From an uncultured Prevotella sp. (GTDB lineage: Bacteria > Bacteroidota > Bacteroidia > Bacteroidales > Bacteroidaceae), in assembly GCA_900319905.1 (NCBI GenBank), contig ONQB01000018.1, positions 1 to 64,000 of the forward strand: a stretch of 64,000 nucleotides of DNA, read 5' to 3'. The position numbers and the translations under genes were made by a program. The notes beneath the pieces were generated by a model, which was not told where the DNA came from, did no database searches, and saw only the letters and a program-made list of their open reading frames with translations. Shown piece after piece: positions 1-64,000 of the stretch (position 1 is its first letter; every line of letters begins with the position of its first letter).

Positions 1-124
1 TATGAATGGCGGCTCTTTCGGGCAACATTTAATACTTATAAATATGCGTATGTATATGCGCTGTTGCAAAAACATGGTACCTTTTCAGCAGCCTCCACAG
101 AGCCTAGCCCTTAAAATTTCAACT

Positions 125-3100
125 ATGCGCAACAGACTATTATATATCTTCCTACTCATATTGCTGTCGGTGGTGGACGCTTCCGCCCAGACCGACACCA
201 TCCGCTATGTCAATGGCAAGACCGGTAAGTACGCCAACGACGGAAAGAAATGGGAGACGGCTAAGGACAACGTGCAGGATGCCATCAACGACCTCTACGA
301 CTACATGCAGCGCAACAACCTGCATTCAGGCAGCGTGTATGTCGCCGCCGGCACCTACGCCCCGTCGGAGAGTACCGGCGACGGCTCATCGGTGCTGTCG
401 ACCTCGTTCAAGATCTACGACGGCATCCACGTCTATGGCGGATTCAACGCCGACTCCCCGGAGGCCACGCCCAACGACCGTGTCCTCTCCACTCATCCTG
501 CCTGGCGCGACGGACAGTCGGGCTTAGCCAATGAAAAGCAGAACACGGGGAAAGAACAGACCATCACCATGGGCGAACTGGTGAAGAAAGAAAAGACGGA
601 AGGCGCTACCATCATGCGCTACGACTTCAAGAACGCCACCATCTTCTCCGGCAACCACAACACCGTGATGGGAACCTTCAAATGGAACGACAACAAGAAG
701 CAGTACGACACCCGCTTCCCCGGCAACTCGTACCATGTGGTGTGGTTTGCCACCAACGGCTACGTCAAGGACGCCGAGGGTAAGGAGACGCTCTATGCCG
801 ACGCCCTCGTCAATGGCGCCAGTCTCGACGGCTGTATCATCCAGGACGGTAACGCCTCGGGACGCTCCACGGCCGACCGCGACCTCAACGCCTTCGGCGG
901 CGGTGTGTATATGGTGCAGCACGCCACGGTGCGCAACTGCGTCATCCGTCGTTGCTCGGCCTCACGGCGCGGCGGCGGCGTGTATATGGACCGCGGCGGA
1001 TCGGTGAAAGACTGCAACATCTACCAGTGCCAGACCCTCGGCATCGGCGTCATCGACGGCTACGGCGGGGGCGTGTGCATGGAGAACAACGGCGTGTTGC
1101 GCCATTGCAACGTCACGAACAATATGGCGCGCGTCGGCGGCGGACTGATGATTGTCTATACGCCCGAGCAGCACCCTTACTCCACCAAATACACGAAGGA
1201 TGGCTTCGACCCCTACGCCTCGGTGTGTGTTTTCAGCAACAACAACGCCAATACGGAGGGCGCCGGCGTGATCTTATATCGAGGTGGCGTACTGAACCAC
1301 TGCACCATCGCCAACAACGAGTGCACGGGTACCGACATCACCATCGGCGGCGTGCGCTACGGCCGTACCGGTGGACTGTTCATCTATGGTGCCGGCTCGG
1401 CTTTCAACAGTGTGGTATGGGGCAACACCTGCGCCGCCAACGACAACATCCAGTACGGCTACTATGCCACCACCGACCTCTATGCGAAAGCCACCGCCCA
1501 GCGTCCGCGCTTAAGCTATATGGCGTTCAGCAACTTCGACATCACCGACTGGGGTAACGCGCTGCGCAGTAATGTCTTCCAGCTCAGCAAGGAAAATTTC
1601 AACTCAGAAAAGGCAGGCAACTATCCTATGTTCACTCAGCCTTCAGCCACGGCGGGAGCCAATGGCGCCACCGAAAGTCCGCTGGCATGGGAGCCGGACC
1701 CAAAGAGTTATCTCCAGCAGAAAGGTGTGCAGGTGTCGCAGCTCAACACCTTTGGTAATATCATCACCAAGAGCCATTCGGCCAAAGACTTCGTACGCAA
1801 TGTCTTCAACCCCGTGTCGGCCCTCGGTGCGTTCGCCGTCACGGATGAGCAGTATCAAGTGGCCTATCTGCCGGCTGTGGACGGGACTGATCCAACTATA
1901 AAAATCCCGACCCTCTTCGTCGATCCGAACCGTGTGATAAAAGATAAGGATGTAACAACCAGCGGTTCAAGCTGGGACACGCCTTTGAACAATGTGAGTG
2001 AGGCGGTCAAGGACATGGAGGAGTATATCAAACTAAACAATGTCACCTCGAAGACACAGATTCTCGTCAAGCAGGGTACTATCACCACTGCCGGCTCGAG
2101 CTCCTATCTCTATGACACGACAACCGGGGAGGCTAACTTGGAGAGTGGCGCCATCCACCTGCTCAGCAACATGCTGATGTACGGCGGCTATTCGTCAAGC
2201 CTGACAGGTACCAATGTAAATCTTCGCAACCCTAAGGAGAACGTGACGCGCATCAATGGCAACATCATTGGCAATTATAAGTATAACAGTGTGCACTGTG
2301 TCATCTTCCCGAATGTGCAGAATGCCGTCCTCGACGGGTTCTATATCTCCTACGGTAATGCCGAGAAGCCTGACGATCCCAATTACAACAACACCGACCC
2401 TGCAGACTCCTACAGCTACCGTCTGGCCTACGGCTATGGGGCTGGTATCTTCATCGGTGCCCGTTCCCGCTCCGACCGCATAAACATGACGGGAAATGAG
2501 GTGCGCAACTGTGTCATCTCCAACTGTTGGGCACCAATGGGCGGCGCCGCCGTCTTCGTCAGTGGAGATAACTACCTCAGCGACAATTCGACGTTGCAGC
2601 AGGCGGCGCTGAAGATGGAGAACTGTATCATCCATAACAATGGCGTACGCAACAACCAGGACAAGAGCACTGTGAACCAGTGGCGAAAGTCGGCGGGAAT
2701 CATCGAGGCTGTTGGCAACGCCACGATCACGATGAACCACTGCACCGTGGTGAACAATGTCGGTACGGTGTTCTCTGCCATGAAACACAACGGCAATGTT
2801 TCGCCCACTATTACCGTGACCAACTCCGCCATCTACTCCAATGCCACCGACTCGCTCACCGACCGTACGCAGTTAAAGACTGATGGCACCAACCTCGCGG
2901 CATTATACTACAACGGCACGAACGGCAATGCGCCCACGGGCAGCAACAATCAGATAGACAAGTTATACGATAAGAAAGGCATTGGTACTGCGAGCAAGGA
3001 TGCTTTCAAGGCCACCTTCGGTAACGACCGCGGTGACGACAAGACCTATCCGCGCTTTGTCAACCCCGTGCGCACCATCTTCGTGCAGCGTAATACCGAT

Positions 3101-6100
3101 GACCCGACACTCTATGGCGGTACCATCGACTACACCCCGATGAATATGAACCCGATGGTCAACGCTGCCTCCGTCGCCGACGGTGAGGATGTCAAGACAG
3201 AGACCGACTTCGTGCTTAACCACCGCAACTACGGTGGCAAGCCGGACATCGGCGCCATCGAGAACACCACACAGCCCGAGAACGGCACCACGTATTTTGT
3301 AAGGACCAATGGCAATGATAACAATGACGGACAGTCCTGGGCTACGGCGTTCGCGACTATTGGCCATGCTTTGGATGTTGCCAAATTTGGCAAAAAAAGT
3401 GTGTGGGTAGCAAAAGGTGTCTACAAGGAAAATCTCACCATGCAAAACGGCGTAAACGTCTATGGTGGCTTCAAGAGTTATGGCAACCCGGGAATGCGAG
3501 AGGGTGAACGCGATATCTCCAACCTCGATTCCACTTATCAGACGATTATAGACGGACAATTCAAGGGGCACGTCCTCAATCAAGAAGGCAATTTCTCTAA
3601 TGCCACAACATGGGAAGGTTTAACGATACAGAATGGTACTAACCTCTTACCAACCTCTACGGGTTCAGTTTCTAAAATCTCGAAGACAATAACAAATACG
3701 GGGTCCTCGGATTGGAGCAAGGGTACTTATGGCACTAAAGTAACTAAGACCATAACTCGGACATTCACGTCACAATATAATCTTAATTATAATGATTATT
3801 GGCGGTATATTCCAGCTTTACAATATGGTGGTGGTGCTTATATCCTTAAAAACGCTACGCTGAAGAACTGTTTGATAAGATATAATCATTATTTCCAGTC
3901 GTGTCCATCATACATTACAGTAAAAGTTGCGCCAACAACAACCTATACTACTACAATAATCACTAAGGCCTCTGAAGGTGCAGAGGAGGTCAGTGTGACG
4001 AAAGATTCGGTATCGAATGTGCCTTATATGACGTATGAGACTCCGTCATCAGGTACAACTTTCGGCAGTGACCTGCAAAAAGGAGGTAGTGGTATCTATT
4101 TAGGAAGCGGAGCTGTTTTGGAGAATTGTGTCGTCCGTAATAATGAGGGTAAGATATATAATAACGACAAAAGAATGGTTGGTTGTGGCATCTTAAGTGA
4201 TGGTGGCACAGTCTTAAATTCTTTGATCGTTGAAAACTACACCTCTGGTGGTAACTGCCTCGGTGTCGCCATGTACTTGCAAAAGAAATCATTCATCTAC
4301 AATACGACGATAGCTTATAACCTGGCTACAAATATTAGTGGCTTGCCTTGCTGTCCTGGTGTTTGGGATGCTGCAGCGAGAGGGGATGATTCTAATTTTG
4401 CAGTTAATTGCTCAAAATTCTATAACACGATCTTTTGGGCTAATATAGGTTATGGTAATACTGCAGAGAATTTTAATCAGGTTTGTCGTAGTTCTTATAG
4501 GGAAGCAATCGGTAAAACGGGACATATGATAAACTGCTATCATTCTGTGCCTGGTCCAAAGTTTGGTAATGCAGGTGTTACACAAAATAATAATAATGTT
4601 TCGATAACCGATTTGACTCAAATTTATAGTACAGGTACGATAACATCAACTGATGTTTCATCGAAAAATGCTGTCAATATAGGCGTAAATGCAGCAAATA
4701 CCAATACCTACTATACGATATGTAAATCACGTAACCTTTTTAATGAAAGTAATTATATTTATCCGACGGCAAGTGGTTCTACGCAGATAAGCTCTATTGA
4801 GACCGATAATCCCTACAGTATCAATTCTGGTTCACTTCTTGCTCAGTATTGTATCAACATGGGTGCGGATGAATATGGTGGGACGCTGAAGGATACCTAC
4901 GGCATCACCGAGGACATTGCCGGTGCCGACCGCATCCAGGACTGCAAAATCGACAAGGGAGCCTATGAGTATAATGGCGCCAGCAAGATTTCGCCGGAGA
5001 TTGGTAAGGAGAAGCACAAGGTGTACTCAAAAGTGAGCGATATGACGGGTACCGATACCGATTTTACCGTTGCCACGTACTACGTCTCTCAGAACGGTGA
5101 TGGTGTCGCCAATGCCAGTTCGGCAAAAAATGCCGCCTGTAACGGCAAGCTGCAGCAGGTACTCGACGCCGCCGGACGGTATAAGTATGATCATCCCCGT
5201 GATCACGTCGTGGTGAAGCTCGCCGCTATCCCCGATGGTGGCTATGCCCCGTCGCGCACCACCGATTATAACACGAATGTGGATATCAATCCCCGACAGT
5301 TCAGCATCCAGATACCCCGCGGCGTGGAGGTGCAGGGCGGCTGGGACCAAGACTTCACGAAGCGCGACCCGCTGAACAACAAGACACTCCTCAAGGGTAC
5401 ATTCGACTACGGTGATGGTACCTCTACCGCCTATCATGTGGTGACCTTCACCGACTATGTCTTCGATGAGAACGGAAACCGTATTAGCAAAGGAACAACT
5501 GCCGATGGTCTGCCCATCTACAAGCTCCTCAGCGAAACCGTGAAGACCTATAAGGCCACCTGGGAGGCGACGCCGGTCAGCAACCTCTTCTCGCGCTCCC
5601 TTATCAACGGCTGCTATATCGAGGACGGACAGGCCGACGGAGTGCTGGAGGAGAACCAGCGGGGTGGTGCCGCCGTCGTCACGGGCTTCGCCGATATCTC
5701 CAACTGCGTGATCCAGAACAACAGTGCCTCCGGCTATGGCGGTGGACTGTATGTGGAGCCGTCGGGTATCGTCTCGGGATGTATCCTCCAGTACAACGAG
5801 GCGGCGAACGGGGGCGGCATCGCCATCGCCGAACCCGACAATCCCAGTCTTGCCACGTGGGCAATCCTGGCTTATAACACGATCGTATACAACAACGCCT
5901 CGGTGAACGGCGGCGGCATCTTCTTCAACACCAACCTGCGCTCCATCGGTAACGTGGTATGGATGAACACAAGCAACGACCAGACCGATATAGCTGGTGT
6001 CGTCAATGTCGATGCCTCGCAGGATGTGTGGAACTTCCCCGTCAACTACACCGCCGTGACGAATGTCCGTGAGGCAGGTGTGAACAATATCAGTGTCAAC

Positions 6101-9100
6101 AGTTCGTCAGACGAGGGCGTGCGCTGGCAGGCAGACAGTAAGCTGATGACAAAGACCCGGCAGTACCAGTACTACGCCTTGCAGAAGTCGTCGGTTCTGA
6201 CACGTGCCGCCCTGCCTTATACCACCATGCGCAATATGCTTCGCTTCTTCCCAGGCATCGACCCCGTCGATATTGCCGGCGTGAAGCGTATGGAGCAGAC
6301 AGAAGCGAATCAATTTGCTTATGATGGTACGACCGGACTGTTCGTTAAGGACAACGTCACGACGGATATCGGCGCCCGTGCCATCAATTACGCCTTCAAG
6401 ATTCAAGCCGCCAAGGTCTTCTATCGCCTCTTCGTCGTCCATCCCACGAATGTCTCCAACAGCAATGCCAACGCACTCTTGGAGAGTGGTGATGAGATAT
6501 ACAAGCAGGTGGGCTCCTCCTTCGCCAACCCCTTCCAGCGCCTCGGCGACGCCTTCGACTATATCATGAATGTGAGAAAGCGTAAAGACCCTGCCGGCGA
6601 CAAGACGCCGGAGAAGGACAAGCCGCGCAATCACCGCTTCGAGGTCTTCGTGGCAGGTGGTACCTATTATCCCTATACTGATATGTATGGCAACCAGGGT
6701 GATGTGCGCTCCAATACGTTCAACATCCCCGAGGGCGTGACCGTCATCGGGGGTATCGACGTGAGCGATCCTAAGCACATGTACTGTCAGGAGACATCGG
6801 GGGAGAAAACAATTACGGTCAACGGCGTCACCCTCTATGGCAGCACCACCGACGAGATCCGTAACAATCGCGTACGGTACGACCTCAACAAGAACTCTGT
6901 CGTCGAACCGTGGGAGATGAAGAGTCAGACCATCCTCTCCGGACTCTCCGTGGGCAGTGACCTGCAGGTGAAAAACGTCTATCATGTCATCAACTGCAAT
7001 GCGGACGAGCAGTCAGTGGGGCAGCTGCCGGAATATTTCGATAAAGATCTGAAGACCACGTCGGATCCCAAGCTGGAGTCGTTGGCATCCCGCCTGAACC
7101 GAACGATCATCCTTGACGGTCTCACCATTCGTGACGGGTCCGCCATGGGCTATCAGACGACGGTAAAGAATAATCAGTGGTATTACCGCGGCGGCGGCAT
7201 CTTCATCGACGGTACGACGATTGCGGATAAAGAAGTGGATACCAAAACCGGCATGGAGACACCGATGCGCAGCATCCCGATGGTGGTGTCGAACACGCTG
7301 TTCCAGAACAACAGTGCTCGGCTCGGCGGCGCTATCTACACCAACGGACAGCTCGACGTCGTGGGCTGTGCCTTCGCGCAGAACTATTCGAAGAGCCCTG
7401 ACGTAACCGATACTGAAGACTGTGCTAATGTCGCCTGGTCGGGTGGCGGCGCCATCGCCACGAATGATGAGGTGACGATTGTCAACAGTATCTTCGCCAA
7501 CAACGAAGCAAAGATAGGTACGGGAACGTTGACGAATACCTATACGGACGGGAATAAAGTAACCAACAACGCAACCTTAGGCTATGGCGGCGTGCTGTGG
7601 GCAGGAGACAACTCGTCGATCGCCATCCTCAACTGCAACTCCGTGCGCAACAAGGCACACAGTTTCCCGTCCATCTACAACACGCTGCCAAACTCTTCGT
7701 CGAATAAGATACACATCGCCGTTAACAGTATCTTCTGGGGCAATGAGGTCGATGCAGACGGAGACAAACAGCTTGCCAACTTCGGCAACGAGAAGAAAGA
7801 GGCGCTGTTCTTCTGTGCCTATCAGGATGGACACGGACTGCCGGTGCAGACTTCTACAACGGATCAGCGGGCGAATGATGGGATCTCGTATGCTAATATG
7901 CACGACATCTTTACGATATTAGGCGGCAACAACAATGTCATCATCAGCGACAACAACGAGGCTGTCGACGGTCCGAACTTCATCCTACCGTCTTCGAAGG
8001 CGGGTGTCGACGGCTATATGCAAAGTGCCAACTGGCTTATCTCGCGCGTCAACCTGCTCACCGATGCCGGATGGGGAGAGATAGACCAGGATGAGAAAGG
8101 AAACTATAAGACGGGTTCTGATGGCGAGTATGAGGCGCATGGCATCTATCCGCTCCTCTCTAACTACTATAAGAACAGCTTCAAGCTCACCCTCTTGCCG
8201 TTGGGTAAGGATAAGTACATGAACTACGCCGACGACAAGAACGAGGAGAGCACGGAGAACATGAACCGCATCTCCGCCGACCCGTTGGGTAACACCACCC
8301 AGGACTATATCGACATCGGCGTGTACGAGTACCAGCACTCGCAGCTCACCGTTGCCGACGGCGATGAGGTCGACGTGATGTGGGTGTCGGACGAGGAGAA
8401 AACGGGTGCCAAAACGGCCGACGGACGTTCGTGGGACACCCCGACCAGTGACCTGCAGCGTGCCATCGAGACGCTGCTCCTGAGCCGTAACGACAAACCG
8501 AAGGTGGTGAAGATTATGGGAGGAACCTACTCGCCGACCTACACCCTCGACGAGAGCAACAACGGTTTCCAAATCCACACCGGCGCCAACGACGGGATGG
8601 TGGCGCTGAAGAATAAGATTATCTCCGGACATGACTATCAGGCGAAGAGCCTGACCATCGAGGGTGGATACAGTAAGGAGATCGTCGGGGCACGTGACAT
8701 CGAACAGTACCCCACCATCTTGAAGATGGCCAAGAAGTCGACATCGACGTCCAACAATATGGCCCACCTCTTCCTCATCTCCGATGCCGAGCAGTGGGAG
8801 ACGCAGGGTAACAGGTCCGGAGGATCGTCTGGTGAATCAATAGACCTCACGCAGGGGGCTATCACAAAGTCATCAAAGTCGACCGGCAAGGTCATGCCCA
8901 TCACCTTCGACGGCCTGACCTTTGTCAACAACTATGCGATGGCCAAGCACACGGAGAGTGTGGGCTCTGATATCGGCGGTGCCGCCATCTACTATAAGGA
9001 GCAGTTCAAGAGTGATGTGAAAGATCCGACGAAAAAGACAACGACGCCACTCGATGCCATTAATGTGCCGAAGTTGACCATCAAGAACTGCATCTTCCAG

Positions 9101-12100
9101 CAGAACGGCGCTGATGCGTCGGTACCTGCCGTGCGCATCGAGAAGGGCGGAGGCCGCTCGCTCATCTACAACAGCGTGTTCCACTCCGGCTCGGGTAATC
9201 CGTTGGAGAGTACCGATGCCGTGAGCATCGTCAACTGCACCTTCGCCATGAATGGCGGACATATCACGCTCAGCGATGCCGCCACGGGCACGTCGTCGCT
9301 CTATAACTCCATCATTTGGAAAGACGACCAGAACAACAAAATGACGACGCAGTACGAGGGCATCGCCATCGGCGACTCCATGCAGTATAATGCTATCACG
9401 GGCATCACGAACACCGACGAGACGGCCAAATACCACAACGTAGGCCTCGACAGCCGCAACTACAACGCTATGGAGGGGCCGAACTTCGTCAATGGCGACG
9501 GCAAGGACATCAGCCTGCGCGACTACCATATCAATCCGGGCGTGCGCACACTGACGCGCGCCGATTATCTGCTCTATGCCCGCAAGGTGCTCGGCTGGGT
9601 ACCCGGTATGACCATCAAGGACAAGACGGGCAATGACGTGAAGCTGGATAAGGACAATATCCTCACGATGCTTGCCGACATGGCCTACACCAAGGACCTT
9701 GCCTACAAGGTGCGCCTCTACGACGGCAGCATGGAGCGGGGCGCCTATGAGTGTTCGTCGGCCATGCAGCGCGTGCTCTTTGTCAACCCGAACAAGGTGA
9801 CGGGTAACATGACGGGACTGTCGTGGCAGGATGCCTATGGCAGTGGCATGGTGCAGCGCGCCGTCGATGCCGCGGCTGTCTATACCTATTTTAATAATAA
9901 AACCGCGGATTCTAACGAGGCTAAGTCCTACGTCTTCATCAAGGGTAGCGACGTCAATGCGATACCAGAAGTCATCACCCTGCGCAATGGCGTGAGCGTC
10001 TATGGCAGTTTAGCACAGACCTACACCAAGGAGCCGGAGGCTGTAAAGGATAATCAGACTGGATTGGTAATGTACAACAATGGCGCACGGTCGTTCGAAA
10101 ACGATGCGATTGCTACCTATATTAATAAGGTGCGCGCCGACCGACCGGGTTTGGCGGCAAAGACAACGAAGCGCACGCAGATTGCCGGTATCAGTTCAAT
10201 GTCCACGAACTATGCCTTTGGCACGCTCGTCGATGGCTTTGAGATAAAGGCCGCCCAGACGCTCACGGCTCCGGCGGTGAACATCAGCGACCAGGTGGAC
10301 TCGCTGATGCTGCGCAACATCATCATCGACGGCAACACGGTGAGAGCGGATGCTGATGGCAAGACCTATCCTGTGGTCAACCTCCAGCACGGCCTGCTCT
10401 ACAACGCGCTCGTCTATGGCAACACGGCACCAAGCGTTCAGCCGATTGTCAGCGTGGGCAGTAATGCTGCCATGCTCAACTGCACCGTCGTGGCCGATGC
10501 TGCTGACAATTATGCTGTCAGTAACAGTGGACAGGTGATGAACAGCATTCTCTACAATACGGCCTCGAAAGCTGTCAGTATCACGGGAACGGGCATTTCG
10601 ACCAATAACTACGCTGCTGCAGGAACCCCCTTCGCGCCATACCGTACGACGACGAATGTTTACACACTGTCAGAGTATCTCACCAACCATGCACCTTATT
10701 ATTATCAGTTGCATGAACGCAGCAAGGCTTTGCTCGGTGGTACGACGACACTGCCGTCGGCTAACAATGACGGACTGAAGGCACAGTATGCGCTTGTAGC
10801 CTTCACAGCCGACCGTGATGTCCTGGGCAATCCGCGAAGGCTGATGGGCACAGACAAAGTGGACCAAGGTTGTTTCGAGACGTGGGACATCCCACAGAAG
10901 AGCACCGTCGAGGCTAATACCGACGTCACTTCGTTTGGCGGTAACTTCTATCCGCATGCCGGTTCGGTGGTCTATATTCACGAGGGCGGTTCGTTGCAGT
11001 TGAAAGCCAATAGCTTCACGGCTGAGAATGCCTTCATGCCGGGTTATCTGCTGCTGAAGACGGGTGCCTCGCTCTATGGCAATGGTAACGTGGTGCATAC
11101 GGCCTACGTCGCCGCCGAGCGCTCGTTCCCGGCGCAGATGCAATATACGCTGATGTCGATGCCGTTCCCGTATGACTATGCCAATGCGCTGACGACGGCA
11201 ACGGACGATAACGGCAATATCACCGAGAAGAAGATCGCCATCCCGAAGGGCAAGACCTACAATGGTGAGACGCGCTCGGCTTGGGATTACGATTTCCATA
11301 CTTCCGACTCGCCGTGCTGGGAGACGATGACGTCTACTGCCGTGAAGGCTTGCGACGGCTGGTTGCTGAACTTCGATAAGCCGCTCTCCGAAGAGACTGT
11401 CATCCGTTTCACAGGCTTCGGAAGTAAAGAGGGCGACTATGTCTATACCGAGGATGGCGCGGCCAAGACGGTGACGCTGACACAATACAACCAGGTGCCT
11501 ACAGATGGCTCGGCCCACTTCACGAAGTTGGAGAACATGGGTTGGAACCTCAAGGGCATGCCGTGGCTCGTGAGTGGATACGCAACGAAGGGCTCTAGCG
11601 ATGACAGCTATGCCATGAGCGCACCGCATGTGTTCTACAAGGTTTCGGCTGATGGCAACAGCTTTGCCACTTCTCAGAGCTGGACCGACGCCTCGACGCT
11701 CGACTTCGGTAATGCTTTCTTCACGCAGACAGCCGTTATCGGCGATGGCAGCACGGAGAAGGTGACCTTTGCCCTGCCGCTGCCGAGCAAGACCCCTGAC
11801 CCTGCCGCCAAGCCGTATGTGGCAATTGCTGATGAAGACGGACAGTCGGATGCTGTGGAAGTGAGAGCTATAAAATCTATAGATACTATAGAAACTATAG
11901 ATGCTATAGAGGCTATAGTGCCTAAGGCTTCTTTAGCCTTCAATATCGGCTCTGACGGTGTGAAGTGGCAGAGCTTCAACGACAGCGTGCCGCAGGTTTA
12001 TCTGCTTGACAACAGCGGTGTGGCGCTCTCATTGGCCGGTCAGGCTCCTGTGGGCGTGGAGATGGCGATGGGCTACCGTGCCGCAAGAGCCGGACAGCTG

Positions 12101-12499
12101 ACCGTCTCGCTGCCCAACGCCGAGGCCTTCGACGGACAGAGCGTATGGCTCAGGGACAAGGCGACGGGCGAGGTGACTGACCTCACGCTCTCGTCCTACA
12201 CCCTTCAGGCCGAGCCGGGCTATACCGACAACCGGCTGACGCTGCAGATTGGCGGCGTGAGGTCCGACGGTGGCAGGAGCGGAGAGGCTTCGGACGCAAT
12301 GTTCACGTTGCGCGCCCAGCAGCACCGCATTGTCATCGGCAATGTGAAGCTTGGCGACCGCATTGTGGTGTACAACGTGGCCGGAGCCCGGGTAGAGGCC
12401 ATGACGGCCGAGGGTGAGACGGCTACCACCTGTCAGTTGCCTGCGGGCGTGTATATGGTTAGAGTGGGAGAGAAGGCGAAGAAAATCGCCATCAAATAA
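125..12499 (+). CDS. giant secreted parallel beta-helix surface protein with type IX secretion tail
   Basis: About 4,124 residues. An in-frame ATG exists at position 2, but the ATG at 125 begins a clean signal peptide (MRNRLLYIFLLILL, predicted cut after ASA, residue 21), so 125 is preferred. The protein is built of about seven modules. Each opens with a strand like YFVRTNGNDNNDGQSWATA followed by an AI-rich helix, runs through beta-helix rungs rich in NCxI/GGG, and ends in a D(I/K)GAYE-like motif. Module starts are near residues 26, 595, 1057, 1652, 2103, 2752 and 3219. Residues ~3590-4060 form a non-helical region. The last ~65 residues end in LPAGVYMVRV plus a basic strand, a typical type IX secretion C-terminal domain, so export to the cell surface is expected. 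No catalytic motif was recognised; adhesin or polysaccharide-binding roles are inference. Composition changes sharply in module 3 (see findings). Confidence 0.9.
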   Translation: MRNRLLYIFLLILLSVVDASAQTDTIRYVNGKTGKYANDGKKWETAKDNVQDAINDLYDYMQRNNLHSGSVYVAAGTYAPSESTGDGSSVLSTSFKIYDGIHVYGGFNADSPEATPNDRVLSTHPAWRDGQSGLANEKQNTGKEQTITMGELVKKEKTEGATIMRYDFKNATIFSGNHNTVMGTFKWNDNKKQYDTRFPGNSYHVVWFATNGYVKDAEGKETLYADALVNGASLDGCIIQDGNASGRSTADRDLNAFGGGVYMVQHATVRNCVIRRCSASRRGGGVYMDRGGSVKDCNIYQCQTLGIGVIDGYGGGVCMENNGVLRHCNVTNNMARVGGGLMIVYTPEQHPYSTKYTKDGFDPYASVCVFSNNNANTEGAGVILYRGGVLNHCTIANNECTGTDITIGGVRYGRTGGLFIYGAGSAFNSVVWGNTCAANDNIQYGYYATTDLYAKATAQRPRLSYMAFSNFDITDWGNALRSNVFQLSKENFNSEKAGNYPMFTQPSATAGANGATESPLAWEPDPKSYLQQKGVQVSQLNTFGNIITKSHSAKDFVRNVFNPVSALGAFAVTDEQYQVAYLPAVDGTDPTIKIPTLFVDPNRVIKDKDVTTSGSSWDTPLNNVSEAVKDMEEYIKLNNVTSKTQILVKQGTITTAGSSSYLYDTTTGEANLESGAIHLLSNMLMYGGYSSSLTGTNVNLRNPKENVTRINGNIIGNYKYNSVHCVIFPNVQNAVLDGFYISYGNAEKPDDPNYNNTDPADSYSYRLAYGYGAGIFIGARSRSDRINMTGNEVRNCVISNCWAPMGGAAVFVSGDNYLSDNSTLQQAALKMENCIIHNNGVRNNQDKSTVNQWRKSAGIIEAVGNATITMNHCTVVNNVGTVFSAMKHNGNVSPTITVTNSAIYSNATDSLTDRTQLKTDGTNLAALYYNGTNGNAPTGSNNQIDKLYDKKGIGTASKDAFKATFGNDRGDDKTYPRFVNPVRTIFVQRNTDDPTLYGGTIDYTPMNMNPMVNAASVADGEDVKTETDFVLNHRNYGGKPDIGAIENTTQPENGTTYFVRTNGNDNNDGQSWATAFATIGHALDVAKFGKKSVWVAKGVYKENLTMQNGVNVYGGFKSYGNPGMREGERDISNLDSTYQTIIDGQFKGHVLNQEGNFSNATTWEGLTIQNGTNLLPTSTGSVSKISKTITNTGSSDWSKGTYGTKVTKTITRTFTSQYNLNYNDYWRYIPALQYGGGAYILKNATLKNCLIRYNHYFQSCPSYITVKVAPTTTYTTTIITKASEGAEEVSVTKDSVSNVPYMTYETPSSGTTFGSDLQKGGSGIYLGSGAVLENCVVRNNEGKIYNNDKRMVGCGILSDGGTVLNSLIVENYTSGGNCLGVAMYLQKKSFIYNTTIAYNLATNISGLPCCPGVWDAAARGDDSNFAVNCSKFYNTIFWANIGYGNTAENFNQVCRSSYREAIGKTGHMINCYHSVPGPKFGNAGVTQNNNNVSITDLTQIYSTGTITSTDVSSKNAVNIGVNAANTNTYYTICKSRNLFNESNYIYPTASGSTQISSIETDNPYSINSGSLLAQYCINMGADEYGGTLKDTYGITEDIAGADRIQDCKIDKGAYEYNGASKISPEIGKEKHKVYSKVSDMTGTDTDFTVATYYVSQNGDGVANASSAKNAACNGKLQQVLDAAGRYKYDHPRDHVVVKLAAIPDGGYAPSRTTDYNTNVDINPRQFSIQIPRGVEVQGGWDQDFTKRDPLNNKTLLKGTFDYGDGTSTAYHVVTFTDYVFDENGNRISKGTTADGLPIYKLLSETVKTYKATWEATPVSNLFSRSLINGCYIEDGQADGVLEENQRGGAAVVTGFADISNCVIQNNSASGYGGGLYVEPSGIVSGCILQYNEAANGGGIAIAEPDNPSLATWAILAYNTIVYNNASVNGGGIFFNTNLRSIGNVVWMNTSNDQTDIAGVVNVDASQDVWNFPVNYTAVTNVREAGVNNISVNSSSDEGVRWQADSKLMTKTRQYQYYALQKSSVLTRAALPYTTMRNMLRFFPGIDPVDIAGVKRMEQTEANQFAYDGTTGLFVKDNVTTDIGARAINYAFKIQAAKVFYRLFVVHPTNVSNSNANALLESGDEIYKQVGSSFANPFQRLGDAFDYIMNVRKRKDPAGDKTPEKDKPRNHRFEVFVAGGTYYPYTDMYGNQGDVRSNTFNIPEGVTVIGGIDVSDPKHMYCQETSGEKTITVNGVTLYGSTTDEIRNNRVRYDLNKNSVVEPWEMKSQTILSGLSVGSDLQVKNVYHVINCNADEQSVGQLPEYFDKDLKTTSDPKLESLASRLNRTIILDGLTIRDGSAMGYQTTVKNNQWYYRGGGIFIDGTTIADKEVDTKTGMETPMRSIPMVVSNTLFQNNSARLGGAIYTNGQLDVVGCAFAQNYSKSPDVTDTEDCANVAWSGGGAIATNDEVTIVNSIFANNEAKIGTGTLTNTYTDGNKVTNNATLGYGGVLWAGDNSSIAILNCNSVRNKAHSFPSIYNTLPNSSSNKIHIAVNSIFWGNEVDADGDKQLANFGNEKKEALFFCAYQDGHGLPVQTSTTDQRANDGISYANMHDIFTILGGNNNVIISDNNEAVDGPNFILPSSKAGVDGYMQSANWLISRVNLLTDAGWGEIDQDEKGNYKTGSDGEYEAHGIYPLLSNYYKNSFKLTLLPLGKDKYMNYADDKNEESTENMNRISADPLGNTTQDYIDIGVYEYQHSQLTVADGDEVDVMWVSDEEKTGAKTADGRSWDTPTSDLQRAIETLLLSRNDKPKVVKIMGGTYSPTYTLDESNNGFQIHTGANDGMVALKNKIISGHDYQAKSLTIEGGYSKEIVGARDIEQYPTILKMAKKSTSTSNNMAHLFLISDAEQWETQGNRSGGSSGESIDLTQGAITKSSKSTGKVMPITFDGLTFVNNYAMAKHTESVGSDIGGAAIYYKEQFKSDVKDPTKKTTTPLDAINVPKLTIKNCIFQQNGADASVPAVRIEKGGGRSLIYNSVFHSGSGNPLESTDAVSIVNCTFAMNGGHITLSDAATGTSSLYNSIIWKDDQNNKMTTQYEGIAIGDSMQYNAITGITNTDETAKYHNVGLDSRNYNAMEGPNFVNGDGKDISLRDYHINPGVRTLTRADYLLYARKVLGWVPGMTIKDKTGNDVKLDKDNILTMLADMAYTKDLAYKVRLYDGSMERGAYECSSAMQRVLFVNPNKVTGNMTGLSWQDAYGSGMVQRAVDAAAVYTYFNNKTADSNEAKSYVFIKGSDVNAIPEVITLRNGVSVYGSLAQTYTKEPEAVKDNQTGLVMYNNGARSFENDAIATYINKVRADRPGLAAKTTKRTQIAGISSMSTNYAFGTLVDGFEIKAAQTLTAPAVNISDQVDSLMLRNIIIDGNTVRADADGKTYPVVNLQHGLLYNALVYGNTAPSVQPIVSVGSNAAMLNCTVVADAADNYAVSNSGQVMNSILYNTASKAVSITGTGISTNNYAAAGTPFAPYRTTTNVYTLSEYLTNHAPYYYQLHERSKALLGGTTTLPSANNDGLKAQYALVAFTADRDVLGNPRRLMGTDKVDQGCFETWDIPQKSTVEANTDVTSFGGNFYPHAGSVVYIHEGGSLQLKANSFTAENAFMPGYLLLKTGASLYGNGNVVHTAYVAAERSFPAQMQYTLMSMPFPYDYANALTTATDDNGNITEKKIAIPKGKTYNGETRSAWDYDFHTSDSPCWETMTSTAVKACDGWLLNFDKPLSEETVIRFTGFGSKEGDYVYTEDGAAKTVTLTQYNQVPTDGSAHFTKLENMGWNLKGMPWLVSGYATKGSSDDSYAMSAPHVFYKVSADGNSFATSQSWTDASTLDFGNAFFTQTAVIGDGSTEKVTFALPLPSKTPDPAAKPYVAIADEDGQSDAVEVRAIKSIDTIETIDAIEAIVPKASLAFNIGSDGVKWQSFNDSVPQVYLLDNSGVALSLAGQAPVGVEMAMGYRAARAGQLTVSLPNAEAFDGQSVWLRDKATGEVTDLTLSSYTLQAEPGYTDNRLTLQIGGVRSDGGRSGEASDAMFTLRAQQHRIVIGNVKLGDRIVVYNVAGARVEAMTAEGETATTCQLPAGVYMVRVGEKAKKIAIK
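11868..11918 (+). repeat. in-frame 9-bp CTATAG-phased tandem repeat
   Basis: CTATAG occurs at 11877, 11886, 11895, 11904 and 11913, exactly 9 bp apart, with a degenerate CTATAA at 11868. Because 9 is a multiple of 3, the tract stays in frame in the giant gene and encodes SIDTIETIDAIEAI. The same phased hexamer occurs after tig at 23228-23278. Confidence 0.9.
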
Positions 12500-12520
12500 G
12501 CATCCAATAGTTATCGCGGT

Positions 12521-12608
12521 ATTACCAAACTGTGGTAATGTGATTACCACGGTTTGGTAACGTGATTACCACGGTTTGGTAATGCGATTACCACGGTTTG
12601 GTAATGTG
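12521..12608. repeat. four tandem 22-bp palindromic units
   Basis: Four abutting 22-bp units start at 12521, 12543, 12565 and 12587. Each contains ATTACCA and TGGTAAT/TGGTAAC as arms around a 5-bp centre. Unit 1 has the centre in the opposite orientation (AACTG versus CGGTT). The array starts 21 bp after the stop of the giant gene and ends 65 bp before the histidine kinase ATG, so it could be a terminator-like tract, an operator array or a mobile-type repeat. Confidence 0.9.
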
Positions 12609-12673
12609 GTTCACTTTGCGAAAAATTGCCCCTCGGGCATAAAATAAGACAGGCGAAATGCCGTTAGTTTATC

Positions 12674-13849
12674 ATGCAGTGGACCGACCAGATACGACGA
12701 ATAAAGATTATCTTGGTGATGGCAGCGATATTGATTGCCGTTGCCTCGCTCGTGGTGTCGCATGCGCTGACGAAGGATTTGGAGAATCAGGAGCGCACGC
12801 GCATGGAGGTATGGGCGGAGGCCATGCGTACGCTGAACAACGCCGATGAGAACACCGACCTTAACCTGGTGCTGAAGGTGCTCAACGAGAACAACACCAT
12901 TCCCGTGGTGGTGATGGACAAGAACGGTCAGGTATCGGAGTTTCGCAATATCAAGCTTAAGGCGGAGACCTATGCCGACAGTCTGCAGGCTGCTGCCACA
13001 CTTGGCCGGTCGTTTTTAGCTTCGGGCAATGTCATCCGCATTACCCTCGACCGCAAGCGCCATGAATACATCGATGTTTGTTATGGAGAGTCCGTGATGC
13101 TTCAGCGTCTGGCATGGTACCCGTTCATTCAGTTGGGTGTCGTGCTCATCTTTGTGGTTGTAGCCATCTTCGCGCTGTTGTCGTCGAAGCGGGCCGAGCA
13201 GAACAAGGTATGGGTGGGCCTGTCGAAGGAAACCGCCCACCAGTTAGGCACGCCTATCAGCAGTCTGATGGCGTGGGTGGAGATGCTGAAAGAGCAGTAC
13301 CCTGATGATGAACTGATACCGGAGCTTGACAAGGACGTGCAGCGCCTGCAGCTCATCAGTGACCGTTTCTCAAAGATAGGGTCGCTGCCTGAGCTCAAGC
13401 CGACAAGCCTGACGGAGGTCATTGACCATGTGACTGATTATATGGACCATCGCACGAGCCGTAAGGTGATCATCGCTCGGCATCTGCCCGACCACGACGT
13501 AGTGGTGAACATGAATGCCAGTCTGTTTGAGTGGGTGATAGAGAACCTTTGCAAGAATGCCGTCGATGCAATGGGCGGCGTGTCCGGCCGCATCGATATC
13601 ACGGTGGAGGAGCTGCCTGGTAAAGTGGCGGTTGAGGTGGCCGACACCGGGAAGGGCATCAAGAAGAAGAACGTGAGCAATGTGTTCCGCCCGGGCTTCA
13701 CCACGAAGAAGCGGGGCTGGGGCCTTGGACTAAGCCTTGCCAAGCGCATCATCGAGGAATACCACAAGGGCCGCATCTGGGTGAAGAGCACAGAAGTAGG
13801 AAAGGGTACGACCTTTAGGATAGAGATAGGCAAGGGTAGGCAAGGGTAG
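12674..13849 (+). CDS. membrane sensor histidine kinase (orphan)
   Basis: 391 residues. Two membrane segments (~11-32 and ~149-171) flank a ~115-residue periplasmic sensor region. The cytoplasmic part has the H box SKETAHQLGTP with His189 as phospho-acceptor, an N box NLCKNAVDA (291-299), G1 DTGKGI (324-329) and G2 GWGLGLSL (348-355). It should autophosphorylate in response to an unknown envelope signal and pass phosphate to a response regulator. No response regulator lies next to it. No HAMP domain is evident between TM2 and the H box, which are only ~15 residues apart. The last codons (GKGRQG) and the stop lie inside a minisatellite at 13842-13896. The first in-frame ATG that gives a complete TM1 is at 12674. 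Confidence 0.92.
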   Translation: MQWTDQIRRIKIILVMAAILIAVASLVVSHALTKDLENQERTRMEVWAEAMRTLNNADENTDLNLVLKVLNENNTIPVVVMDKNGQVSEFRNIKLKAETYADSLQAAATLGRSFLASGNVIRITLDRKRHEYIDVCYGESVMLQRLAWYPFIQLGVVLIFVVVAIFALLSSKRAEQNKVWVGLSKETAHQLGTPISSLMAWVEMLKEQYPDDELIPELDKDVQRLQLISDRFSKIGSLPELKPTSLTEVIDHVTDYMDHRTSRKVIIARHLPDHDVVVNMNASLFEWVIENLCKNAVDAMGGVSGRIDITVEELPGKVAVEVADTGKGIKKKNVSNVFRPGFTTKKRGWGLGLSLAKRIIEEYHKGRIWVKSTEVGKGTTFRIEIGKGRQG

Positions 13850-13896
13850 GCTGGGTAGGCAAGATAGGCTGGGTAGGCAAGATAGGCTGGGTAGGC
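13842..13896. repeat. 18-bp minisatellite at the histidine kinase 3' end
   Basis: Two perfect 18-bp units (AAGATAGGCTGGGTAGGC) at 13861 and 13879 are preceded by a near-copy at 13842. The kinase stop codon at 13847-13849 lies in the first unit. Each unit carries TAG triplets. Confidence 0.88.
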
Positions 13897-13950
13897 AAGA
13901 GATAATCAAAAAAAATATGGCGGGTGTGGCGCTATGTCATAAAAAAGTAG

Positions 13951-13958
13951 TAACTTTG
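13951..13958 (+). promoter_or_regulatory. -7 promoter box for yceD-rpmF-fabH
   Basis: TAACTTTG matches the Bacteroidota TAnnTTTG box and lies 18 bp before the yceD ATG, so the leader would be very short. Confidence 0.6.
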
Positions 13959-13975
13959 CAGCCTAAAGTGTAAAT

Positions 13976-14506
13976 ATGTCTAAGTTAGAGCAGTTTAAGT
14001 TGGACCTGAAGGGTATGGCTGAGGGTGATAATGCATTCAGCTTTACTCTTGACGACAGTTTCTTTGAGGCTGTTGAGGCTCCTGCCGTGCATCATGGTCA
14101 TGTCGATGAGACTTTGACGGTGAGGCGTAACGGTGACGTGTTCGACCTGGACTTTCACACTTCTGGCGTTGTCACAGTGCAGTGTGACCGTTGCTTGGAC
14201 GATATGGATCAGCCTATCGAGAGCGACTATCACCTCGTGGCAAAGTTTGGAGAAGACTACTCAGAGGACGATGACCTGATCACGGTAGCCGAGAACGAAG
14301 GAATACTCGACGTGTCATGGTTCATCTATCAATTCATAGAACTCGCAATCCCACTCAGGCACGTGCATGCACCTGGAAAATGCAACCCTGCCATGATGAA
14401 GGTTCTCGAAGAACATTCGGCCGCCCGAAGCGGTGCTGGCGATGGTGAGCAGCCTGTGGACGACCGCTGGGCAGCGTTGTTAAAAATAAAAAAGTCAAAT
14501 TTATAA
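13976..14506 (+). CDS. yceD: YceD/DUF177 family protein
   Basis: 176 residues. A conserved CDRC core (Cys70, Cys73) sits in a mid-protein strand-rich region, with an acidic segment after it, as in DUF177/YceD proteins. The gene is 15 bp upstream of rpmF, the near-universal partner of this family; YceD has been linked to 23S rRNA processing/accumulation in plants and bacteria. Its role here is inferred from family and context. The ATG at 13976 is the first in frame after the TAACTTTG box. Confidence 0.85.
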   Translation: MSKLEQFKLDLKGMAEGDNAFSFTLDDSFFEAVEAPAVHHGHVDETLTVRRNGDVFDLDFHTSGVVTVQCDRCLDDMDQPIESDYHLVAKFGEDYSEDDDLITVAENEGILDVSWFIYQFIELAIPLRHVHAPGKCNPAMMKVLEEHSAARSGAGDGEQPVDDRWAALLKIKKSNL

Positions 14507-14521
14507 TTACTCGTTAAAACA

Positions 14522-14707
14522 ATGGCACATCCAAAAAGAAGACAGTCAAAGACTCGTACACTCAAGCGTAGAACTCATGATAAGGCAGTAGCCCCCACAC
14601 TGGCCGTATGCCCCAACTGTGGCAGCTACTATGTGTATCACACCGTATGTCCTACATGCGGTTACTATCGTGGTAAGGTTGCTATCGTCAAAGAGGCTGC
14701 TGAGTAA
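14522..14707 (+). CDS. rpmF: 50S ribosomal protein L32
   Basis: 61 residues. It begins MAHPKRRQSK, the standard basic L32 N-terminus, and carries a complete zinc-ribbon with Cys30, Cys33, Cys43 and Cys46, so this is the zinc-binding form. It is co-transcribed with yceD and fabH; its stop TAA shares one base with the fabH start (TAATG at 14705-14709), which suggests coupled translation. Confidence 0.97.
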   Translation: MAHPKRRQSKTRTLKRRTHDKAVAPTLAVCPNCGSYYVYHTVCPTCGYYRGKVAIVKEAAE

Positions 14708-15726
14708 TGGCTAAGATCAACGCAGTGATCACCGGCGTTGGTGGTTACGTGCCCGACTATATCCTCACCAATGATGAGTTGTCGCGCATGGTTGACACCA
14801 GCGACGAGTGGATTCGTACGCGTGTTGGCATTCGCGAGCGCCGTATCCTCAAGGAAGAGGGTCTCGGCGCTAGCTACATGGCCCGCAAGGCCTGCAAGCA
14901 GCTCATCAGTAAGACCGGTGTCGATCCGGATACCATCGAGGCACTGATTGTTTCGACCACAACGCCCGACTATCCTTTCCCTTCCACGGCAAGCATTGTC
15001 GTGGGCAAGTTGGGACTGAAGAATGCCTTTGCGTTTGACATGTCGTGCGCCTGCTGTGGTTTCATCTATGCACTCGACATGGCCTCGTCGATGATTCAGT
15101 CGGGACGCTACAAGCGCGTCATCGTCTGCTCGGCCGAGAAGATGTCGTCGATCGTCGACTGGACTGACCGTCAGACCTGTGTGCTCTTCGGCGACGGTGC
15201 CGGAGCCGTGATGGTGGAAGCCAGCGAGGAAGAGGGCATGGGCTTGCAGGACTCCATGTTGCTGACTGATGGCAAGGGCCTGCCGTTCCTTCACATGAAG
15301 GCTGGTGGCAGTGTGTGCCCGGCGTCGCATTTCACCATCGACAATCGGTTGCATTATGTGTATCAGGAGGGCCGCACGGTGTTCCGTCATGCCGTCACTT
15401 ACATGAGCGACGATGTGGCAACCGTCATGCAGCGCAATCATTTGGATAACAATAATCTCTCGTGGATCGTTCCCCATGAGGCCAACCTGCGCATCATCGA
15501 CGCAGTGGCCAAGCGTGCCGACTTGCCGTTGGACAAGGTGATGATCAACATCGACCACTATGGCAACACCAGTTCGGCTACCATTCCGTTGGCTCTGTGG
15601 GACAACGAGTCGAAACTGAGAAAAGGCGACAACATCATCTTCACCGCTTTCGGTGCCGGCTTCGTGCATGGAGCCATCTACTTCAAGTGGGCGTATGATG
15701 GTGACAAGGTGTCTGAAGCCAAGTGA
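14707..15726 (+). CDS. fabH: beta-ketoacyl-ACP synthase III
   Basis: 339 residues. It condenses acetyl-CoA (or a branched acyl-CoA) with malonyl-ACP to start fatty acid synthesis. The Cys-His-Asn triad is visible: Cys116 in SCACCGF, His257 in PHEANLR and Asn287 in YGNTSSATIP. The active-site cysteine has an unusual second cysteine directly after it, where many homologues have Ala. The length is normal. The start codon overlaps the rpmF stop by one base. Confidence 0.96.
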   Translation: MAKINAVITGVGGYVPDYILTNDELSRMVDTSDEWIRTRVGIRERRILKEEGLGASYMARKACKQLISKTGVDPDTIEALIVSTTTPDYPFPSTASIVVGKLGLKNAFAFDMSCACCGFIYALDMASSMIQSGRYKRVIVCSAEKMSSIVDWTDRQTCVLFGDGAGAVMVEASEEEGMGLQDSMLLTDGKGLPFLHMKAGGSVCPASHFTIDNRLHYVYQEGRTVFRHAVTYMSDDVATVMQRNHLDNNNLSWIVPHEANLRIIDAVAKRADLPLDKVMINIDHYGNTSSATIPLALWDNESKLRKGDNIIFTAFGAGFVHGAIYFKWAYDGDKVSEAK

Positions 15727-15790
15727 TCGCCACGGAGACTCAAATGACAAACAGCGTCCTCACGGGACGCAGAGATATCCTCATATATTT

Positions 15791-15851
15791 CGCAGATTTC
15801 ACAGATTCTACGTATCCGTCTGAGAACGGCGCAAGGTCTGTGAAATCTGTG
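15791..15851. repeat. imperfect inverted repeat between fabH and era
   Basis: The left arm CGCAGATTTCACAGAT (15791-15806) pairs with GTCTGTGAAATCTGTG (15836-15851) at 14 of 16 positions around a 29-bp loop. It has no T-run, so it is not a classic terminator. Confidence 0.75.
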
Positions 15852-15891
15852 TCTATATCTATTACATACCCAAAGATTATACCTTATTATT

Positions 15892-16788
15892 ATGCAGCAT
15901 AAGGCCGGTTTCGTAAATATTGTAGGAAACCCCAATGTGGGTAAGTCGACGCTGATGAACCAGCTTGTCGGCGAGAAGATCAGCATTGCCACTTTCAAGG
16001 CGCAGACCACGCGTCATCGCATCATGGGCATCGTCAACACCGACGACTGTCAGATTGTGTTTTCTGACACGCCGGGAGTGCTGAAGCCGAACTATAAGAT
16101 GCAGGAGTATATGTTGCAGTTCTCTGAGTCGGCTCTGGCCGATGCGGATATTCTGCTGTATGTCACCGACGTGATAGAACAGCCGGAGAAGAACGCCGAC
16201 TTCCTGGAGAAAGTGCGGGAGATGAAGATTCCCGTGCTGTTGCTCATCAACAAGATTGACATGTTGCAGGGCAAGGACGTCACTGCGCAGTTGGGCGACC
16301 TTGTGGAGAAGTGGCACGGACTGTTGCCCAATGCGGAAATACTTCCTATCTCGGCTTCCAATAAGTTCGGTACCGACATGCTGATGAAGCGCATCATGGA
16401 ACTGCTGCCCGAGAGTCCTGCTTACTTTGGCAAGGACCAGCTGACGGACAAGCCAGCCCGCTTTTTCGTGTCGGAGATCATCCGTGAGAAGATCCTGCGC
16501 TACTATGACAAGGAGGTGCCTTACTCGGTCGAGGTGGTGGTGGAGCGTTTCAAGGAGGACGAACATCACATCCATATCAACGCTGTCATCTATGTGGAGC
16601 GCGACTCTCAGAAAGGTATCATCATTGGGCATCAGGGAGCAGCCCTGAAGAAGGTGTCGACGGAGGCCCGTAAGAGCCTCGAACACTTCTTTGGCAAGGC
16701 CATCTACCTTGAGATCTTTGTGAAGGTGGATAAGGACTGGCGCAACTCCGAGAAGGAACTGGACAACTTCGGGTATAACCCGGAATGA
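15892..16788 (+). CDS. era: GTPase Era, 30S ribosome assembly
   Basis: 298 residues. G1 GNPNVGKS (12-19), G3 DTPG (59-62) and G4 NKID (120-123) are present, followed by a C-terminal KH RNA-binding domain with GHQGAALK near residue 245. Era binds the 3' end of 16S rRNA during small-subunit maturation. The length equals that of typical Era. The ATG at 15892 gives the standard short N-terminus. It is followed by der after 125 bp. Confidence 0.96.
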   Translation: MQHKAGFVNIVGNPNVGKSTLMNQLVGEKISIATFKAQTTRHRIMGIVNTDDCQIVFSDTPGVLKPNYKMQEYMLQFSESALADADILLYVTDVIEQPEKNADFLEKVREMKIPVLLLINKIDMLQGKDVTAQLGDLVEKWHGLLPNAEILPISASNKFGTDMLMKRIMELLPESPAYFGKDQLTDKPARFFVSEIIREKILRYYDKEVPYSVEVVVERFKEDEHHIHINAVIYVERDSQKGIIIGHQGAALKKVSTEARKSLEHFFGKAIYLEIFVKVDKDWRNSEKELDNFGYNPE

Positions 16789-16828
16789 GTTAGGAGTTAG
16801 GAGTTAGGAATGAGGAGTTAGGAATGAG
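16787..16828. repeat. heptamer tandem repeat after era
   Basis: Six contiguous 7-bp units: GAGTTAG three times, GAATGAG, GAGTTAG, GAATGAG. The tract begins inside the era stop codon (16786-16788). Confidence 0.88.
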
Positions 16829-16913
16829 GAGGATTTTCCCCTGACCGTATGGCAGGGCGCACTCTCCAATAGATGGAGGGCCGAAGAATGTTAAACTTCA
16901 GAAATCAAACAAC

Positions 16914-18227
16914 ATGGCAAGATTAGTAGCTATTGTAGGACGCCCGAATGTGGGCAAGTCCACACTTTTTAATCGTCTGACCCAGAGCCGCCGCGCTATC
17001 GTAAGCGATGTCGCCGGCACGACGCGTGACCGCCAGTATGGCAAGTGTACGTGGAATGGCAATGAGTTCTCCGTCGTTGATACCGGCGGATGGGTTGTCA
17101 ACTCCGATGACGTCTTTGAGGATGCCATCCGCAAGCAGGTGCTGATAGCGGCCGATGAGGCCGACCTCGTGCTGTTTCTTGTGGACGTGGAGACAGGCGT
17201 CACCGACTGGGACGAGGACGTAGCCAAGATTCTTCGCCGTGCCAAGTTGCCCGTGATCCTTGTGGCCAACAAGGTGGACAACAGTGGTATGGCTTATTCG
17301 GCGGCAGAGTTCTATAAGCTTGGGTTGGGTGACCCGCAGTGCATCAGTGCCGCGACCGGCGGCGGTACGGGCGACCTGCTCGACCTCATCATCCAGAAGA
17401 TGCCGGCCGATACCGAGAATGACATCGACGAAGACCTGCCTCGCTTTGCCGTTGTGGGCCGTCCGAATGCCGGTAAGTCGAGTCTGATCAATGCCTTCAT
17501 CGGTGAGGACCGTAACATCGTGACCGAGATTGCCGGTACGACGCGCGACAGTATCTATACCCGTTTCAATAAGTTCGGCTTCGACTTCTACCTCGTCGAC
17601 ACCGCCGGTATCCGCCGTAAGAACAAGGTGACTGAGGACTTGGAGTTCTATAGCGTGATGCGCAGCATCAGAGCGATAGAGAACAGCGATGTGTGCATCC
17701 TGATGATCGACGCCACCCGTGGCATTGAGGCGCAGGATATGAACATCTTCCAGCTGATACAGAAGAACAACAAGAGCCTCGTGGTGGTGGTGAACAAATG
17801 GGACCTCGTGGAGGACAAGAGCCAGAAGGCCATTGATACCTTCGTCAATGCCATTCACAACCGCATGGCGCCGTTTGTGGACTTCCCCATCATCTTTGCC
17901 TCAGCTCTGACCAAACAGCGTATCTTTAAGGTGCTGCAGACCGCTGTCGACGTGTATAAGAACCGTACGACGCATGTGGGCACCAACAAGCTCAACGAGG
18001 TGATGCTGCCTATCATCGAGCAGACACCGCCACCTTCGACAAAGGGAAAGTTCATCAAGATCAAATACTGTTCGCAGTTGCCCAATACGCAGATACCCTC
18101 GTTTGTGTTCTACGCCAACCTGCCGCAGTACATCAAGGAGAACTACCGCCGGTTCTTGGAGAACAAGATCAGGGAGAACTGGTCGATGCATGGCTGTCCC
18201 ATCAATGTGTTTATTAGGCAGAAGTAA
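16914..18227 (+). CDS. der: GTPase Der (EngA), 50S ribosome assembly
   Basis: 437 residues with two consecutive GTPase domains. The first has GRPNVGKS (9-16) and DTGG (56-59); the second has GRPNAGKS (182-189), DTAG (229-232) and NKWD. A KH-like C-terminal domain follows, ending near PINVFIRQK. Der is needed for late large-subunit assembly. The length and double-domain layout are diagnostic. Confidence 0.97.
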
Positions 18228-18229
18228 TT

Positions 18230-18344
18230 GAGAAGTTCGGAAGTCCGGGAGTTCAGAAGTTCAGTCATGTGCATAAGCATTAGAAAATCGAGTGTCATTA
18301 TGGTGATGACTGGACTTCCGAACTTCTGGACTTCCTGACTTCTC
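18230..18344. repeat. AAGTCC/GGACTT hairpin element, copy A
   Basis: A left arm made of GAAGTTC/GGAAGTCC-type units and ending in CAGTCAT (18230-18268) is complementary, with mismatches, to a right arm starting ATGACTGGACTTCC (18305-18344). It starts 3 bp after the der stop. It is one of four related elements (see findings). Confidence 0.85.
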
Positions 18345-18368
18345 TATATCATATCATACACGCTTATT

Positions 18369-18776
18369 ATGCACTCAATAAAAAGTTTTCTTTTCTTGCT
18401 CTTTGCCGCCGCATTGCTCTTTGCCTGCTCTGGCAAGGACGACGGACCGACGGCTGCGAAGATCGCCGCACAGACCGCGCAGAACTATTACACGCAGTTG
18501 CTCAAGGGCGACTATCAGGCGTTTGTGGCCGGTCGTTACCAGCCCCACGCTCTGCCGCCGGGCTATCAAGAACAGCTGGTGGCGAATGCCAAGATGTATG
18601 TGGTGCAGCAGCAGGAAGCCCATAAGGGCATCGTGCGCGTGAAGGCATTGGACGCACGGGCCGACACGTCGAGGCAGGTGGCCAATGTGTTTCTCAATCT
18701 CACGTTTGGTGACCGCACCACGGAAGAGATTGTCGTGCCGATGGTCGAGAAAAAGGGAGTGTGGTACATGAGGTAA
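18369..18776 (+). CDS. small lipoprotein, function unknown
   Basis: 135 residues. A hydrophobic signal ends in LLFAC, giving a lipobox with Cys20 as the lipidated residue, so the protein should be anchored on a membrane facing the periplasm. The mature part (YYTQLLKGDYQAFVAG ... VWYMR) has the helix-then-strands pattern of small NTF2/DUF4878-like domains; that assignment is tentative. Hairpin elements of the AAGTCC family lie on both sides. Confidence 0.8.
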   Translation: MHSIKSFLFLLFAAALLFACSGKDDGPTAAKIAAQTAQNYYTQLLKGDYQAFVAGRYQPHALPPGYQEQLVANAKMYVVQQQEAHKGIVRVKALDARADTSRQVANVFLNLTFGDRTTEEIVVPMVEKKGVWYMR

Positions 18777-18831
18777 GTACCTATCCCTCCAGAGGGGTGA
18801 CACGTGAAAGACGGATAAAATGATAAGGTAA

Positions 18832-18973
18832 GAAGTCCAAAGATTCGGAAGTCCAATTCTTACTTTATTAATACTTGACTTACAGATGCTTAACTTACTT
18901 ACAGATGCTTAAGCATTTGACTGGACTTCCGTACTTCCGTACTTCTGTACTTCTGTACTTCCGTACTCCTACT
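18832..18973. repeat. AAGTCC/GGACTT hairpin element, copy B
   Basis: The left arm 18832-18855 (GAAGTCC..GGAAGTCC) faces a long right arm 18919-18973 made of repeated GTACTTCCGTACTTCTGTACTT. The right arm runs over the stop codon of the convergent mlaF gene (18969-18971). Confidence 0.8.
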
Positions 18974-19727
18974 TCTCGTAGGCCTTCTTCACCTTTTTAA
19001 ATAGGTCGCTGGCGAAGATGAAATCGTTGAGACGCTCGTTGGTGGCCCCCATGACATCGTCCTTGGTGCCTTCCCATTCCTTGTGTCCCTGATAGATAAA
19101 GATGATGTGCTCGCCGATGCCCATCACAGAGTTCATGTCATGGGTGTTGATGATGGTGGTGATGTTATAATCCTTAGTGATGTCAGACAGCAGTCGGTCG
19201 ATGACGAGTGATGTCTTCGGGTCGAGGCCTGAGTTAGGTTCGTCGCAGAACAGATACTTCGGGTTGAGCACGATGGCGCGGGCGATGGCCACGCGCTTCT
19301 GCATGCCACCCGATATCTCGTCGGGGAACTTATGGCTGGCGTCCTTCAGATTGACGCGGTCGAGGCACTCCATGGCCCGCCGGTCACGCTCGCGACTATT
19401 CATGTTGGAGAACATATCGAGCGGAAAACGTACATTCTCGAGCACCGTCATCGAGTCGAAGAGCGCGGCCCCTTGGAAGATCATACCCATCTCGCGTCGC
19501 ATCATCACCTTGTCGTGCTTGTTCATGGTGACGAAATTGCGGCCGTCGTAGAGCACCTCGCCCGTAGTAGGCGTGAGCAGTCCCACAAGGTTTTTCATGA
19601 GCACGGTCTTACCTGAACCGCTCTGACCGATGATGAGATTGGTGAGGCCCGTCTTGAACGTGGCGTTGATATCGTCGAGGACCGTCCGGTCCTCAAATGT
19701 CTTGGTAAGGTGTTTGACTTCTATCAT
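18969..19727 (-). CDS. mlaF: Mla-type phospholipid ABC transporter ATPase
   Basis: 252 residues from ATG at 19727. Walker A GQSGSGKT (34-41), signature ISGGM (138-142) and Walker B CDEP (161-164) are present, with the MlaF-like EISGGMQKR context. It should power lipid movement between inner and outer membranes with MlaE. The start overlaps the mlaE stop by 4 bp (ATGA), which fixes the start and implies one operon. No MCE-domain (mlaD) gene follows, because the next gene is convergent. Confidence 0.92.
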   Translation of the reverse strand: MIEVKHLTKTFEDRTVLDDINATFKTGLTNLIIGQSGSGKTVLMKNLVGLLTPTTGEVLYDGRNFVTMNKHDKVMMRREMGMIFQGAALFDSMTVLENVRFPLDMFSNMNSRERDRRAMECLDRVNLKDASHKFPDEISGGMQKRVAIARAIVLNPKYLFCDEPNSGLDPKTSLVIDRLLSDITKDYNITTIINTHDMNSVMGIGEHIIFIYQGHKEWEGTKDDVMGATNERLNDFIFASDLFKKVKKAYEK

Positions 19728-20482
19728 GACAACAATTCCGTTAAGAACACATCTGAGAAGAGAATGAGCACGCTGGAGCAGACGACCGCGTTGGTTGATG
19801 CTGTGCCCACCTCGACGGAGCCGCCTTCCACTGTGTAGCCGAAGTAGCTCGACACACTTGCGATGATGAATGCGAAGAACAGGCTCTTGATGATGCTCAT
19901 CCACACGAACCACAGGTTGACGGCGTGGTGCATGCCCGCCGTGAGGTCCTCGGGCGACATCATGTGGCCGACGTAGGCCGTGGCGTAAGCGCCGATGATG
20001 CCCAGTGCCGACGAGAAGATGACGAGGAACGGCATGATGGTCACCAGACCGAGAATCTTCGGCAGGATGAGGTAGTTGGCCGAGTTGACACCCATGATAT
20101 CGAGGGCGTCGATCTGTTGTGTGACGCGCATCGTGCCGAGCTCGGAGGCGATGTTGGAGCCCACCTTGCCCGCAAGGATCAGACACATGATTGACGAGGA
20201 GAACTCCAGAAGCATGATCTCACGTGTGACATAGCCCGTCACCCACCGTGGCATCCAGGGACTCTGGATGTTGACCTTCATCTGAATGCAGATGACAGCA
20301 CCGATGAAGAAGCTGATGAGCAGGACGATGCCGATGGAGTCGACACCGAGCTGCGACATCTCCTTGACGTAGCGTTTGGCGAACATGCGGAGCCGTTCCG
20401 GACGGGCGAATGTGCGGCCCATGAGAATGATGTAGCTGCCAAACGTAGTGAGGTAGCGATGCAGTAACTTGATGATGAACAT
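19724..20482 (-). CDS. mlaE: Mla-type ABC transporter permease
   Basis: 252 residues with about five membrane segments and the family core [20 protein letters not shown]. The ATG at 20482 is chosen because a minus-strand TACTTTTG box lies at 20506-20513, so longer upstream readings (TTG at 20518) would begin at or before the promoter. It is co-translated with mlaF. Confidence 0.92.
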
Positions 20483-20505
20483 GGTTCGATTCTTGTATTT
20501 GCTTG

Positions 20506-20513
20506 CAAAAGTA
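20506..20513 (-). promoter_or_regulatory. -7 promoter box for mlaEF
   Basis: On the minus strand this reads TACTTTTG, 23 bp upstream of the mlaE ATG, back to back with the lptB-like promoter. Confidence 0.6.
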
Positions 20514-20587
20514 GCCAAAATTCATTTAAAAACTGCAATAACCTGCATAGTTTTTGGTTTTGGCAACGATATTAATTGTTTTTTTAG

Positions 20588-20595
20588 TAATTTTG
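20588..20595 (+). promoter_or_regulatory. -7 promoter box for the LptB-like gene
   Basis: TAATTTTG fits TAnnTTTG and lies 41 bp before the chosen ATG at 20637. It rules out starts upstream of it. Confidence 0.58.
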
Positions 20596-20636
20596 TGGCA
20601 TTAAAGCAATCGCTAAAATCACAATACTGGCAGAAT

Positions 20637-21551
20637 ATGGCAGAACAAAACGATACGGGCAGCCTCCAGCCGCAGCAGGAGGCTAAGCCCGACCTGAGCG
20701 GAATGACGAACGAGGAGATAGACGCATTGCTGCGTGTTAGGTTGAAGCATGATATGCTGCACACGCAGGGACTGGTGAAGCGCTACGGCCGCCGCACGGT
20801 GGCCGACCACGTGACGTTCAACGTGAGTCAGGGCGAGATCGTGGGACTGCTTGGCCCTAACGGTGCCGGAAAGACCACATCTTTTTACATGACCACGGGC
20901 CTCGTCATTCCCAATGAGGGACATGTGTATATTGACGACAAGGAGATCACCGATTTCCCTGTGTATAAGCGTGCCCGTGCCGGCATTGGCTACCTGCCTC
21001 AGGAGGCCAGCGTGTTCCGTAAGCTGTCGGTGGAGGACAATATCATGGCCGTGCTTGAGATGACGAAGCTCACCCACCAGCAGCAGTTGGACAAGTTGGA
21101 GAGCCTTATCGCAGAGTTCCGCTTGCAGAAGGTGCGCAAGAACAAGGGTGACCGTCTGTCGGGTGGTGAGCGCCGTCGTACGGAGATAGCCCGTTGCCTG
21201 GCCATCGACCCGAAGTTCATCATGCTCGACGAGCCATTTGCCGGTGTCGACCCTATTGCCGTGGAGGACATCCAGCATATCGTGTGGCGACTGAAGTACC
21301 GCAACATCGGTATCCTCATCACCGACCATAACGTGCAGGAGACGCTGTCGATCACCGACCGTGCCTACCTGCTCTTTGAAGGACGTATCCTCTTTCAGGG
21401 ACTGCCCGAGGAACTGGCCGCCAACAAGATCGTGCGTAAGAACTATCTCTCTGACAACTTCGTGTACCGTAAGTTCCAGAGCAATGAGGAAGACCGGAAG
21501 TTCGCCGATGAGTCGCGTCATGCACTGATGAAAGAGGCCGGACTGATCTGA
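20637..21551 (+). CDS. lptB: LPS-export type ABC transporter ATPase (LptB-like)
   Basis: 304 residues. Walker A GPNGAGKT (73-80), [18 protein letters not shown] (118-135, typical of LptB), signature LSGGE (174-178), Walker B IMLDEP (195-200) and the family ending FVYRKF are present. It would drive lipopolysaccharide transport to the outer membrane. Compared with ~240-residue LptB it carries an N-terminal extension of ~40 residues (Q/E/D-rich) and a ~20-residue C-terminal extension. An in-frame ORF extends further upstream, but the promoter box at 20588 argues for the ATG at 20637. Confidence 0.88.
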
Positions 21552-21691
21552 TGCGACCGACACAGGCGTGTCACGGAGAGACCCGACCGGCGACAGGCAA
21601 TTGCGGGAAGACGGTCGGAGAAATAGAACCCTTGCCTTGAGAAAACGGAAAAATAGTTGCCGTTTTATTAGGTAAATTGGTTAATTATCAG

Positions 21692-21699
21692 TAATTTTG
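21692..21699 (+). promoter_or_regulatory. -7 promoter box for tig
   Basis: TAATTTTG lies 70 bp before the tig ATG, in a 218-bp gap that otherwise shows nothing I can assign. Confidence 0.55.
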
Positions 21700-21769
21700 C
21701 ATCTCGGTTTTTATCCACCTCATACTGACACGTTGACAGAAATAACATACAAAATAAGAACAATACAAG

Positions 21770-23128
21770 ATGAAAGTATCATTTGAGAATCCCGATAAGA
21801 TCAATGGTCTGCTGACCATCACGGTCGAGGAGGATGACTACAAGAACGACGTAGAGAAGGAGTTGAAGAACTACCGCAAGCGTGCCAATGTGCCTGGCTT
21901 CCGTCCCGGCATGGCACCGATGGGTCTCATCAAGCGCCAGTTTGGCAGTGCTGTGAAGATGGATGCCATCAACAAGGTGGTTGGTAATGAAATCAACAAG
22001 TATCTCACTGACAACAAGATCAACATGCTGGGTCAGCCTATGGCTTCCGACAAGCAGGAGCCTCAGGATTTGGAGAAGGCTGCTCCCTATACGTTTATGT
22101 TCGACATCGCTGTCGCTCCTGAGTTTGATCTCACACTCGACAACAACGACAACATCGACTACTACGACATCACTGTTGACGACAAGCTCGTCGACAACCA
22201 GGTGAAGTCTCTCCAGGGCCGCTTCGGCAAGTATGGTCCGGGCGAGGAGTATAAGGAAGGCGACGTGCTGAAGGGTGACCTTCGCGAGCTCGATGAGAAC
22301 GGCAACACCAAGGAGGGTGGCCTGACTGTTGAGGGCGCTTCCATCATGCCCCAGTATCTGAAGAACGATGACCAGAAGAAGCTCTTCGAGGGTGCCAAGC
22401 CCGGTGACATCATCACCTTCAATCCTTACAAAGCTTACGATGGCGGCGCTGAGGTTGCTACTCTGCTGAAAGTGGACCGTGAGAAGAAGGACGAGTACCA
22501 AGGTGATTTCAGCTATCAGATTACAGAGATTCAGCACTTCGAGGAGCACGCTGTCGACCAGGAGCTCTTCGACCAGGTGTATGGCAAGGATGCCGTGAAG
22601 GATGAGAAGGAATTCCGCGAGCGCATCGCCAAGGACATTAAGGAGCAGCTCACCACCGACGAGGACTATAAGTTCCTGCAGGATCTTCGCGCCTACGCTG
22701 AGAATAAGGTGGGTCAGCTCACCTATCCCGACACGCTGCTCAAGCGTATCATGAAGGAGAGCAACAAGGACAAGGACGACGAGTTCATCAATAAGAACTA
22801 CGACGCAAGCATCAAGGAACTGACCTGGAGTCTGATCCGCGGCAAGCTTGCTGAGCAGGAGGGTGTGAAGGTTGACGACAACGACGTGAAGAACGTGGCC
22901 CGTGAAGTAGCCCGTGCACAGTTCGCACAGTACGGCATGGCCAATATGGGCGATGAGTATGTCAACAACTACGCCGATGAGCTGCTGAAGCAGAAAGGTA
23001 CCGCTGAGCAGTTTGCTGAGCGTGCCGTCGATCTCAAGATCGTCAGTGCCCTGAAGGGCAAGGTGACCTTGAATCACAAGGAGATTTCTCTCGATGACTT
23101 CAATAAGATGTTGACCGAGCAGAAGTAA
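21770..23128 (+). CDS. tig: trigger factor chaperone
   Basis: 452 residues. The ribosome-binding signature GFRPGMAP (43-50) is intact. The middle region (~150-250), where the FKBP-type PPIase domain lies in E. coli, is acidic and lacks the usual FKBP signature, so prolyl isomerase activity is doubtful. The helical C-terminal arms (~260-430) are present. It binds nascent chains at the ribosome exit. It sits upstream of clpP-clpX, the common bacterial order, with a strong terminator just after it. Confidence 0.93.
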   Translation: MKVSFENPDKINGLLTITVEEDDYKNDVEKELKNYRKRANVPGFRPGMAPMGLIKRQFGSAVKMDAINKVVGNEINKYLTDNKINMLGQPMASDKQEPQDLEKAAPYTFMFDIAVAPEFDLTLDNNDNIDYYDITVDDKLVDNQVKSLQGRFGKYGPGEEYKEGDVLKGDLRELDENGNTKEGGLTVEGASIMPQYLKNDDQKKLFEGAKPGDIITFNPYKAYDGGAEVATLLKVDREKKDEYQGDFSYQITEIQHFEEHAVDQELFDQVYGKDAVKDEKEFRERIAKDIKEQLTTDEDYKFLQDLRAYAENKVGQLTYPDTLLKRIMKESNKDKDDEFINKNYDASIKELTWSLIRGKLAEQEGVKVDDNDVKNVAREVARAQFAQYGMANMGDEYVNNYADELLKQKGTAEQFAERAVDLKIVSALKGKVTLNHKEISLDDFNKMLTEQK

Positions 23129-23171
23129 GTCTTATAACTGACTCTCTGAAACACAAAACAAGAAACCGGAC

Positions 23172-23201
23172 GCGGGCATCCTTTGCGGGTGCCCGCTTTT
23201 T
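23172..23201 (+). terminator. rho-independent terminator after tig
   Basis: GCGGGCA (23172-23178) pairs with TGCCCGC (23190-23196) around an 11-base loop and is followed by TTTTT. Confidence 0.9.
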
Positions 23202-23206
23202 GTGTG

Positions 23207-23284
23207 CTATGGTCTCTATTATAGTTTCTATAGTCTCTATAGTCTCTATAGTCTCTATAGTTTCTATAGCTTCTATAGTTATAG
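23207..23284. repeat. 9-bp CTATAG-phased tandem repeat after tig
   Basis: CTATAG at 23228, 23237, 23246, 23255, 23264 and 23273, exactly 9 bp apart, with degenerate copies on both sides (CTATGG at 23207, CTATTATAG at 23216). Read on the minus strand it matches the tract inside the giant gene at 11877-11918. Confidence 0.92.
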
Positions 23285-23402
23285 GGAGGGAGGAACAAGA
23301 CATAGGCGAGAAGAAAGAAGTTGGGACTGGGTTGTTCATCAACTAAATAACATCCATGAAAAAAAATATGCGAGAAATATTTCCTTTTCCATATTTTTTA
23401 GC

Positions 23403-23410
23403 TATCTTTG
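23403..23410 (+). promoter_or_regulatory. -7 promoter box for clpP-clpX
   Basis: TATCTTTG, 131 bp before the clpP ATG. The leader (about 23417-23540) has no recognised riboswitch. The 412-bp gap between tig and clpP holds the tig terminator, the CTATAG repeat and this box. Confidence 0.65.
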
Positions 23411-23540
23411 TAGAATAAAGGCAGAAAAAGGCAGCCCGCCGACCGATTGTTGGCACGGTCTTTGTCACAAGACACGACATTTAAGTGATGGTTCACTTAA
23501 GCAAAGTCTTATCAATGTCAAAAAGAAAAGAAGGAAAATT

Positions 23541-24233
23541 ATGAACAACGATTTTAGAAAGTTTGCTACCAACAAGCTTGGGATGAACGGTCTGGTGCTG
23601 GACGATGTAGTGAAGGCACAGCAGCAATATCTCAATCCTTATATTCTTGAGGAGCGTCAGTTGAATGTCACTCAGATGGATGTGTTCTCACGTCTGATGA
23701 TGGACCGTATCATCTTTTTGGGCACAGAGATTGACGACTATACCGCCAACACGTTGCAGGCGCAGTTGCTTTATCTGGACTCCGTTGACAATGCGAAGGA
23801 CATCTCTATCTATGTCAACTCTCCTGGTGGCAGTGTGACGGCCGGCTTGGGCATCTACGATACGATGCAGTTCATCTCGTCGGATGTGGCTACAATCTGC
23901 ACCGGCATGGCAGCCTCGATGGCCGCCGTACTTCTGGTGGCCGGTCAGGAGGGCAAGCGCTCGGCGCTGCCTCACAGCCGTGTGATGATTCACCAGCCAT
24001 TAGGAGGCGTGCAGGGACAGGCTTCGGATATTGAGATTGAGGCCCGTGAGATTCAGAAGTTCAAGAAAGAACTTTACACCATCATCTCCAACCACTCCCA
24101 TCAGCCTTATGAGAAGGTGTGGAAGGACTCCGACCGTAACTACTGGATGACCGCCGAGGAGGCCAAGGAGTATGGTATGATTGATAATGTATTAATGAGG
24201 AAGAAGAGTAATGCCGAAGAAGAAAGTTTGTAG
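23541..24233 (+). CDS. clpP: ATP-dependent Clp protease proteolytic subunit
   Basis: 230 residues from the ATG at 23541, preceded by AAGGAAAA as RBS; a longer in-frame reading runs back through the CTATAG repeat and is rejected. The nucleophile Ser126 lies in GMAASMA and His151 in MIHQP. The third triad position is not Asp: aligning [15 protein letters not shown] with E. coli ERDRFLSAPEAVEYG without gaps puts Asn200 where the catalytic Asp lies (see findings). It forms the proteolytic chamber used by ClpX, whose gene overlaps the end of this one by 23 bp. Confidence 0.95.
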
Positions 24234-25452
24234 TTTCTGTGGTAGGCCCGAAGACCAGGTGAAACTGCTCATCACCGGTCTGAACGGCTATATCTGTGAG
24301 GACTGTGTGCAGCAGGCCTATCGTATTGTGCAGCAGACGGGTGTGCTGGGCAACCAGACGCATGCTGACGATACGCCGTACCGTCCTGTGAAGAAAGTGC
24401 CGAAACCGAAGGAGATCAAGGATTACCTTGACGAGTATGTCATTGGTCAGGATGAGGCGAAGCGCAATCTCGCGGTGGCCGTGTATAACCACTACAAGCG
24501 TCTTCAGCAGCCTGCCGACAACGACGGTGTGGAGATAGAGAAGAGCAATATCATCATGGTAGGCTCGACGGGTACCGGCAAGACCTTGCTGGCCCGTACC
24601 ATTGCCAAGTTGCTCGATGTGCCTTTCACTATTGTCGACGCCACGGTGTTTACCGAGGCCGGCTATGTGGGTGAGGATGTTGAGAGCATCTTGAGCCGTC
24701 TGTTGCAGGTAGCCAACTACAATGTGGCAGCAGCTGAGCGCGGCATCGTCTTCATCGACGAGATCGACAAGGTGGCCCGCAAGTCGGACAACCCTTCCAT
24801 CACGCGTGACGTGAGCGGTGAGGGTGTGCAGCAAGCCATGCTCAAGCTCCTTGAAGGTACAATGGTCAACGTGCCGCCACAGGGTGGCCGTAAACATCCC
24901 GATCAGGAGTATATCCATGTCAACACGAAGAACATCCTGTTTATCTGCGGTGGTGCCTTCGACGGCATCGAGCGGAAGATCGCACAGCGGTTGAACACCC
25001 ATGTGGTGGGCTACAACTCGGTGGAGAACACTCGCCATATCGACAAGGGCGACCTGATGAAGTACATCGTGCCTCAGGACCTGAAGTCGTTTGGCCTGAT
25101 TCCCGAGCTCATCGGCCGTCTGCCTGTGCTCACCTATCTGACGCCGCTCGACCGTGCTGCCCTGCGTCGTATCCTTGTGGAGCCGAAGAATTCCATCGTC
25201 AAGCAGTATACCAAGCTCTTCGCCATGGACGGCATTGCGCTGACGTTCAATGAGGACACCCTCGACTACATCGTTGACCGTGCCGTGGAGTACAAGCTCG
25301 GAGCCCGTGGCCTGCGCTCCATCGTGGAGGCCGTGATGATGGATGCCATGTTCGAGATCCCTTCCAAACGCATCAAGAAGTTTGAGGTGACACTCGACTA
25401 TGCCAAGCAGCAGTTGAACAAGGCTCATCTGCAGAAACTGGCTTCGGCATAG
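24211..25452 (+). CDS. clpX: ClpX unfoldase, ATPase subunit of ClpXP
   Basis: 413 residues. The N-terminal zinc-binding domain has Cys7, Cys10, Cys29 and Cys32; Walker A GSTGTGKT (118-125), pore loop GYVGEDVE (151-158) and Walker B VFIDEID (180-186) follow. The ClpP-docking loop, IGF in E. coli, appears to read VGY (266-268) here. It unfolds substrates and feeds them to ClpP. The start lies inside the 3' end of clpP, so translation is probably coupled. Confidence 0.97.
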
Positions 25453-25595
25453 AAGAAAGCTACTATAAGAAGTGAGGCGACGCCCCACACATAAACAGAC
25501 CACATAGCAATGCCTCCTTTTGCCACATATATACAATCAGGGCATTGCCTGTGCCGTCTGTGTTTACACAACCATGAATTTATAACCTTATTATA

Positions 25596-27821
25596 ATGAC
25601 AGGGAGAGACTTTACAGCCGCATTGAAGCATTATTTTGGCTTCGACAAGTTCAAAGGTGACCAGGAGGCCATCATCCGCAACCTTATGGCAGGCAATGAT
25701 ACTTTTGTACTTATGCCTACTGGAGGAGGCAAGAGCTTGTGTTATCAGTTGCCCTCTCTGCTCATGGACGGCACAGCCATCGTGGTGTCACCGCTCATCG
25801 CGTTGATGAAAAACCAGGTGGACGTGATCAACGGCCTGAGTGAGGTGGACTGCCTGGCCCATTACCTCAACTCGACGCTCAACCGCTCGGCCATCAACCA
25901 GGTGGAGCGCGACGTCAAGCAGGGACGTACGAAGTTGTTGTACGTCGCGCCGGAGTCGCTCAACAAACCCGACAACCTGCCGTTCTTCCAATCGTTTAAG
26001 ATCTCTTTTATCGCCATCGACGAGGCCCATTGTATCTCCGAGTGGGGCCATGACTTCCGTCCGGAGTACCGTAACATTCGTGCCACGCTCGACAGCATCG
26101 CCGCAGCCCGCCAGGAGAAGCGCATGCCGATTATTGCGCTCACGGCGACGGCCACCGACAAGGTGCGCATCGACATCAAGCGCAACCTTGGCATCCCCGA
26201 TGCCAAGGAGTTTAAGAGCTCGTTCAACCGTCCGAACCTCTACTACGAGGTGCGGCAGAAACAGAGCGATGAAGATACCGACAACCAGATTATCCGTTTC
26301 CTCAACCAGCATAAGGGCAAGAGCGGCATTATCTACTGCCTCTCACGCAAGAAGGTGGAGGAACTGTCGGCGAAGCTGAGGCTTAACGGCTTCAGGGCCG
26401 CGCCTTATCATGCAGGTCTCGACACCGAGGTGCGTACGCAGACGCAAGATGACTTCCTCAAGGAGAACATCGACATCATCGTGGCTACCATCGCCTTCGG
26501 CATGGGAATTGACAAACCCGATGTGCGTTTCGTCATCCACTACGACATCCCCAAGAGCCTGGAGGGCTACTATCAGGAGACCGGCCGTGCCGGACGCGAC
26601 GGCGGGGAAGGCATCTGCCTGGCCTTCTACTCACCTAAGGATCTGAAGAAACTGGAGAAGTTTATGGAGAACAAGGGTGAGGCTGAGAAGGAGATCGGCC
26701 GACAGCTGCTGCAGGAGACCAAGGCGTATGCCGAGTCGAACGTGTGCCGCCGTAAGATGCTGCTCCATTACTTCGGCGAGGACTACGCGCCCGACAACTG
26801 TCATAACTGCGACAACTGCAAGCATCCTAAGAAATATATTGAAGCCTCTGATGCCCTCGTCTGCGTGCTGTCAGCCATTCAGGCGGTGAAGGAAGGCTTC
26901 GACCAACAGTATATCATCGACTTTGTGCGCGGCCGTGCCACCGACAACATCGTACGCCACAACCACAACAAGCTCGAGGAGTTTGGCAATGGCAAGGCCA
27001 TCAACAACGACAACTCCAATATATGGAATCCGGTGATCCGTCAGGCTATGATTGCCGGTTTCATCCGTAAGGACATTGAGCATTATGGCCTGTTGAAGCT
27101 GACCGCCGCCGGTAAGTTCTATCTCAAGGACCCGAAGCCTTTCTCCGTCGTGCCCGACCGTGAGTTTGTCGACACCGACGAGGGTGGGGAAGGAGGCACG
27201 AGCGCACTCGACGAGAACCTGCACAAGCAGCTCGTCGGCCTGCGTAAGGACGTGGCCCGTAAGCACAACCTGCCGCCTTATGTCATCTTCCAGGATATCT
27301 CGCTCACGCAGATGGCCACCAGCTATCCGCAGACCCTCGAGGAACTGCAGCAGATACAGGGCGTGGGACATGGCAAGGCCCTGAAGTTCGGCAAGCCGTT
27401 TGTGGAGTTCATCAAGAAATATTGTGAGGAGAATAACATCCAGCGGGCCGACATGATGCGTGTCATCACCATCCCCAACCGGTCGAAGCGGAAGCTGAAG
27501 ATCATTGAGCTCATCGACAAGCGCATCCCGCTTGAGGACATCGCACAGGCGCAGGGCATCGGCTACGACGATCTGCTTGACGACATCGAGAGCATCGTCA
27601 ACAGTGGCATGAAGGTCAATATCGACTATTACATCAACGATGACAGCGTGATGGATCCCGATGAGGTGCAGGACATCCTCGACTATTACCGTGAGAGCGA
27701 TACCGATGACATCGATAAGGCCATGGACACCGTTGACATCTATGATGACGAGGACGGTCTCACGGCCGAGGAGAAAGCACGGTTGGTGCTCATCAAGTTC
27801 CTGTCGGAGGAAGGCAACTAA
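25596..27821 (+). CDS. recQ: ATP-dependent DNA helicase RecQ
   Basis: 741 residues. Motif I PTGGGKS (41-47), DEAH (142-145) followed by CISEWGHDFRPEY, helicase motif VI (QETGRAGRDG), the zinc-binding RQC part with CRRKMLLHYFG and CHNCDNC near 395-410, and an HRDC domain around 525-605. The ~130 residues after HRDC are acidic and longer than in E. coli RecQ (~610 residues). It unwinds DNA in recombination and repair. It lies 143 bp downstream of clpX. Confidence 0.95.
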   Translation: MTGRDFTAALKHYFGFDKFKGDQEAIIRNLMAGNDTFVLMPTGGGKSLCYQLPSLLMDGTAIVVSPLIALMKNQVDVINGLSEVDCLAHYLNSTLNRSAINQVERDVKQGRTKLLYVAPESLNKPDNLPFFQSFKISFIAIDEAHCISEWGHDFRPEYRNIRATLDSIAAARQEKRMPIIALTATATDKVRIDIKRNLGIPDAKEFKSSFNRPNLYYEVRQKQSDEDTDNQIIRFLNQHKGKSGIIYCLSRKKVEELSAKLRLNGFRAAPYHAGLDTEVRTQTQDDFLKENIDIIVATIAFGMGIDKPDVRFVIHYDIPKSLEGYYQETGRAGRDGGEGICLAFYSPKDLKKLEKFMENKGEAEKEIGRQLLQETKAYAESNVCRRKMLLHYFGEDYAPDNCHNCDNCKHPKKYIEASDALVCVLSAIQAVKEGFDQQYIIDFVRGRATDNIVRHNHNKLEEFGNGKAINNDNSNIWNPVIRQAMIAGFIRKDIEHYGLLKLTAAGKFYLKDPKPFSVVPDREFVDTDEGGEGGTSALDENLHKQLVGLRKDVARKHNLPPYVIFQDISLTQMATSYPQTLEELQQIQGVGHGKALKFGKPFVEFIKKYCEENNIQRADMMRVITIPNRSKRKLKIIELIDKRIPLEDIAQAQGIGYDDLLDDIESIVNSGMKVNIDYYINDDSVMDPDEVQDILDYYRESDTDDIDKAMDTVDIYDDEDGLTAEEKARLVLIKFLSEEGN

Positions 27822-27910
27822 GAGTCGGCACCAGGAGCCTGGAAACTATTCAAAATCTTTATTGTTGTAGGATATAGAACCCTCTTGGGGGGTTGGCAAA
27901 TGTCCGGCTT

Positions 27911-28016
27911 CCTCAAATGACTGGACTTCTGAACTTCCGGACTTCTGAACTTCTCAAATCCCCGCCTCCTCAAATGACTGGACTTCTGAACTTCCGGACT
28001 TCTGAACTTCTCAAAT
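27911..28016. repeat. AAGTCC/GGACTT element, copy C, tandem duplicate
   Basis: A 49-bp sequence starting CCTCAAATGACTGGACTTCT occurs at 27911-27959 and again, identical, at 27968-28016. Each resembles the right arm of copies A, B and D, so here the element is a direct pair and not a hairpin. Confidence 0.9.
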
Positions 28017-28019
28017 TAT

Positions 28020-28326
28020 AGAACCCCCAAGGGGGTTCCGGTATCATAGCGAGGGGAAGAGGTGAGCGAAGCGAGCCTCTTCCCCTCGTGGCATGATGGG
28101 GATTGATTAAATCGCTACCCCCTTGGGGGTTGCGGCAATGTTAGGTTTCCATGTTTCATGATAATGTCTCACGGATGCGCCCTATTTAACATTACCGCAA
28201 CCCCACAAGGGGGTAGCGATTTATTGTATGCGTCATGTTACAAGGTTCGAGGGGAATCGCCTCATTCGCTGTCGCTCATTCGCTCATCCCCTCGCTATGT
28301 TGCCGGAACCCCCAAGGGGGTTCTGT
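28020..28326. repeat. ~305-bp nested inverted repeat
   Basis: Outer arms: GAACCCCCAAGGGGGTTCCGG near 28021 and CCGGAACCCCCAAGGGGGTTC near 28303. Inner arms: 28109-28143 is the near-exact complement of 28187-28221 (AAATCGCTACCCCCTTG ... ATGTTA). Inside the left half lies a perfect 13-bp stem, CGAGGGGAAGAGG (28050-28062) with CCTCTTCCCCTCG (28076-28088). The central spacer is ~43 bp. No transposase and no clear target-site duplication were seen. Confidence 0.88.
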
Positions 28327-28331
28327 TCAAT

Positions 28332-28400
28332 GACCGGCCCCTGCATGTAAAAATATGTCGAACATTTTTTGTGGGCCTCCACAAGACCGGCCCCTGCATG
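28332..28400. repeat. 16-bp direct repeat pair
   Basis: GACCGGCCCCTGCATG occurs at 28332-28347 and 28385-28400, immediately beyond the right end of the inverted repeat. Confidence 0.85.
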
Positions 28401-28611
28401 CGGCAGACTTGGCTATACGTAATTGTTAGCATGCTAAACTTGGATTATAAATATATTATATTCTGTTATTTTCTTGATATCACACGAAGTAGGTAGGAGA
28501 ATAATGCTTTGAATATATTTTACAATATGCCTTCTTGAATTTAACACTTTGTTGCGCCAAAAAGAGGCTAAAATCGAGTCGAAACCAACCCCAAAACACG
28601 ACGCTATCGCT

Positions 28612-28743
28612 CTATCGGCGTAATGCCGTTGCCTTTTCGGCGACATGCCATTGGCTTTTCAGCGTAGGGACGGCGTTTTTTCGGCGATATTCCGACCCCT
28701 TTTCGGCGATATTCCGACCCCTTTTCGGCGATATGTCGAAGGA
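28612..28743. repeat. six 22-bp tandem units, TTTTCGGCGATATTCCGACCCC type
   Basis: Units start at 28612, 28634, 28656, 28678, 28700 and 28722, always 22 bp apart. Units 4 and 5 are identical; units 1-3 and 6 are progressively diverged but keep CGGCG or CAGCG at positions 5-9. Confidence 0.88.
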
Positions 28744-29139
28744 TAAACGAACGCATTGCCAGTCATTAACTTAGTAACTGGTTAATTACCAATATGCTGC
28801 CAAAATGTTCATTAATCGGCATATTTCGAGCCAATGACCGTCTTGTTGATTTGATAGCGCTTCTCAGAGCCCTTTTAACATAAATAATTTTGACATTGCC
28901 TTTTGGCAGCTATTCACCGAATGGCAGACTGTATACATTCATGCTCTCAGCCATTATTCTTTCTTTTCAACGAATGAAACGAATTTATCGAATTTGCCTT
29001 CGGACAATGGCACTGCGGATAATGTCCGTGGAGGAGCAAGATGCTGGTGGCAGTATAGCTGATAGTTACTTTGCTTGAATACTTTGTTAAAAAAGTATTT
29101 ATCTGTTGTATGAATCAGCGCTATATGAAAATTTATTGC

Positions 29140-29147
29140 TAAATTTG
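29140..29147 (+). promoter_or_regulatory. -7 promoter box for the guaB operon
   Basis: TAAATTTG, 37 bp before the guaB ATG. Confidence 0.65.
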
Positions 29148-29172
29148 CACGCAATAAATTTCTAAATTCTAA

Positions 29173-30669
<1,497 letters not shown>

Positions 30670-30681
30670 ACAGCGGCAGAC

Positions 30682-32103
30682 ATGAAGCATATCGTTTTGA
30701 CAGGTCTGCTGTCACTGGCAGGAATCATCGTACTGGCGCAGCAGAATGACCCAGTTGTCATGCATATCAACGGTCATCCTGTGACGCGTTCGGAATTTGA
30801 GTATTCCTACAACAAGAATAACTCCGAGGGAGTCATCGACAAGAAGAGCGTGGCCGACTACGTGCCGCTCTTTGTGGCCTATCGCCTGAAGGTGGAGGCT
30901 GCCATGGATGCCCGTCTCGATACGACGCAGTCGTTCCAGCGTGAGTTTGCATCCTACCGTGACCAGCAGATACGTCCCGCGATGATCACCGATGCCGACG
31001 TTGAGGCTGCTGCCCATAAGATCTATAAGGAGACACAGGAGCGCATCGACTCTACAGGAGGCATGCTCAAGGTGGCCCATATCCTCATCCAGTTCCCGCG
31101 CAATGCCACAGACAAGGCCAAGGCTGCCGTCAAGGCCAAGGCCGACTCTCTGTATGGCGTGCTGAAGAAGGGTGGTGACTTTGCTGCCCTGGCACGCGAG
31201 TACTCGCAGGACCCTGGTTCCGCTAAGCGGGGCGGCGAGCTGTCGTGGATTGTGAAGGGACAGACCGTGAAGCCTTTTGAGGATGCCGCGTGGGCGCTGA
31301 AAGACGGTGAGATAAGCCGTCCCGTAGAGTCGCCCTTTGGCTGGCATATCATCAAACGGGAGGAGCACCAGAAGTTCTTCGACTATGCGTCGCAGCGTGA
31401 TGCCATCTATAAGTTCATGAAGATGCGCAATATCAACGAGCAGCTCATCAACCAGCGTCTCGACTCCCTTGCTAAGGCACAGGGTACGACACCCGCCAAG
31501 GTGTTGGAGGCTAAGAAGCTGGAGCTGGAGGCGAAGGACCCCAATCTGAAGTACTTGATTGCCGAGTATCACGATGGACTGTTGCTTTACGACATCGCCA
31601 ACCGTACCGTGTGGCAGAAGGCACAGCAAGACTCAGTGGGACAGATGCAGTTCTTCAAGAAGCATCGCAAGCAGTACACCTGGACGGAGCCCCGTTTCAA
31701 GGGCATCGCTTACTGCACCCGTCATCAGGACGACGTGCAGCGCGTGAAGGACGTGTTGAAGGACAAGCCCTTCAGCCAGTGGGCCGAGGTGTTGCGCAGC
31801 ACGTTCAACAACGACTCGGTGCTGCGCATCCGTGCCGAGAAAGGCCTGTTTAAGAAAGGCATGAACGCCCTTGTCGACAAGGAGATTTTTGGCAAGGACA
31901 CTACTGCGGCTCCCGTCAAGGACTATCCCTACACCGCCGTCTACGGACATGAGATCAGTGCCCCCGAGGAACTCGACGACGTGCGCGCCGACGTCATTGC
32001 CGACTACCAGAACGAGCTTGAGTCGCAATGGGTGAAAGCCCTGCGCAAGCGCTATAAGGTCGACGTTGACGAGCAGGTGCTCAAAACAGTGAATAAACAT
32101 TAA
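30682..32103 (+). CDS. periplasmic parvulin-type peptidyl-prolyl isomerase
   Basis: 473 residues. The signal peptide MKHIVLTGLLSLAGIIVLAQ is probably cut before Gln20. One parvulin domain spans ~128-225 (VAHILIQFP ... FGWHIIKREE), between an N-terminal helical SurA/PpiD-like region and a long C-terminal helical part. It probably assists folding of outer-membrane proteins. The next gene, also a parvulin chaperone, starts 3 bp after the stop, so the pair is co-translated; which of the two does the main SurA job cannot be told from sequence. Confidence 0.9.
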   Translation: MKHIVLTGLLSLAGIIVLAQQNDPVVMHINGHPVTRSEFEYSYNKNNSEGVIDKKSVADYVPLFVAYRLKVEAAMDARLDTTQSFQREFASYRDQQIRPAMITDADVEAAAHKIYKETQERIDSTGGMLKVAHILIQFPRNATDKAKAAVKAKADSLYGVLKKGGDFAALAREYSQDPGSAKRGGELSWIVKGQTVKPFEDAAWALKDGEISRPVESPFGWHIIKREEHQKFFDYASQRDAIYKFMKMRNINEQLINQRLDSLAKAQGTTPAKVLEAKKLELEAKDPNLKYLIAEYHDGLLLYDIANRTVWQKAQQDSVGQMQFFKKHRKQYTWTEPRFKGIAYCTRHQDDVQRVKDVLKDKPFSQWAEVLRSTFNNDSVLRIRAEKGLFKKGMNALVDKEIFGKDTTAAPVKDYPYTAVYGHEISAPEELDDVRADVIADYQNELESQWVKALRKRYKVDVDEQVLKTVNKH

Positions 32104-32106
32104 TCC

Positions 32107-33555
32107 ATGAAAATAAGAAAGACCACACTTACAGCGTGCGTGGTGCTGGCCCTTGCCATGACGGCAATGGCCGGCACACGTGGGCGTAGCGCCATAATGG
32201 CATCTGCCAAGCAGGACTCTGCTGTTGTTGACTCAGCCGTCAAGCAGGAGGCCCCCATACCCGAGAACAGCGTCATCGACGAGGTGATCTGGGTGGTGGG
32301 CGACGAGCCTATCCTTAAGTCGGATGTGGAGCAGATGCGCATGCAAGGACTTGCCGAGGGCATCAACTTCGGTGCTGATCCCGACTATTCCATTCCCGAG
32401 CAGTTGGCTGTGCAGAAGTTGTTTCTGCATCAGGCACAGATCGACTCCATCGAAGTGTCGGAGTCGGAAGTGTCGGAAGCCGTCAACCAGCAGATCAACC
32501 GGTGGATAGAAGCCGCCGGGTCGCAGGAGAAGCTTGAGGAATACCGCAAGGAGAGTGTCAACGACATGCGCAACGAACTGCACGACGAGTTCAAGAACCA
32601 GCAGCTCATCCAGAAGATGAAGCAGAAGCTGGTGGAGGACATCAAGGTGACGCCGGCTGACGTGCGGGCTTATTTTCGCAATCTGCCTGCCGACAGCGTG
32701 CCTTACGTGCCGACAGAGGTTGAGGTGGAGATTCTTGTCAATGCGCCTCGCATCAAACAAAGCGAGATCAACCGTGTGAAGGATGAGTTGCGTAGCTTCA
32801 CCGACCGTGTGAACAAAGGAGAGACTACATTCTCGACATTGGCACGCCTCTATTCCGAGGATCCCTTGTCAGCGCGTCAGGGTGGTGAGCTCGGCTATAC
32901 CGGCCGTGGCGTTCTCGATCCCGCCTTCGCCAATGTGGCTTTCAACCTCACCGATCCCAAGAAGATCTCGAAGATCGTGGAGTCGGAGTTTGGTTTCCAC
33001 ATCATCCAGCTCATCGACAAGCGTGGCGATAAGATCAACTGCCGCCATATCCTGCTCAAGCCGAAGGTGTCGGCCGACGAGATCTCCGATGCCGAGCACC
33101 GGCTCGACTCCATCAGCAGCGACATCCGTGCCGGTAAGTTCAGTTTCGAGGAGGCTGCGTCCTACCTCTCTGATGATAAGGATACCAAAAATAATAAAGG
33201 TCTGATGTCGAACAGTACTGCCGATGGTATGACGTCGCGTTTCCAGATGAAGGATCTGCCTACCGAGGTGGCACGTGTGGTCGACACTATGAAGGTGGGC
33301 GAGATATCGGCACCATTCGAGATGATCAACTCCAAGGGCAAGACCGTGGTCGCCGTGGTCAAGCTCAAGAGCCGCACCCTCGGACACAAGGCCTCCATTA
33401 CGGAGGACTTCCAGGTGATGAAAGACGTGGTGCTCAACAAAGAGCGCGAGAACTTCCTGCACCAATGGGTGGTCGACAAGATCAAGCATACCTATGTGCG
33501 ACTGGCCGACCGTTACCGAAACGGCAAATATGAATATCAAGGTTGGGTGAAATGA
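32107..33555 (+). CDS. surA: SurA-like periplasmic chaperone, two parvulin domains
   Basis: 482 residues. N-terminal signal (~1-22), then IDEVIWVVGDEPILKSDVE, the usual SurA N-domain opening. Two parvulin domains follow at ~199-302 (first ending FGFHIIQLIDKRG) and ~306-415 (starting CRHILLKPK). The layout equals SurA, the carrier of outer-membrane beta-barrel proteins. The stop overlaps the next start by 4 bp (ATGA). Confidence 0.9.
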   Translation: MKIRKTTLTACVVLALAMTAMAGTRGRSAIMASAKQDSAVVDSAVKQEAPIPENSVIDEVIWVVGDEPILKSDVEQMRMQGLAEGINFGADPDYSIPEQLAVQKLFLHQAQIDSIEVSESEVSEAVNQQINRWIEAAGSQEKLEEYRKESVNDMRNELHDEFKNQQLIQKMKQKLVEDIKVTPADVRAYFRNLPADSVPYVPTEVEVEILVNAPRIKQSEINRVKDELRSFTDRVNKGETTFSTLARLYSEDPLSARQGGELGYTGRGVLDPAFANVAFNLTDPKKISKIVESEFGFHIIQLIDKRGDKINCRHILLKPKVSADEISDAEHRLDSISSDIRAGKFSFEEAASYLSDDKDTKNNKGLMSNSTADGMTSRFQMKDLPTEVARVVDTMKVGEISAPFEMINSKGKTVVAVVKLKSRTLGHKASITEDFQVMKDVVLNKERENFLHQWVVDKIKHTYVRLADRYRNGKYEYQGWVK

Positions 33556-35384
33556 ATATAAGAGGCAAGGTCTCTCATTATTTTGCAGGGCATAGGATCG
33601 TCACGATGATGGTTCTATGCTTGCTTGTCCTTGGACTGCTGACTGCCGTGGCCGCTCCTCGGCAACGTGGTCGCAAGGCGGTCGTTGATGACCGCGTCTA
33701 CCTCATCCACTCCGACGTATTGAAATACGACATGATGGGGCCCAATCCCGACGCGCAGATTGCCAAGGGACATGTGGCCTTCCGTCACAAGGGTGCTACG
33801 CTGTTGTGTGACAGTGCCTATTATTTCCAGGGCACCAACTCGTTCCGTGCCTTCGGACATGTACGCTTCCGTCAGGGTGACACGTTGTCGTTGTCATGCG
33901 ACAATGCCTGGTACGACGGTCAAGGACAAATGATGGAAGCCCGTAAGAACGTGGTGCTGCGCCATCGTGGACAAGTGCTCTATACCGACAGCCTCAATTA
34001 CGACCGTCTGTACAATAATGCTTACTTCTTCCGTGGTGGCCGTCTCGTGGATGGGAAGAGCAAGCTCAGCTCTGACTGGGGTGAGTACAACACCGAGACC
34101 AAGCGGGCCGTATTCTACTATGATGTGCAACTGCACACGCCGCAGAACCGTGTGTCAACTGATACGCTCTACTACGACGCTGCCAAGTCGCTGGCTCACG
34201 TCGTGGGACTCTATACGCCCAACAAAGGACTTGGCAAGGTGGGACCGTCGATCATTGTCAACAAAGATGGAAAGGTCCATACCACCGACGCCTGGTTCAA
34301 CACAAAGACCGACCGCGCCCGGCTCTATGGCCGGTCGACCATCATTGACCAGCAACGTACCATCACCGGCGACACCTTATTTTATAATAGCAAGACGGGT
34401 GACAACCGCGGCTATGGCAATGTGGTGTATGTCGATAAGAAGAACAAGAACGAGCTGACCTGTGGAGAGGTGGTCTACAACGAGAAGACCGGTAAGGGCT
34501 TTGCCACTCGCCACGCCCTCGTCAAGGACTATTCGCAGAAAGATACTGTCTACCTGCATGCCGATACCATGCGGGTGGAGACGTTCAACATCAATACCGA
34601 CTCCGTCTACCGCAAGGTGCACTGCTACCGTAAGGTGCGCATGTACCGTGTCGACCTGCAGGCCGTGTGCGACTCGCTGGTTGGCAACAGCCGCGACTCG
34701 AGTATGACGATGTATACCGACCCTATCGCCTGGAGCGGTCCCCGACAGCTGACAGGTGAAGTCATCAAGGTGTTCTCCAATGACAGCACCATCCGTGAGG
34801 CGCGCGTGCTGGGACAGGCACTGTCTATCGAGCTGATGCCCGACAGCGTGCATTACAACCAGATTTCCTCCCGCGACATCTACTCCTATTTCATCGACGG
34901 TAACATCCGGCGGTCCGATGCCATCAGCAATGTCCGGGCCATCTATTTCCCCCAGGACAGTAAGGACAGTTCGCTCATTGGTCTCAACTACGTCGAGACC
35001 GATACCATGAGGATGTTTATCTCGCCCGAGCGCAAGCTGCAGCGCATCTGGATGCCGAAGGCCACCGGTACGCTCTATCCGATGACCCAGATACCGCCGG
35101 AAAAGAACAAGCTCGATGTCTTCCAGTGGTTTGACTATGTGCGGCCTCTCGACAAGAACGACGTGTTCAACTGGCGCGGCAAGGCCAAAGGCACGGAGAT
35201 CAAGACGATAGAGCGCCATGCGGCGCCTCTGCAGTATCTGTCGGGCGACGGGCCGGGTAGAGAAGCGGCCACTGCGGAGAGGAAGTCGTCGGGGACTTCA
35301 GGCACTGCCGCCACTAAAGTCTCGACCACCAAGAACCGTACGGCTGCCAGGAGCAGTGCCGCAAGGAAGAAAGGCAGGAAGTGA
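33552..35384 (+). CDS. OstA/LptA-like LPS transport protein
   Basis: 610 residues from ATG at 33552; an upstream TTG in frame is rejected because ATG overlaps the surA stop as ATGA. One membrane-spanning or signal segment (~19-38) precedes repeated OstA-type strands such as GHVAFRHKGATLLCDSAYY and NVVLRHRGQVLYTDSLNY, the beta-jellyroll seen in LptA and the LptD N-terminus. The C-terminus (~565-610) is Ser/Thr/Lys-rich and looks disordered. It probably carries lipopolysaccharide across the periplasm; Bacteroidota commonly encode such long OstA-like proteins. It lies next to surA, so the operon groups outer-membrane assembly genes. Confidence 0.85.
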   Translation: MNIRGKVSHYFAGHRIVTMMVLCLLVLGLLTAVAAPRQRGRKAVVDDRVYLIHSDVLKYDMMGPNPDAQIAKGHVAFRHKGATLLCDSAYYFQGTNSFRAFGHVRFRQGDTLSLSCDNAWYDGQGQMMEARKNVVLRHRGQVLYTDSLNYDRLYNNAYFFRGGRLVDGKSKLSSDWGEYNTETKRAVFYYDVQLHTPQNRVSTDTLYYDAAKSLAHVVGLYTPNKGLGKVGPSIIVNKDGKVHTTDAWFNTKTDRARLYGRSTIIDQQRTITGDTLFYNSKTGDNRGYGNVVYVDKKNKNELTCGEVVYNEKTGKGFATRHALVKDYSQKDTVYLHADTMRVETFNINTDSVYRKVHCYRKVRMYRVDLQAVCDSLVGNSRDSSMTMYTDPIAWSGPRQLTGEVIKVFSNDSTIREARVLGQALSIELMPDSVHYNQISSRDIYSYFIDGNIRRSDAISNVRAIYFPQDSKDSSLIGLNYVETDTMRMFISPERKLQRIWMPKATGTLYPMTQIPPEKNKLDVFQWFDYVRPLDKNDVFNWRGKAKGTEIKTIERHAAPLQYLSGDGPGREAATAERKSSGTSGTAATKVSTTKNRTAARSSAARKKGRK

Positions 35385-35710
35385 TGAATCTTCTTTTTCA
35401 GACACGGAAGCCACGCCGCTTCCATCATGAGCCCATCTATTACAGTGAGCGCGAGGACCGGTTGAGAAAATTGGAGGAACAGGCCCGGAAACAGTTGGCC
35501 CAGACGGCGGACCGTGATAAGGAGGAAGCCTTGAACGAGACAGACGCCTCTCAGAAAAGAGACGCTTTTGCCGACGATATCCGTGGACAGTTTCGCCACG
35601 ACCGTCGCCGTCCTTCGGGCTGTCTGCTGGGCGGACTGATGGGTACCAATATGATGGTCATTGCCCTCGTGTTGCTGCTTGTGATTTTGTTATTCTTATT
35701 GACACTTTAA
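35384..35710 (+). CDS. small C-terminally anchored membrane protein
   Basis: 108 residues. The first ~75 are strongly charged (R/K/E/D-rich, helical), and the last ~25 form one membrane segment (MMVIALVLLLVILLFLL). The start ATG shares one base with the OstA-like stop (TGATG), and mutL follows 4 bp after its stop, so it belongs to the operon. I do not recognise a family; a tail-anchored topology with a cytoplasmic charged domain is inferred. Confidence 0.8.
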   Translation: MNLLFQTRKPRRFHHEPIYYSEREDRLRKLEEQARKQLAQTADRDKEEALNETDASQKRDAFADDIRGQFRHDRRRPSGCLLGGLMGTNMMVIALVLLLVILLFLLTL

Positions 35711-35714
35711 TTGT

Positions 35715-37586
35715 ATGAGCGATATCATTCAACTTTTACCCGACTCCGTAGCCAACCAGATAGCCGCCGGTGAGGTGATTCAGCGCCCTGCCTCGGTCAT
35801 CAAGGAACTGGTTGAGAACGCGGTCGATGCCGGTGCCACACACATCGACGTGTCGGTGGTGGATGCCGGTCGCACGTCCATACAGGTCATCGACGACGGT
35901 TGTGGCATGTCGGAGACCGATGCCCGTCTGGCCTTTGAGCGTCATGCCACTTCCAAGATTACGAAGGCCGACGACCTGTTCAATCTGCACACGATGGGTT
36001 TCCGCGGAGAGGCGCTGCCGTCGATTGTCGCCGTGGCGCAGGTGGAACTCAAGACCCGACTGAAAGATGAGGAGATAGGCACCGATCTATGCATGGCCGC
36101 ATCGCGTGTGGTGTCGCAGGAGCCTTGTGCCTGTCCGGTGGGCTGCAATTTCAAGGTGGAGAACCTCTTCTTCAATGTTCCCGCACGTCGGAAGTTCTTG
36201 AAGTCGAACACTACCGAGCTCAACAATATCATCGCTGCTTTCGAGCGCATTGTGCTGGTCTATCCCAATGTGACGTTCACCCTTCACAGCAATGGCACCG
36301 AGCTGTACAACCTGCGTGCGTGTGGCCTGCGTCAGCGCATCGTCGATGTCTTCGGCAAGCGCATCAACCAGGACCTGCTGCCGGTGAAGGTCGACACATC
36401 AGTGTGCCGCATCTCCGGTTTTGTGGGTAAGCCTGAGTCGGCTAAGAAGAAAGGGCTGAAGCAGTTTTTCTTTGTCAATGGCCGCTACATGCGTCATCCT
36501 TATTTCAGCAAGGCCGTGATGTCCGTCTATGAGCGTCTTGTGCCGCAGGGCGAGCAAGTGCCTTACTTCCTTTATTTCGATGTCGACCCCAAGGACATTG
36601 ACGTCAATATCCATCCTACGAAGACCGAGATAAAGTTTGAGAACGAGCAGGCCGTGTGGCAGATTCTTTCTGCCGCCGTGCGCGATGCCGTGGGCAGTTT
36701 CAACGACGTGTCGACCATCGAGTTCGACACCGAGGGCAAGCCCGACATACCCGTCTTCAATCCGGATGGTAATTTCTCCATGCCTAAGGTGGAGTACAAC
36801 ACCCAGTACAATCCCTTCAAGACCAGTGGACCGTCCATGCCGAGCGGTGGTACGTCCTCGTCACTCAGCCGTGACTATGACTTGGCGGACAACCAGCAGA
36901 AAGTGCCCGACCAATGGGAACAACTCTACAGCGGACTGGACGAGAAGCCTTCTGAGCCCGTTCATACGGTGCTCTTCCCTGCCCAACAGGACGATGACGA
37001 CGACCCGCTGATTGAAGAGAAGTCGCCGGTGCATTACCAGTACAAGGGACGCTACATCATGACTGCAGTCAAGTCCGGTCTGATGATCATTGACCAGCAT
37101 CGTGCTCACGTGCGCATCCTCTATGAGCAGTACCTCCAGCGCTTGGGTGCCCGCAAGATGCATTCGCAGAAAGTGCTGTTCCCACAGACAGTGGAGCTGT
37201 CGGCGCAGGAGATCGTGACGCTCAGCCAACTCAAAGACGACGTGTCGGAGATGGGTTTTGAACTGACTTCGTTGGGTGGTGCCACGTATTCGGTGAATGC
37301 CATCCCCGAGGGCTTTGATGGCATCGACATTCCCGGGTTGTTGCACGACATGCTGGCTGATGCGAAGAATGAGCCTTCCTCGGCCGTCAGTCAGGTGCAT
37401 GAGACACTGGCACTGAGCCTGGCCCGTGCTGCCGCCATTCCCTATGGTCAGGTACTGGGCAATGATGAGATGGAGAAGATCATCAACAGCCTCTTCCTAT
37501 GTGAGAACGTCAACTATACGCCCGACGGCAAGTCGGTGCTGTGCATCCTCAAACAGAAAGATATCGAACAGATGTTGGGGGCGTAG
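35715..37586 (+). CDS. mutL: DNA mismatch repair protein MutL
   Basis: 623 residues. The GHKL ATPase motifs are intact: ELVENAVDA (31-39), DDGCGM (60-65) and GFRGEAL (95-101). A linker (~340-430) precedes a C-terminal dimerisation domain. In endonuclease-type MutL the C-domain carries DQHAxxExxxxE; here D460-E471 reads DQHRAHVRILYE, with the first Glu replaced by Val466, and the CPHGRP motif is absent near the end (YTPDGKS). Nicking activity is therefore doubtful. It is the last gene of the guaB operon. Confidence 0.95.
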   Translation: MSDIIQLLPDSVANQIAAGEVIQRPASVIKELVENAVDAGATHIDVSVVDAGRTSIQVIDDGCGMSETDARLAFERHATSKITKADDLFNLHTMGFRGEALPSIVAVAQVELKTRLKDEEIGTDLCMAASRVVSQEPCACPVGCNFKVENLFFNVPARRKFLKSNTTELNNIIAAFERIVLVYPNVTFTLHSNGTELYNLRACGLRQRIVDVFGKRINQDLLPVKVDTSVCRISGFVGKPESAKKKGLKQFFFVNGRYMRHPYFSKAVMSVYERLVPQGEQVPYFLYFDVDPKDIDVNIHPTKTEIKFENEQAVWQILSAAVRDAVGSFNDVSTIEFDTEGKPDIPVFNPDGNFSMPKVEYNTQYNPFKTSGPSMPSGGTSSSLSRDYDLADNQQKVPDQWEQLYSGLDEKPSEPVHTVLFPAQQDDDDDPLIEEKSPVHYQYKGRYIMTAVKSGLMIIDQHRAHVRILYEQYLQRLGARKMHSQKVLFPQTVELSAQEIVTLSQLKDDVSEMGFELTSLGGATYSVNAIPEGFDGIDIPGLLHDMLADAKNEPSSAVSQVHETLALSLARAAAIPYGQVLGNDEMEKIINSLFLCENVNYTPDGKSVLCILKQKDIEQMLGA

Positions 37587-37607
37587 CAACGGTTAGGGAA
37601 GTATATT

Positions 37608-37720
37608 GAAGTCCAGAAGTCCAGAAGTCCGGAAGTCCAGTCATTACACATGCTGATAACAGCTACGTCCAAGAGACAATTGACCGGACTTCCGGACTTC
37701 TGTACTTCTGAACTTCAAAA
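37608..37720. repeat. AAGTCC/GGACTT hairpin element, copy D
   Basis: Left arm GAAGTCCAGAAGTCCAGAAG and on to GTCCAGTCA (37608-37644); right arm TTGACCGGACTTCCGGACTT and on to 37716; spacer ~35 bp. Begins 22 bp after the mutL stop; a further partial right-arm copy extends to ~37742. Confidence 0.87.
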
Positions 37721-37866
37721 TACTTCAGCACTTCTGCACTTCTTTTTTAACGTATGAGGCATGTTTTTAAAGATGTGTACGTACACACGACTTGATTAAT
37801 GTCAAAAATATGCTAAAAAGCAGCAGAAAATGGGGTAGGCGGAGAACAACGTGTGTGATTTCATCC

Positions 37867-37874
37867 TATCTTTG
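37867..37874 (+). promoter_or_regulatory. -7 promoter box upstream of a possible small gene
   Basis: TATCTTTG, followed by GCACC. About 120 bp further on lies the reading frame at 37994. Confidence 0.55.
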
Positions 37875-37993
37875 CACCAGAAAAAGAGAAAGCAACAGAC
37901 TACAGCCTTGATGAGAATTATTGATGAGAGGACATTCATGAGGCACATAAAACAACATTAGTGTTCAGGACAACAAAAAGAAAGGAGTGAACA

Positions 37994-38083
37994 ATGCTTA
38001 TGCTAAACATGACAACAATGTGCGTAATGGCTGCGATGCTTTTAGCTGTCAAATGGATGAATGACAACCAGCCTATGGATTAG
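37994..38083 (+). CDS. possible 29-residue Met-rich membrane peptide
   Basis: A 30-codon frame starting MLMLNMTTMCVMAAMLLAV, with AAAGGAG ending 6 bp before the ATG; such a complete Shine-Dalgarno is uncommon in Bacteroidota. Eight of 29 residues are Met. Residues ~1-19 could span a membrane and the tail (KWMNDNQPMD) is polar. A promoter box lies upstream and a hairpin downstream, so it could be its own transcription unit. No family recognised; it could be chance. Confidence 0.4.
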   Translation: MLMLNMTTMCVMAAMLLAVKWMNDNQPMD

Positions 38084-38192
38084 ACGCACGAATGCGCAAG
38101 AATCGTTTGCGCAAGGAGAGACGTAAAGAACAGAATGAAAGTGAAGAAAAATTTGAGAAGAAAAATTTGAGACAGATAGTGAGCATAGAAGG

Positions 38193-38227
38193 AAAGGGCG
38201 GTTCCCAATGGTGGGGAGCCGCCCTTT
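38193..38227. terminator. hairpin between small gene and cyclophilin
   Basis: AAAGGGCGGTTCCC (38193-38206) pairs with GGGGAGCCGCCCTTT (38213-38227). It lies 17 bp beyond the cyclophilin stop and faces the plus-strand unit, so it may work in both directions; T-runs are short. Confidence 0.65.
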
Positions 38228-38243
38228 CTCATGCTTTTCCATA

Positions 38244-38942
38244 TTATTTCAATACTGTAGCTTTCAGGATGCGCACGTCGTCGATCGGACGGTCGTAGTC
38301 GTCGGTCTGCACATGGTCGATGGCGTCGACGACGTCGAGGCCCTTGATGACCTGACCAAACACCGTGTACATGCCATCGAGGTGGGGGGTGCCGCCAATC
38401 TGACGGTAGCAGTCGCGTATCTCCGGTGTCATCTTCACCGTGCCGCCCGTCCTCTCGTCGAGTTTCGCCTGCACGTTATCGAGCTGCTTGCTCGAGTAGG
38501 TGTCGCCCCAGACAATGTAGAATTGGGCAGCCGATGAGGCTCGCTTGGGATTCTCGGCATCGCCCTGGCGGGCAGCGGCCAGCGCACCCCGCTTGTGGTA
38601 GTACTGTGGGAAGCGGAACTCAGCGGGAATGGTATAGTTCAGGTCATACTCACCGACCGACTCGCCGGGCTTGGCGTGTCGTGTGGTGGAGTCGCCGGTC
38701 TGAATCATGAAATTGGCAATGACGCGATGCCACAGGATGCCGTTGTAATAGCCTTTCCGTACGAGCTTGAGGAAGTTGTCGCGGTGAAGGGGCGTCTCGT
38801 TGTACAGTTCGACGACGATGTCGCCCTTCGACGTGCTGAGCAAGACTTGGTGACGCAGCGTGTCAACCTTCGTGGAGTCGGCAGCCTGCAGGGTGAGAAG
38901 TTGTACCAGTAGCAGGACCAGTAAAAGTAATTGTTTCTTCAT
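38244..38942 (-). CDS. periplasmic cyclophilin-type peptidyl-prolyl isomerase
   Basis: 232 residues. A leucine-rich signal peptide is probably cut after QAA (~21). Cyclophilin features: TSKGDIVVELY, FMIQTGDST, GALAAAR and SSAAQFYIV, ending with the usual VFGQVIKGLDVVDAI. An extra segment (~150-178, KQLDNVQAKLDERTGG) interrupts the core as in other Bacteroidota enzymes. It catalyses proline isomerisation in the periplasm. Single-gene unit with its own promoter box at 39081-39088. Confidence 0.92.
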   Translation of the reverse strand: MKKQLLLLVLLLVQLLTLQAADSTKVDTLRHQVLLSTSKGDIVVELYNETPLHRDNFLKLVRKGYYNGILWHRVIANFMIQTGDSTTRHAKPGESVGEYDLNYTIPAEFRFPQYYHKRGALAAARQGDAENPKRASSAAQFYIVWGDTYSSKQLDNVQAKLDERTGGTVKMTPEIRDCYRQIGGTPHLDGMYTVFGQVIKGLDVVDAIDHVQTDDYDRPIDDVRILKATVLK

Positions 38943-39080
38943 AAGTCATATCATCGCACCGCCTTATTATTGTTTATCTTTCCTGAAGCCATGAATAGGC
39001 TTGGAGGGTGTCGCCCGTCCCGGCAGTGCAATACAGACAGGTTGTCATCCCGAAATTTGTCTCAATAACTCTTGACATCG

Positions 39081-39088
39081 CAAATTTA
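39081..39088 (-). promoter_or_regulatory. -7 promoter box for the cyclophilin gene
   Basis: Reads TAAATTTG on the minus strand, 139 bp upstream of the start codon. Confidence 0.5.
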
Positions 39089-39165
39089 AGCATTAATTCG
39101 GAGATAGAACTGCAGAAAATCTAATTTTTTCATCGCCACACGGCCGCTTTTATAAAAAGATACTG

Positions 39166-39173
39166 TAAATTTG
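39166..39173 (+). promoter_or_regulatory. -7 promoter box for antiporter operon
   Basis: TAAATTTG. It overlaps the first codons of the longest possible antiporter reading frame and so decides that the real start is downstream, at 39243. Confidence 0.65.
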
Positions 39174-39242
39174 CAGTTGATAGCCGGTCTTGCACCCCAG
39201 GGCCTGGCTGCATGCAGACAACATCTAACGGAATACACAGGC

Positions 39243-41384
39243 ATGGCCCATCTGTACAGTTACTTTCCCATCACCGACCCCACGCTCATCTTCTTCGTGG
39301 TGCTGCTCATCATTCTGCTGGCACCCATCATCATGGGCAAGCTTCGCATCCCCCATATCATCGGCATGGTGCTGGCGGGTGTGGCTGTGGGTAAGTATGG
39401 CTTCAACATACTGACGCGTGACGCCAGCTTCGAGTTGTTCGGAAGGGTGGGCCTCTACTACATCATGTTCCTGGCCTCGCTTGAGATGGACATGGAAGGA
39501 CTGCGCCGCAACAAATGGCGTACGCTCATCTTCGGTCTGCTCACCTTTGCCATTCCGTTTGTGCTGAGTTATTTCATGGGTATGACGCTGCTCAGCTACA
39601 CTCCGATAGCCGCCTTGCTGCTGGGGTGTATCATGGCTTCCAATACCCTCGTGTCCTATCCCATCGTGGCGCGCTATGGTCTGCAACAGAAGCCGAGTGT
39701 GACGCTGAGCGTGGGTTCGACGATGATCAGCTTGTTGCTGGCCCTCGTCGTGCTGGCCATGATCGTGGCCTCCGCCGGTGGTCATGCGAGTGTGTGGTTC
39801 TGGCTGTTGTTCATCGCCAAAGCCGCGGGATACGTGGCGTTGATGATCATGGTCGTGCCTCGGGCTGCACGTTGCTTCCTTCGCCGCTACAGCGATGCGG
39901 TGATGCAGTTCATCTTCGTGCTGGCCATCCTCTTCCTGAGTGCCGCCCTGGCTGAACTGGTGGGACTGGAAGGCATCTTCGGCGCTTTCTTTGCCGGATT
40001 GGTGCTCAACCGTTACATTCCGCATGTGTCACCGTTGATGAACCGCATCGAGTTCATCGGCAATGCCATCTTCATCCCATACTTCCTCATTGGTGTCGGC
40101 ATGCTCATCAATGTGCGGCTGCTCTTTGAGGGTGGCAGTATACTGTGGGTGGTGGCCTGCATGGTCGTCTTCGGCACTTTAGGTAAGGCCCTGGCCGCCT
40201 ATTTGTCGGCATCTCTCTTTCGCTTGCCCCGTACGTCGGGACATATGATGTTCGGCCTGACGTCTGCCCACGCTGCCGGTGCCATTGCCATGGTCATCGT
40301 GGGCATGGGACTAAGGTCGGGCAGCGGCCGGCCATTGGTGAGCGAGAGTATGCTCAACGGCATCGTCATCATGATTCTCTTTACGTGCATCATCTCTTCG
40401 GTGGTCACCGACTGGGCTGCACGGGTCATCACGCTGCGCGACAAGCAACTGCCGTCGGAGAGCATGGTCGACGATGACGAGAAAATTCTCGTACCCGTGA
40501 AGTACAAGGAATACGCCACCCGTCTGATGAGCATCGCCATCATGGCCCGCAACCCTAAGTTGCACCGGCCCATCGTAGCGCTGAATGTGGTGTACGACGA
40601 TACCAACATGCGTCGCAACCAGGAGGAGGGTGCTCATATCCTCGAACAGATACAGCGCTATGCGGCCGGTTCGGACGTGCCCTTGCAGACGCAGGTGCGC
40701 GTGGCGGCCAACATCGCCAACGGCATCAAGCACGCCTTCAAGGAGTTTCAGGCCTCGGAGATCCTCATTGGCATGCACATGCACGAGGACGTGTCGCCCA
40801 AATTCTGGGGACAGTTCCATCAGAGTCTGTTCAATGGTCTCAACCGTCAGATCTTCATGGCCCGTCTCTATCATCCGCTCAACACGTTGCGTCGCATCCA
40901 AGTGGCCGTGCCATCGCGCGCGCAGTACGAGCCGGGCTTCTACCGCTGGTTGGAACGGTTGTCGCGCATTGCCGAGAACCTCGAGTGCCGCATGCAGTTC
41001 AATGGCCGAGTCGACACGCTGCAGATGATCAACCAGTTTGTGCAGAACAAACACCCAAATGTGCGGGCGGTATATGTGGCCATGCCACATTGGAACGAGC
41101 TGCCCAAGCTGGCTTCGACCGTTGCCGACGACCATCTCTTCGTCGTGGTGGCGGCACGTAAGGGCACCGTGAGTTATAAGTCGGCCATGGAGCGCCTGCC
41201 GGAGGAGCTGACCAAGTACTTCAAAGGCAAGAACCTCATCATCATCTTCCCCGACCAGTACGGCGACGACAAGTCGACCATGACGTTCGCACAGTCGCAG
41301 CACACTGAGGAGACGTCAGCTTACGACGAGGTGGCACGTTGGATAAAGAAGCATTGTGCTTTCCTCAACAGAAAACATTCATAA
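39243..41384 (+). CDS. CPA2-type cation:proton antiporter with C-terminal USP-like domain
   Basis: 713 residues from the ATG at 39243. About 12 membrane segments in the first ~420 residues have the Na+/H+ exchanger fold (IPHIIGMVLAGVAVG; LVGLEGIFGAFFAGLVLNR). The remaining ~290 cytoplasmic residues contain two regions resembling universal-stress-protein folds (RPIVALNVVYDD; IQVAVPSRAQYEP), a likely regulatory module. It exchanges Na+ or K+ for protons across the inner membrane; the ion cannot be told from sequence. It is followed after 12 bp by lolD. Confidence 0.88.
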   Translation: MAHLYSYFPITDPTLIFFVVLLIILLAPIIMGKLRIPHIIGMVLAGVAVGKYGFNILTRDASFELFGRVGLYYIMFLASLEMDMEGLRRNKWRTLIFGLLTFAIPFVLSYFMGMTLLSYTPIAALLLGCIMASNTLVSYPIVARYGLQQKPSVTLSVGSTMISLLLALVVLAMIVASAGGHASVWFWLLFIAKAAGYVALMIMVVPRAARCFLRRYSDAVMQFIFVLAILFLSAALAELVGLEGIFGAFFAGLVLNRYIPHVSPLMNRIEFIGNAIFIPYFLIGVGMLINVRLLFEGGSILWVVACMVVFGTLGKALAAYLSASLFRLPRTSGHMMFGLTSAHAAGAIAMVIVGMGLRSGSGRPLVSESMLNGIVIMILFTCIISSVVTDWAARVITLRDKQLPSESMVDDDEKILVPVKYKEYATRLMSIAIMARNPKLHRPIVALNVVYDDTNMRRNQEEGAHILEQIQRYAAGSDVPLQTQVRVAANIANGIKHAFKEFQASEILIGMHMHEDVSPKFWGQFHQSLFNGLNRQIFMARLYHPLNTLRRIQVAVPSRAQYEPGFYRWLERLSRIAENLECRMQFNGRVDTLQMINQFVQNKHPNVRAVYVAMPHWNELPKLASTVADDHLFVVVAARKGTVSYKSAMERLPEELTKYFKGKNLIIIFPDQYGDDKSTMTFAQSQHTEETSAYDEVARWIKKHCAFLNRKHS

Positions 41385-41396
41385 CATCATATTAAT

Positions 41397-42155
41397 ATGA
41401 TTGACATCAAAAATATTACCAAGTCATTTGGCAAGCTACAAGTGCTGAAAGGCATCGACCTCCACATCGACAAAGGCGAGGTGGTGAGTATTGTCGGCCC
41501 CTCCGGTGCCGGTAAGACAACGTTGCTGCAGATTATCGGCACGCTCGACAAGCCTGACACGGGCAGCATCGTGATTGACAATATTGACGTGAGCCGGCTG
41601 TCGCAAAAGAAATTGGCTGACTTCCGCAACCTCCATATCGGCTTTGTGTTTCAGTTTCATCAGCTGTTGCCTGAGTTCACAGCGCTTGAGAACATCATGA
41701 TTCCTGCCTTCATTGCCGGCAAGAGTCGTAAGGAGGCTAAGGCGCGAGCCGAGGAACTGTTGCAGTTTATGGGATTGGCTGACCGTGCCTCCCATAAGCC
41801 CAACGAGCTGTCGGGTGGTGAGAAGCAACGAGTGGCTGTCGCCCGCGCACTCGTCAACAATCCCTCTGTCATTCTCGCCGATGAGCCGTCGGGAAGTCTC
41901 GACTCGAAGAACAAGGCTGAGTTGCACCAGCTCTTCTTCGACCTGCGCGACCAGTTCGGACAGACCTTCGTCATCGTCACCCACGATGAGTCGCTCGCTG
42001 CCCTTACCGACCGCACTATCCACATGAAAGACGGTTTGCTCACCACGGAGACACGGCGAGAGGAAAAAGACCCGAAAACAGCCGACGCTCAGCAGCCACA
42101 ACCGACAGCCGACGAAACCGCTGCTATCACTGATAACCCAACAGAAGTAATATGA
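41397..42155 (+). CDS. lolD: LolD-type lipoprotein-release ABC ATPase
   Basis: 252 residues. Walker A GPSGAGKT (34-41), Q-loop [16 protein letters not shown] typical of LolD, signature LSGGE (138-142), Walker B VILADEP (158-164). With LolC/E permeases it extracts lipoproteins from the inner membrane; those genes are not in the window. A ~30-residue Thr/Gln/Asp-rich tail follows the ATPase. The stop overlaps the next start as ATGA. Confidence 0.88.
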
Positions 42156-43018
42156 TAAAGCTTGGAGACTACAACACGCTGAAGGTGACCCGTATGGCGC
42201 AACGCCCCAACCCACATGCCTTCGGCGGCAAGGAGACGTTTGGCGTGTATCTCGACGGTGGGAAGGAAGGTGACATTCTCATGCCGCAGAAATATGTGCC
42301 GGAAGGTACGAAGGTGGGCGACGACGTGCAGTGCTTCGTCTACCTCGATGCTGAGGAACGTCTCATCGCCACCACGGAGACGCCGCTGGCAAAGGTGGGC
42401 GATTTCGCCTATCTGAAGTGCACATGGGTCAACGAATACGGTGCCTTCCTCGACTGGGGCGTGATGAAAGACGTGTTCTGCCCGTTCCATGAACAGAAAA
42501 AGAAGATGGAGATAGGAGACAGCTATATCGTCTACCTTCATATTGATGAGGAGAGCTACCGCATCGTGGCTACAGCGAAGATAGACCGGTGGCTCGACAA
42601 CCCCAATGGTCAGCTGAAGAACGGACAGAAGGTGGCGTTGCTGGTGTGGCAGAAGACCGACCTCGGCTTCAAGGTCATCATTGACAACCACTACGGCGGT
42701 CTGGTCTATACCGACCAGATCTTCCGTTATGTTCACACCGGCGACCGTCTGGAGGGCTACGTGCAACTTGTGAGACCCGACGGAAAGGTCGACGTCACGC
42801 TGCAACCTACCGGCCGGCAGCAGACTGTGGACTTCGCCGAGACGCTCCTGCAGTGGCTCAAGGATAATGGGGGACACTGCAATCTCGGCGACAAGAGTGA
42901 TGCGGAGGACATCAAACGCATGTTCCAGGTTAGTAAGAAGACCTACAAACGGGCTATCGGCGACCTTTACAAACGACGGCTCATCCGCATCGAAGAGACC
43001 GGGATTAGTCTGGTGTGA
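42152..43018 (+). CDS. CvfB-like S1-domain RNA-binding protein
   Basis: 288 residues. Three S1-like OB folds (first ~1-65, second with [19 protein letters not shown], third with GLVYTDQIF) are followed by a C-terminal winged helix ([25 protein letters not shown]), the CvfB/YitL architecture. CvfB affects virulence gene expression in Staphylococcus; the role here is unknown. Start is coupled to the lolD stop. Confidence 0.85.
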
Positions 43019-43046
43019 ATATATAGTTCATTACAATATACGTATT

Positions 43047-43949
43047 ATGGACGTTGATTCAAAGAAAAGGGAACGCGACATCTACCGCGTTACCATCTAT
43101 GGCAGTGCCGTCAACACGGTGCTGCTTGTTTTTAAGTTTATTGCAGGTATCCTCGGCGGGTCGGCAGCCATGATTGCCGACGCCGTGCATTCACTGTCTG
43201 ACTTTCTGACCGACATCATGGTGCTTATCTTTGTCCGGCTCAGCAGCCGGCCCATTGACAAGGACCATGACTTTGGGCATGGCAAATACGAGACGCTGGC
43301 AACCGCCATCATCGGCATCGCGCTGTTCTGCGTGGGTGTGATGATCTGTTACAATGGCGTGTGGAAGGTGTGGCAGAACCTCAACGGTCAGACATTACCC
43401 CGTCCTGGTACCATCGCGCTGATGGCTGCCTTGTTGAGCATCGTTCTGAAGGAATGGTGCTATCAGTTCACGGTGCGTGTGGGCCGGAAGTATAACTCGC
43501 AGGCGGTCATTGCCAATGCCTGGCATCATCGTTCCGACGCCATGTCTTCCATTGGTACAGCTGTCGGCATCGGTGGCGCCATCGTGTTGGGCGACCGCTG
43601 GACGGTCCTCGACCCGTTGGCTGCCATCGTGGTGAGCGTCTTCATCTTGAGAACTGCCTGTAAGATGGTTCATGAGGCTGTACAGGAACTGTTGGAGGTG
43701 AGCTTGTCCGACGATATTGAGAACCATATCGTACAGCTCGCCGAGGAGGAGCCTACGGTGAGTGAGGTGCATGACCTGCGCACCCGCCGCATTGGCAACC
43801 GCATCGCCATTGATATGCATTTGCGCATGCCGCCCGACACTCCGCTCTATGTAGCTCATGAGCATGCCACCAACATTGAGCACCGCCTGCGACTGACCTA
43901 TGGCAAGGACACGCTCATCAACATTCACATGGAGCCTACGAAAGCATAA
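43047..43949 (+). CDS. cation diffusion facilitator metal exporter
   Basis: 300 residues from ATG at 43047, chosen because it lies 28 bp after the CvfB-like stop; a longer frame overlapping that gene is rejected. Six membrane segments with the CDF metal motifs DAVHSLSD (45-52) and HHRSD (160-164), and a cytoplasmic C-domain with HDLRTRRIGN and HEHATNIEH. It exports Zn2+, Fe2+ or similar ions in exchange for protons; the metal is not resolvable here. Confidence 0.92.
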   Translation: MDVDSKKRERDIYRVTIYGSAVNTVLLVFKFIAGILGGSAAMIADAVHSLSDFLTDIMVLIFVRLSSRPIDKDHDFGHGKYETLATAIIGIALFCVGVMICYNGVWKVWQNLNGQTLPRPGTIALMAALLSIVLKEWCYQFTVRVGRKYNSQAVIANAWHHRSDAMSSIGTAVGIGGAIVLGDRWTVLDPLAAIVVSVFILRTACKMVHEAVQELLEVSLSDDIENHIVQLAEEEPTVSEVHDLRTRRIGNRIAIDMHLRMPPDTPLYVAHEHATNIEHRLRLTYGKDTLINIHMEPTKA

Positions 43950-43956
43950 AGATAAA

Positions 43957-44015
43957 AAAGGACGGATATCCATGTCTCATCCATTTATTCAGGGTGACGC
44001 GGGTATCCGTCCTTT
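43957..44015. terminator. bidirectional hairpin between convergent genes
   Basis: AAAGGACGGATATCC (43957-43971) pairs with GGGTATCCGTCCTTT (44001-44015); A-rich on the left and T-containing on the right, so it can end both the CDF gene and the phosphoesterase gene. Confidence 0.8.
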
Positions 44016-44050
44016 AGGTTTATTCCGTTTGTTCAGGATGAGGGCGGGTA

Positions 44051-45160
44051 TTATTGCGCCCATTTATTTTTAATGTTCAGCACCAGGTATTCCGACTGCG
44101 TGCCGATACGGAACTTACCACCCCAAATACCTATGCCGGAGCTGACGTAGTAGCGCGTCTTGCCTTTGGCGAGTTGTCCAAAGGCATCCTCATAGATGGC
44201 ATCGGTGATCCAGTTGAGCGGCCATACCTGTCCGTGATGGGTGTGGCCGGCAAACTCGAAGTCGATGCCGTTCTGCTCTGCTTCCTCTAAGTGGTAAGGC
44301 TGATGGTCAAGCTCCAAAAGGAAACGGCTCTTGTCCACTCCTTTCATTATCTCTGCCAACGACTTGCGTCGGGGGTTGGTGCGGTCGTCACGTCCCACGA
44401 TGGTGACATTGCCAATCCCATTCAGAAACAGCGAGCGGTCTCTCAGCATGATGATGCCAGCCTTGCGGCAGAACTGTTCCTCGTTGTTGAGACCCGTGTA
44501 GTAGTCGTGGTTGCCCAGACAGGCGAAGACGGGGATGTCCAGCGTCCGGAACTCGTCGGCCATGTGCTCCTCGGCCACGGGACGGTAGCTGCCGTCGATG
44601 AGGTCACCACCGATGAGAATGGCATCAGGGTTCTCGGCTTTGATCTTCACCAGCCACTGGTGCAGGTCAGCCCGGCGGTTGTGATAGCCGAGATGCAGGT
44701 CGCTGACGAGCACGAACTTCAGAGGGCGTCCCACCGTCTTTTCTGTCTTTACCGTTGTCTCCACACGCTTCTTGTCGTTGTAGTGGAAGTAGGCGTAGGT
44801 GAACAGCGCCGCCATGCCCACAAAGAGACCGGCCGCGGTGCGTGCGTTGGCATGCATCCAACTGGCAGGCAATACATGGCACAGCCGCAGCACATCCGCC
44901 AGCAGAAAGATGATGAAGAGGTACAGCAGAATCATCAGCCACGACGTGCCCACCTCATAGGTAAAGGTGGCCAATGGCATGGGCCAGCGGTCTATCACAC
45001 CCGACATTGCGATGATGAACAGCACGAAGCATAAAGCCATCAGTGACACGACGGAAATACGGAGCGCCGGAAGGGCGGGCAGCAACTGCCATGTGCGCAA
45101 AGATACGTATGCCTGCCCGGCAAGGGGCAGCAGAAGAAATATAAACAATGCAAATCTCAT
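44051..45160 (-). CDS. membrane-anchored metallophosphoesterase
   Basis: 369 residues. The N-terminal ~125 residues hold about four membrane segments. The catalytic domain has the calcineurin-like motifs SDLHLGYHN, GGDLIDG, GNHDYY and GHTHHGQ, which bind two metal ions. The pattern matches YkuE/YaeI-like enzymes; the substrate (for example a UDP-sugar lipid or phosphodiester) is not known. ATG at 45160 is preferred to an upstream ATG 12 bp earlier because it starts directly with the hydrophobic helix (MRFALFIFLLL). Confidence 0.88.
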   Translation of the reverse strand: MRFALFIFLLLPLAGQAYVSLRTWQLLPALPALRISVVSLMALCFVLFIIAMSGVIDRWPMPLATFTYEVGTSWLMILLYLFIIFLLADVLRLCHVLPASWMHANARTAAGLFVGMAALFTYAYFHYNDKKRVETTVKTEKTVGRPLKFVLVSDLHLGYHNRRADLHQWLVKIKAENPDAILIGGDLIDGSYRPVAEEHMADEFRTLDIPVFACLGNHDYYTGLNNEEQFCRKAGIIMLRDRSLFLNGIGNVTIVGRDDRTNPRRKSLAEIMKGVDKSRFLLELDHQPYHLEEAEQNGIDFEFAGHTHHGQVWPLNWITDAIYEDAFGQLAKGKTRYYVSSGIGIWGGKFRIGTQSEYLVLNIKNKWAQ

Positions 45161-45191
45161 GTGATGAATCAATCTTTTTGAATAAACAATA

Positions 45192-45199
45192 CAAAGTTA
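45192..45199 (-). promoter_or_regulatory. -7 promoter box for the phosphoesterase gene
   Basis: TAACTTTG on the minus strand, 31 bp upstream of the start. Confidence 0.62.
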
Positions 45200-45290
45200 G
45201 CGTTTTCTCTTCACAATGTGAAGCACTTGGCGAGAGATTCTGCACTATAGGTCACAAGATACATAATCAAGGTAAGGTAACACCACAAAG

Positions 45291-45328
45291 AAAGCCTGCT
45301 ACTGATCTTGTGGTCAGCAACAGGCTTT
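45291..45328 (-). terminator. terminator after asnS
   Basis: AAAGCCTG and CAGGCTTT arms around a secondary inner stem (ACTGATC/GGTCAGC), 35 bp beyond the asnS stop, followed on the minus strand by CTTTG. Confidence 0.72.
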
Positions 45329-45362
45329 ACATATTTACAGCTTTAAAAATGAAATGCTTGGT

Positions 45363-46757
45363 TTAGAACTCAGCGTTCTTCGGGGTACGTGGGAAGGGGA
45401 TGACGTCGCGGATGTTCTGCATACCCGTCACGAAGAGGATGAGGCGCTCGAAGCCAAGGCCGAAGCCGGCATGGGGGCACGATCCGTACTTACGGGTATC
45501 TAGGTACCAGCTGTAAGTGGACTCCTTCATGTTGCGGCGCTCAATCTCGTCGAGCAGCTTCTGGTAGTTCTCCTCACGCACAGAACCACCGATGATCTCT
45601 CCGATGCGCGGGAACAGCACGTCGGTGCCCTGCATGGTCTTGCCGTCGGGGTTCTTCTTCATGTAGAACGCCTTGATCTCGGTAGGATAATCGGTCATGA
45701 TGACCGGACGCTTGAAGTGCTGCTCTACGAGATAGCGCTCATGCTCACTGGCCAGGTCCATGCCCCATTCGGTGACGGGGAACTCGAACTTATGACCATC
45801 CTCAGCTGCCTTCTTCAGGATGTTGAAGCCCTCGGTATAGGGCAGACGTACAAAGTCTTCCTTGACCACGCTCTCCAGGGTCTGGATGAGCGTCTTATCA
45901 ATCATCTTGTTGAGGAACTCGAGGTCGTCCTTGCAGTTGTCTAAGGCCCATTGCACACAGTACTTGATGAAGTCTTCCTCAAGATCCATCAGTTCGTCCT
46001 TGTCCATGAAGGCCACCTCCGGTTCGATCATCCAGAACTCAGCCAAGTGACGCGGCGTGTTGCTGTTCTCTGCACGGAAAGTAGGACCAAACGTGTAGAT
46101 GGCACCTAAGGCCGTGGCTCCGAGCTCGCCTTCCAGCTGTCCCGACACCGTGAGGTTGGTCTTCTTGCCAAAGAAGTCCTTGTCGTACTCCACCTTGCCG
46201 CTCTTGGCGACACGGTCGAGGTCGAGCGTTGTCACCTGGAACATCTCACCGGCTCCCTCGGCATCGCTGGCCGTGATGAGCGGGGTGTTGAAGTAATAGA
46301 AACCATGCTCGTGGAAGTACTTGTGAATGGCGATGGCCATGTTATGACGGATGCGGAACACAGCGCCGAACGTGTTGGTGCGCAGACGCATGTGAGCATA
46401 CTGGCGCATGTACTCAAAGCTCTGACCCTTCTTCTGCATGGGGTAGTCACTGGGACACAGGCCATACACCTCGATGTCGGGGTTCTGGATCTCTACGGTC
46501 TGTCCGCTGCCCTGGCTCTCTACGAGCTTGCCGGTGGCACGGATGCAGGCACCCGTAGTGATGCTCTTCAGCATGTCGGCGTCAACCTTGGCAGGATCGA
46601 CGACGATCTGTATGTTCTTAATCGTTGAGCCGTCGTTCAAAGCAATGAAATCGACAGCCTTGCTGGAGCGGTGCGACCGCACCCAACCCTTTACGGTAAT
46701 TTCCTTTCCATAATCGGTGCAGGCAAGTGCATCGATGATTCTTGTTCTACTGCTCAT
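45363..46757 (-). CDS. asnS: asparaginyl-tRNA synthetase
   Basis: 464 residues. N-terminal OB-fold anticodon domain (~18-110, [22 protein letters not shown] in part), class II core with motif 2 FRAEN (227-231) and motif 3 GFGLGFERL (431-439). The AsnRS-specific DAEGAGEMF (165-173) is present. It charges tRNA-Asn directly, so with AsnA (57.4 kb) the cell both makes and uses free asparagine. It lies 19 bp downstream of rluB, so the two are probably co-transcribed. Confidence 0.96.
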
Positions 46758-46776
46758 TATTATTATTCAAATGCTA

Positions 46777-48261
46777 TTATTCAAACATGCCACTGCGCAG
46801 CATTTCCACTTCCTGCTCTGTGAGGAAGCGCCAGTCACCACGACGGAGGTTCTTTTTGGTGAGCCCGGCAAACTGCACACGGTCGAGCTTGACCACGTGG
46901 TAGCCGAGGTGCTCGAAGATACGACGCACAATGCGGTTCTTGCCGCTGTGGATCTCAATGCCCACCTGGCTGTGGTCGTTCTCGTCGGCGTATTCAATGG
47001 CGTCGGCATGCACCTCACCATCCTCCAGCTCAATGCCGTCGGCAATCTTCTGCAGGTCTTCAACTGCCACGTTCTTGTCGAGGAATACGTGATACACCTT
47101 CTTCTTCAGGAACTTAGGATGCGTCAGCTTGCTGGCCAGCTCGCCGTCGTTGGTGAGCAACAGTACGCCGGTGGTGTTGCGGTCGAGACGTCCCACGGGA
47201 TAGATGCGCTCGGGGCAGGCGTCCTTCACAATGTCCATCACGGTCTTGCGCTGCTGGGGATCGTCGCTTGTGGTCACGCAGTCCTTAGGCTTGTTGAGCA
47301 GGATGTATACCTTCTTCTCAATGGTCACCGGCTGGTCGTGGAACTTCACCTCATCGGAGCGCTTCACCTTTGTGCCCAGTTCGGTCACCACCTGTCCGTT
47401 GACGGTCACCTCACCCTTCTGGATGTACTCATCAGCCTCACGACGAGAGCATACACCGGCATTGGCGAGATACTTGTTCAGACGGATGGGCTCGTTCGGA
47501 TCGACGTGCTCTTCCTTATATTCGATACGCTTCTTGAAGCTGTACTTTGCGTTTGGATCATAGCCCTGACGGTTGTAGCCGCCTTGGCGCTGCTGATGGT
47601 AGCCACCCTGCTGAGGACGACCGTAGCCACCCTGCCCCTGCGGACGTTTGTAGCCACCTTGTCCTTGTGGGCGTGGACGATAGCCGCCCTGTCCCTGTGG
47701 ACGATAGCCACCTTGTCCCTGCGGACGATAGCCACCCTGTCCCTGCGGACGGTAGCCACCCTGTCCCTGCGGACGGTAGCCACCCTGACCCTGCGGACGA
47801 TAGCCACCCTGACCCTGCGGGCGGTAGCCACCCTGTCCCTGCGGACGGTAGCCACCCTGTCCCTGCGGACGGTAACCGCCTTGTCCCTGCTGTGGGTTAT
47901 AGCCGTTGCCGTCTTGGTTGTAATTGTAACGGGGACGTTGCTGATAACTGTTGCCATCCTGATTGTTGTAGCGGGGACGCTGCTGGTAGCCGCCCTGCTG
48001 ATAGGTGCGGGGAGCGTGGTCCTGCGAGCTGCCTAATGCAGAGCCAAAGCCTGCGGGACGGAATCCGCCATCTTCTTGCTTGGGCGCATTGGCATGGTCG
48101 GCTTGGAAGGTGCGCTGTGTGTGAATACGTGGACGTTGAGTACGTCCGGTGCTTGGATGATAATCCTTCTGATAGCCACCCTGACGAGTATAGCCTTCAC
48201 GGCTTTCTTCTTGCTTGGGGGCCTGCTGTGTCTCCTGGCTGTTTTCTAATTCTTCTGTCAT
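46777..48261 (-). CDS. rluB: RluB-like 23S rRNA pseudouridine synthase with repeat leader
   Basis: 494 residues. Residues ~270-494 are a normal RluB/RsuA-type enzyme: S4 domain (IRLNKYLANAGVCSRREADEYI in part) and catalytic domain with GRLDRNTTG, Asp376 as nucleophile. The first ~265 residues are low complexity: a Gln/Arg/Tyr/Asn-rich region, then eleven GGYRP copies spaced exactly eight residues apart (Tyr130 to Tyr210), then related KRPQ/GRPQ units. Such RGG/GYR-like tails resemble RNA-binding or condensate-forming regions. The 24-bp DNA repeat could change length without frameshift. Confidence 0.93.
   Translation of the reverse strand: MTEELENSQETQQAPKQEESREGYTRQGGYQKDYHPSTGRTQRPRIHTQRTFQADHANAPKQEDGGFRPAGFGSALGSSQDHAPRTYQQGGYQQRPRYNNQDGNSYQQRPRYNYNQDGNGYNPQQGQGGYRPQGQGGYRPQGQGGYRPQGQGGYRPQGQGGYRPQGQGGYRPQGQGGYRPQGQGGYRPQGQGGYRPRPQGQGGYKRPQGQGGYGRPQQGGYHQQRQGGYNRQGYDPNAKYSFKKRIEYKEEHVDPNEPIRLNKYLANAGVCSRREADEYIQKGEVTVNGQVVTELGTKVKRSDEVKFHDQPVTIEKKVYILLNKPKDCVTTSDDPQQRKTVMDIVKDACPERIYPVGRLDRNTTGVLLLTNDGELASKLTHPKFLKKKVYHVFLDKNVAVEDLQKIADGIELEDGEVHADAIEYADENDHSQVGIEIHSGKNRIVRRIFEHLGYHVVKLDRVQFAGLTKKNLRRGDWRFLTEQEVEMLRSGMFE
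47632..47886 (-). repeat. 24-bp coding tandem repeat inside rluB
   Basis: Encodes QGQGGYRP units (residues ~126-210 of the product). Successive units differ mainly at third codon positions, such as GGACGATAGCC versus GGACGGTAGCC on the plus strand. Confidence 0.92.
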
Positions 48262-48381
48262 AATCGTGTACTTTGTCTATTGAATTTGGGGTTAATAATA
48301 ATTTGTTGTGAGCCTCTCGGCCTGTGAATGATAATTGTACTTTGTAATGTGTTATGTATTATTTATGTAATGTTATTGTGT

Positions 48382-49728
48382 TTACATGCCGGTGTAGTTA
48401 TGCGGCGTGATGGCCATGAGCTCCTGCTTGACGCTGTCGCTGACGTTGAGCGTCTTGATGAAGTCGTGGATGGTCTCCTCTGTCATGGTCTTGTTGGTGC
48501 GTGTGAGCGCTTTCAGAGCCTCGTAAGGATGTGGGTAGCCTTCGCGGCGTAGGATGGTCTGTATGGCCTCGGCTACCACGGCCCATGTGTTGTCAAGGTC
48601 CTCTTCTATCTTCTCTTTGTGCAAGATGAGCTTGCGCAGTCCCTTCAGCGTGCTTGCTATGGCGATGATGCTGTGACCCAAGGGCACACCGATGTTGCGG
48701 AGCACGGTAGAGTCGGTGAGGTCGCGCTGCAAACGGCTGATGGGCAGTTTGGTGGAGAGGAAAGTGAGCACGGCGTTGGCCATGCCGAGGTTGCCCTCGC
48801 TGTTTTCGTAGTCAATGGGGTTGACCTTATGAGGCATGGCGCTGGAGCCTACCTCGCCGGCTTTGATCTTCTGCTTGAAGTAATCCATGGAGATGTACAT
48901 CCAGAAGTCGCGGTCGAGGTCGATGATGATGGTGTTGATGCGGCGAATGCCATCGAAGATAGCGGCCAGATAGTCATAGTTGCTGATCTGTGTGGTCCAC
49001 TGCTCACGCTCGAGTCCAAGTTTCTCTTTGACGAAGCGGTTGCCGAATGCTTTCCAGTCGTAGGTGGGGTAGGCCACGTGGTGGGCATTGAAGTTGCCGG
49101 TGGCGCCACCGAACTTTGCGGTGATTTTGCATGCCTTCAGGGTGTTGAGCTGCTCGGTGAGACGGTATACGTACACCATGATTTCCTTGCCCAAGCGGGT
49201 GGGGGAAGCGGGCTGACCGTGGGTCTTGGCGAGCATAGGCACGTCTTTCCACTCGTCGGCGTATTGCTGCAACTGTGCAATGAGCTCTTCTACTTTGGGG
49301 TAGAACACGTTGTGAAGAGCCTCCTTTAAGGCAAGGGGTACGGAGGTGTTGTTGATGTCCTGCGAAGTAAGGCCGAAGTGGATGAATTCCTTATAAGCCT
49401 CAAGGCCACCGATCTTGTCAAACTCCTCCTTGATGAAATACTCCACGGCCTTTACGTCGTGGTTGGTGACTTTCTCAATGTCTTTTACACGCTGTGCTTC
49501 TGTTTCGTTGAAGTTGCGGTAGATGTCGCGTAGGGTCTCGAACTTGCTGTGGTCGAAGTCTTTCAACTGCGGCAAGGGCAACTCGCAAAGAGTAATGAAA
49601 TACTCAATTTCTACTCGTACGCGGTATCTTATTAAGGCATACTCTGAAAAATAATCGGCCAGTGCCTGAGTCTTACTACGATAACGACCATCAATAGGCG
49701 AAATGGCAGTCAATGCATCGAGTTCCAT
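48382..49728 (-). CDS. purB: adenylosuccinate lyase
   Basis: 448 residues, the long E. coli-like form. It cleaves SAICAR and adenylosuccinate in purine synthesis. Signature GSSAMPHKVNP (294-304) with the catalytic serine loop, and KTHGQPASPT with His170 as the presumed catalytic base/acid. rluB follows after a 120-bp gap. Confidence 0.97.
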   Translation of the reverse strand: MELDALTAISPIDGRYRSKTQALADYFSEYALIRYRVRVEIEYFITLCELPLPQLKDFDHSKFETLRDIYRNFNETEAQRVKDIEKVTNHDVKAVEYFIKEEFDKIGGLEAYKEFIHFGLTSQDINNTSVPLALKEALHNVFYPKVEELIAQLQQYADEWKDVPMLAKTHGQPASPTRLGKEIMVYVYRLTEQLNTLKACKITAKFGGATGNFNAHHVAYPTYDWKAFGNRFVKEKLGLEREQWTTQISNYDYLAAIFDGIRRINTIIIDLDRDFWMYISMDYFKQKIKAGEVGSSAMPHKVNPIDYENSEGNLGMANAVLTFLSTKLPISRLQRDLTDSTVLRNIGVPLGHSIIAIASTLKGLRKLILHKEKIEEDLDNTWAVVAEAIQTILRREGYPHPYEALKALTRTNKTMTEETIHDFIKTLNVSDSVKQELMAITPHNYTGM

Positions 49729-49808
49729 AAAACTTCTTATATAATACGTATTATCTGATATGTTGATTTCCTTACTTAACTTAATTGTCGGTCTCTAACT
49801 TGCACGTG

Positions 49809-49816
49809 CAAAGTTA
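49809..49816 (-). promoter_or_regulatory. -7 promoter box for purB
   Basis: TAACTTTG on the minus strand, 80 bp upstream of the purB start; it lies inside the palindrome-like TTGCACGTGCAAAG. Confidence 0.6.
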
Positions 49817-49870
49817 CTAATTCTTTCGGTATTGGCAAGAAGATTGTTCGAATAAGATGGTTAAAAATGC

Positions 49871-49902
49871 AAAAATCCCCGCAGCCCCGAAGGACCACGG
49901 GG
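49871..49902 (-). terminator. terminator after tRNA-Val
   Basis: On the minus strand TCCCCG (from 49902) pairs with CGGGGA, with an inner GGTCCTTCGGGGC stem-loop, followed by TTTTT (49875-49871). Confidence 0.8.
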
Positions 49903-49912
49903 AACACCCCTG

Positions 49913-49987
49913 TGGGCGTTGACGGATTCGAACCGCCGACCCTCTGCTTGTAAGGCAGATGCTCTAAACCAACTGAGCTAAACGCCC
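49913..49987 (-). tRNA. tRNA-Val (anticodon TAC)
   Basis: 75 nt. Acceptor arms GGGCGTT/AACGCCC, D arm with AGCTCAGTTGG, anticodon stem TCTGC/GCAGA around loop CTTACAA (anticodon TAC, reading GTA and GTG codons), T arm GGCGGTTCGAATCCGTC. Discriminator A; the CCA end is not encoded. It has its own promoter box (50075) and terminator. Confidence 0.95.
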
Positions 49988-50074
49988 TTATGTTTTGCAA
50001 TTCCTCCTCCACTGTGCCTAAAGCAAGCGAAGATAATGCTGACACCTATCGTGCGCATTTCTGATTTGCGGGTG

Positions 50075-50082
50075 CAAAGTTA
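50075..50082 (-). promoter_or_regulatory. -7 promoter box for tRNA-Val
   Basis: TAACTTTG (followed by GCACC) on the minus strand, 88 bp upstream of the tRNA 5' end. Confidence 0.65.
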
Positions 50083-50274
50083 CGACTATTTTATTTTCCC
50101 GCCAAACTTTTCGCTCGTTTTTTTTCATTTTGGCTTTAAATAGTTCCTTCAGTTATGGCCAGACCGTCGAATGATGCTAACCATCAAAACGACGGAAGCC
50201 GTTTCATTGCATTAAAAAAGTCTTTCGCTCGCTACTTGCTGAAAAGCCGGCTAACGCAATGATAGTAGATAGAT

Positions 50275-50312
50275 AGCAAGGTGCACAAGCGCCCTCGCTT
50301 ATGAACCTTGCT
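50275..50312 (-). terminator. nested hairpin after tex
   Basis: AGCAAGGT (50275-50282) with ACCTTGCT (50305-50312), and AAGCG/CGCTT inside. It lies 41 bp beyond the tex stop but has no long T-run. Confidence 0.45.
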
Positions 50313-50352
50313 GTCATCCTCATGTCATGCATCGGACTTTAATGTGAATTCC

Positions 50353-52473
50353 CTATCCTTGCTTGACTCCCTTCATCGTCAGGGAGATGCGGTGGCGCCG
50401 GCGGTCCACCTCGATCACCTTCACCATCACGTGCTGATGCAGTTTCACCACGTCGTTGGGATTCTTGACGAAGCGGTCGGCCAGTTGTGAGATGTGCACC
50501 AGGCCGTCCTGATGGACGCCTACGTCGACGAAGGCACCGAAGTCGGTGATGTTGGTCACGATGCCCGGCAGTTCCATGCCCGCCACGAGATCTTCGGGGG
50601 TATGTACGCGTGGGTCGAACTCGAAGGTCTCCACCTGTTGGCGCGGGTCGCGACCAGGCTTCTCCAGTTCTTTCATGATGTCGGTGAGCGTGGGCATGCC
50701 TACCGTCTTGGTGACATAGCGCTTGAGGTCTATCTTACTACGCGTAGCAGCATCTTTCATCAGGTCCGATACCGTACAACCGCAGTCCTTGGCCATGTGC
50801 TCCACGATGTCGTAGCTCTCGGGGTGCACCGCACTGGCATCGAGCGGGTTCTTCGCTCCCGGGATGCGCAGGAAGCCGGCGCACTGCGTGAAGGCTGCAG
50901 GACCGAGACGCGGCACCTTTTTCAGTTGGGCACGCGACGTGAATGCACCATTCTCCCGCCGGTAGTCTACAATGTTCTGCGCCAGCGTGGGACCGAGACC
51001 GCTGACGTAGGTCAGCAGGTTCTTCGAAGCCGTGTTGACATTGACGCCGACGGCGTTGACACAGAGCTCCACGGTTTGGTCGAGGCTGTGCTTGAGTTTC
51101 GTCTGGTCGACATCGTGCTGATACTGTCCCACGCCGATGCTCTTCGGGTCAATCTTCACCAGTTCGGCCAGCGGGTCCATGAGTCGTCGGCCAATGCTCA
51201 CGGCACCGCGCACGGTCACGTCTTCATTGGGGAACTCCTCACGTGCCACCTCAGAGGCCGAGTAGATGCTTGCTCCATCTTCGCTGACCACATACACCGG
51301 GATGCCATCCACCTGCCGTAGTACGTCAGACGTCTCACGCGAGCCCGTGCCGTTGCCACAGGCGATGGCCTCCACCTTCCATTGTCGGGCGATGGATGCG
51401 TAGGGACCGCCCTTGCCGTCGGGTGCTTTCATGTAAGGGCAGACCGTGTGGTAGAGCAGGTTGCCCTGGGCATCGAGCACCACCACCTTACAGCCGGTGC
51501 GAATACCCGGGTCGACACCCATCACCCGCTTCTGTCCCAGTGGCGGGGCGAGGAGCAGCTGCCGCAGGTTCTCCTTGAACACGTTGATGGCCTCGTCGTC
51601 GGCTTTCTCTTTGCTCAGTGCGGCAAACTCGTTTTCGATGGACGGGCAGATGAGTCGCTTGTAGCTGTCTTCCACGGCCTCGCCCATCAGAGTCTGACAG
51701 GCCCCGAAGCCATGCACGTAGTAACGCTTGAGGTGACCGATACACGCGTCGTTATCGATGGTGATGCTCACCCTGAGAAAACCCTCGGCCTCGCCACGGC
51801 GCAGGGCCAGCAGGCGGTGGGAGGAACAGCGGCGCAACTCCTCGCTGAAGGAGAAGTAATCGGAGTATTTCTGTGCATCCTCGTCGTCTTTCTTCTTCGG
51901 GATGACGCGCGACATGATGACGGCCTCGCGCCGGAATGCTTTCCTTACGGTCTGGCGTGTGCCCTCATCCATGCTCACGTCCTCGGCGATGATGTCCTGA
52001 GCGCCCTTGATGGCAGCTGCGGCATCGGCCACGTCGCCTTTGACGAAGCGCTGGGCTGTCGACTCCGGATGAGGCTCGCGTTGCAGACGGATGATGGTGG
52101 CCAGCGGTTCCAGTCCCTGCTCACGCGCCACCTGGGCGCGGGTGCGGCGACGGGGTTTGAAGGGCATGTAGATGTCCTCCAGCTCGGTGGCATTCCAACA
52201 GTCGTCGATGCGCTTGCGCAGGTCGTCGGTCAGTTTGTCCTGTGCTTCGATGGTCTTGATCATCGTCTCCTTGCGGCGCTGCAGTTCTTTGAGTTTTTCG
52301 TAGAGGTCGTTGATGGCAGCCACTTGCACCTCATTGAGGTTGCCCGTAGCTTCCTTGCGGTAACGGCTGATGAAGGGAATGGTACAGCCTGCATCGAGCA
52401 GGTCGAGCGTGGCGTCGACTTGCTCCAGTCGGATGGCCGTACGCTCTGCAATGATAGGAGCTAAAACATTCAT
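50353..52473 (-). CDS. tex: Tex-family transcription accessory / RNA-binding protein
   Basis: 706 residues. Tex N-domain, a YqgF/RNase H-like domain starting RVMGVDPGIRTG (~319), helix-hairpin-helix units (SGLGPTLAQNIVDYR; VPRLGPAAFTQCAGFLRI) and a C-terminal S1 domain (~625-703, GIVTNITDFGAFVDVG). Tex binds nucleic acid and affects transcription; the exact role is unsettled. It is the last gene of the parC operon, 9 bp after the peptidase. Confidence 0.95.
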   Translation of the reverse strand: MNVLAPIIAERTAIRLEQVDATLDLLDAGCTIPFISRYRKEATGNLNEVQVAAINDLYEKLKELQRRKETMIKTIEAQDKLTDDLRKRIDDCWNATELEDIYMPFKPRRRTRAQVAREQGLEPLATIIRLQREPHPESTAQRFVKGDVADAAAAIKGAQDIIAEDVSMDEGTRQTVRKAFRREAVIMSRVIPKKKDDEDAQKYSDYFSFSEELRRCSSHRLLALRRGEAEGFLRVSITIDNDACIGHLKRYYVHGFGACQTLMGEAVEDSYKRLICPSIENEFAALSKEKADDEAINVFKENLRQLLLAPPLGQKRVMGVDPGIRTGCKVVVLDAQGNLLYHTVCPYMKAPDGKGGPYASIARQWKVEAIACGNGTGSRETSDVLRQVDGIPVYVVSEDGASIYSASEVAREEFPNEDVTVRGAVSIGRRLMDPLAELVKIDPKSIGVGQYQHDVDQTKLKHSLDQTVELCVNAVGVNVNTASKNLLTYVSGLGPTLAQNIVDYRRENGAFTSRAQLKKVPRLGPAAFTQCAGFLRIPGAKNPLDASAVHPESYDIVEHMAKDCGCTVSDLMKDAATRSKIDLKRYVTKTVGMPTLTDIMKELEKPGRDPRQQVETFEFDPRVHTPEDLVAGMELPGIVTNITDFGAFVDVGVHQDGLVHISQLADRFVKNPNDVVKLHQHVMVKVIEVDRRRHRISLTMKGVKQG

Positions 52474-52482
52474 TTTATTGGT

Positions 52483-53490
52483 CTATAGGTTTTTGATATA
52501 GCTACGTGCGGCTTCTATGATGGTATCTTTGTTACGATAGAAGTCGTAGGTGCTCATCTGTACGTTGATGTCGGGTTTCATGCCATCCTCGGTCGACTGC
52601 TGGTTGCGATCGTACATTGGGCATGCGGAGAAGCGGATGCTCCAGCCGTTGGGCAGCTCGGAGGAGAACGGCAGTCCGGCGCCTCCGCCGGTGTTGTCGC
52701 CTACAATGGTGACGTTGGGGCAGCAGCGCATGTATTTCACAAACTCGTTGGCAGCGGAGAAGACGCTGCGGTTGGTGATGACGACGACGGGCTTGTGCCA
52801 TCTCACTCCCTTGGCGGGTTTGAGCCACTGCTCCTCCAGACTGGAGAAGTCGTTATGCCCTTTGCCTGTCTTATGGCGCATATACCCCACGAGGAGCTCT
52901 TTGTCGGTGAAGCGGCCCGCGAGTGTCTCGGCCGCAGTGAGCATGCCGCCGCCGTTGTCTCTGACGTCGATGATGATGCCCAGACAAGGCTGGAGATAGA
53001 GCAAGATGTCGTCGAGGTTGCCGGCGCCGAAGGCATTCTGGAATGTCGAACATTGGATGTAACCGATATTGTCGTCAAGAATGCGGTATTTCAAGCCGCT
53101 GGCAATGCGGTAGTCGGTGCCGAGGTAGCGGCGGATGAGGGAGTCGCTGTAGTTGGCCGGATAGTTCTCATGGAAGCCCCAATAGCGGCTGTAGTCGAAA
53201 GAGGCAAAGAGGTTGACATGTCCGTCCTTGAGCTCGGCCAGCATGTTGCCAAGCACTTCCAGTTGCTGGCTCTCCGTCATGCCATTGTTGAAGCGCGGGG
53301 CATAGGTGGCATGGATGGAGTCCCAGTCGATGCCTTTTTCCTGGAAGAAACAGTAGTGCTCATCCATGATATGCCACAGCGCCTCGAAGTTGCCCGAGGG
53401 CGTGTCGGCATATTCCTCGGTGTCGATGCATGAGACGAGGGTCGATGCCGCAAGGATGGCCAGCATGATGGCAGTGAATAGTCTCCTCAT
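52483..53490 (-). CDS. S41-family (C-terminal processing type) peptidase lipoprotein
   Basis: 335 residues. Lipobox STLVSC with Cys21, so it is membrane-anchored. Family core: LKDGHVNLF (~87-95), IDVRDNGGGMLTAAE (~174-188) and the nucleophile region NRSVFSAANEF with Ser245, then GDNTGGGAGLP. No clear PDZ domain is seen, so it is nearer to the tricorn/IRBP-like S41 branch than to CtpA. The substrate is unknown; it probably acts in the periplasm or on the cell surface. Confidence 0.87.
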   Translation of the reverse strand: MRRLFTAIMLAILAASTLVSCIDTEEYADTPSGNFEALWHIMDEHYCFFQEKGIDWDSIHATYAPRFNNGMTESQQLEVLGNMLAELKDGHVNLFASFDYSRYWGFHENYPANYSDSLIRRYLGTDYRIASGLKYRILDDNIGYIQCSTFQNAFGAGNLDDILLYLQPCLGIIIDVRDNGGGMLTAAETLAGRFTDKELLVGYMRHKTGKGHNDFSSLEEQWLKPAKGVRWHKPVVVITNRSVFSAANEFVKYMRCCPNVTIVGDNTGGGAGLPFSSELPNGWSIRFSACPMYDRNQQSTEDGMKPDINVQMSTYDFYRNKDTIIEAARSYIKNL

Positions 53491-53553
53491 GAGTTGTCTG
53501 CTTGTATGGTTACTGATGGCAGCAAGGGGTGTGCAGCTGCCATGTGTTCTTCG

Positions 53554-54366
53554 TTACAACCGCCAGCCCACGACGATGCCGTGGGAGTATTGGTGGTATT
53601 TGAGGCTGTTGGCACGCCATTGTCTGATGTCGCCGAGATAGCCTATGGTGAACGTGGTATGCCAGAGGCGGAAGTCGACGGCAAGCGTCTGAAACAGTTG
53701 CAGCGCATTGCCAGGTGAGGTGCACACGATGTTATGGTCGTAGTTGCCCTGTGAGAAGATCTCGTAGTACGACTGTCCGTAGTTGGGTGAGAAGGCTGCT
53801 CCGATGAGCGGGCTTGTCACCTCGTAGTGGATGGCCATTGGCATGCGTCCTGCCCGGAAGTGCCACACCAGGGCGGCAGCTGGAGCCAGGGCCAGGGCCG
53901 CCCTCGCCTGTGCGGGGTTGTTGGAGTTGCGCGTGTTGTAGAGTCCGCCGAGCGTGGCGTCGACCACGGCACCGGCGCGGATGCGCAGGCCGGGAGCCGG
54001 CCACCAGTTGTAGTGCCATCCGAACTTCAGGTTGTACATACCCGAGAGCATAGAGTTGTCGTTGCCCCGTGTGTCGGCACTGGTGATGAAAGCCTGGTGC
54101 ATGAAGGTGAAGCTCACTCTTGCGGAGTCGCGGCGTTGCTCTTTCTCGAAGACATAGCGCAACTCCGGTCCGCTGGCCTTCTCTTGTGAGAGATAGGTGT
54201 CGAGGATGTTGGTGTGGGTGAGCCCTATGAGATACGTCCGGCTCTTGCCGCCCACGGCCAGTGTGCTGTCGCCGGCACCCTGTGCCAGCGCCGGTGTTGC
54301 TGAGGCCACTGCCCATAGCAAGAGGCAGAGCAGTGAGCGCACGTGATGTGGAGTCTTCGATGCCAT
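53554..54366 (-). CDS. exported outer-membrane-like protein, DUF3316-like
   Basis: 270 residues. A signal peptide is probably cut after ALA (~28). The rest alternates hydrophobic and polar residues with many aromatic ends (FGWHYNWWPAPGLRIRAGAVVDATLGG in part), like a small beta-barrel, and ends HGIVVGWRL, the terminal-aromatic pattern of outer-membrane proteins. It resembles the Bacteroidota DUF3316 family in layout; the assignment is by eye. Function unknown. It lies between parC and the S41 peptidase on the same strand. Confidence 0.7.
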   Translation of the reverse strand: MASKTPHHVRSLLCLLLWAVASATPALAQGAGDSTLAVGGKSRTYLIGLTHTNILDTYLSQEKASGPELRYVFEKEQRRDSARVSFTFMHQAFITSADTRGNDNSMLSGMYNLKFGWHYNWWPAPGLRIRAGAVVDATLGGLYNTRNSNNPAQARAALALAPAAALVWHFRAGRMPMAIHYEVTSPLIGAAFSPNYGQSYYEIFSQGNYDHNIVCTSPGNALQLFQTLAVDFRLWHTTFTIGYLGDIRQWRANSLKYHQYSHGIVVGWRL

Positions 54367-54416
54367 GTGTGAAAGGTATTGATGAAGGTTGGGATGAATC
54401 GTCAGTCGGACAGCAC

Positions 54417-57158
54417 TTAGTCGTTGAACAGGTTGAGCTGTCCCGTCATCTCGTCAATGATCTGCTGCTGACTCTTTCCGGCATCCGGGTCGAGGTCTTC
54501 CTCCGGCTTCCCGGCACCGTCATTGTCGTTGCCGTCGTTGCCGTTGCTGTCCTCTTCCGGTTGTCTGAGCGGTTCCAGTTCTTCCACACTGTCCACCTGC
54601 CATGTGGTCACACGCTTGCCCTTGGCTTTGATGCCTTTGACCATGGCAAAGCTGTCGACGTCGATCTCCAACGGGGCGCGCACGGCATCGGCACCGCCAA
54701 ACGTTACCTTGACGCGAGGGTAGGGGGTGTCGGTGATCAGGACAAGCCGTGAGTCAGGGTTGTCGCCGACGAAGTCGACATGGCGTTTCGAGTCGTCGAT
54801 GGTGAAGCGCTTTATATAAAGGAAGCCTTTGTTGTCGGCGTCGTGGAGCAGTACGGTCCATATCTTCGACGGGTTCCATTTCTCTATGCGGGTGATGTTG
54901 TCCTCGAAGTGGTTGTTGAGATCGAAGTCGGTGCAGTATGCCTCTCGGTTGTCGAGCATCACGAGGATGCTGTCGCCGTCGTTGAACTCGCCGAGCATCT
55001 GTCCGTGTCCTTCGTAGTTGAGGCGTTTGATGTCGGGGTCGTACCACACCTTTCTGCCGCCGAGTGTCGAGTGTCCATGGCTCTTGAGCGAGATGCGGTG
55101 GATGCTCTTGCGGGTGAGCAGGTTGCCGCGGGCGCCGCGGCCCTTGATGAGCACGTCGGAGAAGTCCTTGATGAGGAAGATGTTCTGGCGTTTCTTCTCG
55201 GGGTCGAGGTCCAGCGTCACCTTGATTACTTCAGCCTCGCCGTTGGGGTTGGCCGTGAAGTAGAGCACTCTCGACTGTGGTGTGCCCTGCGTGAGGTCGT
55301 ATACTCGATCGCGCGTCATTGCGGTCACGTTGAAGCGCTTGATATAGTATGGTCCGTTGGCACCGTCGCGGTAGACTACGTTGTAGATGGTGCGGGTGTC
55401 GTTTTTCTTAAACACCTGCAGCCACAGGATGTTCTTACCCACGAAGATCTTGTCGGCCACCTTGACTACCTTGAACTTGCCGTCGCGATAAAAGATGATA
55501 ATGTCGTCGATGTCGGAGCAGTTGCATACGAACTCATCCTTCTTCAGACTGGTACCGATGAAGCCGTCTTTCCGGTTGATGTAGAGCTTCTCGTTGGCTT
55601 CTACCACCTTTGTAGCCTCGATGGTGTCGAACGAGCGCACTTCGGTCAGACGCGGATGGTCCTTACCGTAGGTCTCTTTGAGATGTTCAAACCAGGCCAC
55701 CGTCACGTCGGTCATGTGGGCCAGGTCGTGGTCGATGCCTTTGATCTCCCGTTTGATCTTGGCCATGAGTTGGTCAGCCTTATCCTTATTGTATTTAAGG
55801 ATGCGCTGCATCTTGATCTCCAGCAGCCGCAGATAGTCGTCGTCGGTGATGGGGCGCAGCATCTGCTCCTTATACGGAGTGAACTCCTTGTCGAGGAAGG
55901 CCAGCACCGCTTTTTGGTTGGGAGCCTGCTCAAAATCCTTCTCCTTGTACATGCGTTCCTCGATGAAGATACGCTCCAGCGAGGCGAAGAAGAGCTGCTC
56001 CTGCAGCTCACCCTTTCGGATGAGCAGTTCCTTGCGCAGCAGTCCCATCGTGCGGTCGGTGGAGTGGCGCAGCACGTCGCTCACGGTGAGGAACTGCGGC
56101 TTGTCGCCCTCGATAACACAGCAGTTGGGTGAGATGTTGATCTCGCAGTCGGTGAAGGCATAGAGCGCGTCGATGGTCTTGTCGGACGATACGCCCGGTG
56201 CCAGCAGCACCTGTATCTCCACCTGTCGTGCTGTCATGTCGATCACCTTGCGGGCCTTTATTTTTCCCTTCTCGATGGCTTTTGTGATGGAGTCCTCAAG
56301 CGTGGCGGCTGTCTTGGTGAACGGCACCTCACGGATGACGAGTGTCTTGGCATCGAGCTTCTCTATCTTTGCGCGTACGCGCACCACGCCACCGCGCTGT
56401 CCGTCGTTGTATTTCGATACGTCGATGGCGCCGCCGGTGGGGAAGTCAGGGTAGAGGTGGAATTCCTCTCCCCGGAGGTAGTGGATGGCAGCGTCGCAGA
56501 TCTCGTTGAAGTTATGTGGCAACACCTTCGACGACAGTCCTACAGCGATGCCGTCGGCGCCCTGTGCCAGCAGCAGCGGGAACTTCGCCGGCAGGGTGAT
56601 CGGCTCTTTGTTGCGGCCGTCGTAGGACAACTGCCATTCGGTGGTCTTGGGGTTGAAGAGCGTCTCCAGGGCAAACTTCGACAGTCTGGCCTCGATGTAT
56701 CGGGGTGCGGCGGCACGGTCGCCCGTAAGGATGTTGCCCCAGTTGCCCTGCGTGTCGATGAGCAGATCCTTCTGTCCGAGCTGCACCAGCGCGTCGCCGA
56801 TGGACGCGTCGCCGTGGGGGTGAAACTTCATCGTCTCACCCACAATGTTGGCCACCTTGTTGTAGCGGCCGTCGTCCATGCGCTTCATCGTGTGCAGGAT
56901 ACGGCGCTGTACCGGCTTCAGTCCGTCCTCAATGCTCGGCACTGCACGTTCGAGAATTACATAAGAAGCATAGTCAAGAAACCAGTTCTTATACATTCCC
57001 GAGAGATGGTGCACGGCGGAGGCGTCGAAGCGGTCGGCAGGACGGTAGTCAGAATGCGTGTCCTCCGTGAGTTCGTCGTCCTCCGGCGTATTGCCGGGCT
57101 GGTTGACCTCAGGGTCGTTGATATGTTGTTCGTTGTCTTTTGTCTTGTCGTCGTCCAT
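54417..57158 (-). CDS. parC: DNA topoisomerase IV subunit A
   Basis: 913 residues. The breakage-reunion core has the active-site Tyr154 in AAPRYIEARLS and the HPHGDASIGDALV helix. The canonical GyrA box (QRRGGKG) is not found; KGRGARGNLL lies in its place, so ParC is preferred over GyrA. The C-terminal ~40 residues are Asp/Glu/Asn-rich. With ParE it unlinks replicated chromosomes. The residue aligned with E. coli ParC Ser80, a quinolone contact, is Ala118; this may be lineage-typical. First gene of a four-gene operon. Confidence 0.92.
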   Translation of the reverse strand: MDDDKTKDNEQHINDPEVNQPGNTPEDDELTEDTHSDYRPADRFDASAVHHLSGMYKNWFLDYASYVILERAVPSIEDGLKPVQRRILHTMKRMDDGRYNKVANIVGETMKFHPHGDASIGDALVQLGQKDLLIDTQGNWGNILTGDRAAAPRYIEARLSKFALETLFNPKTTEWQLSYDGRNKEPITLPAKFPLLLAQGADGIAVGLSSKVLPHNFNEICDAAIHYLRGEEFHLYPDFPTGGAIDVSKYNDGQRGGVVRVRAKIEKLDAKTLVIREVPFTKTAATLEDSITKAIEKGKIKARKVIDMTARQVEIQVLLAPGVSSDKTIDALYAFTDCEINISPNCCVIEGDKPQFLTVSDVLRHSTDRTMGLLRKELLIRKGELQEQLFFASLERIFIEERMYKEKDFEQAPNQKAVLAFLDKEFTPYKEQMLRPITDDDYLRLLEIKMQRILKYNKDKADQLMAKIKREIKGIDHDLAHMTDVTVAWFEHLKETYGKDHPRLTEVRSFDTIEATKVVEANEKLYINRKDGFIGTSLKKDEFVCNCSDIDDIIIFYRDGKFKVVKVADKIFVGKNILWLQVFKKNDTRTIYNVVYRDGANGPYYIKRFNVTAMTRDRVYDLTQGTPQSRVLYFTANPNGEAEVIKVTLDLDPEKKRQNIFLIKDFSDVLIKGRGARGNLLTRKSIHRISLKSHGHSTLGGRKVWYDPDIKRLNYEGHGQMLGEFNDGDSILVMLDNREAYCTDFDLNNHFEDNITRIEKWNPSKIWTVLLHDADNKGFLYIKRFTIDDSKRHVDFVGDNPDSRLVLITDTPYPRVKVTFGGADAVRAPLEIDVDSFAMVKGIKAKGKRVTTWQVDSVEELEPLRQPEEDSNGNDGNDNDGAGKPEEDLDPDAGKSQQQIIDEMTGQLNLFND

Positions 57159-57190
57159 TATATATGAATTCTTCTGAAGGATGTTTTCTG

Positions 57191-57198
57191 CAAAGTTA
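57191..57198 (-). promoter_or_regulatory. -7 promoter box for the parC operon
   Basis: TAACTTTG on the minus strand, 32 bp upstream of the parC start. Confidence 0.65.
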
Positions 57199-57374
57199 AC
57201 AATAAAAAGCGAGAAAGACTCTAAAAATCATGGTTTTCTTATGGACAGACTGTAGATATGGGTCGATTGACAAACAAAGGGGGATGACTGACAAGTTTAT
57301 TACTGTCTATGGTCAAATCGATGACAAAAGATAAAATAAATGGTCAAAACATTGCACGAATTGATATTTAATTA

Positions 57375-57382
57375 TAACTTTG
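57375..57382 (+). promoter_or_regulatory. -7 promoter box for asnA
   Basis: TAACTTTG with a TTG at 57352-57354, 20 bp upstream, close to the -33 spacing of Bacteroidota promoters; 67 bp before the ATG. Confidence 0.7.
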
Positions 57383-57449
57383 CATTGCAATCTGTGAGTT
57401 GACTCGCAGACAAGACCGTAGCATAATGAAAAATCCATAAGCAGATAAT

Positions 57450-58487
57450 ATGAGCAAAATCATTCGACCGCAACATTACAAGTCCTTGCTTGACAAGCAT
57501 CAGACGGAGCAGGGCATTAAGCTGATCAAGGATTTCTTTCAGCAGAATTTGGCAACCGAATTGCGTCTGACGCGTGTGACGGCACCTTTGTTTGTGATGA
57601 AGGGCTTGGGCATCAACGATGACCTCAATGGCGTGGAGCGCCCTGTGACGTTCCCCATCAAGGACTTGGGTGACGCCAAGGCAGAAGTTGTTCATTCTCT
57701 GGCTAAATGGAAGCGACTCACGCTGGCCGAATACCATATTGAACCGGGCTTTGGCATTTATACCGACATGAATGCCATCCGAGCCGATGAGGAGTTGGAC
57801 AACCTCCATTCGCTGTATGTTGACCAATGGGACTGGGAAGCTGTCATCACCCGTGAGGAGCGCAAGGTGGCCTTCTTGGAGGATGTCGTGCGTCGCATCT
57901 ATTCTGCCATTCGCCGTACCGAATACCTGACGTATGAGTACTTCCCGCAGATCAAGCCATTCCTGCCCAAGGAAATTCATTTCATCCATTCGCAGGACCT
58001 GCTCGATCTCTATCCCGACAAGACACCGAAGGAGCGTGAGGATGCCATCTGCCGTCAATATGGCGCCGTGTTTGTGGAAGGCATTGGCGGTAAGTTGTCC
58101 GACGGAAAGAAGCACGACGGTCGTGCTCCTGACTACGATGACTGGTCGACGATTGCGGAGAACGGGAAGATGGGTCTCAATGGTGACATCCTCATCTGGT
58201 ACCCCACGTTGGACCGCGCTTTCGAACTGAGTTCGATGGGTATCCGTGTGGACAAAGAAAGCCTGTTGCGCCAATTGAAGATAGAAGGGAAGGAAGACCG
58301 CGAGAAGCTCTACTTCCATCAGCAGTTGCTTAATGGCAAGCTGCCGCTGAGCATCGGTGGCGGTATCGGTCAGAGCCGCCTGTGCATGATGATGTTGCAC
58401 AAGGCCCATATCGGTGAGATTCAGGCCAGTATCTGGCCCGACGAGATGCGAAAGAAATGCCATGAGCTGGGCATGGAGCTCATCTAA
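57450..58487 (+). CDS. asnA: aspartate-ammonia ligase (asparagine synthetase A)
   Basis: 345 residues. It amidates aspartate with ammonia and ATP. Related to class II tRNA synthetases; typical segments are QGIKLIKDFFQ, TAPLFVMKGLGINDDLNG, YVDQWDWEAVI and the C-terminal GGGIGQSRLCM. Monocistronic with its own promoter and terminator. Confidence 0.96.
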   Translation: MSKIIRPQHYKSLLDKHQTEQGIKLIKDFFQQNLATELRLTRVTAPLFVMKGLGINDDLNGVERPVTFPIKDLGDAKAEVVHSLAKWKRLTLAEYHIEPGFGIYTDMNAIRADEELDNLHSLYVDQWDWEAVITREERKVAFLEDVVRRIYSAIRRTEYLTYEYFPQIKPFLPKEIHFIHSQDLLDLYPDKTPKEREDAICRQYGAVFVEGIGGKLSDGKKHDGRAPDYDDWSTIAENGKMGLNGDILIWYPTLDRAFELSSMGIRVDKESLLRQLKIEGKEDREKLYFHQQLLNGKLPLSIGGGIGQSRLCMMMLHKAHIGEIQASIWPDEMRKKCHELGMELI

Positions 58488-58568
58488 AGCAATTAATCAT
58501 AACGATTGTTTGTTAATTCAACAATTGCCTACACGGATTTACAGTTATAGACAGCTAAAACTATTGAG

Positions 58569-58606
58569 GAGTATGTGATCCAAAGTGAGGGTTACATACT
58601 CTTTTT
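58569..58606 (+). terminator. rho-independent terminator after asnA
   Basis: GAGTATGTGATCC (58569-58581) pairs with GGTTACATACTC (58590-58601), one mismatch region, followed by TTTTT. Confidence 0.85.
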
Positions 58607-58703
58607 CTTTCCCTCCCCTCAAAAATTACGTCTCAGAAGCCATAAAAACCTTAGGAGAAGAAAAAAATATCCTTTTTGGGGGACACTTTTGCAACAAATT
58701 ATC

Positions 58704-58711
58704 TATCTTTG
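58704..58711 (+). promoter_or_regulatory. -7 promoter box upstream of the SPFH-TM2 cluster
   Basis: TATCTTTG followed by GCAC, identical in core to the boxes at 23403 and 37867. It lies 328 bp before the first gene of the cluster. Confidence 0.55.
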
Positions 58712-59039
58712 CACTATGACTGGGGGAGAAATCCTGGTCATTACAAGGAGACATAAGCGTAGTTCTTTCATTCGAGAATCGCCAGTTCAAGAAAATAGTC
58801 AAAAGAACGATTGCAGAGTGTCCCCTCTTTTTCGTTTCGATTATGTGCCAAGGGTGGATTGTATCTGCTCCTCTCTACATTTCGATACGGGCGAGGGGCA
58901 GATGTTATCGTACTCATGACTATAAGTTCTGGCGAGCTTTCGAATGTGGGGAATGAAGCATTTGTTAGCCTCGCCTTTCTTGTATAAACCTAAAACTAAC
59001 GCTTAATCAGTGAGGCAATAGGCAACAGAGATTGTTAAT

Positions 59040-60140
59040 ATGCCAATCATAAAGTCTATATACTGGAATCAAGCAACGCCAGACACTTTTGTGTATTTGT
59101 TTCCATTTAAAGACATAACAATGGGCAGCGTACTGACAGTTAATGAAAGTCAGGAGGCATATTTCTTTAAAAACGGAAATCTATGCGATAGATTTGGCCC
59201 AGGGAGGCATGTTTTGTCTTCCAATAATCTCCCTATACTTGAAAAGATAATAAACATCCCTAGTGGCGGAGACTCCACTTTCAAAGCAAGCATCTGGTTT
59301 GTAAGCAAGCTGGAAAAACGCAACATGCTTTGGGGAGGCGGCGGATTGAGAATAGTTGATCCATATTTTCAAGTACCTATAAAATTATCAGCACGTGGAC
59401 AATACGGAATAAGAATAAAAGACGGCGGATTGTTGTTGTTGAAATTCGTAGGTACACAAGCCATCTTCACAACTGAGGATATATTGGATCAGTTCAGAAT
59501 AGATGTGCTGGAATCCGTCAAAGTTTCCATTTCCCGATATATGAAGGAAAAGAAGATCAATATCAACGAACTTGGCACAGAGTACAAAAAACTCAGCAAC
59601 GTGATAGCGACAGAACTCCAGCATGCCTTTGATGAGTATGGCGTAGAACTTCTCAACTTCAACATTGAGGACATAAATTTCGACGAGAACGATAAGGGCT
59701 ACCAAACCGTTATGGAAGGCATCGCTGAACAGGCTAAGCTGAACAAGTTAGGTGTCAACTACGTCCAGCAGAAACAAATAGATATTGCCCAGACCTTAGC
59801 AGCAAATCAGGGTGCTGGTACATTAATGGGCGCAGGAATCGGTCTGAGTGTAGGTCAACAGGTTGGGGATGTTTTCAAACAGACATTATCTCAAAGTGCT
59901 ATAGCTCCCAACACACAAGAGGAATCCCATCCTGCTTATTATGTTGCTGTTGATGGAAAGACAACTGGGCCATTCCGTTGGAACAGGATCAAGGAAATGG
60001 TGATTTCAGGGGATATTGTAGGCAGCACCTATGTTTACAAGGTTGCAGGAACAGCGTGGGTAAAGGCGAAAGACGAGCCAGAGATAGTTCAACTTCTGAA
60101 CAGTATTTTGCCACCACCTCCACCACCTCCTTCTGAATAG
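59040..60140 (+). CDS. SPFH-domain protein with C-terminal GYF_2 domain
   Basis: 366 residues. The SPFH/band-7 core spans ~25-250 (SVLTVNESQEAYFFKNG; FGPGRHVLSS; LESVKVSISRYMKEKKI), in the style of the YdjI/virion-core-like group, with a helical stretch rich in Gln/Ala (~240-285) and a Gly-rich amphipathic segment. In that group the C-terminus is often a zinc ribbon; here it is a GYF_2-type domain (~298-352, YYVAVDGKTTGPFRW ... TYVYKVAGTAWVKA) followed by PPPPPPP. There is no signal peptide. It probably oligomerises on membranes as a scaffold. First gene of an AT-rich cluster. Confidence 0.85.
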   Translation: MPIIKSIYWNQATPDTFVYLFPFKDITMGSVLTVNESQEAYFFKNGNLCDRFGPGRHVLSSNNLPILEKIINIPSGGDSTFKASIWFVSKLEKRNMLWGGGGLRIVDPYFQVPIKLSARGQYGIRIKDGGLLLLKFVGTQAIFTTEDILDQFRIDVLESVKVSISRYMKEKKININELGTEYKKLSNVIATELQHAFDEYGVELLNFNIEDINFDENDKGYQTVMEGIAEQAKLNKLGVNYVQQKQIDIAQTLAANQGAGTLMGAGIGLSVGQQVGDVFKQTLSQSAIAPNTQEESHPAYYVAVDGKTTGPFRWNRIKEMVISGDIVGSTYVYKVAGTAWVKAKDEPEIVQLLNSILPPPPPPPSE

Positions 60141-60179
60141 CCATCAAATCATGTCATCATTATTATAATATAAAAGGCA

Positions 60180-60860
60180 ATGAAAAATAAGGTATTCTTT
60201 ACTATATTCGTTCTAATAGAATGCTTCATCGTTTGGATGGTATTCTATTTGGTTTTTCCAGCTGTCACATCAATGATGATGTGGTCTGTCATATCTGGAA
60301 TGGTCATGGTTGTAGTATTGTCAGTGAATTTGCTTATACCGACTTCTCTGAGATTCCTAAATTTGCAAAATACGTCTGCCCTGATAATTGCAAACATATC
60401 AAGTGTAGCCCAATTTCTTTGGACATTGACTTTTGTATTTCTTGTAGGCGACTTTAATGATTCGACCCGTAGTCTGACACCTTTATATATAGGCTATCTG
60501 GTTATCTGCGGAATTAGTCTATTCCTCATAATGATGGGGAGACACGGCGGAAACATTGCAGAAAGTGGAAACCTTGCTGTTCAAAACTACGGATTAACCA
60601 AGGATGCTATCATAGGAAAGATGAGAAGCACCATGACGCTGATAGAAGGTCTGGACACTAATCCTCGTTCTGACTTACGTAAGTCTTTTAGTCACAGTAT
60701 TGACATCTTTCGTACATTTTCTGCCAGCATTGTTATGGCACATGGAAATGAGATCTCTAACCTCATTGAACAGATAAATACTAAGGTTCATTCTGGCAAT
60801 TTGCCTGAACTCGAACACGAGATAAACACTTTCAATAATTATCTAAAATTATTAAAATGA
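60180..60860 (+). CDS. four-helix membrane protein, unknown family
   Basis: 226 residues. Four membrane segments at ~5-27, 32-52, 66-92 and 101-118, then a soluble helical domain (~120-226; IDIFRTFSASIVMAHGNEISNLIEQINTKVH in part). No catalytic or binding motif recognised. Its stop overlaps the next start (ATGA), so it is translated together with the zinc-ribbon TM2 protein and may form a complex with it. Confidence 0.8.
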   Translation: MKNKVFFTIFVLIECFIVWMVFYLVFPAVTSMMMWSVISGMVMVVVLSVNLLIPTSLRFLNLQNTSALIIANISSVAQFLWTLTFVFLVGDFNDSTRSLTPLYIGYLVICGISLFLIMMGRHGGNIAESGNLAVQNYGLTKDAIIGKMRSTMTLIEGLDTNPRSDLRKSFSHSIDIFRTFSASIVMAHGNEISNLIEQINTKVHSGNLPELEHEINTFNNYLKLLK

Positions 60861-61300
60861 GCGATTTAATCAAATGCCCGGTATGCGGCGGAACAAAATG
60901 CGAACAGGTGTCAGGCAGCAATTACCGTTGTCTGTATTGTGGCTCTAACTTCGTAGTTGATAGCCCAGCGCAAGAACAAAAGACGGAACCGCAACCACAG
61001 CAGCCTACTCAGCCACAACAGCCAGTGCAGCCACAGGTTATCTATGTGCAGGCCCAGCCACAAGTCAGTGAACCCAGAAGGGCAAGAATTGCTAACCGAA
61101 GCAGGGTGGCTGCTATTTTATTGGCATTATTCTTGGGGGGATTAGGAATTCACCAGTTCTATCTGGGTAACTCAGGCCGTGGAATACTATATCTGCTCTT
61201 TTGCTGGACATTTATTCCGTCCCTCGTTGCATTATTCGACTTTTTCGTTTTCTTGTTCATGAGTGATAGTGAGTTCGATCAGAGATACAATTACAGATAG
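60857..61300 (+). CDS. zinc-ribbon TM2-domain membrane protein, copy 1
   Basis: 147 residues. N-terminal zinc ribbon with Cys7, Cys10, Cys25 and Cys28 (IKCPVCGG ... YRCLYCGS), a Gln/Pro-rich linker (~38-73), then a TM2 domain of two helices with the family motif GGLGIHQFYLGNSGRGILYLL and the end FDQRYNYR. The zinc ribbon should be cytoplasmic. TM2 proteins are widespread and mostly uncharacterised. A paralogue follows directly. Confidence 0.87.
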   Translation: MSDLIKCPVCGGTKCEQVSGSNYRCLYCGSNFVVDSPAQEQKTEPQPQQPTQPQQPVQPQVIYVQAQPQVSEPRRARIANRSRVAAILLALFLGGLGIHQFYLGNSGRGILYLLFCWTFIPSLVALFDFFVFLFMSDSEFDQRYNYR

Positions 61301-61383
61301 CCTCTGATTTACTACATTTATTATATAATGGGATTCGTCTTGGTACGTTTCAACAGACATAATTCATCAAACATCACTGCTAT

Positions 61384-61884
61384 ATGGAGAATCAAACTAT
61401 AAAATGTCCTGTGTGTGGGGGAACGAAAACACAGCAACTCTCCCCTAAACGTTATCGCTGTTTGTATTGTGGTACTACCTTCGCATGCGACATTAAGGAA
61501 GAATCCAATGAGACACCGAAGACGACAGCCAGCACATCAAACCAGACAAGTCCCAAGATAATTGTCGTCCAAACTCCAACGCAGTCGAAAACTGCAAAGC
61601 CAAGACGTATAAGGAATTGCAAAAAGGCTACAGCCACAGCACTCGCATTCCTCGGAGGGATAGTTGGCGCTCAATTTTTCTATTTGGGCAAAACTGCTAT
61701 AGGTGTACTCTTCTTGTTGATAGGGTTAATATTCTTGTGCTTTTGTTGCATAGGTCCAGAAATTTCAATATTATTTCTATTGAGTTGTTCACCTATTTTT
61801 GTTGGCTTCATTAGTGGCATCAAGTTCCTGATGATGAGCGAGGAACAATTTGACAAGTGCTATAACTACGAATATTATTATTGA
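61384..61884 (+). CDS. zinc-ribbon TM2-like membrane protein, copy 2
   Basis: 166 residues. Same layout as the gene before it: zinc ribbon Cys8, Cys11, Cys26, Cys29 (IKCPVCGGTK ... YRCLYCGT), Thr/Ser-rich linker, hydrophobic C-terminal part and the ending FDKCYNYE. The TM2 motif is diverged (GGIVGAQFFYLGKTAIGVLFLL) and the hydrophobic region is longer, perhaps three helices. Tandem duplication followed by divergence is the likely origin. Confidence 0.85.
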   Translation: MENQTIKCPVCGGTKTQQLSPKRYRCLYCGTTFACDIKEESNETPKTTASTSNQTSPKIIVVQTPTQSKTAKPRRIRNCKKATATALAFLGGIVGAQFFYLGKTAIGVLFLLIGLIFLCFCCIGPEISILFLLSCSPIFVGFISGIKFLMMSEEQFDKCYNYEYYY

Positions 61885-61903
61885 AATCTAAGTCGTTTAA
61901 GCT

Positions 61904-62611
61904 ATGGAAAAAGACAAATACTACGACAAAGCTTATGAGCAATTTCAAAATGGCAATTATGATCAGGCACTAGAGAACATGAAATTGTCTCAGACGGTAA
62001 GCGAAGACGAAAGGAAGAAGTTCATAAATCAGTGCCTTTCATTTATCACCCAGCAATACATCTACTTGATTCACGAGGCAATCAACAACAGAGATTACAC
62101 CGAAGCGAATCAACTAAAGGGTATGTATTTGCACTTATATGGTGAGAATAAGGAAATAGCATCTATAGGTATACCTACAGATGGACAATCAAACAGCACC
62201 TCTCAGAATTCCCCGACAACTCAGATGCCAGAATCCCAAGTAAGCCGTGAGACTGAAAGAACAGCAGCAGAGGTAAATAATGCATCACCAAGGCCTACCG
62301 TAACCTTTGTCCAGTCTACATCACCGGATAATTCCAACAAAAATATCATCAAATGGTCTGTAATTGGTGTTATAGCAGCCGTTTTGATAATTGCTTTGAT
62401 TATCGCCGTTTCCTCTAAGTCTAATGAGTCTGGGCAAGTCAGTGCACCAGCTGTTATGATAATACAACTCCAGAATCATCAAGTGACGAGTCTGCTGTTG
62501 AGAATACGTCAACTTATGAAGGAAACGAGAGTAATGAACCATCTGCCGAGAGTAACGAGTCGTCCGAAGACAGTTATAGTCCAGATGAAAATAATAACAA
62601 TTCAGAAATAA
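61904..62611 (+). CDS. helical-repeat, single-TM protein with apparent frameshift
   Basis: 235 residues as read. N-terminal TPR-like helices (~1-85, YYDKAYEQFQNGNYDQALEN), a Ser/Thr/Asn-rich linker (~90-145) and one membrane segment (~149-170). After residue 184 the reading turns basic and ends at 62611. The other frame from 62455 is open to a TGA at 62668-62670 and encodes a 71-residue acidic, Ser/Glu/Asn/Asp-rich tail (DNTTPESSSDESAVENTS and on); that stop overlaps the next gene as ATGA. One missing T at GCTGTTATGAT (62451-62460) explains both facts. The restored protein would have ~255 residues. It could be a sequencing indel or a real mutation. Confidence 0.8.
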   Translation: MEKDKYYDKAYEQFQNGNYDQALENMKLSQTVSEDERKKFINQCLSFITQQYIYLIHEAINNRDYTEANQLKGMYLHLYGENKEIASIGIPTDGQSNSTSQNSPTTQMPESQVSRETERTAAEVNNASPRPTVTFVQSTSPDNSNKNIIKWSVIGVIAAVLIIALIIAVSSKSNESGQVSAPAVMIIQLQNHQVTSLLLRIRQLMKETRVMNHLPRVTSRPKTVIVQMKIITIQK

Positions 62612-62666
62612 ACAGCTCTGACGACGAGTCTGGAGTAGGTGTTGATGAAGAAGCGGAGGATTGGAG

Positions 62667-63107
62667 ATGAAAAAAACATTTGGATACAGAAAGACAGCAC
62701 TACACGTGCTTATGGTTATAATGATGTTGCTCTTTGCTGGCAACGTGCATGCACAAAAATGGATGATGATCCTCAGAAAGCCGGACAGTAGGGTCTTTGT
62801 CAACAAAATGGTGATTCCCGACAAATACGGCTATCGTGTGTTCGTAATGTTCTCCTTTGACACGCCAGCAGCACGCCGTGACATACGGACTTATTATGGC
62901 ATCAAGCGTACGCCGTACTTTGAAATTACAGGTTTTATTTTCAACGGCACTTGGACAAAGATGGCTCAAGCTATTGACAATTTGCTTGATGCTAATGGCA
63001 AAAAGATTTACTCCAATCAGAGTAGTCGTCTGGAATGGCGTTACGTTGACGGTTACGTTGAGAAGAAAATTGCCCACATTGCTAGGAAGTATTATAATGA
63101 GCAATAG
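62667..63107 (+). CDS. small exported protein, unknown family
   Basis: 146 residues. A signal peptide is probably cut after VHA (residue 29), leaving ~117 residues (KWMMILRKPDSRVFVNKMVIPDKYG ... in part; GFIFNGTWTKMAQAID) and a basic C-terminus. No family recognised. ATG at 62667 is chosen because it forms an ATGA overlap with the acidic frame of the preceding gene; a TTG two codons earlier is in frame but less likely. Confidence 0.75.
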   Translation: MKKTFGYRKTALHVLMVIMMLLFAGNVHAQKWMMILRKPDSRVFVNKMVIPDKYGYRVFVMFSFDTPAARRDIRTYYGIKRTPYFEITGFIFNGTWTKMAQAIDNLLDANGKKIYSNQSSRLEWRYVDGYVEKKIAHIARKYYNEQ

Positions 63108-63190
63108 GTAGCAAGTATGTCTGCCGAATGCCATTGTAGGAAAGGTAATAGTCTTGTTCTATCTTTAACCATTATCAATATCATTTGATT

Positions 63191-64000
63191 ATGAAGTATC
63201 AGTTCTATCTGTCGTTAATGACATTGATTCTAGCATTTTCCAATACAGGAAAGGCACAAGAATTAGATAAGCAGTCCGTCTCTTATCTCTCTGATAGGGT
63301 TACGGCCGTATATAATGACCACTCTGAAAATCGGGAAGAGAAATACACCTCGACAGAGTACTACAATATCTGGAAGGCTGTTACTGAATACGACAAGAAG
63401 CTGGTTGGTGAGGTCGGCTTCTTCGACTCTGACCATTGGTGGCGGTCACAAGACTCCTGCGATCCGAAAATGTCTGTGATTTCAGCTGAGATAAATTCGT
63501 CCACTTCTGCAACTGTGAAAGTTCGACTGACTGATTGTGGAGAGTCTTCTGTTCTCACATTTCCTATGGTGTATGAGCGTGATGATTGGTTCATTGATGA
63601 TTTCGTCACTTGGTTTGAGGGAAAGGAATGGTCAGAGAAGAAGATGATGAAAGACTATTGTGCCGAGAATGGAATTCAGGTAGGGACAGAGACTCCTATT
63701 CTGGTTCAAGAGACCTCACCATTCTTACCAATCAAGAAGTTTGTTGATTATCAAGGAACAAGTAATGTGTTAATCAAAGAGGTGTTGAAAGATGAAGGCT
63801 ACGCACCCATCGGCGACAATTGGTTTAAAGGCTCTCAGTTCAAATCCATAGAGGATGAGTATGGTAATAGAGAATTCCGCCCCATCAACAAGGAGAAGGC
63901 TAGCATGGTGCAGGTTTACCAAGGCTCCAATCTGTACGAAATGAGCATGAGACTCTATACGAAGGAGGAACTGAAAACTTGCATACAACAGCTCGAAGAC
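63191..64000 (+). CDS. secreted protein, partial (runs off the window)
   Basis: 270 residues read, still open at the window end. N-terminal signal (MKYQFYLSLMTLILAFSNTGKAQ). The segment ~25-145 has the pattern of small DUF3828-like periplasmic domains (YYNIWKAVTEYDKKL; HWWRSQDSCD; TVKVRLTDCGESSVLTFPMV; DWFIDDFVTWFEG); this is a resemblance by eye. The rest (DYQGTSNVLIKEVLKDEGYAPIG in part) is unassigned. The last gene of the AT-rich cluster visible here, 83 bp after the previous stop. Confidence 0.7.
   Translation, partial: MKYQFYLSLMTLILAFSNTGKAQELDKQSVSYLSDRVTAVYNDHSENREEKYTSTEYYNIWKAVTEYDKKLVGEVGFFDSDHWWRSQDSCDPKMSVISAEINSSTSATVKVRLTDCGESSVLTFPMVYERDDWFIDDFVTWFEGKEWSEKKMMKDYCAENGIQVGTETPILVQETSPFLPIKKFVDYQGTSNVLIKEVLKDEGYAPIGDNWFKGSQFKSIEDEYGNREFRPINKEKASMVQVYQGSNLYEMSMRLYTKEELKTCIQQLED

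Follow-up and report, generated by a model that had tools for sequence, protein, structure and literature searches.

The first three genes of a cluster at the end of the window (the whole 64,000-nucleotide stretch of DNA that was analysed), together with the duplicated zinc-ribbon gene that follows them, on balance probably encode a PspA-free, YdjGHI-like inner-membrane complex built on an SPFH protein, which would carry a poly-Pro switch and serve in the surveillance of the membrane or of membrane proteins. The domains of the products, the presence of the three-gene set in one relative, a looser association of SPFH and zinc-ribbon genes in many others, and the coupling of a GYF_2 domain to a poly-Pro tail were observed; we infer the oligomerisation, anchoring, topology, switch and task of the complex.

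Organization of the gene cluster

An earlier, sequence-only reading of this DNA described seven consecutive plus-strand genes, and this was borne out by the open reading frames (Table 1); the sixth may start at 62661 or 62667, and the seventh, starting at 63185 or 63191, runs beyond the end of the window. Of the two ATGA overlaps then described, the four-base overlap of the 147-aa zinc-ribbon/TM2 gene with the end of the 4TM gene (60857) was found, while the one at 62667 belongs to another frame. The long acidic tail ascribed to the TPR-like protein had to be given up, as the acidic sequence is out of frame with the TPR/TM reading frame, which ends with a different tail. Reading past position 64000, one of the checks that had been suggested, located the stop codon of the seventh gene, with a Sel1-repeat gene (C16:64137-65537) next in line, then a decayed duplicate comprising parts of three cluster genes (C16:65672-66325), and then glyS (named by eye). 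The whole eight-gene string occupies a single strand, with asnA on one side and glyS on the other.

Table 1. Features of the SPFH gene cluster
Feature	Position	Strand	Basis or remark
SPFH (Band_7_1) protein, 366 aa	59040..60140	+	Pfam, alignments, TM count
4TM protein, 226 aa, helical-looking C-terminal tail	60180..60860	+	TM windows; without Pfam family
Zinc-ribbon (two CxxC) and TM2 protein, 147 aa	60857..61300	+	Pfam, TM count
Second zinc-ribbon protein, 166 aa, weak TM2 match	61384..61884	+	Paralogue of the 147-aa protein
TPR-like single-TM protein, 235 aa	61904..62611	+	Pfam TPR_1 weak (E 0.11)
Acidic open stretch, in a frame other than that of the TPR-like gene	62428..62670	+	
148-aa protein, export-like N-terminus (by eye), no family	62667..63107	+	
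317-aa protein, export-like N-terminus (by eye), no family	63191..64000, stop at contig 64144	+	

Domains of the core proteins

A domain search of the products, likewise suggested earlier, was applied to nine proteins and returned SPFH, GYF_2 and TM2, with a weak TPR match. The first product had been described as an SPFH protein with a GYF_2 tail, in agreement with its matches to PF13421 (Band_7_1; 6.8e-37) and to GYF_2 (7.6e-9, residues 300-348); classical Band_7 was below cut-off. The protein has no TM window, and no CxxC motif of the kind found in the zinc-finger tail of YdjI; in its place are GYF_2 and a C-terminal tail that reads PPPPPPPSE. GYF domains are binders of proline-rich peptides. 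A PPP motif lay within the last 25 residues of 88 of 94 SPFH proteins with GYF_2, compared to none of 17 without it and one of 876 other proteins. The combination was nonetheless rejected as an invention of SPFH proteins only; among non-SPFH GYF_2 proteins, proline motifs followed the domain in 13 of 25 rows (13 of 18 loci), and hence the tail goes with the domain and is no proof of an SPFH switch. Proline-rich linkers of the zinc-ribbon partner were also rejected as a general GYF_2 ligand, given that a proline content of at least 10% was found in two of 70 partners. The GYF_2 family gave no match in any of 14 named control genomes, including those of B. subtilis and E. coli; a Band_7_1 match, presumably YdjI, was present in the B. 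subtilis control genome.

The second product, previously read as a four-helix protein, indeed has four TM windows. It has no Pfam family, and hence no TPM match of the kind seen in YdjH. Its homologue in a congener, G332, is 23% identical (phmmer 3.7e-11, versus 0.11 for the best of 300 shuffles), and the protein was matched in two of 149 genomes. The second of these matches, in G110 (6.8e-4), is to a 6TM frame, and no SPFH gene was called in the locus opened. Homology to the common 115-aa 4TM partner was unsupported, the hhalign probability being 0.3% alone and 10% in a mixed alignment.

Both zinc-ribbon proteins have CxxC pairs close to the N-terminus and two TM windows, with Pfam zinc-ribbon matches below cut-off, and at 40% identity they are paralogues. 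Their earlier description as two zinc-ribbon TM2 proteins holds for the first (TM2, 1.1e-16); the TM2 match of the second (0.0014) is below cut-off. An NTF2/YpeB-like domain, as in YdjG, was not detected by Pfam in any cluster product.

Conservation of the core and of the later genes

In G332, the SPFH protein (63% identity), the 4TM protein and a zinc-ribbon TM protein (37% over 72 residues) are encoded in the same order, including the 4-bp overlap, with unrelated genes after them. This is the single relative in which the three-gene set is supported by sequence; elsewhere, "4TM" denotes topology. In G346, a relative of the 147-aa protein (E 2.9e-19) is encoded immediately before the SPFH gene. 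Of 127 opened loci, 14 contained relatives of the two zinc-ribbon proteins, 16 genes in total and none of them more than five genes from SPFH, and the one relative of the 4TM protein detected in these loci adjoins SPFH. A zinc-ribbon gene was found within three same-strand genes of 56 of 93 SPFH genes, compared to 21 of 372 control genes (the remaining 37 SPFH genes had none by this test), and a small 4TM gene neighboured 30 of 93 versus 23 of 372. With either strand allowed, 24 of 30 genus loci with a called SPFH gene had a zinc-ribbon gene within three genes; one of the six misses, L214, does have such a gene, which was dropped in ORF calling. The core genes thus stand together more often than by chance.

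The later genes behaved differently in this survey. It had been reasoned that genes found apart in relatives would be only chance neighbours; in the 127 loci, relatives of the core zinc-ribbon and 4TM proteins lay near SPFH, and those found for the later genes lay apart from it. The TPR-like protein was found in the source genome only, of 149, and the 148-aa protein in one further genome, which has no SPFH match. The 317-aa family occurs in 18 genomes besides the source, away from SPFH in the nine loci opened. None of the three had a relative in the 127 SPFH-selected loci, where Sel1 gave one match, nine genes from SPFH. The TPR-like, 148-aa and 317-aa genes are at most candidate members of the module.

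Related modules among congeners and in Bacteroides finegoldii

YidD is a membrane-protein insertion factor. Among the seven genus loci of one subtype, its gene immediately precedes that of SPFH in all but L217, which is without YidD; the same arrangement is found in B. finegoldii (NZ_OY725907.1, 60235-63994). The two proteins scanned matched YidD at 5.5e-11 and 8.2e-11 (Pfam). Overall, a YidD relative was present in seven of 129 loci, with none in the window stretch or in the G332 locus. As in the window, these modules contain an SPFH-GYF_2 protein and a zinc-ribbon protein, and a TM and helical protein lies between the two in B. finegoldii and throughout the seven genus loci except L230, where none was called. 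Unlike the window, they have YidD and a 1TM protein of approximately 228 aa upstream, and their zinc-ribbon protein has TPR matches after the ribbon and no TM2.

Three other loci of the genus (L055, L056 and L058) resemble the window in encoding SPFH, a small 4TM protein and a zinc-ribbon TM protein in that order, the last matching the second zinc-ribbon protein of the window (E 8e-6 to 9e-9). They differ from it in the length of the zinc-ribbon TM proteins (456-474 aa) and in having, instead of GYF_2, an SPFH tail that we take to resemble the SHOCT motif.

Base composition and surroundings

The cluster had been called AT-rich, on a hand count of 24 G+C in 61381-61440. This count was reproduced, and the G+C content of the cluster genes is 37-47% compared to 52.8% for the whole window. 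The acquisition suggested on these grounds is plausible but weak; the G332 copies have 56-65% G+C, close to the G332 flanks. No mobility protein was found among the nine proteins scanned, and neither parC nor glyS lay within the flank (≤1.5 kb) of any of 29 asnA loci of relatives. One tRNA-Leu lies 4.4 kb beyond glyS. Sigma-70-like sites in the island were at chance level (25 versus 21.7 in shuffles), terminator-like sites were above it (12 versus 5.4), and an Rfam scan gave no match; a Bacteroidetes-type promoter pattern matched once, at a site not upstream of the SPFH gene.

Twenty-two plasmid records had matches, all below 60% identity. The suggestion of a defence system was not upheld: none of 16 pattern matches on viral contigs was confirmed as a relative, the phage search gave a single weak match, and the two PADLOC matches at ≤0.001 (3.1e-5, residues 110-193 in the linker/TM region of the TPR protein; 4.1e-4, Sel1 repeats) were both judged to be chance.

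Proposed function and alternatives

In the proposed complex, the soluble SPFH protein probably forms ring- or cage-like oligomers at the cytoplasmic side of the membrane, where the 4TM and zinc-ribbon/TM2 proteins would anchor it and bring cytoplasmic zinc ribbons close. Given the ligands of GYF domains, GYF_2 probably holds the poly-Pro tail at the C-terminus of the SPFH protein itself, within a subunit or across subunits, and a membrane change could free the tail. The likely task would be to monitor or stabilise either the membrane itself or freshly inserted membrane proteins, the latter target being pointed to by YidD in the sister modules. A bolder version, that a YdjI-like SPFH scaffold of the genus and its kin split from PspA, became coupled to membrane-protein insertion, and forms a PspA-independent surveillance cage whose GYF_2/poly-Pro clamp is gated by the zinc-ribbon proteins, is speculative and rather unlikely. 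If the modules do guard the membrane without PspA, SPFH scaffolds would be able to act outside the phage-shock response, and the GYF_2/poly-Pro pair would be a switch open to direct testing and absent from the usual models.

HflKC provides an analogue of an SPFH scaffold acting for FtsH. A role in membrane-protein biogenesis or quality control, with SPFH as a holdase or scaffold at the YidC/YidD route and zinc-ribbon/TPR partners holding clients, is possible if doubtful: it would account for YidD directly before SPFH, for the partner with zinc ribbon and TPR matches in those modules, and for the (weakly matched) TPR-like gene close to the window module; however, YidD is missing from both the window and G332, is infrequent among the loci overall, and could be a neighbour of convenience. 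That the whole eight-gene string forms one system, in which a scaffold, sensors and exported effectors would act in envelope stress or in defence, is improbable. Its genes share a strand between asnA and glyS and are alike in AT-richness, and parts of three are duplicated downstream, but G332 carries the first three genes only, the later three are rare (one, two and 19 of 149 genomes) or distant from SPFH, the Sel1 match is remote, and the PADLOC matches carry no weight. A plain flotillin-like microdomain scaffold without a sensing role is very improbable; the SPFH fold and weak profile matches to the PDB chains of QmcA and stomatin (E 0.005-0.06) favour it, against which stand the missing TM window, the assignment to Band_7_1 with classical Band_7 below cut-off, and the recurrent zinc-ribbon neighbours.

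Comparison with known systems

Flotillin operons pair an SPFH scaffold with NfeD-like proteins. The window module shares the SPFH superfamily scaffold with them, but differs from the FloT/FloA operon in that its SPFH protein has no TM window and no NfeD was found among the nine proteins scanned.

PspA is the usual repair protein of the membrane-stress complex. No match to it was found in the source assembly, which is 86% complete, such that PspA could be missed, and the ORFs called at 107 loci from relatives likewise included nothing resembling PspA. An SPFH match was present in 64 of 398 sampled genus genomes, source genome included, yet one of the 90 searched for PspA gave a match above cut-off, and this was partial. 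Outside the genus, PspA was present in nine of 14 SPFH-positive and three of 45 SPFH-negative genomes and, according to a published survey, band 7 genes lie beside pspA in Bacteroidota and other phyla (PMC9239133); relatives may thus still work with PspA.

One study describes flotillins as binding the membrane by themselves, and YdjI of B. subtilis as having no TM anchor, requiring YdjG and YdjH for its membrane localisation and, with them, bringing PspA to the membrane (PMC8581546). The claim that the system is undescribed holds in part: among the matches listed, no paper in the open literature treats an SPFH-GYF_2 module, while the kind is known from pspA-ydjGHI. An envelope stress system, as once suggested, fits the core genes through their likeness to YdjGHI. 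The window module is unlike pspA-ydjGHI in gene order and in that PspA was matched neither in the assembly nor next to the gene; GYF_2 and poly-Pro replace the zinc-finger tail of YdjI, the 4TM protein is without the TPM domain of YdjH, and the zinc-ribbon proteins have TM2 rather than the NTF2/YpeB-like domain of YdjG. The nearest known kind is nevertheless pspA-ydjGHI of B. subtilis, which likewise encodes an anchorless SPFH protein of the Band_7_1 type next to two TM proteins, one of them with a zinc ribbon (PMC8581546, PMC11237479, PMC9239133).

Gene organization and domain content

AT-rich plus-strand genes fill the interval from asnA to glyS (see table). The sequence-only reading had proposed an SPFH protein with a GYF_2 tail as the first product, and both domains were recovered by Pfam; hydropathy windows likewise bore out its four-helix second protein and its single-TM helical-repeat protein. 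Of its two zinc-ribbon TM2 proteins, TM2 was confirmed in the third product, and the fourth has a sub-threshold match only. The long acidic tail assigned to the TPR-like protein had to be abandoned: the ORF carrying the TPR-like and TM parts stops at 62611, and the acidic sequence sits in another frame. The second of two supposed ATGA overlaps likewise belongs to the acidic frame, which differs from that of the TPR-TM ORF. The discrepancy may reflect a genuine break in the gene, a fault in the assembly or another cause. Past position 64000, the DNA was read through a Sel1-repeat gene and a partial duplicate to glyS; the duplicate covers part of the TPR gene and the ends of the next two genes in pieces that are 83-100% identical.

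Features of the asnA-glyS interval (contig C16)
Feature	Position	Remarks
asnA	57450-58487	named by eye
hairpin	58566-58604	terminator-like, 16 pairs
first gene	59040-60140	SPFH (Band_7_1) and GYF_2 (Pfam); no TM segment by hydropathy windows
second gene	60180-60860	four TM windows; no family by Pfam
third gene	60857-61300	zinc ribbon, TM2 (Pfam); two TM windows
fourth gene	61384-61884	zinc ribbon; paralogue of third (40%); two TM windows
fifth gene	61904-62611	TPR-like; one TM window
acidic open frame	62428-62670	shares ATGA overlap with sixth gene
sixth gene	62661/62667-63107	148 aa; no family by Pfam
seventh gene	from 63191	317 aa; no family by Pfam
eighth gene	64137-65537	Sel1 repeats (Pfam); past window end
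duplicate	65672-66325	decayed, collapsed (L004:7273-7926); just 5' of glyS
glyS	from 66457	named by eye

A three-gene core and its neighbors

The SPFH protein was matched in 26 of 149 genomes and in 64 of 398 in a larger sample of the genus, the source genome being included in each. Its nearest relative (63% identity) is found in the congener G332, together with a 240-aa TM protein 23% identical to the second protein (phmmer 3.7e-11; 300 shuffles gave 0.11 at best) and with a zinc-ribbon TM protein of 119 aa (37% identity across 72 residues). Because this one relative keeps the SPFH, TM and zinc-ribbon TM genes in the same order, with the 4-bp overlap, and has unrelated genes next, sequence comparison points to a core of three genes.

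For a wider survey, 107 loci were opened (27 from relatives, 80 named), and 20 more were added among higher-scoring genus matches, representing 20 of the 64 genomes with a match. These 127 loci hold 16 relatives of the two zinc-ribbon proteins at 14 loci, all of them no more than five genes away from SPFH and 15 no more than four, although, the loci having been chosen for SPFH, such counts are silent on the frequency of these proteins without it. The sole relative of the four-TM protein adjoins SPFH, and one Sel1 match lies nine genes away. The seven-gene cluster originally proposed was borne out for the three core genes, which co-occur in G332, and is unproven for the TPR, 148-aa and 317-aa genes, which have no relative in the 127 loci.

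Of the 107 loci, the ORF caller recovered the SPFH gene in 93 and missed it in 14, and 372 genes of at least 200 aa from the same loci, which are not phylogenetically independent, served as controls. A zinc-ribbon gene, defined by two CxxC motifs near the N-terminus, lay within three same-strand genes of 56/93 SPFH genes vs. 21/372 controls. The corresponding values were 40/93 vs. 18/372 for zinc ribbons with a TM segment, 30/93 vs. 23/372 for small four-TM neighbors, and 15/93 vs. 5/372 for both partner kinds. Within the genus (32 loci, 12 of the 107 plus the 20 added; SPFH called in 30), 24/30 had a zinc-ribbon gene no further than three genes away, whichever the strand; L214, scored as a miss, has one nevertheless.

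Of the 149 genomes, one had a match to the TPR protein (first 186 residues), two each to the 148-aa and four-TM proteins, and 19, with weak and partial matches, to the 317-aa family. No SPFH gene was found among called ORFs in nine opened loci of the 317-aa family, or in one opened locus each for the 148-aa and four-TM proteins; in the 148-aa locus (L191), the relative itself was missed by the caller. At L195:2765-4912, a Sel1-repeat-like protein adjoins a 317-aa relative, SPFH being absent among called genes, and these two may form a separate pair. The later genes are regarded as unproven neighbors of the module.

A search of 129 loci revealed a sister module, with a zinc-ribbon TPR protein and a one-TM protein (~228 aa) around SPFH, in eight, namely seven genus loci (L035, L214-L218, L230) and a Bacteroides finegoldii plasmid record. 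YidD is directly upstream of SPFH in seven of these, L217 being without it, and the two YidD proteins scanned both pass the Pfam cut-off. The B. finegoldii record is annotated in the order hypothetical, yidD, SPFH, hypothetical, zinc ribbon, the hypothetical after SPFH having 251 aa and four TM windows.

GYF_2 domains and poly-proline tails

GYF_2 was detected in 94/111 SPFH proteins with a profile built on an alignment of 18 proteins, all but one of which belong to the 111 scored. PPP occurs within the last 25 residues of 88 of these 94 and of none of the 17 without GYF_2. An earlier count of 93 SPFH proteins gave 73/79 with and 0/14 without GYF_2, and 1/876 other proteins. SPFH proteins without GYF_2 have mostly zinc-ribbon or, judged by motif, SHOCT-like ends. 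Among the best 30 GYF_2 loci of 90 genomes, PPP follows the domain in 12/12 SPFH loci and, within 30 residues, in 13/18 non-SPFH loci; counted by hmm rows, which include stray partials, the values are 15/19 and 13/25. Since PPP also follows GYF_2 outside SPFH loci, the coupling belongs to these GYF_2 domains themselves and is at its strongest in SPFH proteins. Among solved structures, GYF_2 is most closely matched by chain 7z3c, 'Adventurous gliding motility protein X' (E 1.7e-10), and GYF domains are described as binding proline-rich sites (PMC12034629). The source genome's second GYF_2 protein, non-SPFH (L235:1462-2505; C48, about 3100), has an N-terminal GYF_2, then TPPPIPG, and one TM window. 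At L057:7260-8983 and L061:6099-7941, a separate GYF_2 gene of 112-116 aa lies 3' of the SPFH gene, possibly supplying a second domain to clamp the tail.

Composition and acquisition

The AT-richness noted from sequence was confirmed, the genes having 37-47% G+C vs. 53% for the window. The G332 copies have 56-65% (flank median 60%), and the SPFH gene is below the flank median in 20 of 28 genus loci with usable flank (median difference -4 points). Neither parC nor glyS was found near asnA in the short flanks of 29 relatives. Acquisition by transfer is plausible. A second species of the genus has an SPFH/zinc-ribbon pair (L222, G434:C8:2819-7625) placed one gene 5' of an asnA-like gene (by eye), similar to the position of SPFH beside asnA in the window; this repeated proximity reflects either chance or a hot spot.

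PspA and comparison with known systems

PspA had no match in the source assembly (3.1 Mb, 86% complete; the window sits on its contig C16). In 90 genus genomes, six matched at 0.001 and one passed the cut-off, a partial match within a 1027-aa frame of G072 that is probably a coiled coil; the 12 genus genomes positive for SPFH all fall outside these six. For the remaining 59 genomes, a split taken from handle and genus numbers, PspA occurs in 9/14 SPFH-positive vs. 3/45 SPFH-negative genomes (Fisher 2.6e-5, relatedness ignored). Two PspA queries found none among called ORFs of the 107 loci. By contrast, one study places band 7 proteins beside pspA in Bacteroidota and other phyla (PMC9239133), so that relatives may still act together with PspA. 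An SPFH/zinc-ribbon membrane module without PspA nearby is real, recurrent and patchy within the genus, and it probably serves as a scaffold surveilling the membrane or membrane proteins.

Searches of the open literature for SPFH in combination with TM2, GYF_2, YidD or a zinc ribbon gave no account of the module among the papers listed. Its overall plan is common to PspA-YdjGHI of Bacillus subtilis. There, the SPFH protein YdjI is predicted to be soluble and reaches the membrane dependent on YdjG and YdjH, YdjH contacting both PspA and YdjI (PMC8581546); YdjG comprises two zinc ribbons, an NTF2-like domain and a TM segment, and YdjH is a TPM protein (PMC11237479). The window module differs in being without PspA, an SPFH zinc tail and TPM; it is like the B. 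subtilis system and not a member of it: ordinary in kind, and of interest as a variant.
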